Shown here: positions 1 to 64,000 of the stretch, one piece after another
Numbering within the stretch: the stretch's first letter is position 1
How the letters are laid out: every line of letters begins with the position of its first letter
From: Methanoculleus receptaculi
GTDB taxonomy: Archaea > Halobacteriota > Methanomicrobia > Methanomicrobiales > Methanoculleaceae
Length of the DNA stretch: 64,000 nt
Assembly (NCBI RefSeq): GCF_033472595.1
Contig: NZ_CP137642.1
Span: 868,001-932,000, forward strand
Direction: 5' to 3'
The notes under the pieces: model-generated
What the model was told of the DNA's origin: nothing
The model's database searches: none
The model's input: only the letters and a program-made list of their open reading frames with translations
Program-made: the position numbers and the translations under genes

Positions 1-146
1 CTGACCCCCCACGAATCCCTCTGCACGGTCTATCGGAACGACACAGCATCCCGAATCCGGAGGAGTGGTGCTGCGAGCGGTCGGCAACCCTGTAGCGGCC
101 CGGCAGCTCATGTTACCTGGGCGCACACAGAGGTTCCAGAAAGGCG
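1..146. other. Left edge, no gene seen
   Basis: I see no convincing reading frame, RNA gene or repeat here. It lies downstream of the stop codon of the minus-strand ATPase gene and probably holds that gene's 3' region. Confidence 0.4.
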
Positions 147-1436
147 TCACAGTTCTTCCAGCCATTCAGCGATCGGGACAGTGTGGACGGCCCGCCCGTC
201 GACGGTCGTCTCCGCCGATTCCGACGCAGTGACGATCGTTCCTTCGTCAAGGCCGTGTGCGTCCATCGCCTCGAGAAGGCCGCGCATCTCCCGCTGCCTC
301 GTAGCGTCGTCCTGCAGGGACTGCGTCACCTGGACGGCCTGGACAATCGTCCGGCCTGACCTGACCAGGAAGTCGCACTCGTAGCGGTCCCGGTGGTAGA
401 AGATGTCGCCGTACTTCTTCATCAGGGCGATGAAGACGATGTTTTCCAGGAGTCTTCCACGATTTTCGGAGAATGCAAATGCAACTGCGTTTATCAGGCC
501 GGGATCCACGAAATAGATCTTTTTTGGGTTTGCAACCTGTTTTTTAACGGAATAATCGAACTTCATCAGAGGGTAGAGGAGAAACGCGTTCCCGGCGTAC
601 TCGATGTACTCCCTCACCGTATCTGGTGCGATATTGAGAGTCCTGGCAATCTGGTTGTACGAGACGGCGTTCCCGGCATTTGATATGAGGTAATAGAGCA
701 GGTCTGTAACCTCACTGTTCTTCCGCACCCTGTTTGGATAGATGATGTCCTTGAGATAGATCGTCTCGTAGTAGTTTTTGAGGATCTGCATCTTCAGGTC
801 TTCGTCTTTTTCAAGGACCACCCGGGGGAAACCGCCGTATTTCAGGTACATCTCAAAATAATGCCTCTTCTCGATGATTGTCGGGTTTAGAATGCCCTGA
901 ATGCGGAGAAATTCAGGGAACGAGAGAGGGTACACGGTACAGGAAAAATACCTGCCGGAGAGGAGGCGACTGCTATCCTGCCTGAGCAGCGAGGATGTGG
1001 AGCCGGTCAGGATGCATTTGACCGTACTCTTCGTGTCATAGAGGGTCTTGATGGTAGGCACCCAGGAGGGGTAGTGCTGGACCTCGTCGATGCAGAGATA
1101 GAGCCGTTCGAGACCGGGATGACGTGCGAGATGGTCCTCGACGATGCGACGGATCAGCCAGGGGTCGTCTGCCATCGAGAGGAGGAGTGGTTCGTCCATG
1201 GTGATGAAGAGGATAGCCCTGCCAGGCACACCTCTTCCGAGAAGGGAACTGATGATCTGGTACAGTAGCGTCGACTTCCCTGTCCTGCGCGCGCCGATGA
1301 GGAGGAGCACCTCCGGTGCATCAAGATACTGCATCAGGGAGGGAAAGAAAGAAAGCCGTTCAACGCCGGTTTCGAACTCTTTTCCGAACCACCAGGGGTT
1401 CTGGCTCTCGAGTGCGATCTGCAGTTTTTCATCCAT
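147..1436 (-). CDS. ATP-binding protein, archaeal AAA / DUF4143 type
   Basis: 429 aa. A P-loop ATPase of the large archaeal/bacterial AAA family that pairs an N-terminal nucleotide-binding domain with a C-terminal DUF4143 domain. Walker A is GARRTGKST at residues 48-56, Walker B LYLCIDEVQ at 112-120, and a sensor-like ILTGSTSS follows near 141. The last third carries FVDPGLINAVAF and then YECDFLV...QAVQVT, which looks like a PD-(D/E)XK nuclease core. Members are often orphan genes near mobile elements and their substrate is unknown; I infer no specific role. The start ATG at 1436 is preceded by three TCGAT-containing boxes (1438-1480). Length and motifs look complete. Confidence 0.85.
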   Translation of the reverse strand: MDEKLQIALESQNPWWFGKEFETGVERLSFFPSLMQYLDAPEVLLLIGARRTGKSTLLYQIISSLLGRGVPGRAILFITMDEPLLLSMADDPWLIRRIVEDHLARHPGLERLYLCIDEVQHYPSWVPTIKTLYDTKSTVKCILTGSTSSLLRQDSSRLLSGRYFSCTVYPLSFPEFLRIQGILNPTIIEKRHYFEMYLKYGGFPRVVLEKDEDLKMQILKNYYETIYLKDIIYPNRVRKNSEVTDLLYYLISNAGNAVSYNQIARTLNIAPDTVREYIEYAGNAFLLYPLMKFDYSVKKQVANPKKIYFVDPGLINAVAFAFSENRGRLLENIVFIALMKKYGDIFYHRDRYECDFLVRSGRTIVQAVQVTQSLQDDATRQREMRGLLEAMDAHGLDEGTIVTASESAETTVDGRAVHTVPIAEWLEEL

Positions 1437-1437
1437 T

Positions 1438-1480
1438 TATCGATTATAGTCGACGGTAATCGATAAAAGTGTCGATTATG
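1438..1480. promoter_or_regulatory. Three ATCGAT/TCGATTAT boxes upstream of the ATPase
   Basis: Boxes at 1438-1448 (TATCGATTATA), 1457-1466 (TAATCGATAA, inverted) and 1472-1479 (TCGATTAT) alternate in orientation at about 17-bp spacing just upstream of the minus-strand ATG. The middle box overlaps a possible TATA-like TTTTATCG on the minus strand. The boxes are seen directly; an operator role is inferred. Confidence 0.3.
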
Positions 1481-1517
1481 ATCTATGATTCACCCTGTCC
1501 CGGAAAGAGCGTCCGGA

Positions 1518-1713
1518 GAACTCCCCCTGCGCACGCCGGGGAATGGAAGCGGTGCCCTTTCGTCTGGTTCACAATTCCCCCCATGGCGAATCTACACGCC
1601 AGAGGTGGTCAGACACGATACTTGCAGGTGTGGATCAGCGCTGCTTGAGCCTGTGGATCTGTTGGGGGAATGATTGCCGCCAAAGCCCCGCCCTCGCGGA
1701 CGGTGTAGTTCAC
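1518..1713 (+). mobile_element. Decayed MITE-like derivative of the TnpB element
   Basis: The stretch 1518-1557 resembles the left-end hairpin of the full element at 2077-3499: AACTCCCC...GGGGAATGGAAGCGG against AAGTCCCC...GGGGATGAAAGCGG. The stretch 1640-1713 resembles its right end: GAGCCTGTGGA, then GCCCCGCCC and a terminal TGTAGTTCAC. The region coding for TnpB is absent. It lies in the opposite orientation to the full copy, and its right end overlaps the stop codon of the HxlR gene. Similarity was judged by eye and the copy is quite diverged. Confidence 0.5.
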
Positions 1714-2069
1714 AGCACACAATCATGACAGTCCTGTGCCCCACACGCAAGGTTATCGATCTTCCACCTGAGCGCCCACCGCTTGATCTCCCTGATCACC
1801 TCAACGAGCCCAAGCCCGCTCCCGGTGAGCGTGTACTCGCTTCTGACGGGGACAGATCCTGCGTCGACCATCTTCTCAACGAGACCTTCCTCCTCAAGTT
1901 CCTTCAACCTGGCCGAGAGAACCTTCGCTGTGATCCCTGGGAGATGCTCCTTCACCTCGGTGAACCGGCGGGTGTAGTTCTCCCCCTTGTAGAGTTCGAG
2001 GATGATCAGGAGCGTCCACTTTCTTCCCAGGTATTTGACGGTCTGATTGACCGTACACTCGGCGTGCAT
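1710..2069 (-). CDS. HxlR-family winged-helix transcriptional regulator
   Basis: 119 aa. The single domain matches the HxlR/HTH family: CTVNQTVKYLGRKWTLLII at the N-terminus, GITAKVLSARLKELEEEGLV as the recognition helix region, then the wing YTLTGSGLGL. Family members sense redox, electrophile or aldehyde stress, often by cysteines, and bind inverted repeats. Cysteines are at residue 5 and in the C-terminal CGAQDCHDCVL. The stop codon lies inside the right-end sequence of the decayed element at 1518-1713, and the ATG is only 7 bp from the right end of the full TnpB element. Its native promoter is therefore probably displaced. The best candidate target is hcp, which would have been its divergent neighbour before the insertion. 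Confidence 0.85.
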   Translation of the reverse strand: MHAECTVNQTVKYLGRKWTLLIILELYKGENYTRRFTEVKEHLPGITAKVLSARLKELEEEGLVEKMVDAGSVPVRSEYTLTGSGLGLVEVIREIKRWALRWKIDNLACGAQDCHDCVL

Positions 2070-3270
2070 GGTATAGGTGAACTACCCCGCGCCTCTCGGG
2101 CGGGGCTTCCTGCTTCATGGCCAACACTTGCACCACAGAGATGTGATGTAGAGGTCTTGGCTCCACAGGCTCAAAGGGCTGTTCCATCCCCACGCGGTGG
2201 ATATTTACCGCAGCATTGTAATCTCTATCGGCAACAAACCCACAGTATGGGCATTCGTGGACTCTCTCGGAGAGCGTCTTTTTCACGATGCTTCCACAGT
2301 TCGAACACATCTGTGTCGTGTCGCGGGGATCGACTTTGACGAGTTCCGTACCAGCACTTTCAGCCTTGTACGAGAGGTAAGAATAAAATCGTCCCCACGA
2401 CGCACTGTGGATACTTCTCCGGAGCCCACGAGATTTGCCGTTCTCTTTCAAATACTTGATATTCAGGTCTTCAACACAGATCGTCGCATAGGTGTCAACG
2501 TACTGACGGGAGAGTTTGTGCAGGAAATCGTTCTTCTGGTTGGTGACATGATCATAGACCTTCTCCAGTTTCCTTTTTGCCTTCTTCCAGTTTTTCGAGA
2601 ACCGTTGTTTCCGGGCAAGACTCCGCTGGATCTTCTTGATCCTGCCCAGAGAATGTTCATAGAACCTGGGGTTCTCGATCACTGCACCGTCACTATCGAC
2701 CGCAAACGAATCCAACCCGAGATCGATACCGACAGACTGCCCTTCACGCTTTGACTTGTAGACCTCCTGCTCTGTCTGAATGATCACATACCATCTATCG
2801 CCGGAACGGGTGATCAGGACACCCTTCACCTTCCCGGTGTAGGGTCGGTGCATGTTGAACGGAATCGTTCCGATCTTCGAGAACGTAATCGAACTATGCT
2901 CGCGATCGATCTTGAAACCCGACTGATTATAATTGAGCGTCCGGTATCGGGCTGCACTCTTGAATCGGAGTTTGCCGATCTTCCGTCCTCTCTTCTTTGT
3001 CTGCGAGAGTGCAGCGATGTTGCTCCAGAGGGTATAGTTGACCATCTGGAGCACTTTAGAGTACACGTCCTTGAGTGCAGGATTCTCCTCTTTCAGCGTG
3101 ACGATCCGCGCCTGCATTCCTTGCATCGTCGGAGAGATTCCATTCTCTCGTGCCGTGTTGCATTCTTCGAGAAGTTTGTTGTAGAGCCACCTACAGGTAT
3201 CGAGCGCGGCATTCAGCCGAACTTCAGTGGTTGCATCGGGATACGCTCGGTACTTGTAGGAAACGATCAT
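1894..3270 (-). CDS. tnpB: TnpB, RNA-guided nuclease of an IS200/IS605-type element
   Basis: 458 aa, of which about 398 come from the element. RuvC residues are present: Asp in GIDLGLDSF (about 183), Glu in VEDLNI (about 267) and Asp in DRDYNAAVN (about 350). A zinc finger CSNCG...CPYCG spans 322-343. The start ATG has GGAGG upstream. TnpB proteins are transposon-encoded nucleases guided by an RNA from the element's right end. The frame does not stop in the right end but reads on for about 60 codons, antisense across the HxlR gene; compared with the MITE copy at 56300, two bases are missing just before the terminal hairpin. No TnpA tyrosine transposase gene is nearby, so the element cannot move alone. 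The catalytic core looks intact. Confidence 0.9.
   Translation of the reverse strand: MIVSYKYRAYPDATTEVRLNAALDTCRWLYNKLLEECNTARENGISPTMQGMQARIVTLKEENPALKDVYSKVLQMVNYTLWSNIAALSQTKKRGRKIGKLRFKSAARYRTLNYNQSGFKIDREHSSITFSKIGTIPFNMHRPYTGKVKGVLITRSGDRWYVIIQTEQEVYKSKREGQSVGIDLGLDSFAVDSDGAVIENPRFYEHSLGRIKKIQRSLARKQRFSKNWKKAKRKLEKVYDHVTNQKNDFLHKLSRQYVDTYATICVEDLNIKYLKENGKSRGLRRSIHSASWGRFYSYLSYKAESAGTELVKVDPRDTTQMCSNCGSIVKKTLSERVHECPYCGFVADRDYNAAVNIHRVGMEQPFEPVEPRPLHHISVVQVLAMKQEAPPERRGVVHLYHARRVYGQSDRQIPGKKVDAPDHPRTLQGGELHPPVHRGEGASPRDHSEGSLGQVEGT
2077..2230 (-). ncRNA. Candidate omega (guide-scaffold) RNA at the TnpB right end
   Basis: In this family the 3' part of tnpB and the right end are transcribed as the scaffold RNA, and the guide is the flanking sequence just outside the element. 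Here the terminal hairpin is GCCCCGCCC...GCGGGG, and the guide would be the HxlR-proximal sequence below 2077. The position follows from the family rule; the 5' limit is a guess. Confidence 0.4.
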
Positions 3271-3499
3271 TTACTTCCTCCATCTGCGGGTCGACATACT
3301 CCTTCAGCGCATCGAGGCTTACCTGTCCTGATGTACCGAATGTGCAGACCTATCAAGTTTATACCTCATGTTGGGTGAATGATAATAGAATACTCAAGAG
3401 GAATATATCTATCGCAGGAAGGAAGGGCGGCTCCGCTTTCATCCCCATCGTGAACGGTGGGGACTTCCCGCTCCGCCCCCTTCACCCCCGCAAGTTAAA
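2077..3499 (-). mobile_element. TnpB-only IS200/IS605-like (IS1341-type) element
   Basis: Ends were set by comparison with the short copy at 56300-56476. The left end is TTTAACTTGCGGGG (plus-strand 3486-3499), followed by a hairpin around GTCCCC...GGGGA. The right end is a CCCGCCC-rich hairpin followed by TAGTTCAC (plus-strand 2077-2085). No terminal inverted repeats or target duplication are expected in this family and none is seen. It carries tnpB only. Its right end lies 7 bp from the HxlR start codon, and its left end lies 23 bp from the palindrome in front of hcp. Confidence 0.75.
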
Positions 3500-3522
3500 G
3501 AAACCTTCTCCTACTTGTATTT

Positions 3523-3559
3523 TAGTATCTAATGGATACTTTGTATCCTAAAGATACTA
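3523..3559. promoter_or_regulatory. 37-bp palindrome, candidate operator of hcp
   Basis: Two nested inverted repeats share one centre (3541). The outer arms are TAGTATCT (3523-3530) and AGATACTA (3552-3559); the inner arms are GGATAC (3534-3539) and GTATCC (3543-3548). It ends 14 bp before the hcp GTG start, so it overlaps the expected transcription start. The position and symmetry suit a dimeric winged-helix regulator such as the HxlR protein at 1710-2069, which is an inference. Confidence 0.6.
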
Positions 3560-3573
3560 TAGAGTGAGCATGA

Positions 3574-5174
3574 GTGTTCTGCAACCAGTGTGAAGAAACA
3601 GCAAAGGGTTTTGGATGCACCGTACGCGGCGTCTGCGGCAAGGATGCGGAGACTGCCGGGCTCCAGGACGTCCTGATCTACACCCTCAAAGGGCTCTCGG
3701 TCCGGAACCTCGTGGCGATGAAGAAGGGCGGCGGGAACTCGGATGCCGCTGCCTCTTTGCCACCCTGACCAACGTGAACTTCAACCCTGCACGTTTCGAG
3801 GAGGCTATCCAGAAGGCGGCCCGTATCCGCGACGCCCTCCCGCCGGCCGGGAGCATGGAGCCAGATGCCTGCACCTGGACCCCGGAGAGCCCGGCGGCGA
3901 TCACGGCAAAGACCCAGGAGATCATCGCAGCGCGGGAGACCGTCGACGAAGACCTGCAGTCGCTCCGCGAACTCCTCGTCTACGGACTCAAAGGGGTCGG
4001 CGCCTACTTTCACCATGCCGAGGTCCTCGGCTACGAGGATGAGGAGGTCATGACCTTCCTGCAGGAGGGGCTCGCCGCCACGCTGCAGGACCTCACCGTT
4101 GATGAGATGGTCGGCTACGTGCTCAGGTGCGGCGAAGTCGGTGTGAAGGTCCTCGCCCTCCTCGATACGGCGAACACCGTCGCCTACGGGATACCGGAGA
4201 TCACGACGGTCGGCACCGCAGCAGGCACGCGTCCGGGTATCCTCGTCACCGGCCACGACCTCAAAGACCTCTCCGACCTCCTCGAACAGACCGCAGGGAC
4301 GGGGGTGGACGTCTACACTCACGGCGAGATGCTCCCGGCGCACGCCTACCCCGGTCTTGCGAAGTATGACCACCTCATCGGGAACTACGGCGGGTCCTGG
4401 CTCTTCCAGCGGGAGGAGTTCGAGCGGTTCAACGGCCCGGTCCTCGTCACCACCAACCGCCTCGTCCCCCCGAAGGACTCATACCGCGACCGGGTCTACA
4501 CCACCGGGCTCGTCGGGTATGCGGGGCTGAAACACATCGGTGCGTCGGAGGACGGGAGGAAGGATTTCTCGGCCCTGATCGAGCACGCAAAACGTTGCAA
4601 GCCCCCGGAGGACCTCTCCCGCGGCGACCTGGTCACCGGATGCGCCCACGCTCCGGTCCTCGCCATCGCCGATACGGTTGTCGGCGCGGTGAAGTCCGGC
4701 GCCATTCGGCGGTTTGTCGTGATGGCGGGCTGCGACAAACGGCACGCCGAGCGGGACTACTACACCCGGTTCGCGAAGGCTCTCCCGGCGGATACTGTCA
4801 TCCTCACCGCCGGGTGCGCGAAGTACCGCTACAACAGCCTTGGTCTCGGGGATATCGGCGGCATCCCCCGCGTCCTCGACGCCGGGCAGTGCAACGACTG
4901 CTACTCCCTGGTGCTCATCGCCCAGGCCCTCGCCGAAGCGTTCGGCGTCGGGATCAACGAGCTCCCGATTTCGTATAACATCGCCTGGTACGAGCAGAAG
5001 GCGGTGCTCGTCCTCCTCAGTCTCCTCTCGCTCGGCGTTCGGGACATTACTCTCGGCCCCCGCCTCCAGGCCTTCATCTCGCCCGGCATTCTGAAGGTGC
5101 TCGTCGAGCGCTTCGGGATCCGGGGGAACACGACGGTCGAGGAGGACCTTCGCCGGATAGTGCCGGGGAACTGA
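3574..5174 (+). pseudogene. hcp: Hybrid cluster protein (hydroxylamine reductase), frameshifted
   Basis: The N-terminus from the GTG at 3574 has the classic Cys pattern MFCNQCEE...GCTV...GVCGK (C3, C6, C15, C21) and LIYTLKGLS. The frame then stops at 3766-3768. The homologous protein resumes in another frame at about 3757 ([10 protein letters not shown]) and runs to 5174. It includes the hybrid-cluster ligand regions [23 protein letters not shown] and GQCNDCYS. About five codons also seem to be missing at the junction relative to family members, so a small deletion near 3740-3757 rather than one miscalled base may be responsible. Hcp reduces hydroxylamine or NO in the cytoplasm. The gene is probably inactive unless this is a sequencing error. 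Confidence 0.85.
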
Positions 5175-5488
5175 ATACCTCTTTCCCCCAAGAGTTGGAT
5201 TTCGTGAACCCGGGTGCGGGCCTTTATTAGTTGACCAGGGAGCTTTGCTGGTTGGGCGTGCTAATTTTGTGCAGGTGCGACCTCAACACTCCCCTACTTC
5301 GAACGACTTCCACCTCTCACGTTGGAGATGTTTGAACTCGGAGGTGTCGCAGGGGTGTTTCTTGCTGGAGGTTCGCACTTCCGTCACCGGATGCACAGTG
5401 CCTGGCCTCGCGATTGATCGCTCCGACGTCCTGACGGGGCACGTGCAATTAATATAGTACCCGGTATGACTCTACCAGAGGAGAGGGA
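5175..5488. other. Intergenic region with imperfect inverted repeat
   Basis: No convincing gene. Arms GTGCGACCTC (5275-5284) plus AACACTCCCCT, and the matching AGGGGTGTTT...GAGGTTCGCAC (5350-5377), could form a long interrupted stem. A TATA-like TTAATATAG at 5449-5457 is well placed for the nucleotidyltransferase gene that starts at 5489. Confidence 0.35.
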
Positions 5489-6091
5489 ATGCAGATCACG
5501 AGTGCTCCTGATGGGACCATCCTCATCGACGGTAAGGTTGTGACCGCACTCGATCGTTTTGTGGCTTCAGTGACGGGGATCATCGAGCGGTACACCAACT
5601 ACGTGATCGTCAGCGGGTATGTTGCGATTCTTTTTGGCAGGGCCAGGGGCACGGAAGATATCGATCTCTTCGTCGACTATATGGACCGCGATACGTTTCG
5701 ATCGTTTGCCGATGAACTCGTGGCACGAGGGTTCTACTTCCTGAACTCGGATGACCTCGGCGAGATCTACTCGATGCTCCGCGACGGGTTTGCCGTGCGG
5801 ATTGCCGAGGAGGAGAGGATCATCCCAAACGTCGAGATGAAGTTCAAGAAGGACGACTTCGACCGTTACGCGATGGCCATGGCAAGGACAGTAGCGTTCG
5901 ACGATATCCGGTTTTGTATATCGCCCATCGAACTGCAGATCCCCTATAAACTCTACCTTGGGAGCGACAAGGATATTGAGGATGCCGTCTACCTCTGGGT
6001 GTTGTTCCGCGAGATGCTGGACGCGGATCTCATGCGATCGTTCATGGAGCGCCTGCATGTCCGGGGGGAACCATATGGAATTGGGGTTTGA
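5489..6091 (+). CDS. Nucleotidyltransferase-fold protein (DUF6036/AbiEii-like)
   Basis: 200 aa. The core SGYVAILFGRARGTEDIDLFVD (about 43-64) is the nucleotidyltransferase signature: a helix-turn followed by D-x-D. Downstream helices contain SPIELQIPYKLYLGSDKDIEDA, typical of orphan NTase domains that contact a partner. The ATG is preceded by GGAGAGGGA. Its end overlaps by 17 bp the next gene, whose start codon has its own purine-rich site. Proteins of this fold occur as toxins (MenA, AbiEii, MNT) that transfer nucleotides to tRNA or partner proteins; I cannot assign a substrate. The pair resembles a toxin-antitoxin operon, which is an inference. Confidence 0.7.
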   Translation: MQITSAPDGTILIDGKVVTALDRFVASVTGIIERYTNYVIVSGYVAILFGRARGTEDIDLFVDYMDRDTFRSFADELVARGFYFLNSDDLGEIYSMLRDGFAVRIAEEERIIPNVEMKFKKDDFDRYAMAMARTVAFDDIRFCISPIELQIPYKLYLGSDKDIEDAVYLWVLFREMLDADLMRSFMERLHVRGEPYGIGV

Positions 6092-6317
6092 TCAGGAGAA
6101 GAACCGGCAGGAGAGGCTGGCCTTTGTCCGGAAACATGCTCTCTGGGTCAGGCGGGTCCCAAACGAGGTCTGGAGCCGCGAGCAGGCCGATCTGATCGAT
6201 GCGTTCCTTGCGAATGCCGGGAGTTACGCCCTCTCACGCGCCCGGTACCTCGAGATGCACCAGGCTCTTGCGAAACGGCGGCGCCCCGGATCGGTGGATA
6301 AACACGGTTTCGCATGA
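6075..6317 (+). CDS. Small helical protein coupled to the nucleotidyltransferase
   Basis: 80 aa from the ATG at 6075, with GGGGGGAACC just upstream. Highly charged and predicted helical, with RQERLAFVRKHALWVRRVP and ALSRARYLEMHQALAKRRR. It starts inside the 3' end of the nucleotidyltransferase gene (17-bp overlap), so the two are probably co-translated. I do not recognise a family. By position it is the candidate partner (antitoxin or regulator) of the upstream protein. Confidence 0.55.
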   Translation: MELGFDQEKNRQERLAFVRKHALWVRRVPNEVWSREQADLIDAFLANAGSYALSRARYLEMHQALAKRRRPGSVDKHGFA

Positions 6318-6344
6318 TCCCCGATGACTTCGCACCCGTGCTCT

Positions 6345-6509
6345 CCGGGGGAGGTCGATGTGCGTCCCGGCGTGGCTGGAGAACGAGATCAGGTTCATCT
6401 CTTCCGCATCTCCCCCATTGAGGGATCTTGTGGGGGTTATCGCAAGCGGTTCCGTGCCGGGATAGAACGGTGTTCCCCGGTTCAGGGGGTACGAGATCGG
6501 GATGAGCAT
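6345..6509 (-). pseudogene. Truncated cyclase / kynurenine-formamidase-like fragment
   Basis: From the ATG at 6509 the frame reads LNRGTPFYPGTEPLAI...SFSSHAGTHIDLPRR, the N-terminus of the cyclase family (PF04199), including the metal-binding H-x-G-T-H-x-D motif. Similarity ends after about 55 residues, and the frame then runs into DNA belonging to the small gene at 6075-6317. The family normally has about 200 residues. The fragment starts inside the end of the HAD gene, so it was probably the last gene of that operon before being cut off. Confidence 0.6.
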
Positions 6510-7189
6510 ACGCTCCCCCGTAGATACTCCCGGAGTTGATGAAGGTTCTCCACGATCACCTCCACCCCCGGTCGCCCGGCAAACCGGTTCGGGTCGCCGG
6601 GCCGGATGCGGGCCACAAACCGCACCCCGGTCTCGCAGGCCGCCTCCCAGTCGTTTGGGGCGTCGCCGACGAAGAGAGTTTCACCGGGCGAGGCGCCGGT
6701 CTCGGCCAGGATCTCGCGGATGCACTCGGCCTTCGTCTTCGGTGAGCCGTATATCCGCCTGAAGTATCCTGTGAGCCCTCTGCGGCTGGCGATCTCCTGC
6801 ATCTCGGGCTCCGGGGTTGCGGAGACGATGTAGAGCGGGAGCCTCCGGGAGCAGTCCTGCAGGAGTTCCTCCGCTCCCTCGACGTATGGGACGGTGAGCA
6901 TTGCATCAAAGGTCAGCCCGGAGTACTCGGCTGCGAGCCGCTCCTCCTGCTCGGGAGTCAGTTCCTCGTGGAGGATGTTTGCGTAGATGTGGCGGAACTT
7001 GTCGTAGCGTGGCATCCCGCCGTTATCGAGGTGGAATGCGATGATCTCGTCGAGGTGTCCGGGGGGCGCGAAGGAGAAGACCTTCCTGAACGCCGCGGTC
7101 TTCATGGGGATGGACTCGACGATGACGCCGTCGAAGTCCAGGATGAGGGTGGTGAGGGGGTTAGGCTGCGGTGCATTGTTGTTACCCAT
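6482..7189 (-). CDS. HAD-superfamily hydrolase (phosphoglycolate-phosphatase-like)
   Basis: 235 aa from the ATG at 7189; an in-frame GTG at 7210 is possible. HAD motif I is LILDFDGVIVES with Asp nucleophile at 18 and Asp20; motif II is YIVSATPE, the motif III Lys lies in GSPKTKAEC, and motif IV is LFVGDAPNDWEAA. The helical cap between motifs I and II fits the phosphoglycolate phosphatase / beta-phosphoglucomutase subfamily. The substrate is a small phosphate ester that cannot be read from sequence. Its start overlaps the stop of the GT2 gene, so it may act on a sugar phosphate of the glycan pathway (inference). Confidence 0.8.
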   Translation of the reverse strand: MGNNNAPQPNPLTTLILDFDGVIVESIPMKTAAFRKVFSFAPPGHLDEIIAFHLDNGGMPRYDKFRHIYANILHEELTPEQEERLAAEYSGLTFDAMLTVPYVEGAEELLQDCSRRLPLYIVSATPEPEMQEIASRRGLTGYFRRIYGSPKTKAECIREILAETGASPGETLFVGDAPNDWEAACETGVRFVARIRPGDPNRFAGRPGVEVIVENLHQLREYLRGSVCSSRSRTP

Positions 7190-8249
7190 TTTTGTTACCT
7201 GTATTCCCACATATGGTTGAGATAATTTTCAGTTCATACTCCCGGTCAAATTTGCTCCTCTTGCCCTTAAGTATCGTATCGATGATGGCTAAAGTTGACT
7301 CCAGGAAGAGAACCGCTTTAATAACGGCCATTTTGAATTGATTTTGTGATGTGTAGTTCTTCAGGTAGTAAAGTTCGCTCTTGATCGACCAGTATCTTGC
7401 CCAGCTCTTCAAGTTCAGGTTCTTTATGCAGGATTCACCCTTGTGAATGGCTTCGGCATCGGGACATAACACCGACTTCCAGCCACGAGTGGCAAGTTTA
7501 CATCCGATGATAAACTCCTCCCAGTAAAGGAAGGTATTCTCATCAAAGAGACCTATCTCGGTAATTGCCTGACGTCTGAAGAGAATGCATGAACCTGGCA
7601 GAACGCCGAACTCAGCCGGTCGATCAAAAGGATAGTCGTAGTCGAAGTGTCGTTTCCAGATCCGGTTCTCCTTTATTAACCGCTGACCGATAAACGTGTG
7701 GACAAATATGAAATCAAGAAAATCAGGCAAATTCCTTGTACACGCCCTCTGCACCTCACCATTTGTGGACATGAGAATCGGACTCACGGCCCCGATACGG
7801 CCATCTTTATTCATAGTGTCGAGGAGTTTGTTAAGCATCTCTGTGTCTTCAATAATCACATCGTTGTTCAGGACGAGGATATAATCGGGTTTGAGGGCGT
7901 TCAGGGCAAATCGAATGCCTATGTTGTTGCCCCGAGCATAACCATAATTGTCATGGTTTTTAATCAGGATCATCCTCCGCCCTGGTTCCTCTCCATAGTA
8001 AGACGAAGGATCCAGTCCTGTCTGGTTTATCTCATCTTCGAAGACCTCGAATAGATGGATTGGAGTATTTCCAGACATGCCTGCCCCCTCACAGTAGCGT
8101 CGAATATTCTCGATCGAACTATCGCTCGAGTTGTTATCGACCACTATGATATCGTAGCTGGAGGTGGATAGTCGGCGAATGGATTCAATGCATTGAATCG
8201 TATCCGCCCATCCGTTCCAATTTAAAATTACGATTGCAACATGAGGCAT
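7182..8249 (-). CDS. Family 2 glycosyltransferase
   Basis: 355 aa. GT-A fold: VAIVILNWNGWADT at the N-terminus, VVDNNSSD (about 37-44), YILVLNNDV as the D-x-D region, and LFDENTFLYWEEFIIGCKL near 230. The middle and length match rhamnosyltransferase-like GT2 enzymes that add sugars to lipid-linked glycans on the cytoplasmic membrane face. No membrane segment is evident. It is transcribed from a good archaeal promoter at 8279-8291. The rfb genes nearby supply dTDP-rhamnose, so a rhamnosyl donor is plausible but not shown. Confidence 0.88.
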   Translation of the reverse strand: MPHVAIVILNWNGWADTIQCIESIRRLSTSSYDIIVVDNNSSDSSIENIRRYCEGAGMSGNTPIHLFEVFEDEINQTGLDPSSYYGEEPGRRMILIKNHDNYGYARGNNIGIRFALNALKPDYILVLNNDVIIEDTEMLNKLLDTMNKDGRIGAVSPILMSTNGEVQRACTRNLPDFLDFIFVHTFIGQRLIKENRIWKRHFDYDYPFDRPAEFGVLPGSCILFRRQAITEIGLFDENTFLYWEEFIIGCKLATRGWKSVLCPDAEAIHKGESCIKNLNLKSWARYWSIKSELYYLKNYTSQNQFKMAVIKAVLFLESTLAIIDTILKGKRSKFDREYELKIISTICGNTGNKNG

Positions 8250-8278
8250 TATGTTAATTGATATAGATTATACCTGCC

Positions 8279-8291
8279 ATTATATATTTGG
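8279..8291 (-). promoter_or_regulatory. TATA box for the GT2 gene
   Basis: The minus strand reads AAATATATAATG here, about 30-40 bp before the ATG at 8249. That matches an archaeal box A and predicts a short leader. Confidence 0.5.
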
Positions 8292-8408
8292 GCGCTGCCG
8301 GCAGGAATACCCAGCTGCAGCAAAGACGTCCGGGAGATAGTATAGGTTTGAGTAAACATTCGACGGGACCAGCTGGGGACATCAGAAACACGCGACACAA
8401 CTGGCGTA

Positions 8409-9110
8409 TCAGGATAACGCTGCGCTGTTCTTCCCCATGGTAGCCCTGACAAGGTACTGGACAGTCAGGAACGATGCTCCAGGCAGGTATTTACCCAGTG
8501 AGTTATTCAGGCGCCTGTCAAGATTGCCAAGGTGTCCACCCCCGAATCCGGATTGTATCGATACGATATTCAAACCGGCCCGGGTAAACAGGTTACGTAT
8601 CTCCCTTCGCGTGAAAAAGCGAAGGTGTGAACGATCCAGTATCCCACTATCAGCGTACTCAAACTTGTCATACAATACCAGATCCAGCAGCACCCGGTAA
8701 TTCTTAACGTTGGGTATACTCGCAATTACGTATCCTGTGTCCTTGAGATAGGGGGCATATCTTTTCAGGACGTCTGCAGGGTTCACAAGGTGCTCCAGAA
8801 CGTCAGCAAAGATAATGTAATCAAAGTAACCCTCTTCGAATGTTAGTTCAATCTCTTCTACGTCTCCGATCAGAGCAGCGTCAAGCATGTTAATATTATC
8901 CTGTAAGATCTCTTCGTTTAACTCCATCCCAACGATCTCTCCAGCTTTCTGTAGTTCCCGCAGTTTGATCAGTGTGTTTCCCTCCCCACACCCCACTTCG
9001 AGAATTCTATGTTCGCCCTTCGGGATTAAAGAGATGACATCCCAGCGTACATTGGAAAAATAACCAGCCTCCTTATCCATATACAGCTCTTTTTTAGACA
9101 TAGTTCTCAT
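8409..9110 (-). CDS. Class I SAM-dependent methyltransferase
   Basis: 233 aa. The SAM-binding motif is ILEVGCGEGNTL (residues 36-47), followed by VGMELNEE, then YFDYIIFADVLEHLVNP and YVIASIPN. These fit the Methyltransf_11/23 group often found in glycan and lipopolysaccharide loci. The acceptor is unknown; a sugar residue is likely from context. A TATA-like TTTTTATAA lies at 9123-9132, only about 15-20 bp upstream of the ATG at 9110. The true start may therefore be an internal ATG (9101 or 9080) on a leaderless message. Confidence 0.82.
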   Translation of the reverse strand: MRTMSKKELYMDKEAGYFSNVRWDVISLIPKGEHRILEVGCGEGNTLIKLRELQKAGEIVGMELNEEILQDNINMLDAALIGDVEEIELTFEEGYFDYIIFADVLEHLVNPADVLKRYAPYLKDTGYVIASIPNVKNYRVLLDLVLYDKFEYADSGILDRSHLRFFTRREIRNLFTRAGLNIVSIQSGFGGGHLGNLDRRLNNSLGKYLPGASFLTVQYLVRATMGKNSAALS

Positions 9111-9148
9111 TGGACGATATTGTTATAAAAACCCAGAGATGGGTTAGA

Positions 9149-9931
9149 TCAGTTGATTTTACCTGCCTTAAAGATCTCGCAGGGGCGGTCAATTCCCGAC
9201 CCGGATACCCGGGCATCTCCCCGACAGATACCATATCTCTGCACCATCACACTCGCCCGCAACAAACTCTCAAACGTCCCGGCATCGCTCCAGAACCCTT
9301 CCAGCACCGAGAACTCCATCGCGCCCCGCCGGATGTAGGCGTTGTTCACATCCGTGATCTCGAGTTCGCCCCGCCCGGACGGTTTGAGTGTCTTAATAAT
9401 ATCAAAGACCCCGGCGTCGTAGAGATAGAGCCCGGTCACCGCGAGGTTCGACTTCGGGGCCTTCGGCTTCTCCTCGATCCCGAGCACCTTATTCCCCTTC
9501 ACCTCGGCGACCCCGAACCGGTGAGCGTCAGGGACATCTTTTAAGAAGATCTTCGCCCCGGACTCGAATGACTCAACATCCTTCCTGATGTTGTCCTGGA
9601 AGATGTTGTCACCGAGGATCACCGTGACGTTCTCCGGCCCGGCCCACTCCTCTGCCAGCCAGAGTGCCTCGGCGATCCCGCCGGCGCCCTCCTGGATCTC
9701 GTAGGCAAACCGGACACCAAACTCCTTTCCCGAGCCCAGCAACTCCAGGAAATGGCCAACGTGGCCACGCCCTGAGACTATCATGATATCCTTGATCCCG
9801 GCGGAGATGAGCGTATTGATTGGGTAGTAGATCATCGGCTTGTCGTAGACCGGGAGGAGGTGTTTGTTTGTTACCTTCGTTAAGGGGTAGAGGCGGGAGC
9901 CTGTCCCGCCTGCAAGTATGATGCCTTTCAT
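9149..9931 (-). CDS. rfbA: Glucose-1-phosphate thymidylyltransferase
   Basis: 260 aa. Makes dTDP-glucose from glucose-1-phosphate and dTTP, the first step to dTDP-rhamnose. The nucleotide-binding signature is GIILAGGTGSRLYPLT at residues 3-18, followed by KHLLPVYDKPMIYYP, GDNIF and a GRGELEITD-like region. It is the short form, lacking the C-terminal extension of the roughly 290-residue bacterial enzymes. Its ATG overlaps the rfbD stop (ATGA), and it is the last gene of rfbC-B-D-A. Confidence 0.93.
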   Translation of the reverse strand: MKGIILAGGTGSRLYPLTKVTNKHLLPVYDKPMIYYPINTLISAGIKDIMIVSGRGHVGHFLELLGSGKEFGVRFAYEIQEGAGGIAEALWLAEEWAGPENVTVILGDNIFQDNIRKDVESFESGAKIFLKDVPDAHRFGVAEVKGNKVLGIEEKPKAPKSNLAVTGLYLYDAGVFDIIKTLKPSGRGELEITDVNNAYIRRGAMEFSVLEGFWSDAGTFESLLRASVMVQRYGICRGDARVSGSGIDRPCEIFKAGKIN

Positions 9932-10737
9932 GGGACATTCACCGTAGTGTTCAGGTATTCTTCCAGCGCCTCTTTCCAGTGGCGCAGGGGGCTCGTTTTT
10001 GTGTTCACGAGCACCGAGTATGCGGGGCGTTTCGCCTTTCGCGGGAACTCGTCGCTGGAGCAGGGGACGACGTTCGGGGCGAAGGCCCGGGCAAACTCAT
10101 ACCACGAGCAGACGCCGTCGTTCGTCACATGGTAGATCCCGGGCGGGCACTCGGCGATCTCGGCCGTCTTCCGGGCCAGGTCCATCGTGTAGGTAGGCTT
10201 ACCCACCTGGTCGGTCACCACCCGGATGGTCTCGTTCGTCCGCGAGAGGTGCCGGATCGTCTCGACGAAGTTCTTCCCGTGCCGGCCGAAGAGCCAGGAG
10301 GTCCGGATGATAAGGTAGTTGTCCATCTCCCGTGCGATATTCTGTTCTCCGAGGAGTTTTGATGCACCGTAGACGTTGATGGGTCTTGGTTCGTCGGACT
10401 CGACGTACTCCGTCTTTGAGCCGTCAAAGACGTAATCGGTGCTGTAGTGGATCAGCCTGGCGCCCACCTCATGACATGCTGCGGCGATGTATCCCGGCGC
10501 GTCGCCGTTGACGGCAAAAGCCCTCCCGGGGTCGTCCTCGCAGCCGTCAACGTCGGTGTATGCGGCGGCGTTGATGACGAGGTCAGGCTTCGCATCAAGG
10601 ATATAGGCCTTTACCGCAGCCTCGTCGGTTATGTCGAGGTCCTTATGCCCACAGAGCCGGGCGCCGGGGAAGACCGCCGCGAGGTCGTGCCCCAGCATGC
10701 CGCCGGCACCGAGGATCAGGATATTCGAGAAGGTCAT
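9928..10737 (-). CDS. rfbD: dTDP-4-dehydrorhamnose reductase
   Basis: 269 aa. The final reduction to dTDP-L-rhamnose. Rossmann motif GAGGMLGHD near the N-terminus; SDR catalytic YGASKLLGE; HYSTDYVFDG and RTSWLFG are family signatures. I chose the ATG at 10737 because it overlaps the rfbB stop as ATGA. A longer upstream frame in this reading is the rfbB coding sequence. Confidence 0.93.
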   Translation of the reverse strand: MTFSNILILGAGGMLGHDLAAVFPGARLCGHKDLDITDEAAVKAYILDAKPDLVINAAAYTDVDGCEDDPGRAFAVNGDAPGYIAAACHEVGARLIHYSTDYVFDGSKTEYVESDEPRPINVYGASKLLGEQNIAREMDNYLIIRTSWLFGRHGKNFVETIRHLSRTNETIRVVTDQVGKPTYTMDLARKTAEIAECPPGIYHVTNDGVCSWYEFARAFAPNVVPCSSDEFPRKAKRPAYSVLVNTKTSPLRHWKEALEEYLNTTVNVP

Positions 10738-11705
10738 GGCGACCGCCCCTTCAGCGGCCGCCACCACCACTCGTTCTCCACGTACCACTTGACCGTCGCC
10801 TCGAGGGCGTCGTCGAACCGATACGCCGGTTTCCAGCCGAGTTTACGGAGTTTCCCGAAGTCAAGCGAGTAGCGGAAGTCATGGCCTTTCCGGTCAGGGA
10901 CATACTCGATCATCGACTCGTCTTCACCGAGGAGTTCGAGGATCTTCCGGGTGATCTCGAGGTTCGTCATCTCGGCACCGCCGCCGATGTTGTAGATCTC
11001 ACCCGGTTCACCGTGCTGGAGGATGAAGTCGATCGCCCGGCAGTGGTCGATGACGTATAGCCAGTCACGGACGTTTCTGCCGGTTCCGTAGACGGGGACC
11101 TTCTTGCCCTGAAGGAGGTTGGTCGTAAAGAACGGGATCAGCTTCTCTGGGAACTGGTAGGGGCCATAGTTGTTGGTGCAGCGGGTGACGATCACAGGAA
11201 GGCCATGAGTGATGAAGAACGACCGGGCAAGGAGGTCGGATGCAGCCTTGCTCGAGGAGTAGGGGCTGGAGGGGTTCAGGTTGTCGGTCTCTGCAAACGA
11301 GCCCTCGCGGGTGCTTCCATAGACCTCGTCGGTCGAGATATGGATGAACCGCCGGACGCCGTGTTTGCGCGCGCAGTCGAGCAGGGTGAATGTCCCGAGG
11401 ACATTCGTCCGCACAAAGGTGGAGCCGTCCGAGATTGAGCGGTCGACGTGGCTCTCCGCGGCGAAGTGGACGACGGTCTCGATCGGGTGATTCTGGAAGA
11501 CGGCCGCTACCGCGCCGGGGTCGCAGATGTCGCCATGGACAAAGGTGTAGTTCGGGTTGCCAGCAACGTCCCGGAGATTCTCCAGATTCCCGGCGTAGGT
11601 CAGTGCGTCAAGGTTGACGATTCTTGTATCGGGGTGCTCGGTTAACATGTGGCGGATGAAGTTGCTGCCTATGAACCCCGCGCCGCCGGTGACAAGCATC
11701 GTCAT
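10734..11705 (-). CDS. rfbB: dTDP-glucose 4,6-dehydratase
   Basis: About 323 aa. NAD-binding VTGGAGFIGSNF at the N-terminus, STDEVYG with the catalytic Asp/Glu, and YSSSKAASD with the Tyr-x3-Lys pair. Converts dTDP-glucose to the 4-keto-6-deoxy sugar. Three in-frame ATGs exist. 11723 overlaps the rfbC stop (ATGA), but the ATG at 11705 has AAGGAG 8-12 bp upstream and starts right at the Rossmann strand (MTMLVTGG), so I prefer it. Confidence 0.92.
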   Translation of the reverse strand: MTMLVTGGAGFIGSNFIRHMLTEHPDTRIVNLDALTYAGNLENLRDVAGNPNYTFVHGDICDPGAVAAVFQNHPIETVVHFAAESHVDRSISDGSTFVRTNVLGTFTLLDCARKHGVRRFIHISTDEVYGSTREGSFAETDNLNPSSPYSSSKAASDLLARSFFITHGLPVIVTRCTNNYGPYQFPEKLIPFFTTNLLQGKKVPVYGTGRNVRDWLYVIDHCRAIDFILQHGEPGEIYNIGGGAEMTNLEITRKILELLGEDESMIEYVPDRKGHDFRYSLDFGKLRKLGWKPAYRFDDALEATVKWYVENEWWWRPLKGRSP

Positions 11706-11719
11706 TTCCGCCATCTCCT

Positions 11720-12205
11720 TCATCCGTGTTTAAGTCCCGGGGCAAGCCCCCAGTCGTAGGGGATCTCGGGGGTGTCCGGCGGCAGCCGGAACTCGTCGGG
11801 CTCGTTGTAGTTGTAGGGCAGGGTCGGGATGCTCACGAAGAACGCTGTCTCTGTGCCGATGGCCTTAAACCCGTGATAGACACCGGCCGGGACGCTGACG
11901 AGGATCGGGTTCTTCTCGCCGACGAAGAGTTCCATGAGGCTCTTGTAGGTAGGGGAGTCCTCGCGGGCGTCGTAGAGCGCGACCTTCATCATTCCGTGGA
12001 CGCAGGTGAAGTTGTCGGTCTGTTTCTTGTGGTAGTGCCAGGCCTTGACGACGCCAGGGTAGGCTGTCGTGCAGTAGACCTGACCGAACCGCTCAAAGAT
12101 CTCGTCGTCGCAGCGGAGGATCTCCATCAGCCAGCCGCGCTCGTCGGGGATGACGTTGAGTTTCTTGATCTTGGCGCCGTCGATATCGTTTTTCATTGCT
12201 GTCAC
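11720..12205 (-). CDS. rfbC: dTDP-4-dehydrorhamnose 3,5-epimerase (RmlC-type cupin)
   Basis: 161 aa. Cupin-fold sugar epimerase: DERGWLMEILR, then VKAWHYHKKQTDNF, VPAGVYHGF and NEPDEFRLPP, the last typical of RmlC. Catalyses epimerisation at C3 and C5. First gene of rfbCBDA; each following start overlaps the preceding stop. Somewhat short relative to the usual 180 residues but with all recognisable blocks. Confidence 0.88.
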   Translation of the reverse strand: MTAMKNDIDGAKIKKLNVIPDERGWLMEILRCDDEIFERFGQVYCTTAYPGVVKAWHYHKKQTDNFTCVHGMMKVALYDAREDSPTYKSLMELFVGEKNPILVSVPAGVYHGFKAIGTETAFFVSIPTLPYNYNEPDEFRLPPDTPEIPYDWGLAPGLKHG

Positions 12206-12401
12206 CGCACTGAAATGCCAGGGTTTGCAGGGGGGTTATGTCTGGGAAGGGTTATTCTCCGAGCAGGACCTGCAATCTTGTAGGAGTTTATTCCCTGACC
12301 CAAGTTTTAGTAATCCTTTCTATAAGTTAAAGTTCCGGTATTAGGTACCCAAACTCCTCATGCATCAGGAATATCCCCGGTCCAGGTCTCTCCGCGATCT
12401 T
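12206..12401. other. Intergenic between rfb operon and IS1634 relic
   Basis: Holds the presumed rfbCBDA promoter. The minus strand has a TATA-like CTTATAGAAA around 12315-12325, more than 100 bp from the rfbC ATG. No gene is seen. Confidence 0.3.
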
Positions 12402-13040
12402 TTATACCTGCTCTGGAACTCCGGTGAGCACTCTCTCCTCCCTGCTTTTCACTGCATAGACCTTTGAGAGTTTCAGCAGTAACCCGTGCGGCGAGAGATG
12501 GGCGGTCATCCCCGCTTTCTTGATACGGTTCAGGATCCTGCAGAGGCCGTAGACCTGCCGTCGTTCTGTCTTAAGTGAGGAGACAACCAGGATCCTGCTG
12601 GCGCGTTTCAGCCGCTGGTTAAGTGTCTCCCGATCGATCTCCCCCTCTTCCTGCAGTTGATATAGTGTCATCTCCTCCTCTGCCGCCACGTCCACATCCT
12701 CGTAGAGGTAGAGCGTCGCCCCCTCCGCCTCCCGTTTCCCCGTATGGATCAGTTGTTTGTGGTAGAAGAAGTGATCGGTTAGGTGGATCTGTGGGTTTCA
12801 TATGTACTACTCCCTGACCGTCCAGGGAGGAGATAGGGCGACTGTCGCGCGATCCTTTCGGGATGAGACCGGCGTCTTTTGTTAGACGGCCGATGTATGT
12901 GCTCATCTTTTTTGGCGATCTGTGGCCCTGTCGTAGACGCTCGTTGAGTTGTAGACGTAGGGTTTGTTCTGGATATACTTGATCTCCATGCCCGTCTTAC
13001 CCTTTCGGCGCTGTTCTTCCAGCCAGGTACAAACCCGGTT
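12402..13040 (-). pseudogene. Decayed IS1634-type transposase
   Basis: Pieces of one transposase lie in different frames. The N-terminal block (about 13040-12840) reads MEIKYIQNKPYVYNSTSVYD, then MSTYIGRLTKDAGLIPKGS. The C-terminal block (about 12790-12402) reads LYLYEDVDVAAEEEMTLY, ASRILVVSSLKTER, then LSPHGLLLKLSKVYAV. This order is that of methanogen IS1634-type DDE transposases. The central catalytic domain is missing and there are frameshifts, so it is inactive. The family name is from memory of these blocks. Confidence 0.6.
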
Positions 13041-13151
13041 TTCTATACGGTGTAATATTAGAGAATTATACGCATATTGATCTTGCGGTTTGAGCGGTGG
13101 GATTGAAAAAAGGAGGACGGGGTGGAGAGTATGGTCCCTAAATCATGCGGT

Positions 13152-13243
13152 GTTTGGGATCTAGTTACTACAATATCCAAGAACCCCAGAGCCGCAAGCG
13201 GCTCAGGCGAATGAGCGAATGCTCTCTCTTGGTTATCCCAAAC
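13152..13243. ncRNA. Candidate structured RNA (three-way junction)
   Basis: Outer stem GTTTGGGAT / ATCCCAAAC (13152-13160 with 13235-13243, 9 perfect pairs). Inner stem CCAAGA / TCTTGG (13177-13182 with 13227-13232). Within it are two hairpins: GAGCCGC-AA-GCGGCTC (13189-13204) and GAGC-GAAT-GCTC (13213-13224). All are perfect pairs and properly nested. The strand is undecided and no known family is recognised. It could also be a DNA palindrome left by a mobile element. Confidence 0.4.
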
Positions 13244-13405
13244 CTTCCGGGAACTGAGATTTTTGGGAATCGAATATGGTTTACAGGATATGTGCTGGAG
13301 TGGATATAACTACATTTCGCCTGGAAGTGAGGTAGGGGTTGACAAGTTAAGAGAGATAGGTGAACAAAATTGAGGTCTCCTTTTTCATGGAAAGTACGCT
13401 GCCAG

Positions 13406-13465
13406 TAGAAGGGAATTTCACACTGTCGTTGACACTGTTGATAGAAGGGAGTTTCACACCGTTGA
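13406..13465 (+). repeat. Two direct repeats, period 36 bp
   Basis: TAGAAGGGAATTTCACACTG at 13406 and TAGAAGGGAGTTTCACACCG at 13442 differ at only two positions, and each is followed by a (G)TTGA-type tail. They lie 90-150 bp upstream of the methyltransferase start. Function unknown. Confidence 0.5.
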
Positions 13466-13553
13466 TGGCATTATTTAAGACCACAGTGAGAAATATGCAT
13501 TGTGAAGGGTGCCCTCTCTAGGTTTAGATCAGAGATCTACATGTTGTGATACC

Positions 13554-14339
13554 ATGAAAGGAAATGATGGAGATATTATCGCCCGTAATAAAGCCTTATC
13601 TTGGGACTATTATCTCGATAAGATTAACGACACCGACTCGTTTATAACAAGGTATTATCATTATCTTAGATGGAAATCTGTCCTTGATTACATCGATTTT
13701 ATTTTTAAAAATATAAAACCTGATGCCAAAGTCGCATTAGATATTGGCTGTAATAGGGGATATTATTCTGCAAAGTTAGGGTGTTTGGGCTTAACTGTAG
13801 ATGCAGTGGATCTCAATTTGAATTCGTATCAACTAATACGTAATCCAAATGTAACCTATTTTGAGGAGGATTTCCTGAATTGGGTCCCACCTCGAAAGTA
13901 TGATCTTATAATGACCTTCGAAGTTTATGAGCATATACCCCAAAATAAACGGCAAATGTTTATTGAAAAAATTGTCAATCTGCTAAATCCTAGTGGGGTA
14001 TTACTTTTTAGTGGCCCAAATTGCCATTCGATGTATTATGGTGCAGGATATGTTAAAGACAGTATTAAAAAGGTATTTGGTTGCGTGGACGAGATAGACT
14101 GGCACTACAGGATTCCTTGCCAATATTATAACCAAATGTTTGCATCACAGAATCTTGAGATTATAAACTGGTATACGAACGGTGTTTTTCCGATCTTCTC
14201 AAATAAATTAGAGAAAATACTGGAAATATTCTCTACTCAATTTATAACTGACCTAGATTTGTCATTATCTGAAATTCTCAAAGGTTTTGGAGCAAATTAT
14301 TTTGCAGTGCTAAAGAAGAGTGACATGCTCGACGGGTGA
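13554..14339 (+). CDS. Class I SAM-dependent methyltransferase, AT-rich
   Basis: 261 aa from the ATG at 13554; a longer frame from 13509 has no support. SAM motif VALDIGCNRGYYSAKLG, then DAVDLNLNSY, DLIMTFEVYEHIP and LLFSGPN. Codons are markedly richer in A/T than in neighbouring genes, which suggests recent transfer. It is the only plus-strand gene in the glycan locus, and its 3' end overlaps the converging GT4 gene by 30 bp. The acceptor is unknown. Confidence 0.8.
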   Translation: MKGNDGDIIARNKALSWDYYLDKINDTDSFITRYYHYLRWKSVLDYIDFIFKNIKPDAKVALDIGCNRGYYSAKLGCLGLTVDAVDLNLNSYQLIRNPNVTYFEEDFLNWVPPRKYDLIMTFEVYEHIPQNKRQMFIEKIVNLLNPSGVLLFSGPNCHSMYYGAGYVKDSIKKVFGCVDEIDWHYRIPCQYYNQMFASQNLEIINWYTNGVFPIFSNKLEKILEIFSTQFITDLDLSLSEILKGFGANYFAVLKKSDMLDG

Positions 14340-15497
14340 ATAGTTTCGGATGCTGTTATACACCCGTAAAACCTCTTTTACGACGTTGCTCCATGAATAG
14401 ACTGTGGAGTACTTCACAATCGCATCAGTGTCCCACGATGTATCTAGCGCTCTTACGATATTTTCTGCGAGACTGAATGGATCTGCAGCATCAGAGAGCA
14501 GGCCAGTTTTACCAGGTATCACGATCTCTTCGCTTCCGCCGTTTCTTGTGGCAACGACTGGTTTCCCGCAGGCCATCGCCTCTACCTGTACAATACCAAA
14601 ACTTTCCCTGAGACTCGGCAGGACAAAAAGATCGCAGGCGTTCATCCATAGCGGGATCTCGCCATGGTGTCTCCCTCCGACAAGACGCACATATTGCTCA
14701 AGTCCCACCGATGATATTTTCTTCTCCAATTTGTGCTTTAACTCTCCCCTACCGACAATAAGACAAAGGATATCCTCTCTTTCCCGAACGACTTCAGACA
14801 TCGCATCAATCAGGTACGTGTGGCCCTTGACCTCCATCAGATTTCCGACGCTGAGAATTATCTTTCGGTCTATAGGGAGGTTGAGCGTTCTCCTGCAGAT
14901 CTCTGTTTCCATCGGGTAGAATTGATCTTGCCTGAATCCATTCGGAACAACTTTTACCGGAGCAGTCACATTCAGTCTCTCTACACATTTTCGGTTGCTG
15001 TTACTGACGGTTATAACCGCGTCGGCTGCGTTGAGAATTGCTTCAATTTGTTCTTTCCATTCCGCATCCCTGAATGGCAGATCATAGATATCGTACCCAT
15101 GCGCGGTGACAACGAAGGGAGTAGCGTATTCTTCCTTCAACTTCGCACCTACAAAGCCGTTTGGCCAGACAAAATGCGCGTGAACGAGATCTGGGAACGC
15201 TTCAGACTTCTGGAGCAGGTCTTTGACAGTTTTATAGTAACGATCTCCAACCCTTCTAAACTGACCGTCACAGGGTAGATAGAAGAGTGATATTGGATGG
15301 ATAGATACATTCTCCGGCAGATTCGTCAGGTCAATAAGAGACTCTTTCCGGAAGGCTTTGAGGCGTGGATATGGAACTATCCTGGAAATCTCAGTTGCCG
15401 GATGGTACCTGACGTAGACATCGGTGTGCGCAAACGTCTTCGCGAGCAGTTCCACCTGGTCCTTGATAAACGTGAGGTAATGGTCAGAGAGAACCAT
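14310..15497 (-). CDS. Family 4 glycosyltransferase
   Basis: 395 aa. GT-B fold: VHAHFVWPNGFVGAKL, HGYDIYDLP, KVVPNGFRQDQF, ILSVGNLMEVKGHTYLI, and the donor-site block LFVLPSLRESFGIVQVEAMACGKPVVAT. I take the ATG at 15497 (MVLSDHYLTF) because it overlaps the stop of the PHP gene by one base and fits the family start; upstream in-frame codons belong to the PHP gene. Retaining GT4 enzymes add a sugar from a nucleotide donor in the cytoplasm. Last gene of a four-gene coupled operon. Confidence 0.88.
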   Translation of the reverse strand: MVLSDHYLTFIKDQVELLAKTFAHTDVYVRYHPATEISRIVPYPRLKAFRKESLIDLTNLPENVSIHPISLFYLPCDGQFRRVGDRYYKTVKDLLQKSEAFPDLVHAHFVWPNGFVGAKLKEEYATPFVVTAHGYDIYDLPFRDAEWKEQIEAILNAADAVITVSNSNRKCVERLNVTAPVKVVPNGFRQDQFYPMETEICRRTLNLPIDRKIILSVGNLMEVKGHTYLIDAMSEVVREREDILCLIVGRGELKHKLEKKISSVGLEQYVRLVGGRHHGEIPLWMNACDLFVLPSLRESFGIVQVEAMACGKPVVATRNGGSEEIVIPGKTGLLSDAADPFSLAENIVRALDTSWDTDAIVKYSTVYSWSNVVKEVLRVYNSIRNYSPVEHVTLL

Positions 15498-16162
15498 CAG
15501 TCTACGATCTTCCAAAGGTAACGCCACCCGGATTGTATCAACTGCAGGAATTCCCGTCGTCTCAGGTAATGGGTTATCTGAGACCCGATAACCGCAGACC
15601 GTGGAGAGTACTCGGCGTGTATAACCTCCTTTACCTCCCATGTGCCGGGGTCAACCAGCGCGTTCACATTCCCGATCTCAGCATAGGTGTGCGCGTCGCT
15701 CCCATACATCCCTGGCTTCCGAAAACTCCTCGCCAGTTTCAGCGCCTTCTCGTTCTGCTCCACCGTGCTTCGTGCGTTCCATACCTCGATGAGGTCTACC
15801 GCTTTTGCCAGATCGAGGATATTCCGGTGCGACCGATATGGGTGAGGCAGGACAGCAACACCACCCTGATCCCTGATCTCATCGATAACCTCATCCCACC
15901 TGTGGGATTGGATCTCCTCTTCGATAAATAGACCGATGATATCTCCAGAATCTGTCAGGATCTCCACGCCAGGAATGACAGTCACCCCCACTTCCTTTTC
16001 CAGTTTCTTAGCTTCTAAAGATCCCTGGATTGCATCGTGATCTGTTATTGCAACGCCGGTTAAGCCAACTCTCTTTGCCCGCTTAAGTATCTTGCGTGGC
16101 TTCATCAACGAATCGTGCGAATATTTGGAGTGAATGTGGCAGTCAAAGTAGAGGTCTTCCAT
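15497..16162 (-). CDS. PHP-domain metal-dependent phosphoesterase
   Basis: 221 aa. PHP motifs in order: CHIHSKYSHDS (residues 9-19), GVAITDHDAIQG (about 37-48), VIPGVEILT, LPHPYRSHR and GSDAHTYAEIG. Proteins of this type hydrolyse phosphoesters such as nucleotides or sugar phosphates using three metal ions. It overlaps the ATP-grasp gene by 20 bp and touches the GT4 gene, so the set is translated together. The specific substrate is not known. Confidence 0.85.
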   Translation of the reverse strand: MEDLYFDCHIHSKYSHDSLMKPRKILKRAKRVGLTGVAITDHDAIQGSLEAKKLEKEVGVTVIPGVEILTDSGDIIGLFIEEEIQSHRWDEVIDEIRDQGGVAVLPHPYRSHRNILDLAKAVDLIEVWNARSTVEQNEKALKLARSFRKPGMYGSDAHTYAEIGNVNALVDPGTWEVKEVIHAEYSPRSAVIGSQITHYLRRREFLQLIQSGWRYLWKIVD

Positions 16163-17294
16163 GTGCCCTCCAGAATCTCCTCTGTTTTAGACGTAATGCA
16201 AACTCACCCACAGTCATCCCCAGTTGCAGGATGTTGGGCACGATATCATGAGGATCAATATCATAACAGATAGTCCTATCTGTAAAATCTGAGAAGAACC
16301 TGGGTATGGCTCTTGGGTTTGTCATAGCATGGAACAGATCCTGAGGGAAGAGCCACCTGAACTTTACACCTGTTTGATAAGAGAAAACCGGTTCTATATC
16401 TCCATCGCATGCCATCTTACAGGTCAGGTACGGAAAATCTACACCGGATGCTATGGCGAGTTCAAGAGAACCCCAGAATTTAGGGTTAATCTCCATCAGA
16501 ACGTACCTCCCGGTCTGTTCTTCTTTCTTGAACTCTACCATCGCCACACCGTGCCAGTGCAAGCTATCAAGGATTTTCAGACCCTGCTCCATCAAGGTGG
16601 GGTCGTATATGCTCTCAGCAAGGGCGCTTGGTCCGCCTGTGATCGGGTATTCTCGTATCCGCCGATGCATGAAGATTGCTCTCGCCTCTCCATGGTTATA
16701 TAGTGCAAAAAATCCGTACCCCTCGCCGGTGATATACTCCTGGACGATGGGGGAGAACGTTAATATCCTTTTGTACTGTGATGTGAGTTCCTCTGGCGAG
16801 TTCGCGTAGCCGACGTTGCCGTTTTCTCGTGCCCCTTTCACTACCACAGGGTAGGAGAGCGTATCTGCGATCTGTTGCAGATCCTCTAGCGACTTCGGAT
16901 AGAAGGTTTTTGGGATTGCAATACCGATCCTATCTGCAAATTGCATGGTTCGGTCTTTATTTCCGGCGAGTTCGATCGAGGCTCGATCCGCCAGGGGTAC
17001 CCTGACGTAAGGCTCTAACCTGTCCTGGATACTGGAGATCTGATCAACTGCTGCGTAGCTGATCGGCAAAACTACATCGAAGCGCTCCCGCTTTACCAGT
17101 TCATGCACAAACTCAGCGAATGTGGGGTCATGTTCCGGGTTTGGGGCAAGAATACCCTTTGAACAGTATTTTGAGTGAAATGATGTGCTAAGGCGCATGT
17201 GGGAAAGCGCTGTAACATCAATCCCTTTCTTTCCAAGAGATCTGACTGATGCTAGTGCGTGTTTAAAGTTCCCGTCAGTGATCAGAACCCTCAT
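16143..17294 (-). CDS. ATP-grasp carboxylate-amine ligase-like protein
   Basis: 383 aa from the ATG at 17294, which overlaps the deacetylase stop as ATGA. N-terminal VLITDGNFKHALASVRSLGKKG is the pre-grasp domain. The grasp fold has YPVVVKGARENGNVGY, VQEYITGEGYGF and VLMEINPKFWGSLELA, with the metal-binding E-I-N-P. These enzymes join a carboxylate to an amine via an acyl phosphate. Members near glycosyltransferases may attach amino acids to sugars. The substrate is inferred only from context. Confidence 0.85.
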   Translation of the reverse strand: MRVLITDGNFKHALASVRSLGKKGIDVTALSHMRLSTSFHSKYCSKGILAPNPEHDPTFAEFVHELVKRERFDVVLPISYAAVDQISSIQDRLEPYVRVPLADRASIELAGNKDRTMQFADRIGIAIPKTFYPKSLEDLQQIADTLSYPVVVKGARENGNVGYANSPEELTSQYKRILTFSPIVQEYITGEGYGFFALYNHGEARAIFMHRRIREYPITGGPSALAESIYDPTLMEQGLKILDSLHWHGVAMVEFKKEEQTGRYVLMEINPKFWGSLELAIASGVDFPYLTCKMACDGDIEPVFSYQTGVKFRWLFPQDLFHAMTNPRAIPRFFSDFTDRTICYDIDPHDIVPNILQLGMTVGEFALRLKQRRFWRAHGRPLL

Positions 17295-18718
17295 GCTAAA
17301 ACCACGTTCACCCGCTCTCTGTCGCACCTGATATCCACATACCCGTCGCCGCAGACGTACTCCGCATCGATATGCCTGACCTGTTCCGGGTCGACATGAA
17401 CCCGGAGGCGCAGCGGCGGCAGCGACCTGGCTGGTTCAAGGCCCACAACCTTAATCCTGAGGAGATCCCCAGACCTCGAGTAGGCCAGCCGGACGTTGCG
17501 GCGCATCCTGAACCAATCGACGATATCGATCGCACGGGTGATCCAGGCATTGTCCGATTTTGCCCTTTTGATGATACCCGTATACACATCACCCCAGTCG
17601 CGGGGTGCGGCCAGACAGTCGCTGTGCCAGAGGATTGTGACAACACCACCGTATCGCAACGCCTGATCGAGGATCTCGTTGCAGGTCAGGAGCGCCCCAT
17701 CTTTATCCAGACCCAGACAATCCACCCGCCTGTACTCCCCATCCGCCATAAGCCAGCAATACCCCTCAAACAGGCTGACATCCTGGATGTGGAGCGGGAG
17801 TTCGAGCAGCCGCTCAACCCCGCGGGGCTTGTAGACCTGCAGCGTCCCGGCGCGGAATCCAACGTTCTCATTGTAGCCGAATGTTGAGTCATACTCATAG
17901 CCAGCGTCATCTAGGATCTGCCATGTGCTCTTACCGAAATGCAACCAGTGCACCCGTGTGCCCACCCTGACCCTTTCATCGCTCGATAGCGATATGCGTT
18001 CAGCGACGGCACTTGCTTTGTCGATCCAGTTATCGATGCCGTGAACTCCGATCTCCCAGCCGCCTGCAGTCAATTCCTCGATCGGAACATCGTCGATTAG
18101 GTAACCTCCGGCGCGAATCTCAGGGGAGACGATTCCTGCATAGTCTTTGCGGGGCAGGAAGTAGAACGTGGATCTCACCTCGTGCTTCTCTTCCAGCGCT
18201 CTCCAGGCCTCGAAGAGATCCCATGGATCCTCTGCAAGTCTGAGTTTTGCAAGGATGATCCTGGCCCCCTCGAGGAATCTTCGTTGACGAAAACAGTTGT
18301 AGGCTGCGTAGAGGGCTGAAGGAACGGATCTCTCCCTGACAGAGGTTATATCGACGTCGTGTGTGAGCGCGAGCGAGTAGTTATAACCCCAGGGTATTGG
18401 CGGGATCTCGATCAACAGAGTAAAGCGTTTAAGCTGCCGGCGCAGTACATCCAGATACTCTTCACAGATCGGTCTTCGGCTTGAGGGAAGTCCTTCGTTG
18501 AGTGTATCAACGATCTTTTTGAGAAGGTCGTTGCCGGCGAGGTCAATCACGTCACAGTTTTTTGGAGAATGATCATTTTTTGATATGACAACATCGTATG
18601 TTGATGCAGGGTTGTACCATTCCCATGGAACCTTGAGTAACTGAAACACTTCCTGGACCGCATACTCATCATCGTATTCTACCCCGATCATATCATTTAT
18701 GTCTCTTTCAGGGCACAC
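17291..18718 (-). CDS. Polysaccharide deacetylase-like protein
   Basis: 475 aa. The central NodB-like domain has SLALTHDVDITSV (metal Asp pair), STFYFLPRK, GGWEIGVHGIDNW (metal His) and YDSTFGYNENVGFR. Late ILWHSDCLA supplies another catalytic His. A 110-residue N-terminal domain precedes it, and a beta-rich C-terminal tail follows. No signal peptide is seen, so it probably acts in the cytoplasm on a glycan precursor. First gene of the operon with ATP-grasp, PHP and GT4. An internal ATG at 18691 is an alternative start. Confidence 0.8.
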   Translation of the reverse strand: MCPERDINDMIGVEYDDEYAVQEVFQLLKVPWEWYNPASTYDVVISKNDHSPKNCDVIDLAGNDLLKKIVDTLNEGLPSSRRPICEEYLDVLRRQLKRFTLLIEIPPIPWGYNYSLALTHDVDITSVRERSVPSALYAAYNCFRQRRFLEGARIILAKLRLAEDPWDLFEAWRALEEKHEVRSTFYFLPRKDYAGIVSPEIRAGGYLIDDVPIEELTAGGWEIGVHGIDNWIDKASAVAERISLSSDERVRVGTRVHWLHFGKSTWQILDDAGYEYDSTFGYNENVGFRAGTLQVYKPRGVERLLELPLHIQDVSLFEGYCWLMADGEYRRVDCLGLDKDGALLTCNEILDQALRYGGVVTILWHSDCLAAPRDWGDVYTGIIKRAKSDNAWITRAIDIVDWFRMRRNVRLAYSRSGDLLRIKVVGLEPARSLPPLRLRVHVDPEQVRHIDAEYVCGDGYVDIRCDRERVNVVLA

Positions 18719-19112
18719 CGTTTCTTGCAGGTTTGCCAGGGTTCAATGGCGCTTGAGAGAGCTGATGATTTATATGGATCAGTTTGATAGATACAACCTT
18801 ATAACTTACCGAATTATAGAGTAAGCCAATATCGGTTGATATGGTAGTTTGATCGGAGCCCCTCAAAACAATAGCCGCCACCGGTTTGATGGCAACCCTC
18901 AGCGACCATGCAGATCTCAATCCCTCATTCCGCTCACTCTGCACAATTTGAATCCTCCACCCTCCATTTCCCACATATCCCATAGAGATAATGCATCGAG
19001 CCTTGAAAGCAAATGGCGGCAGATCAGGGAAAAGGAGCGCTAAGGGAGTTCCACATGCGAGAAAGTCTCCTCGCGAAAGCAGGAAGCAGGTTCACTGTGG
19101 CTTCACGACAAA
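18719..19112. other. Intergenic region upstream of deacetylase operon
   Basis: The minus-strand TATA-like CCATATAAAT (plus 18768-18777) lies 50-60 bp from the deacetylase ATG and is the likely promoter. The rest, up to the IS66 target site, shows no convincing gene. Before the IS insertion this DNA joined the 3' end of tRNA-Leu directly. Confidence 0.4.
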
Positions 19113-19120
19113 GGAATTAG
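19113..19120 (+). repeat. IS66 target-site duplication, left copy
   Basis: GGAATTAG immediately left of the terminal repeat, identical to the right copy at 20727-20734. Eight bases is the usual duplication length for IS66. Confidence 0.9.
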
Positions 19121-20726
19121 GTAACAGGTCAGGACACCCCTTCACCCCGCCTTGCTCTTACCCATCATATCACAATCCCCCTTTTCTGAAAATACGCCCA
19201 TACAACCGTTAGATCTTTATATAATGAGAGATAAATAGATATTCAGGTTATGTCATCATGGAACGTGACGATATTCTTGCACTGATACAGAACGACCCTG
19301 AAGCGATCGTCACGATCATCCAGCGTCTGGAAGAAGAAGTCAAGCAACTTCAAGAACTCTGCTCACTTCAGCAGACCCGGATCGCTGAACTCGAACGACG
19401 TCTCAACATGAACAGTCAAAACAGCAGTCGTCCCCCATCCACCGATGGCTTCAAACGGCCTCAGAAAGAGCGTAAAAAGACCGGGAAACGTCCGGGTGGT
19501 CAGAAAGGACATGAAGGTCGGACGATTGAATGGTGTGAGACTCCAGACATCATCCAGACACACCGCGCAGATGTCTGTGAAGAATGTGGTGCATACCTTG
19601 CTCTCGTCCCGGCATCCTCTGTTCAGAAGAGACAGGTTCATGACATTCCCCCACTCCAGGTAGTTGTTACCGAACATCACGCTGAAACGGTCGTCTGCCC
19701 ACACTGTGGTCGGATACATGAAGGGTCATTCCCCGAGGAGGTTCCGGCTTACCTCCAATACGGCTACAACATCCGGGCGTTGATGGTTTACTTCTGCATC
19801 TACCAGTTGCTTCCGTATGAACGTTCAGCGGAGATCTTCACGGACATCTTTGGGTGTTCCCCGGTCAAGGCAACCCTGATGCAGTCCGTTTCAGCCTGTG
19901 CAGCAAACCTTGACGGTTTTGAAGAAGAGGTGAAACACCTTCTGCAGGGAGCACCTGTTCTGCATGCTGATGAAACCGGATTCCGGGTGAACGGCAAACG
20001 AGAATGGCTGCATACAGCCAGTACGGATCTCCTCACGCTTTATGGTCATCATCCGAAAAGAGGATCGGCGGCGATGGATGCGATCGGTGTACTTCCTGCG
20101 TTCAAGGGGATCATGGTCCATGACTGCTGGTCGCCCTACTTCGGGTATGCATGCGAGCATGCGGTCTGTAATGCCCATATCCTCCGCGATCTCAAAGGTA
20201 TATCGGAGAATACCGGCCAGCATTGGTCTGATGAGATGCATGATCTCCTCCTTGAGATCTACGCCGCTGTTGATGGAGCCCCGGAATCAGCGGGTTCTCT
20301 CACACCGATTGAGATCGAAGAGTTTCAAAGACGATTTGATCTGATCCTCGAGAGCGGGAAGGCAGAGAACCCCTCTTCTCCTCTGCCGGTTCAAGGAGGG
20401 AGACGTAGTCGGAAGAGACGAACTCCTGCTGAGAACCTCATTGACCGGTGTCAGAGATATCGTGTAGAGATCCTCCGGTTCATGACCGATTTCAGGGTGC
20501 CCTTTACAAACAACCTTGCAGAGCGCGATATCAGGATGGTGAAGGTTCAGCAGAAGATCTCAGGGACGTTTAGAAGTGTGGAGGGGGCATCTAACTTCTG
20601 CAGGGTTCGGGGGTATATCTCAACGGTGAGGAAGAATGGAGGGTCGGTAATCACGGCCATCAGGAAGGCATTCGAGGGAGAACCCTTCATACCAACTGCG
20701 GCTTACAGGTATACCTGACCTGTTAC
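19121..20726 (+). mobile_element. IS66-type insertion sequence, complete
   Basis: 1606 bp bounded by 13-bp perfect terminal inverted repeats GTAACAGGTCAGG (19121-19133) and CCTGACCTGTTAC (20714-20726), and by an identical 8-bp target duplication GGAATTAG. It carries a single transposase gene; the accessory tnpA/tnpB genes of bacterial IS66 are absent. Perfect ends and duplication point to a recent insertion, directly next to the 3' end of tRNA-Leu. Confidence 0.92.
19258..20718 (+). CDS. IS66-family transposase (TnpC-like)
   Basis: 486 aa. Coiled-coil N-terminus (residues 15-50), then the LNMNSQNSSRPPSTDGF block typical of IS66, a zinc finger CEEC...CPHC (107-150), and the DDE core: Asp238 in HADETGF, Asp289 in VHDCWSPY, Glu422 in NNLAERDIR. 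The helix-rich insertion (about 340-400) sits between the second Asp and the Glu. The reading frame is complete, so the enzyme is likely active. It ends 8 bp before the right terminus. Confidence 0.95.
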   Translation: MERDDILALIQNDPEAIVTIIQRLEEEVKQLQELCSLQQTRIAELERRLNMNSQNSSRPPSTDGFKRPQKERKKTGKRPGGQKGHEGRTIEWCETPDIIQTHRADVCEECGAYLALVPASSVQKRQVHDIPPLQVVVTEHHAETVVCPHCGRIHEGSFPEEVPAYLQYGYNIRALMVYFCIYQLLPYERSAEIFTDIFGCSPVKATLMQSVSACAANLDGFEEEVKHLLQGAPVLHADETGFRVNGKREWLHTASTDLLTLYGHHPKRGSAAMDAIGVLPAFKGIMVHDCWSPYFGYACEHAVCNAHILRDLKGISENTGQHWSDEMHDLLLEIYAAVDGAPESAGSLTPIEIEEFQRRFDLILESGKAENPSSPLPVQGGRRSRKRRTPAENLIDRCQRYRVEILRFMTDFRVPFTNNLAERDIRMVKVQQKISGTFRSVEGASNFCRVRGYISTVRKNGGSVITAIRKAFEGEPFIPTAAYRYT

Positions 20727-20734
20727 GGAATTAG
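20727..20734 (+). repeat. IS66 target-site duplication, right copy
   Basis: GGAATTAG, identical to 19113-19120, one base away from the 3' end of the tRNA-Leu gene. Confidence 0.9.
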
Positions 20735-20735
20735 A

Positions 20736-20820
20736 TGCGAGGGGTGGGATTCGAACCCACGAACTCCTGCGAGAACGGATCTTAAGTCCGCCGGTTTTGG
20801 CCAGGCTTGCCTACCCTCGC
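20736..20820 (-). tRNA. tRNA-Leu, anticodon TAA
   Basis: 85 nt on the minus strand. Acceptor stem GCGAGGG / CCCTCGC with discriminator A; anticodon loop CTTAAGA flanked by CGGA / TCCG gives anticodon TAA. A long variable arm marks a class II tRNA, and the T-arm has GGGTTCGAATCCC. No CCA is encoded and no intron is seen. IS66 is inserted one base beyond its 3' end. Confidence 0.95.
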
Positions 20821-20886
20821 TGTCCCAAAATCGTCCATATGGTATTTGAAGAGGAGATGTATTAAGCCCGCCGCCGGTCGCCACCC

Positions 20887-22065
20887 TCACACCAGCCGGT
20901 GCATCACCCGTGCCAGCCGGTGCATCCCCTCAACGATCTCTTCCGCTCCCACCGCCGAGAAGTTCAGCCGTATCGTCTCTTTGCCGCCGCCGTCGACGTA
21001 GAACGGCACCCCCGGCAGAACCGCAACACCCTCCCGCACCCCATCGTGGAAGACCTCCATAGAGGAGACGCCCCGGGGCAGGGCGGCTGTCAGGAAGATC
21101 CCGCCCTCCGGTCTGGTGTGCGTCATCCCCGCCGGCATCAGGTCGTCGAGGAGGTCGCACATCAGCCGGCAGTGCTCGCCGTAGACCGCTGCAACCCTCC
21201 GGACGTGGCCGTCCAGGTCGTGGGTTCTCAGGTAGCGGTTGAGTATCGCCTGGCAGAGGAGGTTTGAGTGGAGATCGGCAGCCTGTTTTGCCAGGTTGAA
21301 CTCGCGAAGGATGGGTGCCGGGGCGTATATCCAGCCTATCCGCATCCCCGGGGCGATGATCTTTGAGAACGAGCCCGAGATAAGCGTCTGCTCCGGGATG
21401 TAGCGTTTCACCGGCACCCGCGGCCTGCCGTCGAAGAAGAGTTCCCCGAAGGCATCGTCCTCGTAGAAGACAGTCTCACTCCCCTCAAGGATCTCCGCGA
21501 CCGCCCGCCGTTTCCGGTCAGAGTACGTCGTCCCGGAAGGGTTCTGCGAGTTGGGGATACCGTAGAAGAGTCCCGGGGCGTGGTCGCGGATGACCGACTC
21601 GAACACAGCGAGATCCGGCCCGTCCTCCTCCAGGGGAACCGCGTGAAAGACCGGCTCGTAGAACGAGAAGGCCTCGATCGCGCCGAGGTAGCCTGGGCGC
21701 TCCATCCCGACGGCATCCCCCGGGTCGATGAAGATCTTTGCGGCCAGGTCAAGAGACTGCTGCGAACCGTTCACGATCTGGATCTCGTCCGCGGTTGCCG
21801 GGAGGCCGAGCCTTCTCCGGTAGCGATCGGCGATGAACTCCCGGAGGGGGAGGTAACCGTCCGTCGTGCTGTACTGAAGCGCCGTCCGCCCCTCTTCGGC
21901 AAAGACCTGACGGGCAGCCTCCGCGATCCCATCAACATCGATGCAGTCCGAAGCCGGGAGACCTCCGGCAAACGATATCACGCCGGGAACAGCCGAGACC
22001 CGGAAGAGCTCCCCGAGGAACGACTCCGGGACGCGTTTCATCCGGCCGGCGAACCGATAGTTCAT
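20887..22065 (-). CDS. PLP-dependent aminotransferase, class I (LysN/MocR-like)
   Basis: 392 aa from the ATG at 22065, with AGGAA upstream. A longer frame to 22305 runs through an intergenic repeat and is not real. Blocks in order: ISFAGGLPASD, LQYSTTDGYLPLREFIADRY, IVNGSQQSLDLAAKIF, YGIPNSQNPSGTTYS, YEDDAFGEL, and SGSFSKIIAPGMRIGW with the PLP lysine. The order fits 2-aminoadipate/aromatic aminotransferases without a DNA-binding domain. The substrate is uncertain. It lies beside tRNA-Leu in its own unit. Confidence 0.88.
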   Translation of the reverse strand: MNYRFAGRMKRVPESFLGELFRVSAVPGVISFAGGLPASDCIDVDGIAEAARQVFAEEGRTALQYSTTDGYLPLREFIADRYRRRLGLPATADEIQIVNGSQQSLDLAAKIFIDPGDAVGMERPGYLGAIEAFSFYEPVFHAVPLEEDGPDLAVFESVIRDHAPGLFYGIPNSQNPSGTTYSDRKRRAVAEILEGSETVFYEDDAFGELFFDGRPRVPVKRYIPEQTLISGSFSKIIAPGMRIGWIYAPAPILREFNLAKQAADLHSNLLCQAILNRYLRTHDLDGHVRRVAAVYGEHCRLMCDLLDDLMPAGMTHTRPEGGIFLTAALPRGVSSMEVFHDGVREGVAVLPGVPFYVDGGGKETIRLNFSAVGAEEIVEGMHRLARVMHRLV

Positions 22066-22089
22066 GACAATTCCTGGACGTGCAGAGAG

Positions 22090-22280
22090 AAAAACCCACC
22101 CGCCGGCCGGCGGCGGGCTGGAGGAGGAGAGTGTGCCTGGTTGAAGCGCCGGGACAGGGGAGGGCGATGCCCCGCCCCCCTGACGGTGATTCTCCATCGA
22201 TACGGTTCGAGGGAGACCTATCCGGCGGTCACTCCCGGTTCCCGTTCCCCTGATACGGTCTTTTGGGACCATCACCCCCC
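22090..22280. repeat. Intergenic GC-rich palindromic element, copy 1
   Basis: Contains GGGACAGGGGAGGGCGATG, then GTGATTCTCCATCGATACGGTTC and later CCCCTGATACGGT, in the same order as the elements at 31.4, 52.8 and 57.9 kb. This copy is the most diverged, and its stem pairs only partly. It lies between the start of the aminotransferase gene and DUF2070. Confidence 0.6.
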
Positions 22281-22343
22281 CTGAAAAAGACGTTCCGGCT
22301 GACAACGCGCAAGAGAGAGGTGGAAAAACCCCTGAGTAACAAC

Positions 22344-24083
22344 TTAATGCAGCACGATGTAGGCCAGGATCGAGAGCAGGAACGCCAGGACAAGTATCAT
22401 GAAACTCAGCGGTGCGATGTACGAGAGCATCGTGTTCACCGTGCTTGCAAGCTGCGAGACCCGCTGCGACCCAAAGACCGTTATCCCCTCACACCAGGCC
22501 GTTGCCGCCCCCACGCGGGCGGGCGCGAGATCAGAGACCGCCTCCCGCACCGCCTGCTCGATGTAGGGGACGATCTCATCCGCCGGCACCGCGTATCCGA
22601 CCGGGTTCTTCCCGCTGACCGTGTTCACCGTGTGCGTATCCGTCGTCATGATCTCCGCCTCATCCACATGCCCAAGCGCAACCCCGCGCAGGCGCTCCCG
22701 GACGCCCTCTGCCACATTGTTCCCATCGATCAGGACGTAGGCCGCCCGCACCCCCGCGACCTCCGTCACCAGCGCCTGCACCCCGAGCGACCCGAACCCC
22801 TGCTCCCGTGTAAACGGAACCCGGATGTGTGACACCCCCACTGAAAGAGGCTCCAGCGGCAGATCCCGCGCCGCCCTGAACCCCTCGCGTGCGGCATCCA
22901 GGTACTCCGTTGCAATCCGGGTTGCAAGGAGTACCGGCGACCCCACGCCGGTCATGCAGTTGTGGGCGTCGACGAACGCAACCTCCGAGAACCAGCAACG
23001 GCCCTCGGCCATGATCATCATCCCTATCGCAGAGTCAAGGTCCTCCGTTCGCTCCGGCGACCTTGTGCTCACCATCAGGAGGGCGTCCCCGAACCTCTGG
23101 CAGAGTATCGAGACCGAGCCCGAGGCAACCCTGATGGGGCGGCTCGCTGTATCGGAGAATACAACCCCCTTCCGCGACTCCTCCACAGCGTGGACGATCT
23201 TCTCTATCTCACTCTCCGAGACCAGGTTGAAATCATGGGTGGCGCAGCCGTGGGCAACCAGCGTCTCCTCCGGAAACGAGTCATGCAGGTTCCGGGAGAG
23301 GTTTCCGCCGCCGACATCGCCCATCGGCCCGGGGTGGACGTTCGGGACGGTAAAGAGGGCATCCTCCCCCTCATCGCGGGAGAAGAAGAGCGAGACCTGC
23401 GGGACGTAGACCTCCTCGCCGATCTCGCGGAAGAAGTCCTCCATCCTCTTTGAGCCGTCTGTGAGGTGCGCAATGAAGGTATTGAGGAAGTTTAGCCCGC
23501 TGACATGGAACCCCCGTTTCAACGGCCGCTCGATCAACCAGATCAGAACGATGGCAACCAGCCCAAAGACCACCTGGAGCAGCAGGGCGTAGGGAACGAA
23601 CCCCGGTGTAAATAGCCGTGCCCCCACCGCTATGCCAGCAGCACCCTGGGTTAATGCGGGAAGAGCCATCCGGCTCTGCCGGTAATCAGCCACGGCAACA
23701 AGGACGAGCAGCCGGATAGAGAATGTCAGCCCGAGCGCTATCGCATACAGTGTGGGAAAGAGCGATGGGCCGGCAACCAGCGTCGGTGAGAGGCTCACGA
23801 TCACCCCAAGAACCGTGCAGGCAAGTGCCAGAAGAGCCGACCGGTTCCATGTGATCTGCCTGCCGGAGATCCGCACCAGCGGCGGTGTCAGCAGGAATGC
23901 AACCAGCGCTGGAATCGTGAAACCCATGGTGCCGACAGGAAAAAACCCGCTGCCAGCCCGGTAGGCCGCCCCATCGATGAGGAGCCCGAGCACCACGGTG
24001 ATGGCAAGCGACCGCGGCCAGGAAGGAGCTGAGAAGAGGTAGCGGGTGAGCCCCTCAAACCGCACGTACTGGCTGGACTCCAT
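22344..24083 (-). CDS. DUF2070 family membrane protein
   Basis: 579 aa. About six hydrophobic segments occur within the first 190 residues (for example LAITVVLGLLIDGAAY and FTIPALVAFLLTPPLV). A large soluble domain follows, with the conserved HPGPMGDVGGGNLSRNL and THDFNLVSE, and two C-terminal membrane segments (IAPLSFMILVLAFLLSILAYIVL). This matches DUF2070, a family found almost only in archaea. The His/Asp-rich HPGPMGD motif suggests metal or phosphate binding, but function is unknown. It stands alone with 86 bp to the upstream kinase gene. Confidence 0.85.
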   Translation of the reverse strand: MESSQYVRFEGLTRYLFSAPSWPRSLAITVVLGLLIDGAAYRAGSGFFPVGTMGFTIPALVAFLLTPPLVRISGRQITWNRSALLALACTVLGVIVSLSPTLVAGPSLFPTLYAIALGLTFSIRLLVLVAVADYRQSRMALPALTQGAAGIAVGARLFTPGFVPYALLLQVVFGLVAIVLIWLIERPLKRGFHVSGLNFLNTFIAHLTDGSKRMEDFFREIGEEVYVPQVSLFFSRDEGEDALFTVPNVHPGPMGDVGGGNLSRNLHDSFPEETLVAHGCATHDFNLVSESEIEKIVHAVEESRKGVVFSDTASRPIRVASGSVSILCQRFGDALLMVSTRSPERTEDLDSAIGMMIMAEGRCWFSEVAFVDAHNCMTGVGSPVLLATRIATEYLDAAREGFRAARDLPLEPLSVGVSHIRVPFTREQGFGSLGVQALVTEVAGVRAAYVLIDGNNVAEGVRERLRGVALGHVDEAEIMTTDTHTVNTVSGKNPVGYAVPADEIVPYIEQAVREAVSDLAPARVGAATAWCEGITVFGSQRVSQLASTVNTMLSYIAPLSFMILVLAFLLSILAYIVLH

Positions 24084-24169
24084 CAGGATGCACCACCGGG
24101 TGCCGCTCCCGGAGCAGAGTTAAAAGCAGACAGCCTTGTCTCGGCAACCTGCAGAGCGTTCCCCATATC

Positions 24170-25060
24170 TCAGACAAAAATCTCTCCCGGTTCGCCAAAG
24201 ACCTTCCGGTAGCGTGCAAGCATCCGGTCCCGGTCCGGAAGGTTTGTCTGGGTGCCCGGCCGCTCAACGACAAAGGACGCAACCACCGCGCCCACCCGGC
24301 AGCAGTCGAGCGGGGCGACGCCCCTCCTGAACGCCGTGAGGAAACCAGCACGGTAACCGTCACCGGCACCGGTCGGGTCAACAGCCTCCACACGGACGGC
24401 CGGGACGTGATACTCCTCGCCGTCCATGCAGAGGATGCTTCCCTCAGCCCCACGGGTTATGACCGTCATCGGGACAGACGCAATAAGATCTTCGCGTTCC
24501 AGCCCCAGCATACCGCACATCCGGTCCATCTCGTGGTTGTTCGAGAAGAGGATATCTATGTCTGCAAGGATGATCCCAAGCTGTTCCGGCGTGTAGCGGA
24601 GTAGATCCTGCCCCGGGTCGAAAGAGGCAAACCTGCTCTTCTGCGCCACCCGAACGTTAAAGTCCGGGTCAGCGGTTGCCATGTGGACAAAATCGAGAGC
24701 GGGAGCCTCCAGGCCGCTGAACGCGGCTGACGCGCCCCACTCAAAGAAGGTCTCCTGGTCGCCGGCATCGTCGGTGAAGACGTAGGCGGTCGCCGTCCTG
24801 GCGCCTTTCACCACGGCAGCGTCCTGCTCGACACCGAGGCGCTGCAGCCAGAGGTCGTAATCGCTGCCCGGAAAGTCGTCACCCACGAGGGAGACCAGCT
24901 GGCATCTCTCCCCGAGCGTCGCAATCCCTGCCGCTATGTTTGCCGCCCCGCCGCCGAAGTAGACCGAGTGTTCGGTTATGTAGGTTGAGTTATGCCGCCC
25001 CGGGAGTTTAGGCACCCGGAAGAGGTGATCGATTGCGGTATGCCCGACAACGGCGATCAT
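24170..25060 (-). CDS. PfkB-family carbohydrate/nucleoside kinase
   Basis: 296 aa. Ribokinase fold: N-terminal [35 protein letters not shown] near 38, and the C-terminal signature [16 protein letters not shown] with the catalytic Asp. Phosphorylates a sugar or nucleoside with ATP; archaeal members are often nucleoside kinases. Its ATG overlaps the UPF0212 stop as ATGA, so the two are translationally coupled. Confidence 0.87.
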
Positions 25061-25395
25061 ATCTCCTGCACTTCCACAACCTGGAGCGGCACATCGTGGA
25101 GCGCCTTCCCGACGACCGATTTTGCTATCCTGGCCGCATGCTCTTCAGACTCAGCACGGAAGACCTTCATATCCAGCACAAGCCCAACAAGCGCGGTACC
25201 GGCAACCACAAGCGCTGTGTTCAACTCACCCTCGCAGAAGGGGCACTCGGTCACCCCGGCCTCGATCTCCACGAACTTGGCCGAGGGGTTGAGCCGCTTC
25301 CCCGCCTCGCTGATCGCGATGCTCACGGCATCCTCCATCGACCTGACATCCTTAATTATCCAGGCAGATTCAAGCGTAACCAAATAATCAGGCAT
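25057..25395 (-). CDS. UPF0212 (DUF555) family protein
   Basis: 112 aa from the ATG at 25395 ([12 protein letters not shown]), preceded by GGGAGAG. A TTG twelve bases earlier is less likely. Conserved [16 protein letters not shown] and a CPFC knuckle (about 69-72) match UPF0212, an archaeal family of unknown function, possibly metal-binding. Its stop overlaps the start of the PfkB kinase gene. Confidence 0.85.
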
Positions 25396-25421
25396 ACTCT
25401 CTCCCAAAATGCAGTATTTAT

Positions 25422-25949
25422 CTACCAGGTCTCGCGGTGCAGATGCTCCTCTACCGGCATCCGCTCCATCGGTTCAAGCGGCGGTCTCCCCTTCCCAACG
25501 GTGAGGAGGACTATTGGACGGATGTGCTGCGGGAGATCGAGGATCTCGCGCACACTCTCCTCCTCAAACGCCCCCGTCCAGCAGGAATGAAGGCCACGCG
25601 CGTGGGCGGCAAGCATCATGTAGGTGCAGGCGATCGTTGCATCCTGGACGGCGTATAGGATCCCCCGCTCCCCGTAGCGCGAGATCGAGCGGACGTAGTT
25701 TGCGCAGACCACAAACACCGCTGGCGCCTCAGTGACATGAACCTGATCGAGGGCCGCCGATGAAAGTTCCAGCCTTATATCGTCGTCTGTGACGACGACA
25801 ACGTCCCAGGCCTCACGGTTGCCCGCGCTCGGCGCGGTGCTTGCGCAGGCCAGGATGTAGTCGATATCCTCCGCCTCGAGCGGCTGCCCGTAGTAATCCC
25901 GCACCGAAGAGCGCGTCCTCAGAAAACGGAGAAACTCAGAGGAGTCCAT
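25422..25949 (-). CDS. Nitroreductase-family flavoprotein
   Basis: 175 aa from the ATG at 25949, which overlaps the upstream gene's end by 14 bp. FMN-binding blocks: RTRSSVRDY (residues about 11-19), [17 protein letters not shown], and [23 protein letters not shown]. Typical small nitroreductases are dimers that transfer electrons from NAD(P)H or F420H2 through FMN. The substrate is unknown. It is coupled to the small helical gene at 25936-26292. Confidence 0.85.
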
Positions 25950-26292
25950 GCCCTTTGAGCGTGTCCCATGCTTCCTGGGCCGCGGTCGTTGCGGCGCTGA
26001 TCGCCCTGCCGACCCGCTCCGCAGCGGCGCCCAGGTCCATACTCTCAACCAGACTGATCGCTTCGTTGAGGTGATCGATAGCCTTCTTAAACTCCTTATG
26101 CCCGGTGTCCCGCTGCGCGAACTCGAGTTCTGTGCGGACAGCCTCAAGCAGCATCAGAAGCATCCTTTTTCCGCCAGGCTTCTCCTGGATCGGGAACTCT
26201 ACCAGGGCTGTCGTCAGGTGCGACCCGATGATCAACTCGGATTTTGCCCGTTCGGCAAACTGGTACGTCCTTATAGCGGTTTTAAGATCCAT
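25936..26292 (-). CDS. Conserved helical protein of unknown function
   Basis: 118 aa, almost entirely predicted helix with heptad-like spacing (FKKAIDHLNEAISLVES, GAAAERVGRAISAATTAAQE). No cysteines, no signal peptide. I do not recognise a family. It precedes and overlaps the nitroreductase gene, so it may be a partner or share regulation. Confidence 0.6.
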   Translation of the reverse strand: MDLKTAIRTYQFAERAKSELIIGSHLTTALVEFPIQEKPGGKRMLLMLLEAVRTELEFAQRDTGHKEFKKAIDHLNEAISLVESMDLGAAAERVGRAISAATTAAQEAWDTLKGHGLL

Positions 26293-26343
26293 ACCAATAC
26301 TGGCACTCGCAGTTATAAAAAGTATTGAAAGGAGAGGGCAGGT

Positions 26344-26652
26344 TTATCTTGATTTCTGTTTGGTTCCAAGTATCGAGGCCTTCGAGCGGTGGATTGCCCG
26401 GCGGACCCGCGGATCTGCCGTAGGACCGCCCACACCTCTGCTGCCGCGGCCGCCGCGGCCGCCACGGCCGCCGCGGCCGCCTCGCCTCGGGTCCTGCCCT
26501 TCCCTGCTCGCCCGCTTCTGGATAACCGCTGCCGACTTGAACCGCTGGTTCGGGCCGGGCTTCTTGACGGTGGCTTCACTTGCAGGGACGAGCCGGATCT
26601 GCCCCTTCACACCCTTAACCTGGGCCCACTTAACGCTTCCTGTCTTTCCCAT
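26344..26652 (-). CDS. Basic RGG-rich small protein (DUF5350-like)
   Basis: 102 aa, strongly basic. The N-terminus MGKTGSVKWAQVKGVKGQIR resembles the DUF5350 family of methanogens. The middle (about 57-75) is an Arg-Gly-Gly tract (RGGRGGRGGRG) followed by PTADPRVRRAIHRSKAS. RGG boxes usually bind RNA, so a ribosome- or RNA-associated role is likely but not shown. AAGGAG lies 7 bp before the ATG, and a TATA-like ATAAATATAAAG is just upstream. The tract is coded by a GCC/GCG simple repeat that may vary in length. Confidence 0.7.
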   Translation of the reverse strand: MGKTGSVKWAQVKGVKGQIRLVPASEATVKKPGPNQRFKSAAVIQKRASREGQDPRRGGRGGRGGRGGRGSRGVGGPTADPRVRRAIHRSKASILGTKQKSR

Positions 26653-26707
26653 GATAAAACTCCTTTATATTTATGACCTGATCCGCTGATAAAAGTAACC
26701 CGCAGGA

Positions 26708-28570
26708 TCAGGATATCAACCGCTCCAGCTCCCGTCGGAGGGCCTCGCTGACCACCTTCCCATCGACGCTGCCACGCAGTTCTTTCATGACCACACCCAT
26801 AAGGGGTCCGAGCGCGGCCATACCCCTCTCGCGGGCGAACCCATCGCGTTCGGCCACAACCCTGCGGACGACCGCCTCAACATCGGCCGCTGAGACCGCG
26901 GGCGCAACCCTCTGTATGGCTGCATCCACCCGTTCTTCCGGCGTCACCCCGCTCTCCTGCGGTGTAAGTGCAAGTTCTGTGAGGATCTCAGGGATCGCCT
27001 CTTTTGCTGCCCGGCCGGCCTCCACCGCCGATAGCAGCGCAAGCATCTCGTCTCCGGTGACGCGGTCCACCTCGACGCCGTCGCGTGCAAGTTCCCTGCA
27101 TGTGGCAAGGAGCGTCCGTGCCGCAAGGGCAGGCCGGACACCGGCGGCGACGGCCCTCTCAAAGAGCGGGAGGCGCTCGGAGAACGCCACCTGGCGTGCC
27201 AGATCCTCGGAGAGCCCGAACTCGCTTACAAACCGCGCAGCCCGATCGGTGAGGAGTTCTGGAACCGGGATGCTCTCCCAGAAGCCCGGTTCGATCGTGA
27301 CCGGGAAGACATCGGTCTCGGGGTACATCCTGGCGGCGCCGGGGAGCGGGCGCATGTAGGCGGTGCTTCCGCCCTCAAGCATCTTCCGGGTCTCCTCGGG
27401 CACTCCTTCCAAGGCCATCCTGGCGCGGGTCATCACCTGCTCGATCGCGCACCCGGCACGCTCCTTCCCGGCGGCCACTATGACGATACAGTCCTCATCC
27501 GCGGCCCCGAGATGTTCGCGCAGCCGTGCCACCTCCTCCGCGGTTACGCCGTAGGCCGGGAGTTCGTCGGTGTGGAAGATCCCGCCCACCCCGCACTTCT
27601 TTGCGTAGTCGGAGAACTCGCTTCCAAGCCGCCGGTCTGGCTGGATCTCCCGGCCGACAAGCCCCGCAAACCCGCAGAGCCGGAGGGCAAGGATGGATCT
27701 TGCCTTCTTCAGGATGGAGGAGTTCGTGCCGGAGAAGAGGTCTGTCACATCGACGACGTTCTGGTCAACCCGGGCGCCCCGCTCCCGCAGGGCGTCGCGG
27801 ATCTCAAGGAGGTTTGTCTGCCGCTCGACCTCTCGCCGCACCACCTCGATGATGAGATCGAGGTCCTGGACGCCCTTGATCTCCACCCGGGCGCCATTCG
27901 CGATCGAGACGTTGATGTCCTGCCTTATCGTTCCGAGACCGCGCTTCACCCGCCCTGTAGAGCGAAGGACCATCCCGATGTAAGCCGCGACTCTCGCAAC
28001 CTCCTCGGGGTTGCGCATGCAGGGGGCGGTGGTGATCTCAACGAGCGGGATCCCCAGACGGTCGAGTGAGAAGGTATCCCCCTCCACCCGCTGCGCTGCC
28101 TCCTCCTCCAGGCATATCGTCTCGACCCTGCAACCCCCGGGAAGCGCGCCGGAGAGCGCAATTAGCGCCGTTCGCTGGAACCCGCTGGTGTTCGAACCGT
28201 CGATGACGACCTTTCTCATGGTATGAACATGCTCGACCGGGGTCATGCCGAGCATCTTCGCGATCGTGAGGGCGATCTCGAGCGCTTCGGGGTTCATCGG
28301 GGTGGGGGGCTCTTCGTCGTGCTCCACCAGGCAGACCGTATCGTATGTGTAGTAGCAGAACTTCCGGACGAGCCGCATCTCCTCACGCGCCGCACGGTCG
28401 ATCTCGCCAAGTTCGCTCCCGGTTGCCCGGAGGTAGCGCTGGAACTCTCCTGTCCGTTCAGAGACGTCCCTGAGAACCGTCGGACAGTGGCAGAAGAGCT
28501 TCTCGGCGGTGTCGAGCTGCTGGTGGATCTCGATCCCGGCCTTGAGGCCCAGGGCGTCGTAATCCCTCAT
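26708..28570 (-). CDS. gatE: Glu-tRNA(Gln) amidotransferase subunit E
   Basis: 620 aa from the ATG at 28570, which overlaps the gatD stop as ATGA. GatB/E-type core: GLKAGIEIHQQLDT near the N-terminus, LVEHDEEPPTPMNPEAL, DGSNTSGFQRTALIALSG, GIPLVEITTAPCMRNPEEV and RVKRGLGTIRQDINVSI, then the C-terminal helical/YqeY-like domain ending in MGVVMKELRGSVDGK. Together with GatD it converts Glu-tRNA(Gln) to Gln-tRNA(Gln) in archaea. The length is normal. Confidence 0.95.
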   Translation of the reverse strand: MRDYDALGLKAGIEIHQQLDTAEKLFCHCPTVLRDVSERTGEFQRYLRATGSELGEIDRAAREEMRLVRKFCYYTYDTVCLVEHDEEPPTPMNPEALEIALTIAKMLGMTPVEHVHTMRKVVIDGSNTSGFQRTALIALSGALPGGCRVETICLEEEAAQRVEGDTFSLDRLGIPLVEITTAPCMRNPEEVARVAAYIGMVLRSTGRVKRGLGTIRQDINVSIANGARVEIKGVQDLDLIIEVVRREVERQTNLLEIRDALRERGARVDQNVVDVTDLFSGTNSSILKKARSILALRLCGFAGLVGREIQPDRRLGSEFSDYAKKCGVGGIFHTDELPAYGVTAEEVARLREHLGAADEDCIVIVAAGKERAGCAIEQVMTRARMALEGVPEETRKMLEGGSTAYMRPLPGAARMYPETDVFPVTIEPGFWESIPVPELLTDRAARFVSEFGLSEDLARQVAFSERLPLFERAVAAGVRPALAARTLLATCRELARDGVEVDRVTGDEMLALLSAVEAGRAAKEAIPEILTELALTPQESGVTPEERVDAAIQRVAPAVSAADVEAVVRRVVAERDGFARERGMAALGPLMGVVMKELRGSVDGKVVSEALRRELERLIS

Positions 28571-29805
28571 GGGATCGACCTCCGCTGCATCTCCCCGGCA
28601 AGGTCGGTCTGAACCAGCCTCCGGACGCGTTCGGGGTCGGACTCGTTCCCGAGCACCCACATCAGTTTCACAAGCGCAACCTCGGGGAGCATGTCCTCAC
28701 CCTCTATGACACCGGCTGCGAGGAGGTCTCTGCCGGTGTTGTAGACACGGTCGCAGACCCGGCCGTTGAGACACTGGGATGTCATGACGACGGTCGTCCC
28801 ACCCTCTATCATCTCACGGAGCCCCGGGACGAGACCGCTTGAGACGTGGCCGAGTCCCGTCCCGGAGATGACAAGACCTGCGTAACCCTCGAAGGCCTCG
28901 AGGATGGACGCCGGCATACCGGGGTAGAACTGGAGGAGGGCGCATCGCTCCTCGAGACTGTCCTGGAGTTCGGGCTCCTGCGCCCCCCTCCGTACAGCCT
29001 CGCCAGAGAGGCTGACGGCGAGCGAGGGGTAGTCGACGCAGCCGAGCGGTTCTATCCCGATGCTCTGGAAGGCGTCGCGCCGGGAGGTATGCATCTTCCT
29101 GACCCTGGTTGCCCGGTGGATGGCGCAGCGGTCATCGTTTGTGGTCGCGTGCATCACAACCGCCACCTCGCCAAGGTCGCTTGTGGCAGCGGCGGCGCTG
29201 CAGAGGGCGTTCATGGCGTTATCGGAGCTCGGGCGGTCGGCCGACCGCTGCGCGCCGACAAAGACGATCGGCACCGGTGTCCTGAGCATGAACCTGACCG
29301 CGGCGGCCGAGTAGGCCATCGTGTCGGTGCCGTGGGTGACGATCACCCCTTCAACTCCGGCCCGGATCTCGTCGTAGATCGCGCGGGCAAGGTTCTGCCA
29401 GAGCGCCGGCTGCATATCCTCGGAGAGTATGCTTGCGATCTGGCGGTCGCGGTAGCGTGCGATCCCGCCGAGTTCGGGGATAGCGCGCAGTATATCGGCT
29501 GCTGAGAACTGGCTCATCACCGCGCCAGTCCGGTAGTCCACCCTGCTTGCGATCGTCCCGCCGGTGGAGAGGATGGCAAGTTCCGGGAGATCGGGGTTCT
29601 GCGCGACGGCCACGGCGGCTGCCGGAGGCCTGGCGGCCGGGCGCTCGATAAACTCGATCCTTTCGGGCGACGCTCCTATGTTGTAGCCGCTCTCCAGTTT
29701 TATGACGGCCATACCGTCCCTTTCGGTGATGTAGATCCCTGTGAGCGCGGTTTTGCCGTTTACCGTATACCGCACCACGTCTCCTGTCCTGAGAGTATCG
29801 ATCAT
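28567..29805 (-). CDS. gatD: Glu-tRNA(Gln) amidotransferase subunit D
   Basis: 412 aa. An N-terminal beta domain (1-65) precedes the L-asparaginase-like fold: LAILSTGGTIASRVD with the first catalytic Thr, EGVIVTHGTDTMAY with the Thr-Asp pair, and FVGAQRSADRPSSDNAMN. It releases ammonia from glutamine for GatE. Its ATG overlaps the argH stop and its stop overlaps the gatE start, so argH-gatD-gatE form one coupled unit. Confidence 0.95.
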   Translation of the reverse strand: MIDTLRTGDVVRYTVNGKTALTGIYITERDGMAVIKLESGYNIGASPERIEFIERPAARPPAAAVAVAQNPDLPELAILSTGGTIASRVDYRTGAVMSQFSAADILRAIPELGGIARYRDRQIASILSEDMQPALWQNLARAIYDEIRAGVEGVIVTHGTDTMAYSAAAVRFMLRTPVPIVFVGAQRSADRPSSDNAMNALCSAAAATSDLGEVAVVMHATTNDDRCAIHRATRVRKMHTSRRDAFQSIGIEPLGCVDYPSLAVSLSGEAVRRGAQEPELQDSLEERCALLQFYPGMPASILEAFEGYAGLVISGTGLGHVSSGLVPGLREMIEGGTTVVMTSQCLNGRVCDRVYNTGRDLLAAGVIEGEDMLPEVALVKLMWVLGNESDPERVRRLVQTDLAGEMQRRSIP

Positions 29806-31280
29806 TCTGCAAACCTCCGCGCCTCGATGACGAGGGCCTCAAAAGCACGCGATAACGCCGTCTCTCTCTCATTCACCCACGCCGTCTCCCCGGCCAGGGT
29901 CCCACGCTGCACCTCTATCTGAGCCGCGGCGGTCTCCGGCGCCGGGCCGCCGATGATCTTTCTGGCTGCAACGGCGTGGCGGGGATCGAGGACGGTATCG
30001 ATCTTCTCCTGCGTGAGCCCCATCTCCAGAACCGATATCCCGGCCGCTTCCCTTGCGGCGGTCTCGAGCGTATCGAGGTCGAGCGAACCGTGCCTGACCG
30101 CCCGGCCGATGATCCGGTGGGCGGTCCTGAACGGGAGGCCGTAGTCCCGGACCAGGGCGTCGGCAAGGTCTGTGGCGGTGGAGAACCCTCTCCCCGCCTC
30201 CGCTGCCATCCTCTCTGTATCAAAGACGGCGGTGGCTATCATCCCGGAGAGGAGCGGGACGCTCTCCCTCGTGGCCTCAATACCGCGCCAGAGGTGCGGC
30301 GTCACCTCCTGGAGGTCGCGGTTGTAACTCATTGGGAGGGCCTTTGTGATCGTGATCGCCGCTGCAAGCGAACCCGCGACCGTTCCGGCCTTTGCCCGCA
30401 TGATCTCGGCGACATCAGGGTTCTTCTTCTGTGGCATGATCGATGAGGAGGAGCAGTAGGCATCGTCGAGCCGTACGAATCCTGCAAACGAGGTGCTCCA
30501 GAGGACGAGTTCCTCGCAGAGACGGCTTACCGTCGTCATGCAGGTGGCAGCGTCGGCGAGAACCTCGATCACGAAGTCCCGGGAGGCGACGGCGTCCATG
30601 CTGTTTGGCGCGGGGCGCGAGAACCCCAGGAGTCCGGCGGTGTATTCGCGGTCAAGGGGGTAGCCGGTCGATGCAAACGCCGCTGAACCGAGCGGCGAGA
30701 CGTCCAGCCGGGCATACGCCTCCCGGAGCCTGGAGGTGTCCCTGGAGAAACCCTGCTCGTAGCCGAGGAGGTGGTGGGCGAGGGTGGTGGGCTGGGCGTG
30801 CTGGAGGTGGGTGAACCCCGGCATCACGCTCTCGGTGTGAGCGGCGGCAATATCGAGCAGGGTCCGCCGCAGGTCGGTGAGAGAGGAGAGAAGGCCCAGG
30901 ATCTCCTCTTTGAGCCGAATCCTTATGCAGGTGGCGACCTCGTCGTTTCGAGACCGGCCGATGTGGAGACGCCCGCCGACATCCTCGCCCACGCGCTCGA
31001 TGAGGCAGGCCTCTTTGCCGGCATGGACGTCCTCGAACCGTTCGTCGAACGCCGCCTCCGGGAGACCGTGGTCATAGAAATCCAGGAGCGCCGCCATCAG
31101 CGCACGCGCCGGGGCGTCCTCGATGATCCCCTGCCGCTGCAGCCCGAGCAGGTGCGCCATATCCACAAGTAGGTCTGCCCTTGCTATCCAGCGGTCGGCG
31201 TCCATCGATGCAAGGAAGCGCTCGATATCGTGCGACCGTTCGCCTGCAAGACGACCCTCTCGAATCTGATCCGTCCGCAT
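29802..31280 (-). CDS. argH: Argininosuccinate lyase
   Basis: 492 aa. Fumarase/aspartase superfamily: HIGRSRNDEVATCIRI, PGFTHLQHAQPTTLAHHLL, and the signature SSSIMPQKKNPDVAEIMR with the catalytic Ser. Last step of arginine synthesis, giving arginine and fumarate. It leads the argH-gatD-gatE unit. The ATG at 31280 is the only good start near the family N-terminus. Confidence 0.95.
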   Translation of the reverse strand: MRTDQIREGRLAGERSHDIERFLASMDADRWIARADLLVDMAHLLGLQRQGIIEDAPARALMAALLDFYDHGLPEAAFDERFEDVHAGKEACLIERVGEDVGGRLHIGRSRNDEVATCIRIRLKEEILGLLSSLTDLRRTLLDIAAAHTESVMPGFTHLQHAQPTTLAHHLLGYEQGFSRDTSRLREAYARLDVSPLGSAAFASTGYPLDREYTAGLLGFSRPAPNSMDAVASRDFVIEVLADAATCMTTVSRLCEELVLWSTSFAGFVRLDDAYCSSSSIMPQKKNPDVAEIMRAKAGTVAGSLAAAITITKALPMSYNRDLQEVTPHLWRGIEATRESVPLLSGMIATAVFDTERMAAEAGRGFSTATDLADALVRDYGLPFRTAHRIIGRAVRHGSLDLDTLETAAREAAGISVLEMGLTQEKIDTVLDPRHAVAARKIIGGPAPETAAAQIEVQRGTLAGETAWVNERETALSRAFEALVIEARRFAE

Positions 31281-31339
31281 CCTATCAACAGTCCTGTCTG
31301 TAGCGTTTGGTTACGGTAAAAGATTAAGACCACGTTTCT

Positions 31340-31600
31340 TCTGTCGTGGCCGTCCGGAGGTCGTCAACCCCTCCCCCCCCGTGGCGATTCTCCATAGATA
31401 CGGTGCCAGGGAGAGATCCTTTTTCTGCCGTCAATCTGAGACGCCCTGCCGAGATCCCGTTCCTGTCCCCCTGGCACGGTATCCGGCTCAACCACCACGC
31501 ACTGCCCGCCCCGCTGGATGATTCTCCATCAGTTCAGTGCAAGATCTCTCATCGGTTCCCGGCCCCGGCCGCCTCCCCCTCACAATCGCCGTAGCATGCC
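31340..31600. repeat. Intergenic palindromic element, copy 2
   Basis: Arm GATACGGTGCCAGGG (31397-31411) pairs with CCCTGGCACGGTATC (31469-31483). It is preceded by the family lead GCGATTCTCCATA and followed by CACGCACTGCCCGCCCC. Relative to the 57.9-kb copies the arm reads GTGCCA instead of GTGTCC, with the matching change in the partner arm. It lies between divergent argH and the ABC transporter operon. Confidence 0.7.
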
Positions 31601-31669
31601 CGCGCTGCCTGAAGAGTTCTATCCCCGGACTGCGGATTTTACAGAATGCCTATCTTATAGGAAAGATTT

Positions 31670-31728
31670 TATGATATAAAATTCTACTATGATATAAAAA
31701 TTTGTGCGATTTTCGACAATACTATATA
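31670..31728 (+). promoter_or_regulatory. Promoter region of the ABC operon with repeated TATGATATAAAA
   Basis: TATGATATAAAA occurs twice, at 31670-31681 and 31689-31700, 19 bp apart. A TATA-like ACTATATA lies at 31721-31728, about 50 bp before the ATG at 31775. The first repeats may be BRE/TATA duplicates or an activator site. Confidence 0.5.
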
Positions 31729-31774
31729 CAGACAGCGTGAAGAGTACTCATCCAGTATACGGATGGAGGTTGAT

Positions 31775-32755
31775 ATGAGATCTCATGCAGCAGTTATCCT
31801 GGCCGTGACCATGGTTGCGGCTTTCGCGCTTATCGCCGGGTGCACCGATACCGGCGACGCAACGCACCTTCGTATAGGCTACCAGCCGAGCACCCACCAG
31901 ATCGCCCACATCACCGCGATGGAGAAGGGATGGTGGCAGGAAGACCTGGCACCGCTTGGCATCACAGAGGTGACCGACTACGAGTTCGGGACAGGCGCAC
32001 CCGAGATGCAGGCGATGCTTTCCGGCGACCTGGATATCGCATACGTTGGCGCCGCCCCGTTTGTTGCCGCCGTCAGCAGCGGGCTTGACGCAAAGATCGT
32101 TGCCGCTGTCCAGACCCAGGGCTCTGACCTCGTGCTCAGGAACGAGGTCCCCTACTCTGGCCCCGCCGACCTTGTCGGCAGGAAGATTGCCACCTTCCCA
32201 CCAGGAACGATCCAGGACACCCTTCTGCGGACCTGGCTTGAAGAGAACGGCGTCGACCCCGAGAGTGTCGAGATTGTTCCCATGGACCCGGGTCCTGCCA
32301 CCACCGCCATCTCCGCCGGCCGGGTTGACGGTGTCTTCCTGCCCCACCCCTCACCATCGATCATAGTGGCAAGCGGCACGGGGAGAACCGTGGTGAAGTC
32401 GGGCGAGATGCGAAAGGACCATGCATGCTGTGTCCTGGTTGCAAGCGGCTCCCTGATCCGGGATCACCCCGAGATCGTCGAGCAGGTCGTAAAGACACAC
32501 ATCAGGGCGACTGAATACAACCTCGAACACCAGGATGAGGCTGCAGCCATCTACGCGGCAAGGAGCGGACAGAACGTCGATATAGTGAAGGCGTCCTTTG
32601 AGGACTGGGACGGCACATGGACGGCCGACCCGCACCTGATCGCATCCTCGGTTGTCGAGTACACGGAACTCCAGTATGAACTCGGCTACATCAATGGAGC
32701 GCTCACAGAGGATGACCTCTTCGACTTCACGTTCTACGATGAGGCCGTGGCATAA
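31775..32755 (+). CDS. ABC transporter substrate-binding lipoprotein (TauA/SsuA-like)
   Basis: 326 aa from the ATG at 31775, with GGAGGT four bases upstream. Lipobox ALIAGC with Cys at about 23 marks a membrane-anchored lipoprotein. The NMT1/SsuA fold is seen in LRIGYQPSTHQIAH, LSGDLDIAYVGAAPFVAAVSSG and KIATFPPGTIQDTLLRTWL. Family ligands are sulfonates, taurine, nitrate or aromatic acids; the actual one is unknown. First gene of the SBP-permease-ATPase set. Confidence 0.9.
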   Translation: MRSHAAVILAVTMVAAFALIAGCTDTGDATHLRIGYQPSTHQIAHITAMEKGWWQEDLAPLGITEVTDYEFGTGAPEMQAMLSGDLDIAYVGAAPFVAAVSSGLDAKIVAAVQTQGSDLVLRNEVPYSGPADLVGRKIATFPPGTIQDTLLRTWLEENGVDPESVEIVPMDPGPATTAISAGRVDGVFLPHPSPSIIVASGTGRTVVKSGEMRKDHACCVLVASGSLIRDHPEIVEQVVKTHIRATEYNLEHQDEAAAIYAARSGQNVDIVKASFEDWDGTWTADPHLIASSVVEYTELQYELGYINGALTEDDLFDFTFYDEAVA

Positions 32756-32893
32756 ACCCGGCCCACTCCCGCTTTTTTTCCTTCCAAAAGTATCTTCTAT
32801 CGACGCGCCGATAGGATGAGGGATAAAGACGTCTGAGCGGGCCGCCATTTGCGGCCCCGCCGGCACGACCATCCTGCGAGGCGGAACAGAGCC

Positions 32894-33673
32894 ATGAAAC
32901 GACAGATACGGAAACAACTCCTCGGCATCGCAGCGCTCATCGTCGCTGTGGCGATCTGGCAGTTTGTCGCCGAGTACATCGTGGGGCGATCGTTCATCCT
33001 TCCAAGCGTCACCGATGTCGCTGCGGCGTTCGTAAACCTCCTCGCCTCCGGGACGCTCCTGGTTGACATCGGGGTGAGTTTGAAGCATTTTGGAATAGGC
33101 CTCCTTGCGGCGATCTTCCTTGGCGTCCCCATCGGGATCCTGATGGGGTGGTTTCGGGTGGCTGACCACCTGCTTGACCCGATCATCGAGATCCTCCGAC
33201 CCATCCCGCCGCTTGCCTGGATCCCGTTTGCCATCATATGGTTCGGGCTGACCGCCGGGGCAGCCGGTTTTGTCATCTTTGTGGGGGCGTTCTTCCCCAT
33301 CCTGACAGCGACCTACACAGCGTTTCGGTCGGTCCCGAAGGTGTATGTTGAGGCGGGCAAGGTGCTCGGCTGCGACACATCGTTTGAGTTAATCCGTCAC
33401 ATCGCCCTCCCATCGGCGATCCCCTCCATAGCCTCCGGGATCCGGATATCGATGGGGGTTGGCTGGATGTGTCTTGTGGCGGCAGAGATGTTTGGAGTCT
33501 CCAGAAACGGCCTCGGCTACCAGCTCTGGCACAACTACTACCTTCACCAGATGCCGGAGGTCGTTGTTTACATGCTGATCCTCGGGTTTGCCGGGCTCAT
33601 CATAGACCACATCTTCAGGCACTACGTTGACCAGCGGCTCCTGCGGTGGCATGAAGGCGAGGTGGCCTCATGA
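32894..33673 (+). CDS. ABC transporter permease (SsuC/TauC-like)
   Basis: 259 aa from the ATG at 32894; an upstream frame is intergenic. Six hydrophobic segments, with the BPD-type EAA loop EAGKVLGCDTSFELIRHIALP near the middle. Forms the membrane channel with the ATPase at 33670. The stop overlaps the ATPase ATG (ATGA). A T-run (CTTTTTTTCC, about 32775) in the 138-bp gap after the binding-protein gene may reduce readthrough. Confidence 0.92.
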   Translation: MKRQIRKQLLGIAALIVAVAIWQFVAEYIVGRSFILPSVTDVAAAFVNLLASGTLLVDIGVSLKHFGIGLLAAIFLGVPIGILMGWFRVADHLLDPIIEILRPIPPLAWIPFAIIWFGLTAGAAGFVIFVGAFFPILTATYTAFRSVPKVYVEAGKVLGCDTSFELIRHIALPSAIPSIASGIRISMGVGWMCLVAAEMFGVSRNGLGYQLWHNYYLHQMPEVVVYMLILGFAGLIIDHIFRHYVDQRLLRWHEGEVAS

Positions 33674-34431
33674 GTGGAGTCATCATAGAGAACCTCAGCA
33701 AGTCCTTCCCGAAGGAGGACGGCGGCGTCATATGGGCGCTAAAGAATATCAACCTGGAGATCCAGGATAAGGAGTTTTTCTGCCTTGTTGGGCCGTCAGG
33801 CTGCGGGAAAACGACGCTTCTGCGGATCATCGCTGGGCTCGAGACCCCGACCACCGGGAGGGTTATCGTCGACGGCAACGAGGTCACCGGCCCTGACCCC
33901 CGGCGTGGCATGGTATTCCAGGAGTACTCGCTCTTCCCCTGGCGTAAGGTAATCGACAACATCGCCTTCGGCCTTGAGATGAGGGGCGTGGAAAAGGAGG
34001 AACGGCGGAAGACAGCGGAACGCTACCTTGAGATGGTCGGGCTCTCGCAGTTCCGGGACGCCTACCCCTACGAACTCTCCGGCGGGATGCGGCAGCGTGT
34101 GGCGATAGCGCGGGCGCTTGCAAACGACCCCGACGTTCTTCTGATGGACGAACCGTTCGGGGCGCTGGATGCCCAGACCCGGAACCGGATGCAGGGAGAA
34201 CTCCTCTCCATCTGGGAGAAGACAAAGAAGACGATCATCTTCATCACCCACAGCGTGGATGAGGCGGTCTACCTCTCCGACCGGATCGTAGTCCTCACAC
34301 CCCGCCCCGGGTCGATCCAGGAGATAGTCGAGATCCCCTGGCCGCGACCGCGCGACCGCACCAGCAGCGAGTTTGCTGAGGTTCGCCGGAAGGTGCTCCG
34401 GATGATCGAGGAGCGAGAAGAGACCCAGTAA
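33670..34431 (+). CDS. ABC transporter ATP-binding protein (SsuB/TauB-like)
   Basis: 253 aa. Walker [13 protein letters not shown]-loop [11 protein letters not shown], signature [16 protein letters not shown], Walker [13 protein letters not shown] and H-loop [10 protein letters not shown]. The sequence resembles nitrate/sulfonate/taurine ATPases. Drives uptake through the upstream permease. Confidence 0.95.
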
Positions 34432-34492
34432 GGTTTATAAGAAGATATCTCCATTTTATAGAGCACCCAGAGATCGGCAGGAGTTTTTAGCG

Positions 34493-35005
34493 ATGGTACG
34501 AAAACCAGCGAGGATGTATCGGAATCTCGCAAAGAAAGCATATACACGCAGGGAATACATGGGCGGCGTGCCTGGCAGCAAGGTGGTGCAGTTTGATATG
34601 GGCAACCTATCCGAGAACTATCCGGTCGAACTCTCCATCATCGTCGACGAGGCCTGTCAGATCCGGCACACGGCGCTCGAAGCCGTCCGTATCAGCATCA
34701 ACCGGCGGCTGGTCAAGGATGTCGGGAGGGCGAACTTCCGGCTGAAACTGCGGACATACCCCCACCACGTCCTGCGCGAGAACAAGCAGGCAACCGGCGC
34801 AGGAGCCGACCGTGTCTCGGAAGGTATGCGCCTCGCCTTCGGCAAACCCGTCGGGACGGCGGCACGGGTGAGGGCAGGCCAGAAGATCTTCTCCGTCTGG
34901 ACGAGCCCGCAGTTTGCCGAGAAGGCCAAGGCCTCACTCAAGGGCGGAACCTACAAACTCCCGGCCCCTGCAAGAATCATCGAAGAGCGGGTTCAGACGG
35001 CATAA
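34493..35005 (+). CDS. rpl10e: Ribosomal protein L10e (uL16)
   Basis: 170 aa. [25 protein letters not shown] at the N-terminus, then [14 protein letters not shown] and [25 protein letters not shown], diagnostic for archaeal L10e of the large ribosomal subunit. A TATA-like TTTATAA at about 34434 precedes it. The length is normal. Confidence 0.96.
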
Positions 35006-35101
35006 CCCCCATATCCACCTGTTTCTGAGTTTCTCCCTGCAGGGAGGAGATCCTTGCCTGCGGGGAATATAGGTTTTTATAGTCTCTTCCCACCAGTATA
35101 G

Positions 35102-35941
35102 ATGATGGTCAATCAGGCAGATCCGGGGCTTGTGGAAGCGCTGGCAGACGCAACAGAGCGGGCGCTCCGTGAGGCTGAGACCCGGCTCCCCCCCGACGTG
35201 CTTGCCGCACTCCGGCGGGCTGCAGCGGCCGAGACGAACGGGATAGCGCGGCAGGAGTTGGGGAACATCCTGGAGAACATCGCGCTTGCCGGGGAACGCG
35301 GTCTGCCTATCTGCCAGGACACCGGTGTGCCGGTGGTCTACCTGAGCCTACCCCCCGAGATTCCTTTCTCGCCCGCGCTCTTTGAGGGGGTGCGGGAAGG
35401 CGTGCGCCGGGCGACTGCCGCGATACCGCTCCGTCCAAACGCAGTCGATCCCATTACCCGGCAAAACACCGGGGACAACACCGGCGCCGGAATGCCCCCC
35501 ATCCACGTGGTTCCGGGCGAGCGGTTCACGGTGACGGTGCTCCCGAAAGGTGCGGGCTCTGAGAACGTCTCCAGGATCGGAATGCTCCTTCCCTCGCAGG
35601 CGGCCGGGATCCCGGAGTTTGTCGCAGAGACGATGCTCATCGCGGGGGGAAGACCCTGCCCGCCGGTGATCCTTGGCGTCGGCATCGGCGGAACGTTTGA
35701 TGCAGCGGCAGCGCTTGCCAAGGAGGCTCTCCTCCTCCCGGCCGATACCATGGACAAATATGAGCAGGAACTCTGCGACGCCGTCAACGCGCTCGGGATC
35801 GGGCCGATGGGGCTTGGCGGCGACGTGACCGCGCTCGCGGTTAAGGTGAAGCGCGCCGCCTGCCACACCGCCTCCCTCCCGGTGGCGGTGAACGTCCAGT
35901 GCTGGGCGTCCCGCCGGGCGAGCGTGGAGGTGAGACTCTGA
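35102..35941 (+). CDS. fumA: Fumarate hydratase (class I), alpha subunit
   Basis: 279 aa. Two-subunit Fe-S fumarase, N-terminal half: NILENIALAGERGLPICQDTGVPVVYL with a cluster Cys, then RQNTGDNTGAGMPPIHVV and GIGGTFDAAAALAKEALL. Interconverts fumarate and malate in the incomplete reductive TCA route. A TATA-like TTTTTATAG lies 21-29 bp upstream. It opens a coupled gene chain that reaches dacZ at 41936. Confidence 0.93.
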   Translation: MMVNQADPGLVEALADATERALREAETRLPPDVLAALRRAAAAETNGIARQELGNILENIALAGERGLPICQDTGVPVVYLSLPPEIPFSPALFEGVREGVRRATAAIPLRPNAVDPITRQNTGDNTGAGMPPIHVVPGERFTVTVLPKGAGSENVSRIGMLLPSQAAGIPEFVAETMLIAGGRPCPPVILGVGIGGTFDAAAALAKEALLLPADTMDKYEQELCDAVNALGIGPMGLGGDVTALAVKVKRAACHTASLPVAVNVQCWASRRASVEVRL

Positions 35942-36495
35942 ACCTGAAGACACCCCTCGGTGATGAGGTGCTCGACCTCCGGGCTGGCGACCGGGTCAGC
36001 CTCTCGGGGACCATCTACACCGCGCGTGACGAGGCGCACCTCCGGATGATGGAAGAGGGTATACCATTCGACCCGGAGGGCGCCGCGGTCTACCACTGCG
36101 GCCCCGTCGTGCAGGACGGCCGCCTTCTCGCTGCAGGACCCACCACCTCCGCCCGGATGAACTCGCTCACCTGGTTTCTGATCGATGCCGGTGTCCGCGC
36201 CCTTATCGGCAAGGGCGGGATGGGACAGGAGGTGGTGGAGCGTCTCCGCGGCCGCGGCGTCTACCTCGCGTTCACGGGGGGATGCGCCGCGCTCGCCGCA
36301 GCCCGTATGCGGATCACCGGCGTTTATTTTGAGGAACTCGGTATGGCCGAGGCGGTCTGGGTGATCGAGGCTGATTCTCTCCCGTTGACGGTCGGGATCG
36401 ACGCCCACGGCGGCGACCTCTTCGCGGCCGCACAAGAGAAAGCGAAAACAAAATTTCAACAGCGATTCAATATAAAGCAGGATATCATCTCATGA
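35938..36495 (+). CDS. fumB: Fumarate hydratase (class I), beta subunit
   Basis: About 185 aa. C-terminal half of the Fe-S fumarase: LRAGDRVSLSGTIYTARDEAHLRM, AVYHCGPVV, GPTTSARMNS, LIGKGGMG, FTGGCAALAA. I place the start at CTG 35938. It overlaps the fumA stop as CTGA, has GGAGGTGA four bases upstream (35926-35933), and gives MNLKTPLG, where the family normally begins. A GTG at 35899 is the nearest standard start but would overlap fumA by 43 bp. Start uncertain, gene certain. Confidence 0.9.
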   Translation: MNLKTPLGDEVLDLRAGDRVSLSGTIYTARDEAHLRMMEEGIPFDPEGAAVYHCGPVVQDGRLLAAGPTTSARMNSLTWFLIDAGVRALIGKGGMGQEVVERLRGRGVYLAFTGGCAALAAARMRITGVYFEELGMAEAVWVIEADSLPLTVGIDAHGGDLFAAAQEKAKTKFQQRFNIKQDIIS

Positions 36496-36764
36496 AACTT
36501 GTCATCGATGAAACCCGCTGCAAAGGGTGCAACCTCTGCGTGCTGGTCTGCCCCTACAGGATATTCAAGGAAGGGACGGAACTCAACGACCGCGGGATCG
36601 TAACACCGGTCCTTGACCGGCCGGAACGGTGCACAAACTGCAGGCTACAGCCCCTCTACGGCCGGCTGCTCTGCGGCGTCTGCCAGATGATCTGCCCTGA
36701 CCAGGCGATCGCCTGGGTCGATGAGAGGCCGTTTGAACCGCATAAGGTGGAGGTGGAGTTTTGA
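36492..36764 (+). CDS. korD: 2-oxoglutarate:ferredoxin oxidoreductase, delta (ferredoxin) subunit
   Basis: 90 aa. Ferredoxin-like subunit with Cys clusters CKGCNLCVLVCP (residues about 11-22) and CTNCRL...CGVCQMICP. The second cluster is stretched by extra residues (PLYGRLL) between CTNC and CGVC. Starts by ATGA overlap with fumB. Passes electrons between KorB and ferredoxin. Confidence 0.92.
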   Translation: MKLVIDETRCKGCNLCVLVCPYRIFKEGTELNDRGIVTPVLDRPERCTNCRLQPLYGRLLCGVCQMICPDQAIAWVDERPFEPHKVEVEF

Positions 36765-37861
36765 GCAGAACCGAGTTCATGCAGGGGAACGTTGCCTGCG
36801 CCGAAGGGGCGCTCGCCGCCGGATGCCGGTTCTTTGGCGGCTACCCGATCACGCCGTCGACCGAGATAGCCGAGACGATGGCACGAAGGCTCCCGAAGGT
36901 CGGCGGGGTCTTCATATCGATGGAGGACGAACTCGGGAGTATCGCCGCGGTTATCGGCGCCGCATGGACGGGCGCCCGGGCGATGACGGCGACAAGCGGC
37001 CCCGGGTTCTCGCTGATGATGGAGAACATAGGTTACGCGGCCATGACCGAGACGCCATGTGTCATCGTCAACATCCAGCGCGGCGGCCCGAGCACCGGCC
37101 AGCCCACGCGGGCGTCGCAGGGCGACATGCTCCAGTGCCGGTTCGGGTCGCACGGCGACTACAGCACCATCGCTCTCTCCCCCTCCTCCGTCCAGGAGAT
37201 GTTTGACCTGACCGCAAAGGCCTTCAACCTGGCCGACCGGTTCAGGGTTCCCACCTTCCTGATGGCCGATGAGATCATCGGCCACATGCGTGAGCGTATG
37301 ACCATCCCCGACAAGGTCGAGATCGCCAGCAGACCGCCCCTCCCCGAGGCCAGGCTCCCGTTCGAGGCCGGGGAAGACGGGGTGCCGGGGTTTGCGCCGT
37401 TCGGTTCGGGGAGGGCTATACATGTGACCGGGCTCACCCACGACGAGCGCGGCTACCCGGACACAACCGATCCTGAGGCGCACGAACGGCTTGTGAGGCG
37501 ACTGGTCGCAAAGGTCGAGTCGGCGCGCAGGGAGATCGCCGACTACGAGGTTGTGAATCCGGATGCACGTGTGGTCTTTGTCACCTACGGCGCCCCCTCC
37601 CGGACGGTGCAGCAGGTGATCCACGATCATCCCGATAAGGGTATCGGGCACCTGCGCCTCCGGGTTGTATGGCCGTTCCCGGAGTTTGCGCTGGCTGAGT
37701 TTCCAGATGCCAGGGTTTTCCTGATGCCTGAACTGAACATGGGCCAGATCTCACGGGAGGTCGAGCGTCACGTCGGCCAGCCGGTAGTCCCGATCCCAAA
37801 ACTCGGCGGTGACCTCCACACACCTGCCGACCTGCTTCGCGCCCTGGAGGCGTATCTATGA
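36761..37861 (+). CDS. korA: 2-oxoglutarate:ferredoxin oxidoreductase, alpha subunit
   Basis: 366 aa from a TTG that overlaps the korD stop (TTGA), with GGAGGTGGAG upstream. Pyruvate:ferredoxin oxidoreductase-type domains I/II: FFGGYPITPSTEIAE, GAMTATSGPGFSLMMEN-like block at about 75-90, and RGGPSTGQPTRASQGD. In methanogens it carboxylates succinyl-CoA to 2-oxoglutarate with reduced ferredoxin. Works with KorB, KorG and KorD. Confidence 0.95.
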   Translation: MSRTEFMQGNVACAEGALAAGCRFFGGYPITPSTEIAETMARRLPKVGGVFISMEDELGSIAAVIGAAWTGARAMTATSGPGFSLMMENIGYAAMTETPCVIVNIQRGGPSTGQPTRASQGDMLQCRFGSHGDYSTIALSPSSVQEMFDLTAKAFNLADRFRVPTFLMADEIIGHMRERMTIPDKVEIASRPPLPEARLPFEAGEDGVPGFAPFGSGRAIHVTGLTHDERGYPDTTDPEAHERLVRRLVAKVESARREIADYEVVNPDARVVFVTYGAPSRTVQQVIHDHPDKGIGHLRLRVVWPFPEFALAEFPDARVFLMPELNMGQISREVERHVGQPVVPIPKLGGDLHTPADLLRALEAYL

Positions 37862-38646
37862 GCAGGGCCGAATGGCTCCGGGAGGACCGGTTGCCGCACA
37901 TCTACTGCAGCGGTTGCGGGAACGGAACGGTCATCAACTGCACCCTGGCCGCGATCGACGAGGTGGGGTGGAGACGCGATGAGACGGTCTTCCTCTCCGG
38001 GATCGGCTGTTCCTCACGGGCTCCAGGCTACATCAACACCGACTCGCTCCATACCACGCACGGCCGGGCGCTCGCGTTTGCCACCGGGGTGAAACTGGCG
38101 CGACCCGACCTGAAAGTTGTCGTCTTCACAGGGGACGGCGATCTTGCCGCTATCGGCGGGAACCACTTCATCCACGCCTGCCGCCGGAACGTGGACATGA
38201 CCGTGGTCTGCATGAACAACCAGATCTACGGGATGACCGGCGGTCAAGGGAGCCCGACGACGCCGCCGGGAGCGATCTCGACGACAACCCCATACGGTGC
38301 GAGCGAACCGGCGTTCGATCTTGCGGATCTCGCCATCGCTGCCGGCGCAAATTATGTCGCCCGCTGGACGTCCTACCACGTCACGGAACTCACAAAGGCC
38401 ATCACCACAGGCCTCCAGACGCCGGGGCTTGCGTTCATCGAGGTGCGGACACAGTGCCCGACGAACTACGGCCGCTCCAACAGGCTGAGAGAGGTTTCCG
38501 ATATGATCGAGTACCTCCGGAGCCACGCGATGCTCGTCCAGAAGTATGAACGGTTGATCGCCGAGGGTAAACCGATCCCGGAGGGGACGTTCACCATCGG
38601 GGAACTGGTTCGGCGGAACCGGCCGGCGATGGGGGTGCAGCCATGA
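37858..38646 (+). CDS. korB: 2-oxoglutarate:ferredoxin oxidoreductase, beta subunit
   Basis: 262 aa. Thiamine diphosphate-binding subunit: YCSGCGNGTVINC, GIGCSSRAPGY, TTHGRALAFATG, and the TPP/Mg motif VVFTGDGDLAAIGGNHFIHA...NNQIYGMTGGQ. Start by ATGA overlap with korA. Confidence 0.95.
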   Translation: MSRAEWLREDRLPHIYCSGCGNGTVINCTLAAIDEVGWRRDETVFLSGIGCSSRAPGYINTDSLHTTHGRALAFATGVKLARPDLKVVVFTGDGDLAAIGGNHFIHACRRNVDMTVVCMNNQIYGMTGGQGSPTTPPGAISTTTPYGASEPAFDLADLAIAAGANYVARWTSYHVTELTKAITTGLQTPGLAFIEVRTQCPTNYGRSNRLREVSDMIEYLRSHAMLVQKYERLIAEGKPIPEGTFTIGELVRRNRPAMGVQP

Positions 38647-39182
38647 GGCACGAGGTCAGGCTCTCGGGATACGGCGGCCAGGGGATAATCCTCTCCTCTG
38701 TCATCCTTGGGCGGGCGGCGGCGCTCTACGACGGCAAGTACGCCGTCCAGACGCAGGTCTACGGCCCGGAGGCCCGTGGGGGGGCGTCGATGGGGCAGGT
38801 GGTTATCGATGACGAACCTATCCTCTTTCCCGAGGTGACCGACCCCGATATCTACGTCATCATGTCCCGGCAAGGGTTTGAGAAGTACGGCGTCCATGCA
38901 CGGAAGGACGCGTTCATGCTTATCGATTCCGACCTGGTCAGGTCGCGTCCCCTCTGCCGCTGCTGTGAGATCCCGGCAACGTCGGAGGCAAAGACCAACC
39001 TGGGCAGGGAGATCGTGGCAAACATCGTTATGATCGGCGCCCTTGTGGTCGCAACCGGGGTCGTGAGCAGGGAGGCGATCGAGCGTGCGGTGCTCGACAG
39101 CGTGCCAAAGGGCACGGAGGGCCTGAACCAGCGTGCTTTGAAACGTGGATTTGAACTTGGAGAGCGAGCGTGTAATCCATGA
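38643..39182 (+). CDS. korG: 2-oxoglutarate:ferredoxin oxidoreductase, gamma subunit
   Basis: 179 aa. Gamma domain: SGYGGQGIILSSVILGRAA at the N-terminus and TQVYGPEARGGASMGQVVI, both diagnostic. Starts by ATGA overlap with korB and ends by ATGA overlap with sucC. Confidence 0.94.
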   Translation: MRHEVRLSGYGGQGIILSSVILGRAAALYDGKYAVQTQVYGPEARGGASMGQVVIDDEPILFPEVTDPDIYVIMSRQGFEKYGVHARKDAFMLIDSDLVRSRPLCRCCEIPATSEAKTNLGREIVANIVMIGALVVATGVVSREAIERAVLDSVPKGTEGLNQRALKRGFELGERACNP

Positions 39183-40264
39183 AACTGCTTGAATACGAGG
39201 CAAAAAGGGTCTTCTCGGACTACAGGATACCCGTCCCGAAAGGGGTTCTCATACGCGAACCCGGAGAGATCGAGGCGCATCTCTCGGAGTTCGGGGATGC
39301 CGTGGTGCTGAAGGCGCAGGTGGACGTCGGCGGCCGGGGGAAGGCCGGCGGCGTTCTGGTTGTAGATTCGGCGTCGGCGGTCGATAGAGCGCGTGAACTG
39401 TTTTCGCGGGAGATCCGGGGCGTCCCTGTGAGGGAGATCCTGGTTGAGGAGCGGCTTGAGATAGAGCATGAGTACTACCTCAGCATCGCCGTCGACCGCT
39501 CGACCAGACAGCCGGTGGTGCTCTTCGGCGACACCGGCGGCGTCGAGATCGAGAGGACTGCACAGGAGGACGGGTCCGCCATACGGAGGGCTGTGGTCTC
39601 CCCCCTCCTCCGGGAGGTACCGGCGTTTCTTATGCGGGAGCTCCTTGGGAGCGCGCCCCGGGATATAGCCCCCGTCATCAACAGCCTCTACCGCGTGTTT
39701 CAGGAGAGGGACGCCATGCTCGCCGAGATCAACCCTCTTGTGACGACCCCGGACGGGGTTTATGCTGCCGATGCAAAACTTATCATAGACGACAACGCCC
39801 TCGGCCGCCAGGGGATCGAGGTCAACCGCGACCTCTCGGAGCGCGAGCGCGAGGCCGGGAGGCACGGGTTCTCCTACGTGGAGCTCGACGGGACGATCGG
39901 GGTCATCGGGAACGGTGCCGGGTTAACCATGTCGACGATCGACCTCATCGACTACTACAGAGGCCGCGCGGCAAACTTCCTTGACGTCGGCGGCGGTGCC
40001 GACCGGGAACGGGTGATGCATGCCGTCCGGCTGGTTGCAGGCCTCCCGTCCGTGAAGGTTATCCTTGTAAACCTGCTCGGCGGCATCACCCGGTGCGATG
40101 AGGTCGCGCACGGGATCATCGCCACCGACGTCGGCGTGCCCGTGATCGTCCGTATGGCCGGGACGAACGAGGAGGAGGGCCGGCGGCTGCTTGCGGAGCA
40201 CGGCTACAGGATGGTCGATAGCATGGAAGCGGCAGTGAGAGCGGCGCTGGAGGCTGGAGAATGA
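39179..40264 (+). CDS. sucC: Succinyl-CoA synthetase, beta subunit
   Basis: 361 aa. ATP-grasp subunit: LLEYEAKRVFSDYRIPVPKG, VLKAQVDVGGRGKAGGV, EINPLVTTPDGVYAADAK and NGAGLTMSTIDLI, then GGADRERVMHAVRL. With SucD it forms succinyl-CoA for the Kor reaction. ATGA overlaps on both sides. Slightly shorter than the usual 380-390 residues. Confidence 0.94.
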   Translation: MKLLEYEAKRVFSDYRIPVPKGVLIREPGEIEAHLSEFGDAVVLKAQVDVGGRGKAGGVLVVDSASAVDRARELFSREIRGVPVREILVEERLEIEHEYYLSIAVDRSTRQPVVLFGDTGGVEIERTAQEDGSAIRRAVVSPLLREVPAFLMRELLGSAPRDIAPVINSLYRVFQERDAMLAEINPLVTTPDGVYAADAKLIIDDNALGRQGIEVNRDLSEREREAGRHGFSYVELDGTIGVIGNGAGLTMSTIDLIDYYRGRAANFLDVGGGADRERVMHAVRLVAGLPSVKVILVNLLGGITRCDEVAHGIIATDVGVPVIVRMAGTNEEEGRRLLAEHGYRMVDSMEAAVRAALEAGE

Positions 40265-41127
40265 TCTACGGTGACCGAAACCTGGGTGTGATAGTCCAGA
40301 ACATCACCGGGAGACAGGGGCGGTTCCACACGGAACTCATGAACGCCTACGCCCGTGAGACAGGCTGGAAGGGGATTGTTGCCGGTGTCGCCCCTGGGAA
40401 GGCCGGGATGGAGGTCGACGGCGTCCCGGTCTACAACACCGTGAAGGAGGCGCTCGCAGAGCACGATGCCGCCGCAAGCGTCATATTTGTCCCGGCACCC
40501 GCCGCCGCGGATGCCATCATGGAGGCGGCATATGCGGGGATAGAACTTGCCGTCGTTATAACCGAGCTCATCCCCGTCCATGACACGATGAAGGCGATCG
40601 CCTACGCGAAACTCCACGACTGTGCGGTCATCGGCCCGAACTGCCCGGGCCTCCTCTCGCCGGGGGAGTGCAAACTCGGAATCATGCCGGCGCACCTTGC
40701 CACCCGCGGAGATGTTGGAGTGGTCTCGCGGAGCGGCACCCTGACCTACGAGGTGGTCGATGAACTCAGCCGTGCCGGTATAGGCCAGAGCACGGTGGTC
40801 GGGATAGGCGGCGACCCGGTGATAGGGCAGACTTTTGTGGACGTGCTTGCACGGTTTGAGGAGGACCCGCACACAAAGGCCGTCGTTCTAATCGGCGAGG
40901 TTGGCGGCAGCCTGGAGGAGGAGGGTGCGCGGTCGACCGATCTGCCGGTTGTCGCCTACATCGCAGGAGTGAGCGCCCCGCCAGAGAAGCGGATGGGTCA
41001 TGCCGGCGCGATCATTGAGGGCGGAGAGGGCGACGCGCGGTCAAAGGTGAGGCGGCTCTCTGAGATGGGGGTTCCTGTCGCGGCCAGACCCTCGGAGATA
41101 CCGGGGCTGGTCCGGGAGTTTTTATGA
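40261..41127 (+). CDS. sucD: Succinyl-CoA synthetase, alpha subunit
   Basis: 288 aa. CoA-binding Rossmann domain ([37 protein letters not shown]), then [19 protein letters not shown] and the active-site loop [17 protein letters not shown] with the phosphorylated His. ATGA overlaps join it to sucC and to the diadenylate cyclase gene. Confidence 0.95.
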
Positions 41128-41936
41128 ACGGCGAACTGATGCTTGCAACCGCCTGTGAGGTTGCAAAGAAGATCGGGGCAAGGGCGGTTGTCTCATTCAT
41201 CGAACCTGCGCCGGTCATTGAGGGTGAGCCGGAGATCCCGATAATAAAGGTGCAGGAACTCCAGCTCGATGTCCTCAAAGACCTCACGATGCATGATATA
41301 CTGGAGGTGAGCGAACGCCATCTGCTCGATGCTGCCGTCCACCTCTACCTCCGCCGGAACTTTGAGACCGGGCTCGTGGTCGGGGTCTTCCCCTACGCCA
41401 TCCTCATCTACGATATCGTCGAGGGGAAGAACTTCATAAGCCTCAAGGATTTCTCGGATATCGTCTCCCGTGAGGTGCTCCACGCCGTCCTCACTCTGGC
41501 CCTCGAGATAGCGGTCGAGGGGAGGGAGGGGCGCGCCATAGGCACGGCGTTCATCATCGGCGACCCCGATGAGGTATTCCTCCACTCGCACCAGGCGATC
41601 CTGAACCCCTACCAGGGGCATCCGGCCTCTCTCCGGGACATAAAGAACCGGGATAACTGGGAGAGCGTAAAAGAGTTCGCCCAGCTCGACGGCGTCTTTG
41701 TCATCGACAGGAGCGGCGAGATCCAGGCGGCCGGCCGCTACCTGGATGTGACGGGGCGGGACATATCCCTACCCGGCGGTCTTGGCGGCCGGCACCGCGC
41801 GACCGCGTCAATCACACGGGAGATCCCGGCCATCGGCGTCACGGTATCCGAGAGCGGGGGGGTGGTGCGCATCTTCAGGGGCGGGGAGTGCAAGCTCAGC
41901 ATCCGTTCTGATATCCGCCTTCGATGCAAGGGTTAG
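41124..41936 (+). CDS. dacZ: Diadenylate cyclase, archaeal DacZ type (c-di-AMP synthase)
   Basis: 270 aa. The C-terminal DisA_N (DAC) domain is recognised by [20 protein letters not shown] (about 192-211) and [27 protein letters not shown], the latter with the RHR motif. The first motif is DGV rather than the usual DGA. The N-terminal half matches archaeal DacZ, which has an extra domain before DAC. Makes c-di-AMP from two ATP, a signal for potassium/osmotic balance. The ATG overlaps the sucD stop (ATGA), so it is coupled to the TCA operon. Confidence 0.82.
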
Positions 41937-41996
41937 AAACGGTTATATGAATTGCAATCATCTTTCTTATCATACTTTAGAACTACGGTGGATTTG

Positions 41997-43199
41997 ATGA
42001 TCAGGAACATCAGCGTAGAAGGGCTTGAGCAGATCCCGATCGAGAAGCAGCGGATAGAACTGGTGGAGCGTAAGTGCCTGGGGCACCCCGACAGCCTGGC
42101 GGACGGTATCGCGGAGTCGATCAGCCGCGCACTCAGCAGGTCTTACCTGGAGGAGTGCGGGAGCGTCCTCCACCACAACACAGACCAGGGGGAGGTCGTT
42201 GCGGGCGAGTCGCTCCCGAAGTTTGGCGGCGGCATCATCACAAGACCGATCTACTTCCTGATCTCGGGGCGGGCGACGAAGACCTTCAACGGCGTCAACA
42301 TCCCGGCGGACGCGATTGCAATCGAGGCGGCAAGGGACTACATAAAAAAGACCCTCCCCATGCTCAACATGGAGCGCGACGTCATTGTTGACTGCCGGAT
42401 GGGCCGGGGTTCGACAGACCTTCAGGACGTCTTCTGGTCGTGCTCGGGCAAGGCCCCGCGGGCGAACGACACCTCGTTTGGTGTCGGGCACGCGCCGTTC
42501 AGCGAGGCGGAGAGTATAGTTCTTGGCATTTCTGAGTTTGTGGACAGGACGCTCCGTCCGAAACACCCTGTCATCGGCCAGGACTGCAAGATCATGTGCC
42601 TTCGTGACGGTGATACAATCAACCTCACCCTCGCGATGGCGTTTGTGGACCGCTACTGTTCGGGCATCGCCGACTACATTGAGGAGAAGAACTTCCTGAC
42701 GGATCAGATAGCGTCGGTTGCGGGGAAGTTCACCAGCAGGAGGGTCAACGTTGCCATCAACACCGCTGATGACCTGGATAGCGGCAGCATCTTCCTGACT
42801 GTCTCCGGCACCTCGGCCGAGATGGGGGACGACGGCTCGGTCGGCCGGGGTAACCGCGCAAACGGGCTGATCACGCCGAACCGTCCGATGAGCATGGAGG
42901 CGACGAGCGGAAAGAACCCGATCAACCATATCGGGAAGATCTACAACCTCCTGGCAACAGAGATCGCGAAGGACTGTGTTGCAAGGGTCGATGGCATAGA
43001 GGAGATCTACGTCCGCCTCCTCTCACAGATCGGCCACCCCATCGACCAGCCGCACATCGCAAGCGCCCAGATCCTCCCGAAACCCGGGTTTGAGGTGAGT
43101 GCTCTCAGGCCGGAGGTCGAGGGGGTCGTCGACACCTGGCTGGAGAAGACCGCCACCATCACCGAGAAGGTTATCAGGGGAGAACTCTCTACTTTTTAG
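41997..43199 (+). CDS. mat: S-adenosylmethionine synthetase, archaeal type
   Basis: 400 aa from the ATG at 41997 (MIRNISVEG); an upstream extension to 41952 has no support. Archaeal MAT blocks: [62 protein letters not shown] and [14 protein letters not shown]. Makes SAM from methionine and ATP. A TATA-like TTATATGA lies at 41943-41950. Confidence 0.96.
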
Positions 43200-43232
43200 C
43201 CATCCCCTATAACTTTCTGGAGTCTGCAATCC

Positions 43233-44129
43233 ATGAGTAAACCAGTATCCAGGAACCCGGATCCGGCGTTTATCCGTCTTGCCATCCCGAACAAAGGCCG
43301 GATCGCCGGTCCGGTCCACGAGTTGATCGAGAAGAGCGGGCTTCACCTGGCCGACGGCGGGGGTGAGCGCAGGCTCATCGCCCGGACGCGCGACCCCCAT
43401 GTTGAGATCCTCTTTGCCCGGCCGATCGATATACCGGAGTACGTGGCAACAGGTGTTGCCGATCTAGGGATCACCGGGAAGGATATGGTCCTGGAGCGGG
43501 GTTCGGAGGTCAAGGAGTTGCTCGACCTCCAGACCGGCAGGGCGACACTGGTTGTGGCTGTGCCGGAGGAGTCTGCTGTCGAGAGCATCACCGATCTCGA
43601 TGGGGCAAGGGTGGCGACCGAGTTTCCAGGGATAACCCGCGCTTTCTTTGCGGAGCACGGGGTTGCGGTGACGGTGGTGACGGTGGGCGGTGCATGCGAG
43701 GCGACGCCGCACCTCGGGATCGCCGACGCCATAGTCGATCTCACCTCATCGGGGACGACGCTCCGGACAAACCATCTCCGCGTTGTTCGGGAGATCCTGA
43801 CCTCAACCACGATCCTTGTGGCAAACCCGAGATCGCTAGAGATCCGTCACGAGAAGATCGATGAGGTTGTCCTGGCGCTTGACAGCGTCCTCCAGGCAAA
43901 GGGGCAGTGTTACCTGATGATGAACGTCCACAGGAGCGCTCTTGCGGGCGTGAGGGAGATCCTGCCCGGCCTCTCGGGGCCGACGGTGATGGATGTGGCG
44001 TCCGATGAGAATCTGGTCGCCGTTCATGCTGTTGTAAACGAGGAACGGGTCTATCAACTGATCAACCAGTTAAAACGCGCCGGCGCAAAAGACATATTAG
44101 TCATGCCCATCGAACGGATCATACGTTGA
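43233..44129 (+). CDS. hisG: ATP phosphoribosyltransferase, long form
   Basis: 298 aa. First step of histidine synthesis. [19 protein letters not shown] at the N-terminus, [12 protein letters not shown], and the PRPP loop [14 protein letters not shown]-terminal regulatory domain (about 215-298) with [16 protein letters not shown] marks the HisZ-independent, histidine-inhibited form. 4 bp separate it from hisA. Confidence 0.95.
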
Positions 44130-44133
44130 GAGC

Positions 44134-44853
44134 ATGGAGATATATCCTGCAGTCGATATCCTGGAGGGTCGGTGCGTGCAGCTTGTGCAGGGGCGCCAGG
44201 ACGCGGCTACGGTCTACGGCGACCCGCTCGCCTGGGCGTGCCGGTGGCTCGATCTGGGAGCTGACGGTCTGCACGTTATCAACCTGGACGGGGCGTTCGG
44301 GAGGGCAAAGAGGAACGCCGACCTGATCCGCCGGCTCGCCGGCGAGACGGAGACGTTTATCGAACTCGGCGGGGGTATACGGAGCGTGGAAGACGCCGCG
44401 GGGTGGCTTGATGCCGGCGTCGACCGTGTGATAGTCTCGACCCTTGCCGTCCGGGAGCCGGAGGTTGTCCGTAGGCTTGCCGATGAGTTCGGGAGCGAGC
44501 GTGTGGTGGTCGGGATCGATGCCCGGGGCGCCGAGGTGGTGATCGAGGGCTGGGAGCGCCCGGCGGGTGATTACCTCTCCTGGGCGGAACGGTTTGAGTC
44601 TCTCGGCGCGGGGTCTCTCCTCTACACGAATGTGGATGTAGAGGGTCTCCAGCAGGGGATAGATATAGCCCCGATCGAGGCTCTCCTTGCCCGGGTGAGC
44701 GTCCCGGTGGTGGTCTCCGGGGGCATATCGAGCGCCCGGGACGTCCGCGCCCTCCGGGAGGCGGGGGCGGCAGCGGCGGTCCTGGGCTCGGCTCTCTACT
44801 CCGGCAGGATCGGGCTCTCTGAGGCGATGGAGGCTGCGCATGCGAAGAGCTGA
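44134..44853 (+). CDS. hisA: Phosphoribosylformimino-AICAR-P isomerase
   Basis: 239 aa. TIM barrel: [16 protein letters not shown] with the catalytic Asp, [27 protein letters not shown], and [16 protein letters not shown] as the second phosphate site. Overlaps hisB by 14 bp. Confidence 0.95.
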
Positions 44854-45424
44854 AGTTCACCGCGCAACGCGGGAGACCGATATCAGGCTCTCCCTCGGCC
44901 TTGACGGCACCGGGACGGCGAGAATCGAGACCGGCATACCTTTCTTTGACCACATGCTGGAGTCGTTTGCCCGGCACGGCCGGTTCGATCTCGGCGTCAA
45001 GGCTGAGGGTGACCTTGGGGTGGATGCGCACCACACAATCGAGGATACCGGGATAGCCCTGGGCAAAGCCCTGGCTGCGGCCGTCGGTGATGGGAAGGGG
45101 ATAACCCGGTTTGCCGACGCGGCCGTGCCGATGGACGAGGCTCTTGCACGGGTGGCGCTCGATCTTGGTGGACGGGGCTACCTGGTCTTCGAGGGGGGTT
45201 TCTCGCCTGCAGGGCCGGGCGGTATACCGGGCGACCTCATCGAGCACTTCTTCTACAGTCTCTGCACAAACGCGGGGTTAACCGCGCACATCAGCCTTAC
45301 GGGCAGGAGCGATCACCATGTATGCGAGGCGGCGTTCAAGGCGTTTGGGCGTGCGCTCCGGGCAGCGGTGGCCATCGATCCGGCTATGGGCGGCGAGGTG
45401 CCGAGCACGAAGGGGACGTTCTGA
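44840..45424 (+). CDS. hisB: Imidazoleglycerol-phosphate dehydratase
   Basis: 194 aa, single-domain IGPD. Signatures [33 protein letters not shown] and [18 protein letters not shown], which hold the Mn-binding histidines. The ATG lies within the hisA end. Last gene of hisGAB. Confidence 0.96.
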
Positions 45425-45452
45425 GACCCGCCGGGTAAGCCGCGCATCGGCT

Positions 45453-45460
45453 CATAAATA
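45453..45460 (+). promoter_or_regulatory. TATA-like box for the candidate RNA
   Basis: CATAAATA, about 25 bp upstream of the first stem near 45482, the usual archaeal spacing. Inferred. Confidence 0.35.
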
Positions 45461-45481
45461 AGCATCTCCTTGATCTTCCGG

Positions 45482-45640
45482 GGGAATCTCTGGGCGGGGG
45501 GTGCAACCCGGCTGAGATTGCGGGTGTGGGCGTCTGAGACTGGAGAGCGTAATCTCCCGGGATTATATGCCCTTTGCAGGACACCCCCACCCTCTGCTGC
45601 TCCATCCGGGATGGCTACTCCAGAATTGGGCCAGAAAAGC
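45482..45640 (+). ncRNA. Candidate structured RNA, partly TPP-riboswitch-like
   Basis: Stem AATCTC / GAGATT (45485-45490 with 45514-45519) encloses GGGT-GCA-ACCC. A 13-bp arm (45522-45534) pairs with 45580-45592 (11 of 13) and encloses GGAGA-GCGTAA-TCTCC (45542-45557). CCATC-CGG-GATGG follows at 45602-45614. GGGGTGC...GGCTGAGAT matches the 5' core of a thiamine-pyrophosphate riboswitch, but the other core elements are not convincing. No gene follows on this strand, so a free RNA is more likely. Confidence 0.4.
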
Positions 45641-45793
45641 GCTGCCGCCATGTAACTGACCGACAGTGCAATCGAAGTTTTGAAACCGGAACCAGTCACA
45701 CCTCCGGCCGACGGTCGGCGCCCGGGCTGACGGTTCGGATCGGAGAATGGGGCCCAGATGGACCCCGATAAAGAGAAAGGGAAGACTGCCGGG

Positions 45794-46000
45794 TTACGCG
45801 GACTTGACCGCGAGTTCGACGTCTTCTGCCTTGATCGTCTTGCGTCCAGCGTGCTGGGCCAGCCTGTTGGCTTCCCGGGTCAGTTCAGCGATGTAGGCCT
45901 CTGCTTTGGCAACAAGTGCAGCAGCAGCATCGCTGCCAACCCTCTCAGCACCATTCTTCTTTGCGATACGTACAACCGCAGCAATGGGTAGATCTGCCAT
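45794..46000 (-). CDS. Archaeal histone
   Basis: 68 aa. Histone fold: LPIAAVVRIAKKNGAERVG, then SDAAAALVAKAEAYIAELTREANRLAQHAGRKTIKAEDVELAV. No tails. Dimers wrap DNA in the chromatin of Euryarchaeota. The stop is at 45794, converging with hisB. Confidence 0.96.
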   Translation of the reverse strand: MADLPIAAVVRIAKKNGAERVGSDAAAALVAKAEAYIAELTREANRLAQHAGRKTIKAEDVELAVKSA

Positions 46001-46032
46001 AGTCTTACTCCACCGTTAAAGAGGTGTATCAG

Positions 46033-46052
46033 TTAATATTTAAATATTTCGG
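46033..46052 (-). promoter_or_regulatory. Histone promoter
   Basis: The AT-rich box ATTTAAATATT on the minus strand lies 35-50 bp before the histone ATG and resembles a strong archaeal TATA box. Confidence 0.5.
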
Positions 46053-46185
46053 GATAATCTCAGAGATCCGGGTTTCTCTTTCATTTCTAAGGTGCATCCG
46101 GAGAGGGTATCCCGATAATCGAGAGAGAATCGAGCCGATTAAAAAAAACAGAATAAACCCCTTGATCTATAATTAGAGTGATTTA

Positions 46186-46947
46186 TCACGGTTTTTCCGG
46201 GAGCACCAGCGATTTAGCAAGCATTATGGCATTGGTGTAATCTGCTGAGGCGCGCGAGGTGTCCACGAATATTCTATCGATATTTACCACCGGGGCACCA
46301 TGCCCTCTCCCGCCGCCAAGGAGAGCGAGTGTACGAAAGATCAGGTTCCCGGTTATGCCGTCCGGGGCGATCACCAGGCCGTACCGCCCCGGCACCTCCT
46401 CGACCAGGATTTCTATATGCTCCGCACCGCTCAGGCGGGCGACGAGTTCGGCATCCGCCATCGTCCGGTCGACTGCTGGGTGGCGCCCCAGATCACCGAA
46501 CCTTCCGCCGGAGAGGACGGCCACACCCTCCGGTAGCCCGAACCGCCTGGCGATATCCCTACCGGCACTGGCAAACCGGACCTTCTGCCCGACAGTCCAG
46601 CCCTCATCGACCCCGACAGGGGCCAGGAGGAAGAGATGGCCGTCCGGCGTCTCCAGCAGGGCGATCCGCTCCAGGCGGTCGACGCCCGCAGCCTGCTTGA
46701 GGGCCTTCAGGGTGGTGGAAGCGGGAAGCGTCCCCCTGACCGCGGCATCGATCCTGCCGGTGTAGAGCGCCTCGACGATGGCGGCCTCCGGCTCCTCGGC
46801 CTCGATGACCGTGACCTCATCACCGAACGAGTCGGCGGTCCCGGGCGGCGCGAACAAAACCAGGTTTACCTCTCCTCTGACAGCCCTGGCGACCGAGAGG
46901 ATCTTCGCCTCCGCCTTTGCCGCACCCAGCCCTATCGTTACCGGCAT
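46186..46947 (-). CDS. mtxX: Methanogenesis marker protein 4 (MtxX)
   Basis: 253 aa. Phosphotransacetylase-like fold: TIGLGAAKAEAKILSVARA at the N-terminus, AVRGTLPASTTLKALKQ, VLSGGRFGDLGRHPAVD, and the C-terminal LVIAPDGITGNLIFRTLALLGGG. Matches the MtxX/marker 4 family found only in methanogens; its role is not established. Its ATG overlaps the stop of marker 2 by 10 bp. Confidence 0.85.
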   Translation of the reverse strand: MPVTIGLGAAKAEAKILSVARAVRGEVNLVLFAPPGTADSFGDEVTVIEAEEPEAAIVEALYTGRIDAAVRGTLPASTTLKALKQAAGVDRLERIALLETPDGHLFLLAPVGVDEGWTVGQKVRFASAGRDIARRFGLPEGVAVLSGGRFGDLGRHPAVDRTMADAELVARLSGAEHIEILVEEVPGRYGLVIAPDGITGNLIFRTLALLGGGRGHGAPVVNIDRIFVDTSRASADYTNAIMLAKSLVLPEKP

Positions 46948-47948
46948 CCCCCGCCGCCTGCAAAGATCCGCATGATGCCGTCGCGGTCCAGGTCAAAGAC
47001 CTGCGTCTCCCTGCCCAGGTAGCGGACGGTCAAACGCCGATCCCCGTTCACCTCCCCGATGGCGGCTGCCGCCATACCGACGTCGGCAAACCTGCGGCAG
47101 ACCTCATCCACGTTCTCCGGTTTGACCGTGAGGATGAATCCCATACCGGGGTACATCCGCACCCAGTGCTCAAATGAGATGCCGAATACGGCGAGGTCGG
47201 GCCTCGGTATAGACTCCAGGTTGACTACCGCGCCCTTCCCGCTCACCTCAAGGAGCATCCCGAGCGTCCCGATGACGCCGGGGTTGCTGATATCCTTCCC
47301 GGCCGTCACCAGGTGCTCCCTGCCCAGGTCCTCCATAACCCGGATCTGCGCCCGCACAACCTCCGCGGACTTCATCGTGACCGAGTCCCAGTTGAACCAC
47401 CAGGAGGGGTGAACCCGGCCGTCCAGGTCTATGGCGGCGACGACGATCTCCCCCTCCTTTGCTGTATGGGAGAAGATGAGGTCATCCATCCTGGCCGTCC
47501 CCAGTATAGCCACATCCACGACGCTGTAGGGGGTATCCGGGTGCAGATGCCCGCCAACGATGGGAACGCCGAACTGCGATGATGCGGTGACCATGCCACG
47601 CACCACCTCGTCGCGGATCTGGTCGTTGACGGCAGAGAGGATATCGACCATCGCAACCGGTCTCCCACCCATCGCGGCAATATCGTGGATGTTCACGAGC
47701 ACTGCACAGTAACCTGCCCAGAAGGGGTCCGCCTCCATCAGCCTGCTCCAGATGCCGTCTGCTGCAAGCAGCAGCGCATCCTCTGCATTGTGCCGGATGA
47801 CCGCGGCGTCCTCACCGAACGATGCGACAACATTGGGGCTGTCCACCCGGAGAGCCCGGATCATGTCGCCTATCTCCCTCTTCCGGGTAACACCCTCATA
47901 TTCCCTGACGGCCTGTGCTACCGTATCGGTGGAGCAATCCTTCACCAC
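46938..47948 (-). CDS. Methanogenesis marker protein 2 (PurM/ThiL-like)
   Basis: 336 aa. AIR-synthase fold: SFGEDAAVIRHN (ATP-binding Asp), NIHDIAAMGGRPVAMVDIL, GGHLHPDTPYSVVDVAILG, then the C-terminal half with AGKDISNPGVIGTLGMLLE. The resemblance to thiamine-monophosphate kinase is superficial; the methanogen marker 2 family fits better. It is coupled to mtxX. Confidence 0.87.
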   Translation of the reverse strand: MVKDCSTDTVAQAVREYEGVTRKREIGDMIRALRVDSPNVVASFGEDAAVIRHNAEDALLLAADGIWSRLMEADPFWAGYCAVLVNIHDIAAMGGRPVAMVDILSAVNDQIRDEVVRGMVTASSQFGVPIVGGHLHPDTPYSVVDVAILGTARMDDLIFSHTAKEGEIVVAAIDLDGRVHPSWWFNWDSVTMKSAEVVRAQIRVMEDLGREHLVTAGKDISNPGVIGTLGMLLEVSGKGAVVNLESIPRPDLAVFGISFEHWVRMYPGMGFILTVKPENVDEVCRRFADVGMAAAAIGEVNGDRRLTVRYLGRETQVFDLDRDGIMRIFAGGGGCR

Positions 47949-48167
47949 AAGAACACCAACATCTCCGGTTTCTTATGGTATTCTGCCTCATAAGAGATAA
48001 TCTATTTCATCTGCAGCATTATACATACCGTTCCAGACTGAACCGATCCTGGCTGGAGATGGGAGGAGACACTCCTTCAGGAGCGGACATTCGCGCTCCA
48101 GTGCAGCCTCACCACCTCGTCGCAACCGGGGTGGCATTTTTGATACACCACAACCCAATAGATCGGC

Positions 48168-49529
48168 ATGGACTGGGCGGAGAAGTACAGGCCGCAGCAC
48201 CTCAATGAGGTCGTGGGGAACTCAAGTGCCATCCGGCAGATGTATGAGTGGGCGCGGGACTGGTCGCCGGAGAAGAAACCGCTTATCCTATACGGAAAAC
48301 CCGGGATAGGCAAGACCTCAAGCGCATACGCCCTTGCAAACGACATGAACTGGGAGGTGGTGGAACTGAACGCCTCCGACCAGCGGACAAAAGCCGTCCT
48401 TGAACGGATAGCGGGCTCAAGTTCAACCACGGCCAGCCTCACCGGTGCGAGCCGGAAACTCATCCTGCTCGACGAGGCCGACAACCTCCACGGCCAGGCC
48501 GACCGCGGCGGCGCAAAGGCGATCATCGATATCATAGCGGCTTCGCAGCAGCCGATAACCCTTATAGCAAACGACTACCACGCCCTCCCTAAACAACTCA
48601 AGGCGGTCACGGAACCCGTCCAGTTCAGGGCGCTCCAGGCCCGGTCGATCGTCCCCCGCCTCCGCCAGATCTGCGCCGCAGAGGGGGTGGATTGCGACCC
48701 CGCCGCGCTCCAGGAGATTGCAAACCGCGCCGGTGGGGATATGCGGGCCGCGATGAATATGCTCTACGCCGCGGCGATAGGAAAAGATCGTCTCCTCGCA
48801 AGCGATATCCGCACCTCAACAAAGGATGAGCGTTCAACCATATTCGAACTCGTCGGCGCGGTCTTTGCCGGCAGGAAGGACGCCGACCTCCTCCGGCTGG
48901 TGATGGAGGTCGAGGATACCCCCGACACCGTTGAGCAGTGGCTGGAGGGGAACCTCGACCATATACCGGATCTGCCCTCCAGGATGAGGGGTTACGCCTC
49001 TCTCGCGAGGGCGGATGAGTACATAGGCCGCACCTACCAGCGGCAGTACTACACCCTCTGGCGCTACGCAAACGCGGTCATGCTCCTTGGCGTAGCTGAG
49101 GCTGCGGGCGGCCGGGGAGTTCGCGGCCGCATCATGCCGCCGCCGCGCTGGCAGAAGATGGGTGCAGCAAAGAGGCAGAAGGCCGTCCGCGCAGGTCTGT
49201 ACCGGAGATTGAGCAGCGTCCTGAAGATCCCCGAGGAGGCGCTGCGGGCGAGTTTCTTCACGGCGATCAGCATACTGGTCGAGAGGGACGCCGCAAGATA
49301 CGTCCGCGAGTTCGGGCTCGATGCCGATGAACTGAACCTCTTCATCAACGATAAGCCGCGGGCTGCCAGGGTTGTCAGGGAGGCGGCAAAGGAGGAGAAA
49401 GAGGTGAAGAAGACGCCTCCCGCAAAGAGGGGTGGCGGCAGGGTGAAGAAACCCGCAGAAGACGCACCGAAGGACGATCCCGGTGAATTTAGGCGCGGCC
49501 CTCCGCCGGGCCAGGCGACGCTGTTTTAG
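48168..49529 (+). CDS. rfcL: Replication factor C large subunit
   Basis: 453 aa. AAA+ clamp loader: Walker [15 protein letters not shown] (about 43-56), Walker [13 protein letters not shown], and the [13 protein letters not shown] start. After the collar domain comes a Lys/Pro-rich linker (about 405-440), and the protein ends in QATLF, a PIP-box-like PCNA-binding tail. Loads PCNA with RfcS. Its stop overlaps the converging UPF0146 stop. Confidence 0.95.
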
Positions 49530-49933
49530 GGCCGGCGGCGGTGGTAGAGGTGGAGTTGCACCCCGCCGGCGTCCACGACCTCTCCCCCGTCCCGGTAGAT
49601 CTCGCACCCCAGGTGGTAGACCAGGAGGTCGGAGTTTATCCGGGTGGCAAGCGAGATCAGGGGTGGAACCATCTCCACGCCCGGTCTCACGGAGTAGATC
49701 ACGTCTGCGCCATGGTAGAGCCTGATATCGGGTTCGAATATGTCGTCGGCCACCACGGTGAGCCCTTCATGCTGTATGCCAGGTCTTATATCTGTGCAGA
49801 GCATCAGGGCGCCGGCAGCCGCAACCAGCCCTGCGGCCACGGGGTTATTCCCGATCCCCACCTCGACCGCCCGGCGGTAGCGGCTGGCGATGTACTCCCC
49901 TATACTCCGTTCAATATGTTTATACTGGCTCAT
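49526..49933 (-). CDS. UPF0146 family protein
   Basis: 135 aa from the second Met (MSQYKHIE). Contains [37 protein letters not shown]-like and [20 protein letters not shown], the pattern of UPF0146. This resembles a degenerate Rossmann methyltransferase; its role is unknown. Divergent from amzA. Confidence 0.85.
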
Positions 49934-49950
49934 CACGAAGAGTTTAGGTG

Positions 49951-50490
49951 ATGGGCATCCATATTCTTTGGGATTCAGAGGCGCCGGCGGGTATAGAGCT
50001 CCCGGTCATCCGGATGATCGCGATGATCCTTGGAGAAGAGGCGGAACTTGTCGAATACCCGCTCCTCATCGATGGTTATGACAGGGATCGCAACCAGCAC
50101 GATGCTCAGAAGATCCTGGACCGCCTGCAGGACACCCTGACGCGCAGGTATGATATCGATGGTCCGCTGCTGTTTGTAACCTCACGCGACCTCTACACCG
50201 GGGGGTGCGACTTTGTCTTCGGGCTTGCCCGTCCGAGAGCCGGTGTCGCCGTCGTCTCGACAGCCCGGCTGGGAAACGACTATTACGGCAGGGTGCCGGA
50301 CGATACCGAGCTCATAGACCGGACAGCTAAGGAGGGGGCGCATGAACTCGGCCACCTCCTGGGGCTCGGCCACTGTTCAAACCCCGAATGTGTCATGTTC
50401 CGGCCGCAGACTCTTGACGAACTCGACAGGAAGAAGAAGATGCTCTGCCCGGTCTGCAGAGAGGCTCTGGCACCACTACAGGAAGGATGA
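49951..50490 (+). CDS. amzA: Archaemetzincin
   Basis: 179 aa from the ATG at 49951, with AGGTG upstream. The zinc-protease motif HELGHLLGLGH followed by CSNPECVMF gives the HExxHxxGxxH-x-C...CxM pattern of archaemetzincins. The C-terminal CPVCREAL adds a second metal site. Cytoplasmic; natural substrates are unknown. Confidence 0.95.
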   Translation: MGIHILWDSEAPAGIELPVIRMIAMILGEEAELVEYPLLIDGYDRDRNQHDAQKILDRLQDTLTRRYDIDGPLLFVTSRDLYTGGCDFVFGLARPRAGVAVVSTARLGNDYYGRVPDDTELIDRTAKEGAHELGHLLGLGHCSNPECVMFRPQTLDELDRKKKMLCPVCREALAPLQEG

Positions 50491-50504
50491 GATGGAAAGT
50501 GGCC

Positions 50505-51282
50505 TCACTCTACCGATCCAAGGTCTACTGTGAGGTCTACCGCCGGGAAATCACTGCTGGATGGGAGCACAACGCTGAAGTTTTTTGTGGTGTCGGCACG
50601 GACGGTGCCTTCTGCGAGGGTCATATCGAGGATGTGACCGCCAACGGTGCGGTCAGTGGTTATGAAATGCAGGTGGTAACCGGGGACGTTGACACCTTTT
50701 GCCAGTCCCGGTGACCAGAACCCGACGGCTGTCCCGGTGATATTCTTGAAGGAAAAGACCGCCTGGTTTGCTGTCACCAGCGCGAGACGTGGGTAGGGTT
50801 TTTCCTTGGCGGGAACGCTCCTGGTCACCACCTGCGAGAAGGTGCCATCCACCCTGATCGCATAGAAGTAGTTCTCAGAGGGGAACTCATCCCGCACGCG
50901 GTTCTCCAGATCAGGAAGGGTCATCGGCTTCTCGACCGCGATCTCGATATCGGGGTCAAAGAAGGTCGTGGCCGCAAAAGGCGTTGTCGCGTTTCCAGCG
51001 ACCGGGTAAGCCCGACCATCGACCCTGATCAGGTACCACCCGCCGTCGAGACCGATCAGTTCCCCGTCGAGCCGCTCGCCGCGCGACGCGAGTTCGTCAA
51101 AACTCATGCTGCCAATCGTATATGCCCTGGAGAAGCGCATCGATGGTCGAGACCTGAAAAAGGGTCTCCCGGTCAGTTTCTGCCGTTGACGGGAGTGGAA
51201 CGGTCGCAAACCCGATACAGGCGCCTAGAGTGATTAAGATGGCAGCAACGATGATGAAACGCGGCAGTCTGCCGTGGGTCAT
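50505..51282 (-). pseudogene. budA: Alpha-acetolactate decarboxylase, lipoprotein type, frameshifted
   Basis: The N-terminal part from 51282 has a signal and lipobox ITLGAC, then TLFQVSTIDALLQGIYD. The frame then stops (about 51097). The protein resumes in another frame with GSMSFDELASRGERLDGEL and runs to 50505, with the family blocks VGFWSPGLAKGVNVPGYHLHFI and GGHILDMTL that hold the zinc histidines. The break is near 51110-51117 and one base would restore it. The enzyme turns acetolactate into acetoin. A real mutation and a sequencing error cannot be told apart here. Confidence 0.8.
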
Positions 51283-51289
51283 GCGCTTC

Positions 51290-51724
51290 TCAGGTTTCTC
51301 CTATATCTTCATACCAGATGTCTGGATGCTCCCTGATGAACGCGGCCATCATCTCCTTGCAGACCTCCAGGTCAAGATCGATTACCTCGACGGCATGCGA
51401 CTCCAGGAACTCCCGTGCTCCTGCAAAGTTCACAGACTCGCCCGCCACAACCTTCCCGATCCCGAACTGGACGACCGCCCCGGCACAGAGGTAGCAGGGC
51501 ATAAGGGTGGAGTAAAGCGTGCATTCGCTGTAGTTCCGGATCCTGCCGGCGTTTATCAGGCAGTCGATCTCGGCGTGGAGGATGGGGTTGTTCTCCTGGA
51601 CGCGGCGGTTGCGCCCCCTGCTGATGATCTGGCCGTTACGGACCAGGACGGAGCCGATCGGTATTCCCCCTTCACGAAGTCCAGCCTCCGCCTCTTCGAT
51701 GGAGCATTTCATGAAGAGGTCCAT
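51290..51724 (-). CDS. Nucleoside/cytosine deaminase-like protein
   Basis: 144 aa. Zinc-deaminase signature HAEIDCL (about 60-66) and STLMPCYLCAGAVVQFG with the PCxxC pair. The length and the CxxCAGAVVQF block resemble guanine/cytosine deaminases and the TadA group. It may act in pyrimidine salvage; the substrate is uncertain. Downstream gap of 7 bp to the decarboxylase gene. Confidence 0.85.
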   Translation of the reverse strand: MDLFMKCSIEEAEAGLREGGIPIGSVLVRNGQIISRGRNRRVQENNPILHAEIDCLINAGRIRNYSECTLYSTLMPCYLCAGAVVQFGIGKVVAGESVNFAGAREFLESHAVEVIDLDLEVCKEMMAAFIREHPDIWYEDIGET

Positions 51725-51865
51725 ACAACACCCCCCGGGGCGCCAGAGCCAGCGTATGACAACTCAGAAACACCTGATGATATATGAAGATGCTCCGGGC
51801 TTATAAACACATATGAAACGAAAACGCCCGGTTCGGGCGTGATACGCTTGCGCCCGGCCTCCTTC

Positions 51866-52402
51866 TTAGGCGGTTGAGGCCTCTCCTCTGATTCCTATCT
51901 CGGCGAGCGCCTGGCGGGCCGCCTCCCTGACATCGCGGTCGGTGTCGTCCAGGAGACGAAGGAGGGCATCCCTGGCCCGGGGGTTGCCAATACGGCCGAG
52001 CGCCAGGGCTGCCTCCCTCCTGACCCGGGGTTTTTCGTCGTCGAGCAGCCGGATCAACGGATCAACCGCACGAGGGTCGCCGATCAGCCCTAGCGACCTG
52101 GCCGCCGCCATCCGTACCCAGGAACTCTCATCCTCCAGGCATTGTATCAACGGGGTGACCGCTTCGCGGCCGTCCAGGATCCCGAGCGCAGTCGCCGCTC
52201 TCCACCGGACATCGGCGTAGTCGTCGTCCAGCGCCTCGATGAGCGGTTGCACGGCGCGATCGTCAGCGAATTCCGCAAGCGCATCAGCGGCCCGCCAGCG
52301 TTCGTTGAGCCCTCCCCACCTCAGCATCGAGATGTGGCGGTTGAACGCCCTCTCAACGCTCTTCTCACCGGTCTCCTCCTCTTCTGGCACAGGCAGATCC
52401 AC
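51866..52402 (-). CDS. HEAT-repeat (PBS lyase-like) protein
   Basis: 178 aa made of about five 31-residue helical repeats with the pattern DxRAVxPLIxALxDxxxxVRxxAAxALG (for example DDRAVQPLIEALDDDYADVR and DPRAVDPLIRLLDDEKPRVR). Such proteins are binding scaffolds; no enzyme motif is seen. The N-terminal 30 residues are charged (EEEETGEK). Confidence 0.9.
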   Translation of the reverse strand: MDLPVPEEEETGEKSVERAFNRHISMLRWGGLNERWRAADALAEFADDRAVQPLIEALDDDYADVRWRAATALGILDGREAVTPLIQCLEDESSWVRMAAARSLGLIGDPRAVDPLIRLLDDEKPRVRREAALALGRIGNPRARDALLRLLDDTDRDVREAARQALAEIGIRGEASTA

Positions 52403-52597
52403 CTCACGCTCATCTGGGGGTCATCCGGGTATAAGTTTTTTGGACTGCGGGCCGGCGAGAGCCCGGGAGGGCATGAAGCCAGTCTTCTTCATGGCTGTGC
52501 CCTGGTCTGATGAACCTCCGGCGTGGACGGAAGTACGGACGGATATCCGCATCGTCGCAGACCGCCTCCCCCATCAGGATGGAGGCGGCCGGGCGGT

Positions 52598-52787
52598 GGG
52601 GGTGTTTCCACGAATACCGTTCAACCAGAGACACAGGAGACAGGGGAGTGGGGATGTGGGGGTGTTCCATCGAAAACCGTTCAACGGGAGACACAGGAGA
52701 CAGGCAGCGGGGGATGTGGGGGTGTTCCAGCGAAAACCGTTCAACGGTAGACGCATGAGACAGGGGCGGGGGATGTTTCATCCCCCT
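52598..52787. repeat. 60-bp tandem repeat, three units
   Basis: Unit core GGTGTTCCA-(T/G)-CGAAAACCGTTCAACGG followed by GAGACACAGGAGACAGG and GGGGATGTGG. Copies begin at 52610, 52670 and 52730 (at the GG of GGTGTT), exactly 60 bp apart. A fourth copy is at 52983-53040. The last unit runs directly into the palindromic element's lead. Confidence 0.85.
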
Positions 52788-53090
52788 CCCCGTCAGCCCC
52801 ACCCCCGCGGGGTGATATCCCATCGATGCACTGCCGGGGAAGAGCATCTCCACGGCTTGATGTGAACACCCTGTCGAAATCCTGTCTCTGTCCCCTGGCA
52901 CGGCCATCGGGGGCTATCGCCACGCACTGCCCGCCCCCTCGGAAGGGGGCGGGAGGAGGCCGCGTGAGCGGCCGGGCGGCGGGGGTGTTCCAGCGAAAAC
53001 CGTTCAACGGGAGACGCATGAGACAAGGGGCGGGGGATGTTCCTTTCCCCTCCCCGTCAGCCCCACCCCCCCGCGGGGGTGCATTTTTCT
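52770..53090. repeat. Intergenic palindromic element, copy 3
   Basis: Lead GCGGGGGATG...CATCCCCCTCCCCGTCAGCCCC, then CCCATCGATGCACTGCCGGGG (52819-52840), and the partner CCCCTGGCACGGCCATCG (52892-52910), followed by CCCGCCCCCTCGG...GGGGGCGGG. A second CCCCTCCCCGTCAGCCCC lead occurs at about 53046-53065. Confidence 0.65.
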
Positions 53091-53114
53091 CTTCTCCGCG
53101 CCCTCTCCATATGT

Positions 53115-53558
53115 ATGGACAGTCCAAAGACGGTTAAACCAGAGGCCACGGCGTTTCCCCCGGAACTGGAGCGCCTCGGCATCGCTGCCGGAACAAGGAT
53201 CGACATAAGAGACCTCGATGCACTCTCAAAGCACCACAACTTCCAGGCTTACCTCTACTTTGAGGAGGACCTTGCCAGGGGCTCCACGCTTGGCAGGGAC
53301 CTGGAAGACTACCGCCACGTTCCGGAAGTGGAGCGTCCGTTCGTCAACCTTGATGAGTTCTTGCGGTTCGCCACCGGGTCAGACCCGCTCTTCAGCAGTT
53401 ATCTCGACGAACTCCCTCTGGTGATCGAGATCCTGGCCTGCGGGGAGATTCATGCAGAGGATGGGGAGGCCGTGGCCTACGTCAAAGGGCTGATGCCTTT
53501 CCTTGACGAACTCGATATGGATCTCGATATGGATGATGCACTTCCCGGCGCATCCTGA
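53115..53558 (+). CDS. Hypothetical acidic protein
   Basis: 147 aa from the ATG at 53115; the upstream in-frame extension is repeat DNA. Acidic, with a C-terminal Asp-rich tail (DELDMDLDMDDALPG). The middle FVNLDEFLRFATGSDPLF and LPLVIEILACGEIHAEDGEAV looks globular. No family recognised, no membrane segment, one cysteine. It is alone between the repeats and the convergent nadC. Confidence 0.6.
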   Translation: MDSPKTVKPEATAFPPELERLGIAAGTRIDIRDLDALSKHHNFQAYLYFEEDLARGSTLGRDLEDYRHVPEVERPFVNLDEFLRFATGSDPLFSSYLDELPLVIEILACGEIHAEDGEAVAYVKGLMPFLDELDMDLDMDDALPGAS

Positions 53559-53712
53559 GAAACCCAATCAAAACTTATTTTCCCGTGATGTGAGTCCTCG
53601 ACTGAGTGGGAGGGCTCTCCTTTCCACATCTGCCCCCCCGGCACCGGTCTCTCTGGTCTCGTCGCCTCCATCGGGGTGGACGGAACGGCCAGACCTGAAA
53701 CCCGCGCCCTCT

Positions 53713-54576
53713 TCACTCGAGCCTGACGGTGAAGACGCCCCTCAGGATATCCAGGCTCACATCAAAGTTCCTGACGGTGTGGGTGAGCGCCCCCATGCTG
53801 ATGATATCGATCCCTGTTGCGGCATACACAGCGAGGTCGGCGCCATCAACGCCTCCCGAGACCTCAAGGGTCACCCGCTCCCGCAGCCCCTCCCGTTTAA
53901 GTGCTTCGACCGCCGCTTTAACGTCCTCCGGCGTCATGTTGTCGAGCATGATGACCGAGGCGCCGGCCTCCGCCGCCGTGACGGCGTCTTCCACCGTCTC
54001 GACCTCAACCTCGATCATCAGGTAGCGGCTCCGCGCCTTTGCCCGGCGTATCGCTTCCGGGAGCGGCACCAGCGCCAGGTGGTTGTCCTTGATCAGGATC
54101 ATATCCGAGAGCGTGCAGCGGTGCGGGTCGCCACCGCCCAGGGTCACCGCCTTCTTGTCGAGCACCCGGAGCCCGGGCGCAGTCTTCCGGGTCGCGGCAA
54201 CCCGCACCCCCTTAGAGACACGGCTGACCCTCTCAACCGCCTCCCGGGTCGCTGTCGCAATCCCGCTCATCCTGCCGATGATATTGAGTGTCGTCCGCTC
54301 CAGAAGGAGGATCGCCCTGGCAGGCCCCTCCAGGTCCATGATGGCGGTTCCCGCGGCAACCTCGCGGCCGTCAGCGGTATGCGGGTAGACCGTGACCCCG
54401 AAGTGCTCAAAGAGCGCTCGCGCCTCTTCAAGCCCGGCAATGACTCCCACCTCTTTCGCCCGGATCACCGCCAGGCAGACATCGTCCGGAACGACCGTCT
54501 CGGAGGTGAGATCCCCCCAGGGCGCGTCCTCCCGGACGAACCGGAGCAGGTCGTCTATCGGTATCACATTCATCAC
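53713..54576 (-). CDS. nadC: Nicotinate-nucleotide pyrophosphorylase (quinolinate PRTase)
   Basis: 287 aa. Blocks ERTTLNIIGRMSGIATATR, VAATRKTAPGLRVLDKKAV, HRCTLSDMILIKDNHLAL, VEVETVEDAVTAAEAGASVIMLDN, and GGVDGADLAVYAATGIDIISMG. Converts quinolinate and PRPP to NaMN. Overlaps nadA by 4 bp. Confidence 0.95.
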   Translation of the reverse strand: MMNVIPIDDLLRFVREDAPWGDLTSETVVPDDVCLAVIRAKEVGVIAGLEEARALFEHFGVTVYPHTADGREVAAGTAIMDLEGPARAILLLERTTLNIIGRMSGIATATREAVERVSRVSKGVRVAATRKTAPGLRVLDKKAVTLGGGDPHRCTLSDMILIKDNHLALVPLPEAIRRAKARSRYLMIEVEVETVEDAVTAAEAGASVIMLDNMTPEDVKAAVEALKREGLRERVTLEVSGGVDGADLAVYAATGIDIISMGALTHTVRNFDVSLDILRGVFTVRLE

Positions 54577-55469
54577 GCTCCTGCGGCGAGCATCCGCTCG
54601 ATGGCCCGCCGTGCGTCCTCCATCACGCTCGGGGAGAGGACGATCTCGTGCTCCTCGCGGTCGAGCGCGCGGAGGAGGTCGGCAGGCTTTATCTTCTTCA
54701 TATCGCTGCAGACGGCGTCCGGCTTCTCGTAAAAGACCCTTCCTGGACAGAGATACCGGAGACGGGAGACCATCTCCCGCTCAGTGAAGACCCACCAGGG
54801 CTCGTTCCCGCCGTCTGCTGCGCCCCTAACCATCCCTCCCGTGGATGCTATCATGTCGGCCTCTTCCTGGACCTCAGGCAGACATTCCGGGTGGCAGACG
54901 ATGATCCCACCCCTCTTTCGCGCCGCCTCCACATCCGCCAGGGAGAACCCGGTATGGACGTAACAGTGCCCCCACGGCGGGAGGGGGATGATCCTCTTAT
55001 CGGGGAGTTCACGCTGGACGTATGCCGCAAGGTTGGCGTCAGGTCCAAAGAGTATCTCGTCGTTCTGGAGGGAGGCGACCACCCGGACCGCGTTTGCCGA
55101 TGTGCATGTTATATCGGCGAGCGCCTTGCACTCCGCGCTGCTGTTGACGTAGACCACCACCGCCGCATCCGGGTGCTGCCGGCGTGCCTCCAGGATCATC
55201 GCCGGGGTCAGGTGGTCGGCAAGCGGGCAACCGGCATCCTCCACCGGGATGATCACCTTCCGGCCGGGGTTCAGGATCTTTGCCGTCTCAGCCATGAACC
55301 GGACACCGCAGACGACGATCAGGTCAGCCCCTGTCTCTTTTGCCTTCACCGCAAGTTCCAGGCTGTCGCCGACAACGTCGGCAAGCGCCTGTATCTCCAT
55401 GGGCTGGTAGTTATGCGCCAGGATGACCGCGTTCTTCCTGGATTTGAGCACACGGATCTCGTCTTCCAT
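54573..55469 (-). CDS. nadA: Quinolinate synthase
   Basis: 298 aa. Fe-S enzyme: NAVILAHNYQPMEIQALADVVGDS, VVCGVRFMAETAKIL with the first cluster Cys, CTSANAVRVV, and IIVCHPECLPEVQEEAD with another. A late Cys is in VCSDMKKIKPADLL. Condenses iminoaspartate with DHAP. 3 bp after nadX. Confidence 0.95.
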   Translation of the reverse strand: MEDEIRVLKSRKNAVILAHNYQPMEIQALADVVGDSLELAVKAKETGADLIVVCGVRFMAETAKILNPGRKVIIPVEDAGCPLADHLTPAMILEARRQHPDAAVVVYVNSSAECKALADITCTSANAVRVVASLQNDEILFGPDANLAAYVQRELPDKRIIPLPPWGHCYVHTGFSLADVEAARKRGGIIVCHPECLPEVQEEADMIASTGGMVRGAADGGNEPWWVFTEREMVSRLRYLCPGRVFYEKPDAVCSDMKKIKPADLLRALDREEHEIVLSPSVMEDARRAIERMLAAGA

Positions 55470-55472
55470 GAG

Positions 55473-56231
55473 TTACGTTCCCACCACCAGTGGATTCTCA
55501 AGATTCCGCAGGAGCGCCAGGATCGAGAGGGCTGCCATATAACTCGTCGCAGGGTTATCGGGGCTCGGGACGTTGCTGACCCGGATGTAGATATCCCCGA
55601 ACTCCCCCTCAACGAAGACCTCGTGTATGTTCCTCTCCACCGCCGGGTCGACCCAGAGTTCCACCTCAGCGTCCCTGCCGGCGGCAAGTCCCAGTGCCAC
55701 CGCGACGTTGATGTTTTTTGGAAACTGTCGTATACAATCGTGCGCCAGTCCCTTAAATAGTTCCGTCCTGGCCGCAACATCCATCCCGAGCGACACCGGG
55801 TTTTTGGTCGTCCGGAGGAGGAGTTGCCGTGGCGGCGAAACCTGGCATATCTTGAGGTTATCGAGCCCCAGGATCGCGCCGCTCGGGATCCGGATCCTCT
55901 TTCCCACCTCCCGTGCCACCCCGACGAGATGTTCGCGAAAATCCTCCTCAGCCAGGGCACCAACGGAGAGGATGACGATATCCCGGCCAGACCGGAGGAT
56001 CGCCTCGCCGAAGGTTCTGACTGCGTTGATCGAGGCGGCTTCAACGACGATCGAGAACTCATCGTGCATGAAGGTCTCAAAATCGGTGCATGCGCGAGCG
56101 CCGCAGAGCGCCGCCAGTTCCTCCGCCCGTTCCGGGATGATATCATATACGGCGGTGATCTGGATACCCCCGGCGTGTGCGGCGATGATATGCCCGACGT
56201 TGCCGCAGCCGAGCAACCCTATTTTTATCAT
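55473..56231 (-). CDS. nadX: L-aspartate dehydrogenase
   Basis: 252 aa. NAD(P)-binding GLLGCGNVGHIIAAHAGG, then VVEAASINAVRTFGEAIL, VGALAEEDF and GAILGLDNLKI; the C-terminal NPATSYMAALSILALL closes the fold. Supplies iminoaspartate without the oxygen-dependent NadB, as expected in an anaerobe. First gene of nadX-nadA-nadC. Confidence 0.94.
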   Translation of the reverse strand: MIKIGLLGCGNVGHIIAAHAGGIQITAVYDIIPERAEELAALCGARACTDFETFMHDEFSIVVEAASINAVRTFGEAILRSGRDIVILSVGALAEEDFREHLVGVAREVGKRIRIPSGAILGLDNLKICQVSPPRQLLLRTTKNPVSLGMDVAARTELFKGLAHDCIRQFPKNINVAVALGLAAGRDAEVELWVDPAVERNIHEVFVEGEFGDIYIRVSNVPSPDNPATSYMAALSILALLRNLENPLVVGT

Positions 56232-56544
56232 CGAATAAAGAAGTTGTAATGTCAGCGGTTAAGGGTTTTGTGCCCGGCACGAAACCGGCAGGCGGTGGCG
56301 TGAACTACACTGCGCCTCTCGGGCGGGGTTTCCCGGCTATCATGGCCAACACTTGCACCACAGAGATGTGATGTAGAGGTCTTGGCTCCACAGGCTCGAA
56401 GGGTGGCTCCGCTTTCATCCCCGCTCCTCTCGACCGGGGACTTCCCGCTTCGCCCCTTTCATCCCCGCAAGTTAAACCAATCCACCTGCATCACACCACC
56501 CGGGTTTCGAGCCGGCATCCGACCGCGCAGAAAAGGAGCGTTGA
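56232..56544. other. Intergenic region holding the MITE-like element
   Basis: Between divergent nadX and the methylthiotransferase gene. Apart from the 177-bp element, there is about 70 bp on each side with no gene. The nadX and methylthiotransferase promoters must lie in or around the element. Confidence 0.5.
56300..56476 (-). mobile_element. MITE-like, internally deleted TnpB element
   Basis: 177 bp. Its right-end part (56300-56400) is nearly identical to 2077-2177 of the full element, including the terminal hairpin and GTGAACTAC. Its left-end part (56403-56476) matches 3427-3499, including GGCTCCGCTTTCATCCCC and GCAAGTTAAA. The two are joined at GAAGGG, present at both deletion borders, which points to a microhomology deletion of the tnpB gene. 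It keeps the region that gives the guide-scaffold RNA. Confidence 0.85.
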
Positions 56545-57768
56545 GCAGTCATTACGGTTGATGAGTTACGGGGAAGACGGGTCTACATCGAGACCTATGG
56601 CTGCACCTACAACCAGGCCGATAGCCGGAGGCTGGAACGGATACTGGAGGGGCAGGGTTGCACCATAACAGGGCGTCCGGAGGAGGCGGACGCCGTTGTC
56701 ATCAACACCTGCACGGTGATAGGCAGAACCGAGCGAAAGATGCTCCGGCGGCTTGAGGAGTTCGCCGACCGCGATCTCTATGTGACCGGGTGTATGCCCC
56801 TCGTTCAGATGGATGAGATCCGGTCGGTCTGCAACCCCCGTGTCATCCACCCGGACGAGATCCAGGAGCGGTCCGGGAGCATCGGCACCCGAGGCCCGGG
56901 GGCGACCGGCGTCGTCCAGGTGGCTTCCGGCTGCGCAGGCCGGTGCAGTTACTGCATAACCCGGCTTGCACGCGGGCGGCTGCGGAGCGCGCCGGCGGAG
57001 GCAGTCCTTGATGCCGTCAGGGGTCTTCTCGCCTCAGGAGCATACGAGATCCAGGTTACCGGGCAGGACGTTGCCGCCTGGGGCCTCGATCGCGGCGAAT
57101 CGTTCCCGGACCTCCTGCGCGGGATATCGGGTATCCCGGGGCGGTTTGCCGTCCGGGTGGGGATGATGCACCCCGCATCGGTCACCGGTATCCTGGACGA
57201 TCTGGTCGAGGCGTTCCACAGCGAGAAGGTCTTCCGGTTCCTCCACCTCCCTGTTCAGTCAGGCTCGGACACCGTCCTTGAGCGGATGCAGCGGGGCTAC
57301 ACCGCGGCGGACGTCGTCCGGATCGTGGATGCGTTCCGGGAGGAGTTCCCGGATATGATGATCTCTTCTGACTTCATAACCGGGTTTCCGGGCGAGACGG
57401 ATGAGGAGTTCCAGGAGACGCTCGAACTCCTCCGCCGGTGTGAGTTTGTGAAGGTTAATGTCACACGCTACTCCCGGCGGCCCGGCACCCCCGCTGCCGC
57501 CTTGAAAGACCTCCCGGAGAGGCTGAGGAAGGAGCGGTCACGGGCGCTGCTTGCTGAGGCGAACCGGATCTACGACCGCTACAACGAGCGCTGGATGGGA
57601 CGGGTGACGCCGGTGGTCGCGACAGAGAAGAAAGTGCCGGGCTCGACCGTCTGCCGTAACCCCTGTTACCTCAACGTCGTCATCAGAGACGACCTGCCAC
57701 CGGGTTTCTCCGGGAGAGCGCTCATAACCGGAAACCACCGCCACTACGTCATCGGGGAACTGGTTTGA
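56545..57768 (+). CDS. tRNA t6A37 methylthiotransferase (MiaB/MtaB family, archaeal)
   Basis: About 405 aa. N-terminal MTTase domain VYIETYGCTYNQADSRRL (near 56590) and VINTCTV, radical-SAM CAGRCSYCITRLARG with the CxxxCxxC cluster, GQDVAAWGLDRG, LHLPVQSGSDTVLERM, DFITGFPGETDEEF, and a C-terminal TRAM domain. Adds a methylthio group to t6A at tRNA position 37. No ATG/GTG/TTG lies in frame between the stop at 56542 and the GTG at 56716, which is inside the domain. Either ATT (56551) starts translation, or a one-base insertion separates the TTG at 56541 from the frame. Confidence 0.85.
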   Translation, partial: AVITVDELRGRRVYIETYGCTYNQADSRRLERILEGQGCTITGRPEEADAVVINTCTVIGRTERKMLRRLEEFADRDLYVTGCMPLVQMDEIRSVCNPRVIHPDEIQERSGSIGTRGPGATGVVQVASGCAGRCSYCITRLARGRLRSAPAEAVLDAVRGLLASGAYEIQVTGQDVAAWGLDRGESFPDLLRGISGIPGRFAVRVGMMHPASVTGILDDLVEAFHSEKVFRFLHLPVQSGSDTVLERMQRGYTAADVVRIVDAFREEFPDMMISSDFITGFPGETDEEFQETLELLRRCEFVKVNVTRYSRRPGTPAAALKDLPERLRKERSRALLAEANRIYDRYNERWMGRVTPVVATEKKVPGSTVCRNPCYLNVVIRDDLPPGFSGRALITGNHRHYVIGELV

Positions 57769-57905
57769 GGCCGCCAGACCGGTGACGTCAGGCGGTGCGA
57801 GCCGTGCTGCCGGAGCCGTGCTGCCGGGTTTGGTGGAACCTCTGCCGCGACGGTTTTACAGGGCGGAGGTGATCTATGAAAGATCTTTCTGGTGACACGC
57901 GAGCG

Positions 57906-58900
57906 ACAGGGGCGGGGGACGTCTCCATCCCCCCTCCCCGTCAGCCCCTCCCCCACGGGGGCGATTCTCCATAGATACGGTGTCCGGGAGGAGACCACTA
58001 CTTCGCGGTCTCACCTGACACTCCCTGAGATCCGGTCTCCTCCCCCGGACACGGTATCCGGTGCTATCGCCCCACACTGCTCGCCCCCTGTGGAAGGGGC
58101 GGGAGGAGGCCGCGGAGCGGCCGGGCGGTGGGGGTGTCTCTACCTCCCACGGAAGAAGAGTGTCTGGTTGATATGCAGGAGACAGGGGCGGGGGATGTTC
58201 CATCCCCCTCCCCGTCAGCCCCTCCCCCACGGGGCGATTCCCCATAGATACGGTGTCCGGGGAGGAGACCACTACTTCGCGGTCTCACCTGACACTCCCT
58301 GAGATCCGGTCTCCGTCCCCTGGCACGGCCATCGGGGCTATCGCCACGCACTGCCCGCCCCCTCGGAAGGGGGCGGGAGGAGGCCGCGGAGCGGCCGGGC
58401 GGTGGGGGTGTCTCTACCTCCCACGGAAGAAGAGTGTCTGGTTGATATGCAGGAGACAGGGGCGGGGGATGTTCCATCCCCCTCCCCGTCAGCCCCTCCC
58501 CCACGGGGCGATTCCCCATAGATACGGTGTCCGGGGAGGAGACCACTACTTCGTGGTCTCACCTGACACTCCTTGAGATCCGGTCTCCTCCCCCGGACAC
58601 GGCCATCGGGCCAATCGCCAAACACTTGCCCGCCCCCTGTGGAGGGGGCGGGAGGAGGCCGCGGAGCGGCCGGGCGGTGGGGGTGTCTCTACCTCCCACG
58701 GAAGAAGAGTGTCTGGTTGATATGCAGGAGACAGGGGCGTGGGATGTTCCATCCCCCTCCCCGTCAGCCCCTCCCCCACGGGGCGATTCCCCATAGATAC
58801 GGTGTCCGGGGAGAGCATCACCTCAGCCGGTTTCAGGCGCGAAACTCCTCGCAGATCCGGTCTCCTCCCCCGGACACGGCCATCGGGCCAATCGGCCCTC
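57906..58900. repeat. Tandem array of a roughly 275-bp palindromic unit
   Basis: Anchors ACAGGGGCG at 57906, 58182, 58456 and 58731 give periods of 276, 274 and 275 bp: three full units and a partial fourth. Each unit has GGGGGATG...CATCCCCC, the lead GCGATTC(T/C)CCATA, and arms ATACGGTGTCCGGG...GAGACC and GGTCTCCTCCCCCGGACACGG about 40 bp apart. GCCGCGGAGCGGCCGGGCGGTGGGGGTGT separates units. Unit 2 has the arm variant CCCCTGGCACGGCC of the 31-kb copy, so units look like mosaics. Confidence 0.9.
57974..58058. repeat. Best-paired stem of the palindromic family (unit 1)
   Basis: Arm 57974-57996 (GATACGGTGTCC, then GGGAGGAGACC) pairs with 58034-58058 (GGTCTCCTCC, then CCCGGACACGGTATC), with one mismatch and two bulged bases, a stem of about 22 bp. 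The loop holds a further hairpin around ACTTCGCGG. Confidence 0.75.
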
Positions 58901-59073
58901 CCCGCCCTTCGAGCGTCTCCCACAGAATGGTGTTCACAGCAAACCCGGTTTGAAGCACCCCCGCGCACACTGCCTGCAAAACGTGGTGAGCCTATATCCT
59001 GGAATATTTGATCCGGCGGTCCCGATTTAGCCCCACGGAAACTTTTTCTCATACCTTGAATAGACACTCTCTC

Positions 59074-59514
59074 ATGCAGGAGTTCACCGGCCAGGAACTC
59101 TCCTCAAAGAAGGCAGATTACCTGAAGTACATCTACATGCGGGGCGATCTCGTGAAGACAACCGAGATCGCCGCCCGGTTTGACGTTGCCCCATCGACCG
59201 TCACAAAGGCCCTGAGGGAGATCGCGAACGCGGGTTACATCGAGCACACGCCCTACCACGGCGTGAGACTCACCCCTCCCGGCGTCGAGTATGCCCGGTT
59301 TCTGGTCCGCCGCCACCGGATCGTTGCGCTGGTGCTGAGCCACTACAGGCTTACGCCCGAGGAGGCCTGCAGCGAGGCGGAGAAGATCGAGCAGTCTTTC
59401 TCAAAGGACCTGGTCGACAGGATCTGCAGGTCGCTCGGGCACCCGATGATGAGCGTCTGCGGCGAGATCGAGCACGATCGCGGTTGCTGCTCCTCCGGCG
59501 GACGGTTGGTGTGA
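59074..59514 (+). CDS. DtxR/MntR-family metal-dependent regulator
   Basis: 146 aa from the ATG at 59074. Winged helix KKADYLKYIYMRGDLVKTTEIAARFDVAPSTVTKALREIANAGYIEH, then the dimerisation/metal domain LVRRHRIVALVLSHYRL...EEACSEAEKIEQSFSKDLVDRI. C-terminal CGEIEHDRGCC may add metal ligands. It lies 25 bp before the metal ABC transporter operon, which it probably represses when Zn/Mn/Fe is high. Confidence 0.9.
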   Translation: MQEFTGQELSSKKADYLKYIYMRGDLVKTTEIAARFDVAPSTVTKALREIANAGYIEHTPYHGVRLTPPGVEYARFLVRRHRIVALVLSHYRLTPEEACSEAEKIEQSFSKDLVDRICRSLGHPMMSVCGEIEHDRGCCSSGGRLV

Positions 59515-59539
59515 GCAAGATTTAGATAGGTACCAAATC

Positions 59540-60433
59540 ATGGAGATGAGAATGATGCGTGGTGCCGCCGGGATCAAACCATTATCCCTCATTGCCGCCG
59601 CATGCCTCCTCCTCGGGCTTATGACCGCCATGGCGGGGTGCACCGGCGCTGACGGGGATGTGGAGGATGATGGCCGGATTGTTGTGGTCGTCACCATCCC
59701 CCCTCAGCAGGAGTTCGTGGAGCGGGTTGGCGGGGATCATGTCAGGGTGATACTGCTCGTGCCTCCCGGTGCCGACCCCCACACCCACGAACCCGCGCCG
59801 GCGGTCCTGGCCGGGGTTGCGGAGGCGGATCTGTATGCGATGGTCGGGTCGGGGATCGAGTTTGAGATTGCCTGGGGAGATAAGATCGCCGCCCTGAACC
59901 CCGGTATGGCCGTGGTGAACTGCTCGCAGGGGGTCGAGTTTATCGCGGCCGACCCCCATATCTGGACATCACCCCGGAACGCAAAGGTCATGGTTGAGAA
60001 TATCCGCGACGGGCTTATCGAGGCCGACCCGGAGAACGCTGAAGACTACCGCCGGAACGCCGCGGCATACCTGGATGACCTCGATACCCTGGACGCCGAG
60101 ATCTCCGCTCTGATCGCCGGGTCGGGTGTGAGGGTGGTGCTGGTCGACCACCCCTCCTGGGCCTACCTTGCCCGGGACTACGGGTTTGAGGAGGTGGCGA
60201 TCGAGAGCGAGGGCAAAGAACCCTCGCCAAAGAGGATAGAACACCTCATCCGCCTGGCAGAGGAGGAGGGTGTCCGGGTGGTCTTCGCCTCACCGGAACA
60301 CTCCACCCGGAGCGCCGGGGTGATCGCGGAGGCGATCGGCGGCAGCGTGGTGACTGTGAGCCCGCTCAAGAAGGACTACATGGATAACATGCGGCAGGTG
60401 GCCTCGGCCTTCGCCGGGAGCGTCAGCGGATGA
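59540..60433 (+). CDS. znuA: Metal ABC transporter substrate-binding lipoprotein (ZnuA-like)
   Basis: 297 aa. Signal with lipobox TAMAGC. Cluster A-I fold: VVVTIPPQQEFVERVGGDHVRVILLVPPGADPHTHEPAP with metal His pair, ADPHIWTSP, VVLVDHPSWAYLARDYGF, and VVFASPEHSTRSA. Metal could be Zn or Mn. An internal ATG pair a few codons in is better spaced from GGAG and may be the true start. ATGA overlap with the ATPase gene. Confidence 0.9.
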   Translation: MEMRMMRGAAGIKPLSLIAAACLLLGLMTAMAGCTGADGDVEDDGRIVVVVTIPPQQEFVERVGGDHVRVILLVPPGADPHTHEPAPAVLAGVAEADLYAMVGSGIEFEIAWGDKIAALNPGMAVVNCSQGVEFIAADPHIWTSPRNAKVMVENIRDGLIEADPENAEDYRRNAAAYLDDLDTLDAEISALIAGSGVRVVLVDHPSWAYLARDYGFEEVAIESEGKEPSPKRIEHLIRLAEEEGVRVVFASPEHSTRSAGVIAEAIGGSVVTVSPLKKDYMDNMRQVASAFAGSVSG

Positions 60434-61194
60434 GCGAACCTCTGATCGATGTCAGGGACGTCTGGGTCACGATGCGCGGGCATACCGTACTCGAGGCGGT
60501 GAACCTCAGCATCTACCCTGACGACTTCTTCGCCATCATCGGCCCGAACGGCGGCGGGAAGACTACGCTTCTCCGGGTGATCCTTGGTCTCCTCCGCCCC
60601 TGCCGGGGGGAGGTCAGGTTTCGCGGCGGTATGAGCAATCTCGGCTACGTCCCCCAGTTCCGGACGTTTGACTTCGATTACCCGATCACCGTCCGGGAGA
60701 TGGTGATCTCCGGTCGCCTTGGCCGGATCAGCCGTCTCCCGCGGCGGTACGGAAGCCTGGACCGCGAACGGGCAGATGAAGCGCTCGAGACGATGGGCAT
60801 CTCAGACCTTGCCGACCGCCAGATCCGCGACCTCTCTGGCGGGGAGCAGCAGCGCGCGATCATCGCCCGTGCGCTCGTCGGCGAGCCGAATGTCCTCCTT
60901 CTGGACGAACCGACGGTCTACGTTGACACCCCGACAACCCTGCAGTTCTACGAGATCCTCGACCAACTCCGCGAGCGGATGGCGATCGTCCTCGTCACTC
61001 ACGATATAGGGGTGATCCCGGATCGGATCACCCGTGTTGCCTGCCTGAACCGGCGCCTCTACACCCACGACTCGGCCGAGATCACACCGGATATGCTCGA
61101 GGCCGCATACCACTGCCCCGTGGACCTGATAGCCCACGGCGTTCCGCACCGGGTCTTCTCAGACCACCCGGAGGAGGGTGGAGAGGATGCTTGA
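60430..61194 (+). CDS. znuC: Metal ABC transporter ATP-binding protein
   Basis: 254 aa. Walker A GPNGGGKTTLL, LGYVPQFRTFDFDYPITVREMV (Q-loop), signature DLSGGEQQRAIIARAL, Walker B VLLLDEPTVYVD and H-loop VLVTHDIGVI. Closest by eye to ZnuC/MntB-type ATPases. Start overlaps the znuA stop. Confidence 0.93.
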   Translation: MSEPLIDVRDVWVTMRGHTVLEAVNLSIYPDDFFAIIGPNGGGKTTLLRVILGLLRPCRGEVRFRGGMSNLGYVPQFRTFDFDYPITVREMVISGRLGRISRLPRRYGSLDRERADEALETMGISDLADRQIRDLSGGEQQRAIIARALVGEPNVLLLDEPTVYVDTPTTLQFYEILDQLRERMAIVLVTHDIGVIPDRITRVACLNRRLYTHDSAEITPDMLEAAYHCPVDLIAHGVPHRVFSDHPEEGGEDA

Positions 61195-62023
61195 GGTGCT
61201 CGGGTTCGAGTTCTTCCGCAACGCCCTTCTTGCCGGGGTGCTTGCAAGCATCGCCTGCGGGATCATCGGGACGTATGTCGTGGTGCGGCGGATGGTCTCT
61301 GTCAGCGGGGGTATATCCCACGCGGCGTTTGGCGGTGTGGGGCTTGGCTACTACCTCGGGATCGACCCGCTCCTCGGCGCGACGGTCTTCACCGTGGCGA
61401 CGGCGCTCGGTATGGGGGCGCTTGAGATCCGCGCCCGGCAGCAGATGGATACCATCATAGGCGCGGTCTGGGCGGCCGGAATGGCGCTCGGGATACTCTT
61501 TGTCTACCTGACGCCCGGGTTTGCGCCGGACCTATTCTCCTACCTCTTCGGGAACATCCTGCTGGTGCCGCGGGGCGATATCCTCCTGATGGCGGTGCTG
61601 GTGGTGATCATCGTCGCGATCGTCGGCCTCTTCTACCTTGAGTTCCAGGCGGTAACCTTCGATCCGGACTACGCAAGGGTCATGAACCTCCCGGTGGAAC
61701 GGCTCTCGCTCCTCCTCCTGGTTCTGGTCGCGCTCACTGTGGTGATGCTGATCCGGGTCGTCGGGATCATCCTGGTGATCGCTCTCCTCACCATCCCGGC
61801 GGCTATCAGCCGGCTCTGCACCGGGAGGCTGTGGAGCATGATGCTCCTTGCAACCGGTCTAGGCGCCCTATTCACCCTGATCGGGATCGGCCTCTCCTAC
61901 GTCCTGAACGTCCCCTCCGGTGCGACGATCATCCTGGTGAGCACAGCGGCCTACGCGGCCGCGCTCGGGATCCGTGGAGGCAGATCGGTGCGCTTATGGA
62001 GAGATACGCAAAAAAGTGAATGA
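61187..62023 (+). CDS. znuB: Metal ABC transporter permease
   Basis: 278 aa from the ATG at 61187, with GGAGAGG directly upstream. ABC-3 family: eight hydrophobic segments, GTYVVVRRMVSVSGGISHAAFGGVGLGYYLG near the N-terminus and RVVGIILVIALLTIPAAIS in the centre. Ends 4 bp before the next gene. Confidence 0.92.
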   Translation: MLEVLGFEFFRNALLAGVLASIACGIIGTYVVVRRMVSVSGGISHAAFGGVGLGYYLGIDPLLGATVFTVATALGMGALEIRARQQMDTIIGAVWAAGMALGILFVYLTPGFAPDLFSYLFGNILLVPRGDILLMAVLVVIIVAIVGLFYLEFQAVTFDPDYARVMNLPVERLSLLLLVLVALTVVMLIRVVGIILVIALLTIPAAISRLCTGRLWSMMLLATGLGALFTLIGIGLSYVLNVPSGATIILVSTAAYAAALGIRGGRSVRLWRDTQKSE

Positions 62024-62027
62024 AGCA

Positions 62028-62555
62028 ATGGATCCAATCATCGAAGAGGGGTATAACCGGCTCCTTGAGACCCTGGGCACCCTGGAGGCGGAGAAGGAAG
62101 AGGCTGCCGCGAAAGTCAGGGAGAACGCAGCCGCTCTCCTTGCAAGGATGGCCGCCGATGCAGCGCCGGCGGTAAAGAAGGTCGGGCTTGAGATGCTCCG
62201 GCGTGCAAGGAGGGAGGCCTCAGGGCAGCTCTACGACCAGGAGTTTTACGAGAAGAGGATGATACTCCTCGGGAAGGGGGAGCCGCTCCCCTACCGCCCC
62301 GACGATACGGCAAAGCCGGTCGATGTGCAGATCTGCGTACTCGACGAGGACGGGGTCTTCCACGAACTGATGTACACCAACACCGAGATCCGGACAGACT
62401 CCTACCTGTCTGTGCTGACGCCGGAGGAGGCGTTTGAGATCTACGGCTACGAGATCCTCTTCATGCTCTACCGGGCGCTCTACGAGTATGCGGAGAAGGA
62501 GGAGGAGCTCATGGCGGCCCTCGCGCGGACGCTGGAGTACATCGCTATTCCGTGA
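62028..62555 (+). CDS. Conserved protein of unknown function, co-located with metal transporter
   Basis: 175 aa from the ATG at 62028. An N-terminal helical half rich in Ala/Glu (LLETLGTLEAEKEEAAAKVREN) is followed by a mixed domain with YDQEFYEKRMILLGKGEPLPYRPDDT and ICVLDEDGVFHELMY. No cysteines or membrane segments. No family recognised. It follows znuB by 4 bp, so co-transcription is likely. Confidence 0.65.
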   Translation: MDPIIEEGYNRLLETLGTLEAEKEEAAAKVRENAAALLARMAADAAPAVKKVGLEMLRRARREASGQLYDQEFYEKRMILLGKGEPLPYRPDDTAKPVDVQICVLDEDGVFHELMYTNTEIRTDSYLSVLTPEEAFEIYGYEILFMLYRALYEYAEKEEELMAALARTLEYIAIP

Positions 62556-62562
62556 GAGCGTC

Positions 62563-63015
62563 TCAGCGTTTTCCGAAGATCGGGAAGAAGGGTTCAGTAG
62601 GGTCGTGTCCGGCACGGAGCGCCGCAAGCATGTAGGAGCGCTGGAACCGCTCTCCCCCGGCGTTCTCGTAGGTGACGACCGCTTTTGCTTCTGAGACCAT
62701 CGACTCAAGTTCGAGACTTGACCTCTCGTCAGGGCCGAGCGAGGGGTGATCAAACTCGATATTCAGGGGGACCAGGGCGAGATGGATGTTGTTCGCCACG
62801 GCGGTGCCGGTGTTGGTGAGGATGATCCTGCGGGCGTCTTCTGATAGGTCTGCGGTGACAAGCGGGAAGTCTGCGGTCTCCCCCATGATATGGATGCTCA
62901 TCAACAGGGTGAGCAGGCAGACCAGCGCGATCAGGGCGACGAAGTAGTCGATGAATAAGAGCACGAGCGTTATGAGGCCGCCGGCCACCAGAACGATCTT
63001 CTGGTTCCTGTCCAT
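62563..63015 (-). CDS. Small membrane protein of unknown function
   Basis: 150 aa. Two adjacent N-terminal hydrophobic stretches (IVLVAGGLITLVLLFIDYF and VALIALVCLLTLLMSIHI, residues about 7-45), then a soluble beta-rich domain with RRIILTNTGTAVANNIHLALVPLNIEF, as in immunoglobulin-like CARDB modules. Probably anchored with the domain outside. Converges with the previous gene, 7 bp apart. Confidence 0.7.
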   Translation of the reverse strand: MDRNQKIVLVAGGLITLVLLFIDYFVALIALVCLLTLLMSIHIMGETADFPLVTADLSEDARRIILTNTGTAVANNIHLALVPLNIEFDHPSLGPDERSSLELESMVSEAKAVVTYENAGGERFQRSYMLAALRAGHDPTEPFFPIFGKR

Positions 63016-63103
63016 GATTATGGATTGATCCGCACGGGATTATAACTCTTGGCCGACAACATGACCATATACCGTCACGCCGAAGTAAGTAGAGAGAAAG
63101 AGC

Positions 63104-64000
63104 ATGCTTGATCTGAAGTTCGTTCGCGAACACCCCGAGATCGTCAGGGCCGACCTCATGAAGAGAGGGGATACCGATAAACTGCCCTGGGTCGACGAGG
63201 TGCTGGAGATGGACCGGCGGGTCCGTGAACTCACGGTTGAGATCGGGAACCTGCGCAACCGCAGGAACGTTGTCTCACGAGAGATCAGCCGGGCAAGGAG
63301 GTCCGGAGAGGATATATCGCCGCTCCTCTCCGAGGCGGCGGGTCTGCCGGAGCGGATCAGGGAGGCCGAGGCTGAGCGCGGCCGCCTCTCCGAAGCGGTG
63401 CGCTATCGGCTGATGCGCCTCCCGAACATCCTCCACGAGAGCGTGCCGATCGGGAGTGACGAGACGGGGAACGTCGAGATCCGGTGCTGGGGGGAGCCGA
63501 AAGTTCCGGAGTTTGACCTGGTGAACCACGGGGCGCTTGCCGTCGAGCATGGTTGGGCGGACTTCGAACGCGCAGCAAAGATCGCGGGCGCGGGGTTCTA
63601 CTTCCTGAAAGGCAGGCTTGCCCTGCTCGATATGGCTCTCCAGCGGTTCGCGATGGATCTCCTCATCAGGCGCGGCTACACCCCGATCATCCCGCCCTAC
63701 ATGATGAACCGGGCCTCATACGAGGGGGTGACTGACCTTGCTGACTTTGAGAACGTGATGTATAAGATCGACGGCGAGGATGAGTACCTGATCGCGACGA
63801 GCGAGCACCCCATGGCCGCGATCTACAGCGATGAGATCTTCGAGGAGAAAGACCTCCCGCTCAGGTTTGCAGGTATCAGCCCCTGTTTCCGGCGCGAGAT
63901 CGGGGCGCACGGGATCGATACAAAGGGGCTGTTTCGCGTCCACCAGTTCCACAAGGTGGAGCAGTTCATCTACTCCACCCCGGAACAGTCCTGGGACCTT
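63104..64000 (+). CDS. serS: Seryl-tRNA synthetase, N-terminal part
   Basis: About 299 aa seen; runs off the right edge. Coiled-coil arm RRVRELTVEIGNLRNRRNVVSREISRARR (about 44-72), then AGAGFYFLKGRLALLDMALQRFAMD and motif 2 ISPCFRREIGAHGIDTKGLFRVHQF. This is the common (bacterial-type) SerRS, not the rare methanogen SerRS that lacks this arm. The ATG at 63104 gives MLDLKFVREHPE, the normal start. Confidence 0.93.
   Translation, partial: MLDLKFVREHPEIVRADLMKRGDTDKLPWVDEVLEMDRRVRELTVEIGNLRNRRNVVSREISRARRSGEDISPLLSEAAGLPERIREAEAERGRLSEAVRYRLMRLPNILHESVPIGSDETGNVEIRCWGEPKVPEFDLVNHGALAVEHGWADFERAAKIAGAGFYFLKGRLALLDMALQRFAMDLLIRRGYTPIIPPYMMNRASYEGVTDLADFENVMYKIDGEDEYLIATSEHPMAAIYSDEIFEEKDLPLRFAGISPCFRREIGAHGIDTKGLFRVHQFHKVEQFIYSTPEQSWDL

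Follow-up and report, generated by a model that had tools for sequence, protein, structure and literature searches.

A tandem array of a non-coding palindromic element found across Methanoculleus genomes

We characterized a tandem repeat array in the chromosome of Methanoculleus receptaculi. The window, i.e., the whole stretch of DNA analysed, spans 64,000 nt and corresponds to positions 868001-932000 of the single 1.98 Mb contig that makes up this genome (G000). The array consists of head-to-tail units at 57905-58894 (TRF period 274, 3.6 copies, score 1622) and lies in an intergenic gap of about 1.3 kb (57769-59073, 1308 bp). The gap is flanked by genes for a tRNA methylthiotransferase and a metal-dependent regulator, the latter followed by a zinc/manganese-type ABC transporter operon. 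The N-terminal domain of the methylthiotransferase extends in frame past the listed GTG start into the preceding sequence (window 56560-56716), and no ATG, GTG or TTG was seen at its expected beginning. The features of the locus and the related copies in the window are as follows.

56716..57768, plus strand: upstream gene, MiaB-like tRNA t6A37 methylthiotransferase (TIGR01578 above cut-off; C-terminal 350 aa in the ORF list)
57905..58894, plus strand: whole tandem array (3.6 units, period 274-275; TRF and nhmmer)
57905..58178, plus strand: unit 1, starting within the 3' domain; a degenerate 5' remnant may extend back to 57859
58179..58452, plus strand: unit 2, with left arm CCTGGCACGG, the commoner arm type in the genus
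58453..58727, plus strand: unit 3 (pairwise unit comparison)
58728..58894, plus strand: unit 4, partial, with 3' domain, right arm, diverged spacer and left arm, without 5' domain
58059..58135, plus strand: 5' domain, copy 1 (hairpin H1, hairpin H2, G-rich third strand; covariance model R1, 54.3 bits)
58333..58409, plus strand: 5' domain, copy 2 (R1, 67.2 bits)
58607..58684, plus strand: 5' domain, copy 3 (R1, 51.8 bits)
57931..57953, minus strand: 3' domain core, copy 1 (exact match of the 23-mer), corresponding to the published CTGAC-loop repetitive G-quadruplex motif (PMC8044849)
58205..58227, minus strand: CTGAC-loop motif, copy 2 (exact match)
58479..58501, minus strand: CTGAC-loop motif, copy 3 (exact match)
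58754..58776, minus strand: CTGAC-loop motif, copy 4 (exact match)
57974..58058, no strand: junction of successive elements, with right arm GATACGGTGTCCGGG, spacer and left arm CCCGGACACGGTATC; inverted repeat, arms 55 nt apart
59026..59049, plus strand: promoter-like box TTTAGCCCCACGGAAACTTTTTCT
59074..59514, plus strand: downstream gene, MntR/DtxR-like metal-dependent regulator (MntR models match below curated cut-offs)
52551..53079, plus strand: second, degenerate copy cluster of the element family (nhmmer)
31362..31519, plus strand: third, degenerate copy of the element (3' half and spacer; sequence comparison)

A preliminary description had placed a head-to-tail array at 57906-58900, with three and a half units in a 1.3-kb gap between two genes. 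Its coordinates were right to within a few bases, and the unit number and setting were borne out. The three full units (274, 274 and 275 bp) were 92-96% alike, with pairwise identities of 249/271 (units 1 and 2), 252/271 (units 1 and 3) and 261/274 (units 2 and 3). The exact 23-mer GGGGAGGGGCTGACGGGGAGGGG occurred four times in the array versus never in 100 window shuffles. The right arms were alike across units (GATACGGTGTCCGG), and the left arm of unit 2 differed from those of unit 1 (CCGGACACGG) and unit 3 (which also has GGACACGG); the earlier statement that unit 2 carries the GGCAC variant on one side only is therefore correct. That the array is an assembly artefact, created by false tandem duplication, deserves almost no credence: any two units are separated by at least 13 differences (4-8%), the chromosome was assembled as a single contig, an insert also occupies this site in the sister species (G002), and there are more arrays both in G000 and in other species.

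The anatomy of the repeat was assessed by comparison across the genus, which resolved the unit into an element of about 230 bp and a spacer. Two variants of a terminal inverted repeat enclose a 5' domain, a linker variable in both length and sequence, and a 3' domain. From the left end (CATGCACGGMTTTCCAYCGGMTATCGCC), the 5' domain contains CACTGC, hairpin H1 (C-rich/G-rich), GGAGGAG, hairpin H2 and a G-rich strand, GGGCGG(GG)TGGGG. The 3' domain consists of the hairpin GAGACAGGGGAGGGGG/CCCCCTCCCCGTC and then AGCCCC(T/A)CCCCC, and the right end is GGCGATAYCCCCACGGTCCASTG. The element has defined ends, as sequences cease to be conserved some 24-28 nt beyond the ATCGCC/GGCGAT cores. Across the genus, each terminal-repeat variant can flank the interior on either side, and the interior was also found inverted between its two terminal repeats. 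Left arms with GGCAC or GGACAC and right arms with GTGCC or GTGTCC were combined in several pairings in G000 and its sister. Successive copies in arrays are separated by the spacer, which together with the arms forms a second palindrome of the unit in G000. Codon scoring called no coding ORF across the elements in most loci.

Next, we examined whether the predicted pairing has been maintained. A fold was predicted from an alignment of 20 sequences of the 5' domain (A1), and its ATCGCC stem and H1 both showed compensatory changes. H2 pairing was tested separately from this model: among 21 distinct sequences, the mean outer stem was 4.33 bp compared to 2.56 bp with shuffled arms, and none of 2000 shuffles reached the observed mean. 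H2 thus varies by compensatory change. The H1 type and the G-rich third strand co-varied with no exception among clear cases (CCCCCGCCCC with GGGCGGGGT/GGGTGGGGT; CCCGCCCCC with GGGCGGTGG/GGGTGGTGG), and in either type, therefore, the 5' arm of H1 can find a pairing partner in the third strand; this coupling may date from an early division into two subfamilies instead of repeated compensation. One element as single-stranded DNA folded far better than its shuffles (z = -3.75). Pairing in the element is selected, or at least maintained.

Such folding could also mean that the element gives rise to a structured RNA without coding function, such as an sRNA or a ribozyme-like repeat RNA. Strong folding was seen for the minus strand of one unit (z = -3.85), and two weak RAGATH-10 matches on the minus strand (23.8 and 20.8 bits) were the only Rfam hits, but these fall far under the gathering score of 41.2 and no match was found at the loci of eight relatives, and so identity with this Rfam RNA was dropped. 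As the element also lies in either orientation to genes, has an interior that inverts and shows no conserved promoter upstream of its left end, we regard an RNA source as very unlikely.

We measured the distribution of the element in its own genome, the genus and beyond. Blastn found 55 matches in G000. Covariance model R1, which represents the 5' domain, had matches in all 25 Methanoculleus genomes (2-87 each, 54 in G000); in an order-wide sample, all 11 genus members matched and four of 50 other genomes did so marginally. An N-relaxed version of the CTGAC-loop motif had 39 matches in G000 and was present in 20 of the 25 genus genomes. The copies constitute a single non-coding family whose members are scattered over the intergenic regions of nearly all Methanoculleus species. 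Collections of phages, plasmids and viral contigs, from which near records may be left out, contained no match to the element, and an origin from such sources was rejected.

The site of the array was compared across genus genomes, with the regulator gene as the anchor. In 22 other Methanoculleus genomes, the same two genes are only 46-83 bp apart, and this short spacer is nearly all conserved box TTTAGCCCCACCGAAACTTTTTC. The promoter-like box lies in these short spacers, and it is intact downstream of the insert both in G000 and in G002, where the gap measures 740 bp and holds one full and one decayed element (about 1.5 decayed units, compared to 3.6 in G000). We infer a promoter role for this box. 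Given the short gap in 22 genomes and the insert in two, the insertion most likely predates the split between G000 and G002, and the array most likely grew, or shrank and decayed, after it.

Tandem growth was not confined to this locus. G000 and G002 together contained 46 near-complete units and ten clusters of two to four units each; there were nine multi-unit arrays besides that of the window, which is the most even of the clusters. In these two genomes, unit identity was 0.87 within arrays compared to 0.76 between arrays, and 14 of 27 units had their nearest relative within their own array, with 1.2 expected from shuffled labels. Arrays in other species have shorter periods (L120, L125, L129). 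At an orthologous site, the array of G003 exceeds that of G015 by one unit. Between species, unit number thus changes in steps of a whole unit, and the variation that the preliminary description had expected among strains is supported at this level. This comparison of close relatives yielded no clean minimal insertion, as the whole intergenic block has diverged save for the one-unit difference. The preliminary description had suggested recombination or conversion between element types. The within-array identity, the mixed arm pairings and the inverted interior make this plausible but do not prove it; point mutation of a few letters may account for unit 2 itself. Separately, a synteny break of about 19 kb was observed beside an element (G003:C1:1159552-1160278 versus G015:C54:33365-52826), so the elements may be sites of rearrangement.

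Traces of a mobilizer were sought in several ways. There was no excess of direct repeats of 4-9 bp, as would mark a target-site duplication, at the ends of 28 single elements; decay, or a family that makes no duplication, are possible reasons. No autonomous transposon with the ends of the element was found among the terminal-repeat matches inspected, and in this subset all 30 loci with a terminal repeat contained the same interior or deletion forms of it. Y1_Tnp was absent from 19 of the 25 genus genomes, including four with 33-72 copies of the element (G003, G011, G015 and G020), and no element was detected within about 1.5 kb of the Y1-transposase genes at six loci examined. A REP-type (Y1) transposase was therefore rejected as the mobilizer, as its distribution does not fit and its genes were unlinked to elements at the loci examined. 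G021 had 19 Y1-transposase matches, many of them fragments, yet only two elements.

The placement of the elements relative to genes was assessed from codon-score gene calls, with several divergent pairs checked with Pfam. Element clusters in G000 lay between divergent (16), tandem (15) and convergent genes (5), and those in G002 were divergent in four cases, tandem in four and convergent in one. The corresponding elements were convergent in 12, tandem in six and divergent in one case in G003; convergent in eight and tandem in four in G020 and G054; and convergent in 17, tandem in 16 and divergent in three among the remaining genus loci. The convergent versus divergent difference between the G000/G002 clade and the rest gave a Fisher p-value of 2.5e-8, to which selection and gap length may contribute, as the loci were picked by match strength and, in G000, it is the divergent genes that have long gaps between them. 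Placement thus shifted from convergent (or tandem) genes elsewhere in the genus to divergent or tandem genes in this clade. The loci compared were L009-L039 and L193-L200 for the clade and L118-L136 and L201-L212 for the rest of the genus.

These contexts bear on whether the element is selected by the host for regulation or architecture, acting as a terminator or insulator, or as a promoter-proximal G-quadruplex or triplex switch, and kept for its action on neighbouring genes. The compensatory change in H2, the co-variation of H1 type with the third strand and the convergent preference outside the G000/G002 clade all speak for such a role. Oligonucleotides of related repeats fold in vitro as quadruplex, triplex or hairpin, and a role in initiation or termination has been proposed for them in the main text of PMC8044849. 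However, copy number varies from 2 to 87 between species, sites are not conserved, the H1 coupling could stem from the two subfamilies, and the convergent preference is lost in G000 and G002 (divergent 20, convergent 6), so a constant function at 3' ends is untenable. On balance, we consider host-selected regulation unlikely. Still less likely is a more elaborate version, a genus-wide, structurally selected switch in which the G-rich third strand and the arm of the hairpin itself are competitors, with triplex, quadruplex or hairpin as the outcome, and which was redeployed in the G000/G002 lineage from gene 3' ends to upstream or divergent regions, with arrays tuning or insulating promoters.

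Chromosomal position was measured relative to orc1, used as a proxy for the origin, and the depletion figures are without control for gene density. In G000, two of 46 element loci lay in a 687 kb arc (49-736 kb, G000:C1:49000-736000) around orc1-1 at 356 kb. The mean distance from orc1-1 exceeded 0.5 of the half-chromosome in G000 (0.645), G003 (0.678) and G020 (0.653), and it was 0.536 from orc1 in G054, not clearly above 0.5. Elements are thus depleted near orc1 in three of the four complete genomes. A replichore-dependent strand bias in G000, with 20 of 35 pointing away from orc1, was suggestive but not significant (permutation p-value = 0.145).

Taken together, the dispersed family, the orthologous empty sites and the tandem growth here and elsewhere are observed, and we consider it probable that the array arose when a non-coding palindromic element of genus-wide occurrence was amplified locally, head to tail, and that this element behaves as a non-autonomous MITE/BIME-like mobile repeat. 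An ancestor of G000 and G002 would have gained the element between the methylthiotransferase stop codon and the regulator promoter. Copy count would then have risen through unit-length duplication, whether by unequal recombination, slippage at fold-back structures or rolling-circle copying, and the arms would have been shuffled by recombination. We infer mobility from the dispersed copies and the empty sites, and as no target-site duplication, parent transposon or Y1 linkage was found, the element is said to work like a MITE or BIME and is not called one. The effect on the host is likely structural, with hairpin, triplex or G-quadruplex DNA or RNA parting two transcription units that are nearly contiguous elsewhere.

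Bacterial REP/BIME are intergenic palindromes with many copies, arrays of a basic module, compensatory changes and proposed effects on transcription and chromosome structure. REP units are 20-40 bp long, with a GTAG or CGTC tag at one end and an associated Y1 tyrosine transposase. The element resembles them in its many intergenic palindromic copies, its module repeated in arrays and its compensatory changes, but it is archaeal, about 230 bp long, bounded by terminal repeats and arranged head-to-tail, with no transposase association found. Its ends are of the CATGCACGG...TATCGCC and GGCGATA...CCGTG type, and CGTC occurs only inside the 3' domain. With MITEs it shares short length, non-coding content, terminal inverted repeats and many dispersed copies, but neither a target-site duplication nor a parent insertion sequence was found, and its interior structure is conserved. 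If mobile, the element would represent an archaeal REP/BIME-like system without the transposase that explains the bacterial ones.

The 3' domain is part of the published repetitive potential G-quadruplex sequences (rPQS) of Methanomicrobiaceae, of which the CTGAC-loop type occurs in Methanoculleus, as the main text of PMC8044849 describes. The rule given there calls for four G-runs, with outer loops of one nucleotide and a central loop of a known kind. The complement of the 3' domain (GGGGAGGGGCTGACGGGGAGGGG) fits with its four G-runs and CTGAC central loop; the element is likewise intergenic, and a C-rich tract (GGGGGATGGAACATCCCCCGCCCC on the minus strand) follows the last G-run. That main text describes a motif of about 25 nt plus a C-tract, with about half of the surveyed repeats between convergent genes and no regularity relative to the replication origin; terminal repeats, 5' domain, tandem arrays and empty sites do not appear in it. 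The archaeal satellite survey PMC6749651 likewise lists tandem repeats of Methanoculleus, among them 45- and 51-nt families in M. marisnigri, but the 275-nt unit falls outside its range of 10-200 nt. The rest of the element, its arrays and its empty sites were absent from the main texts of the literature searched, and supplements may mention them. The full anatomy, the empty sites, the placement shift and the orc1 depletion in three of four complete genomes are new here. What had been an isolated quadruplex motif, known only in outline, is thereby extended to a complete element whose ends, domains, arrays and empty sites are described. This opens its mobility and its effect on the host to testing in a major methanogen group, and the lineage-specific change in gene context offers a natural comparison for effects on transcription.

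A second small repeat (…GGAGTTTGAGCACCG…CGGTGCGA…) was observed nested within the hairpin loops of the element in several genomes (L119, L133, L134, L135, L187).
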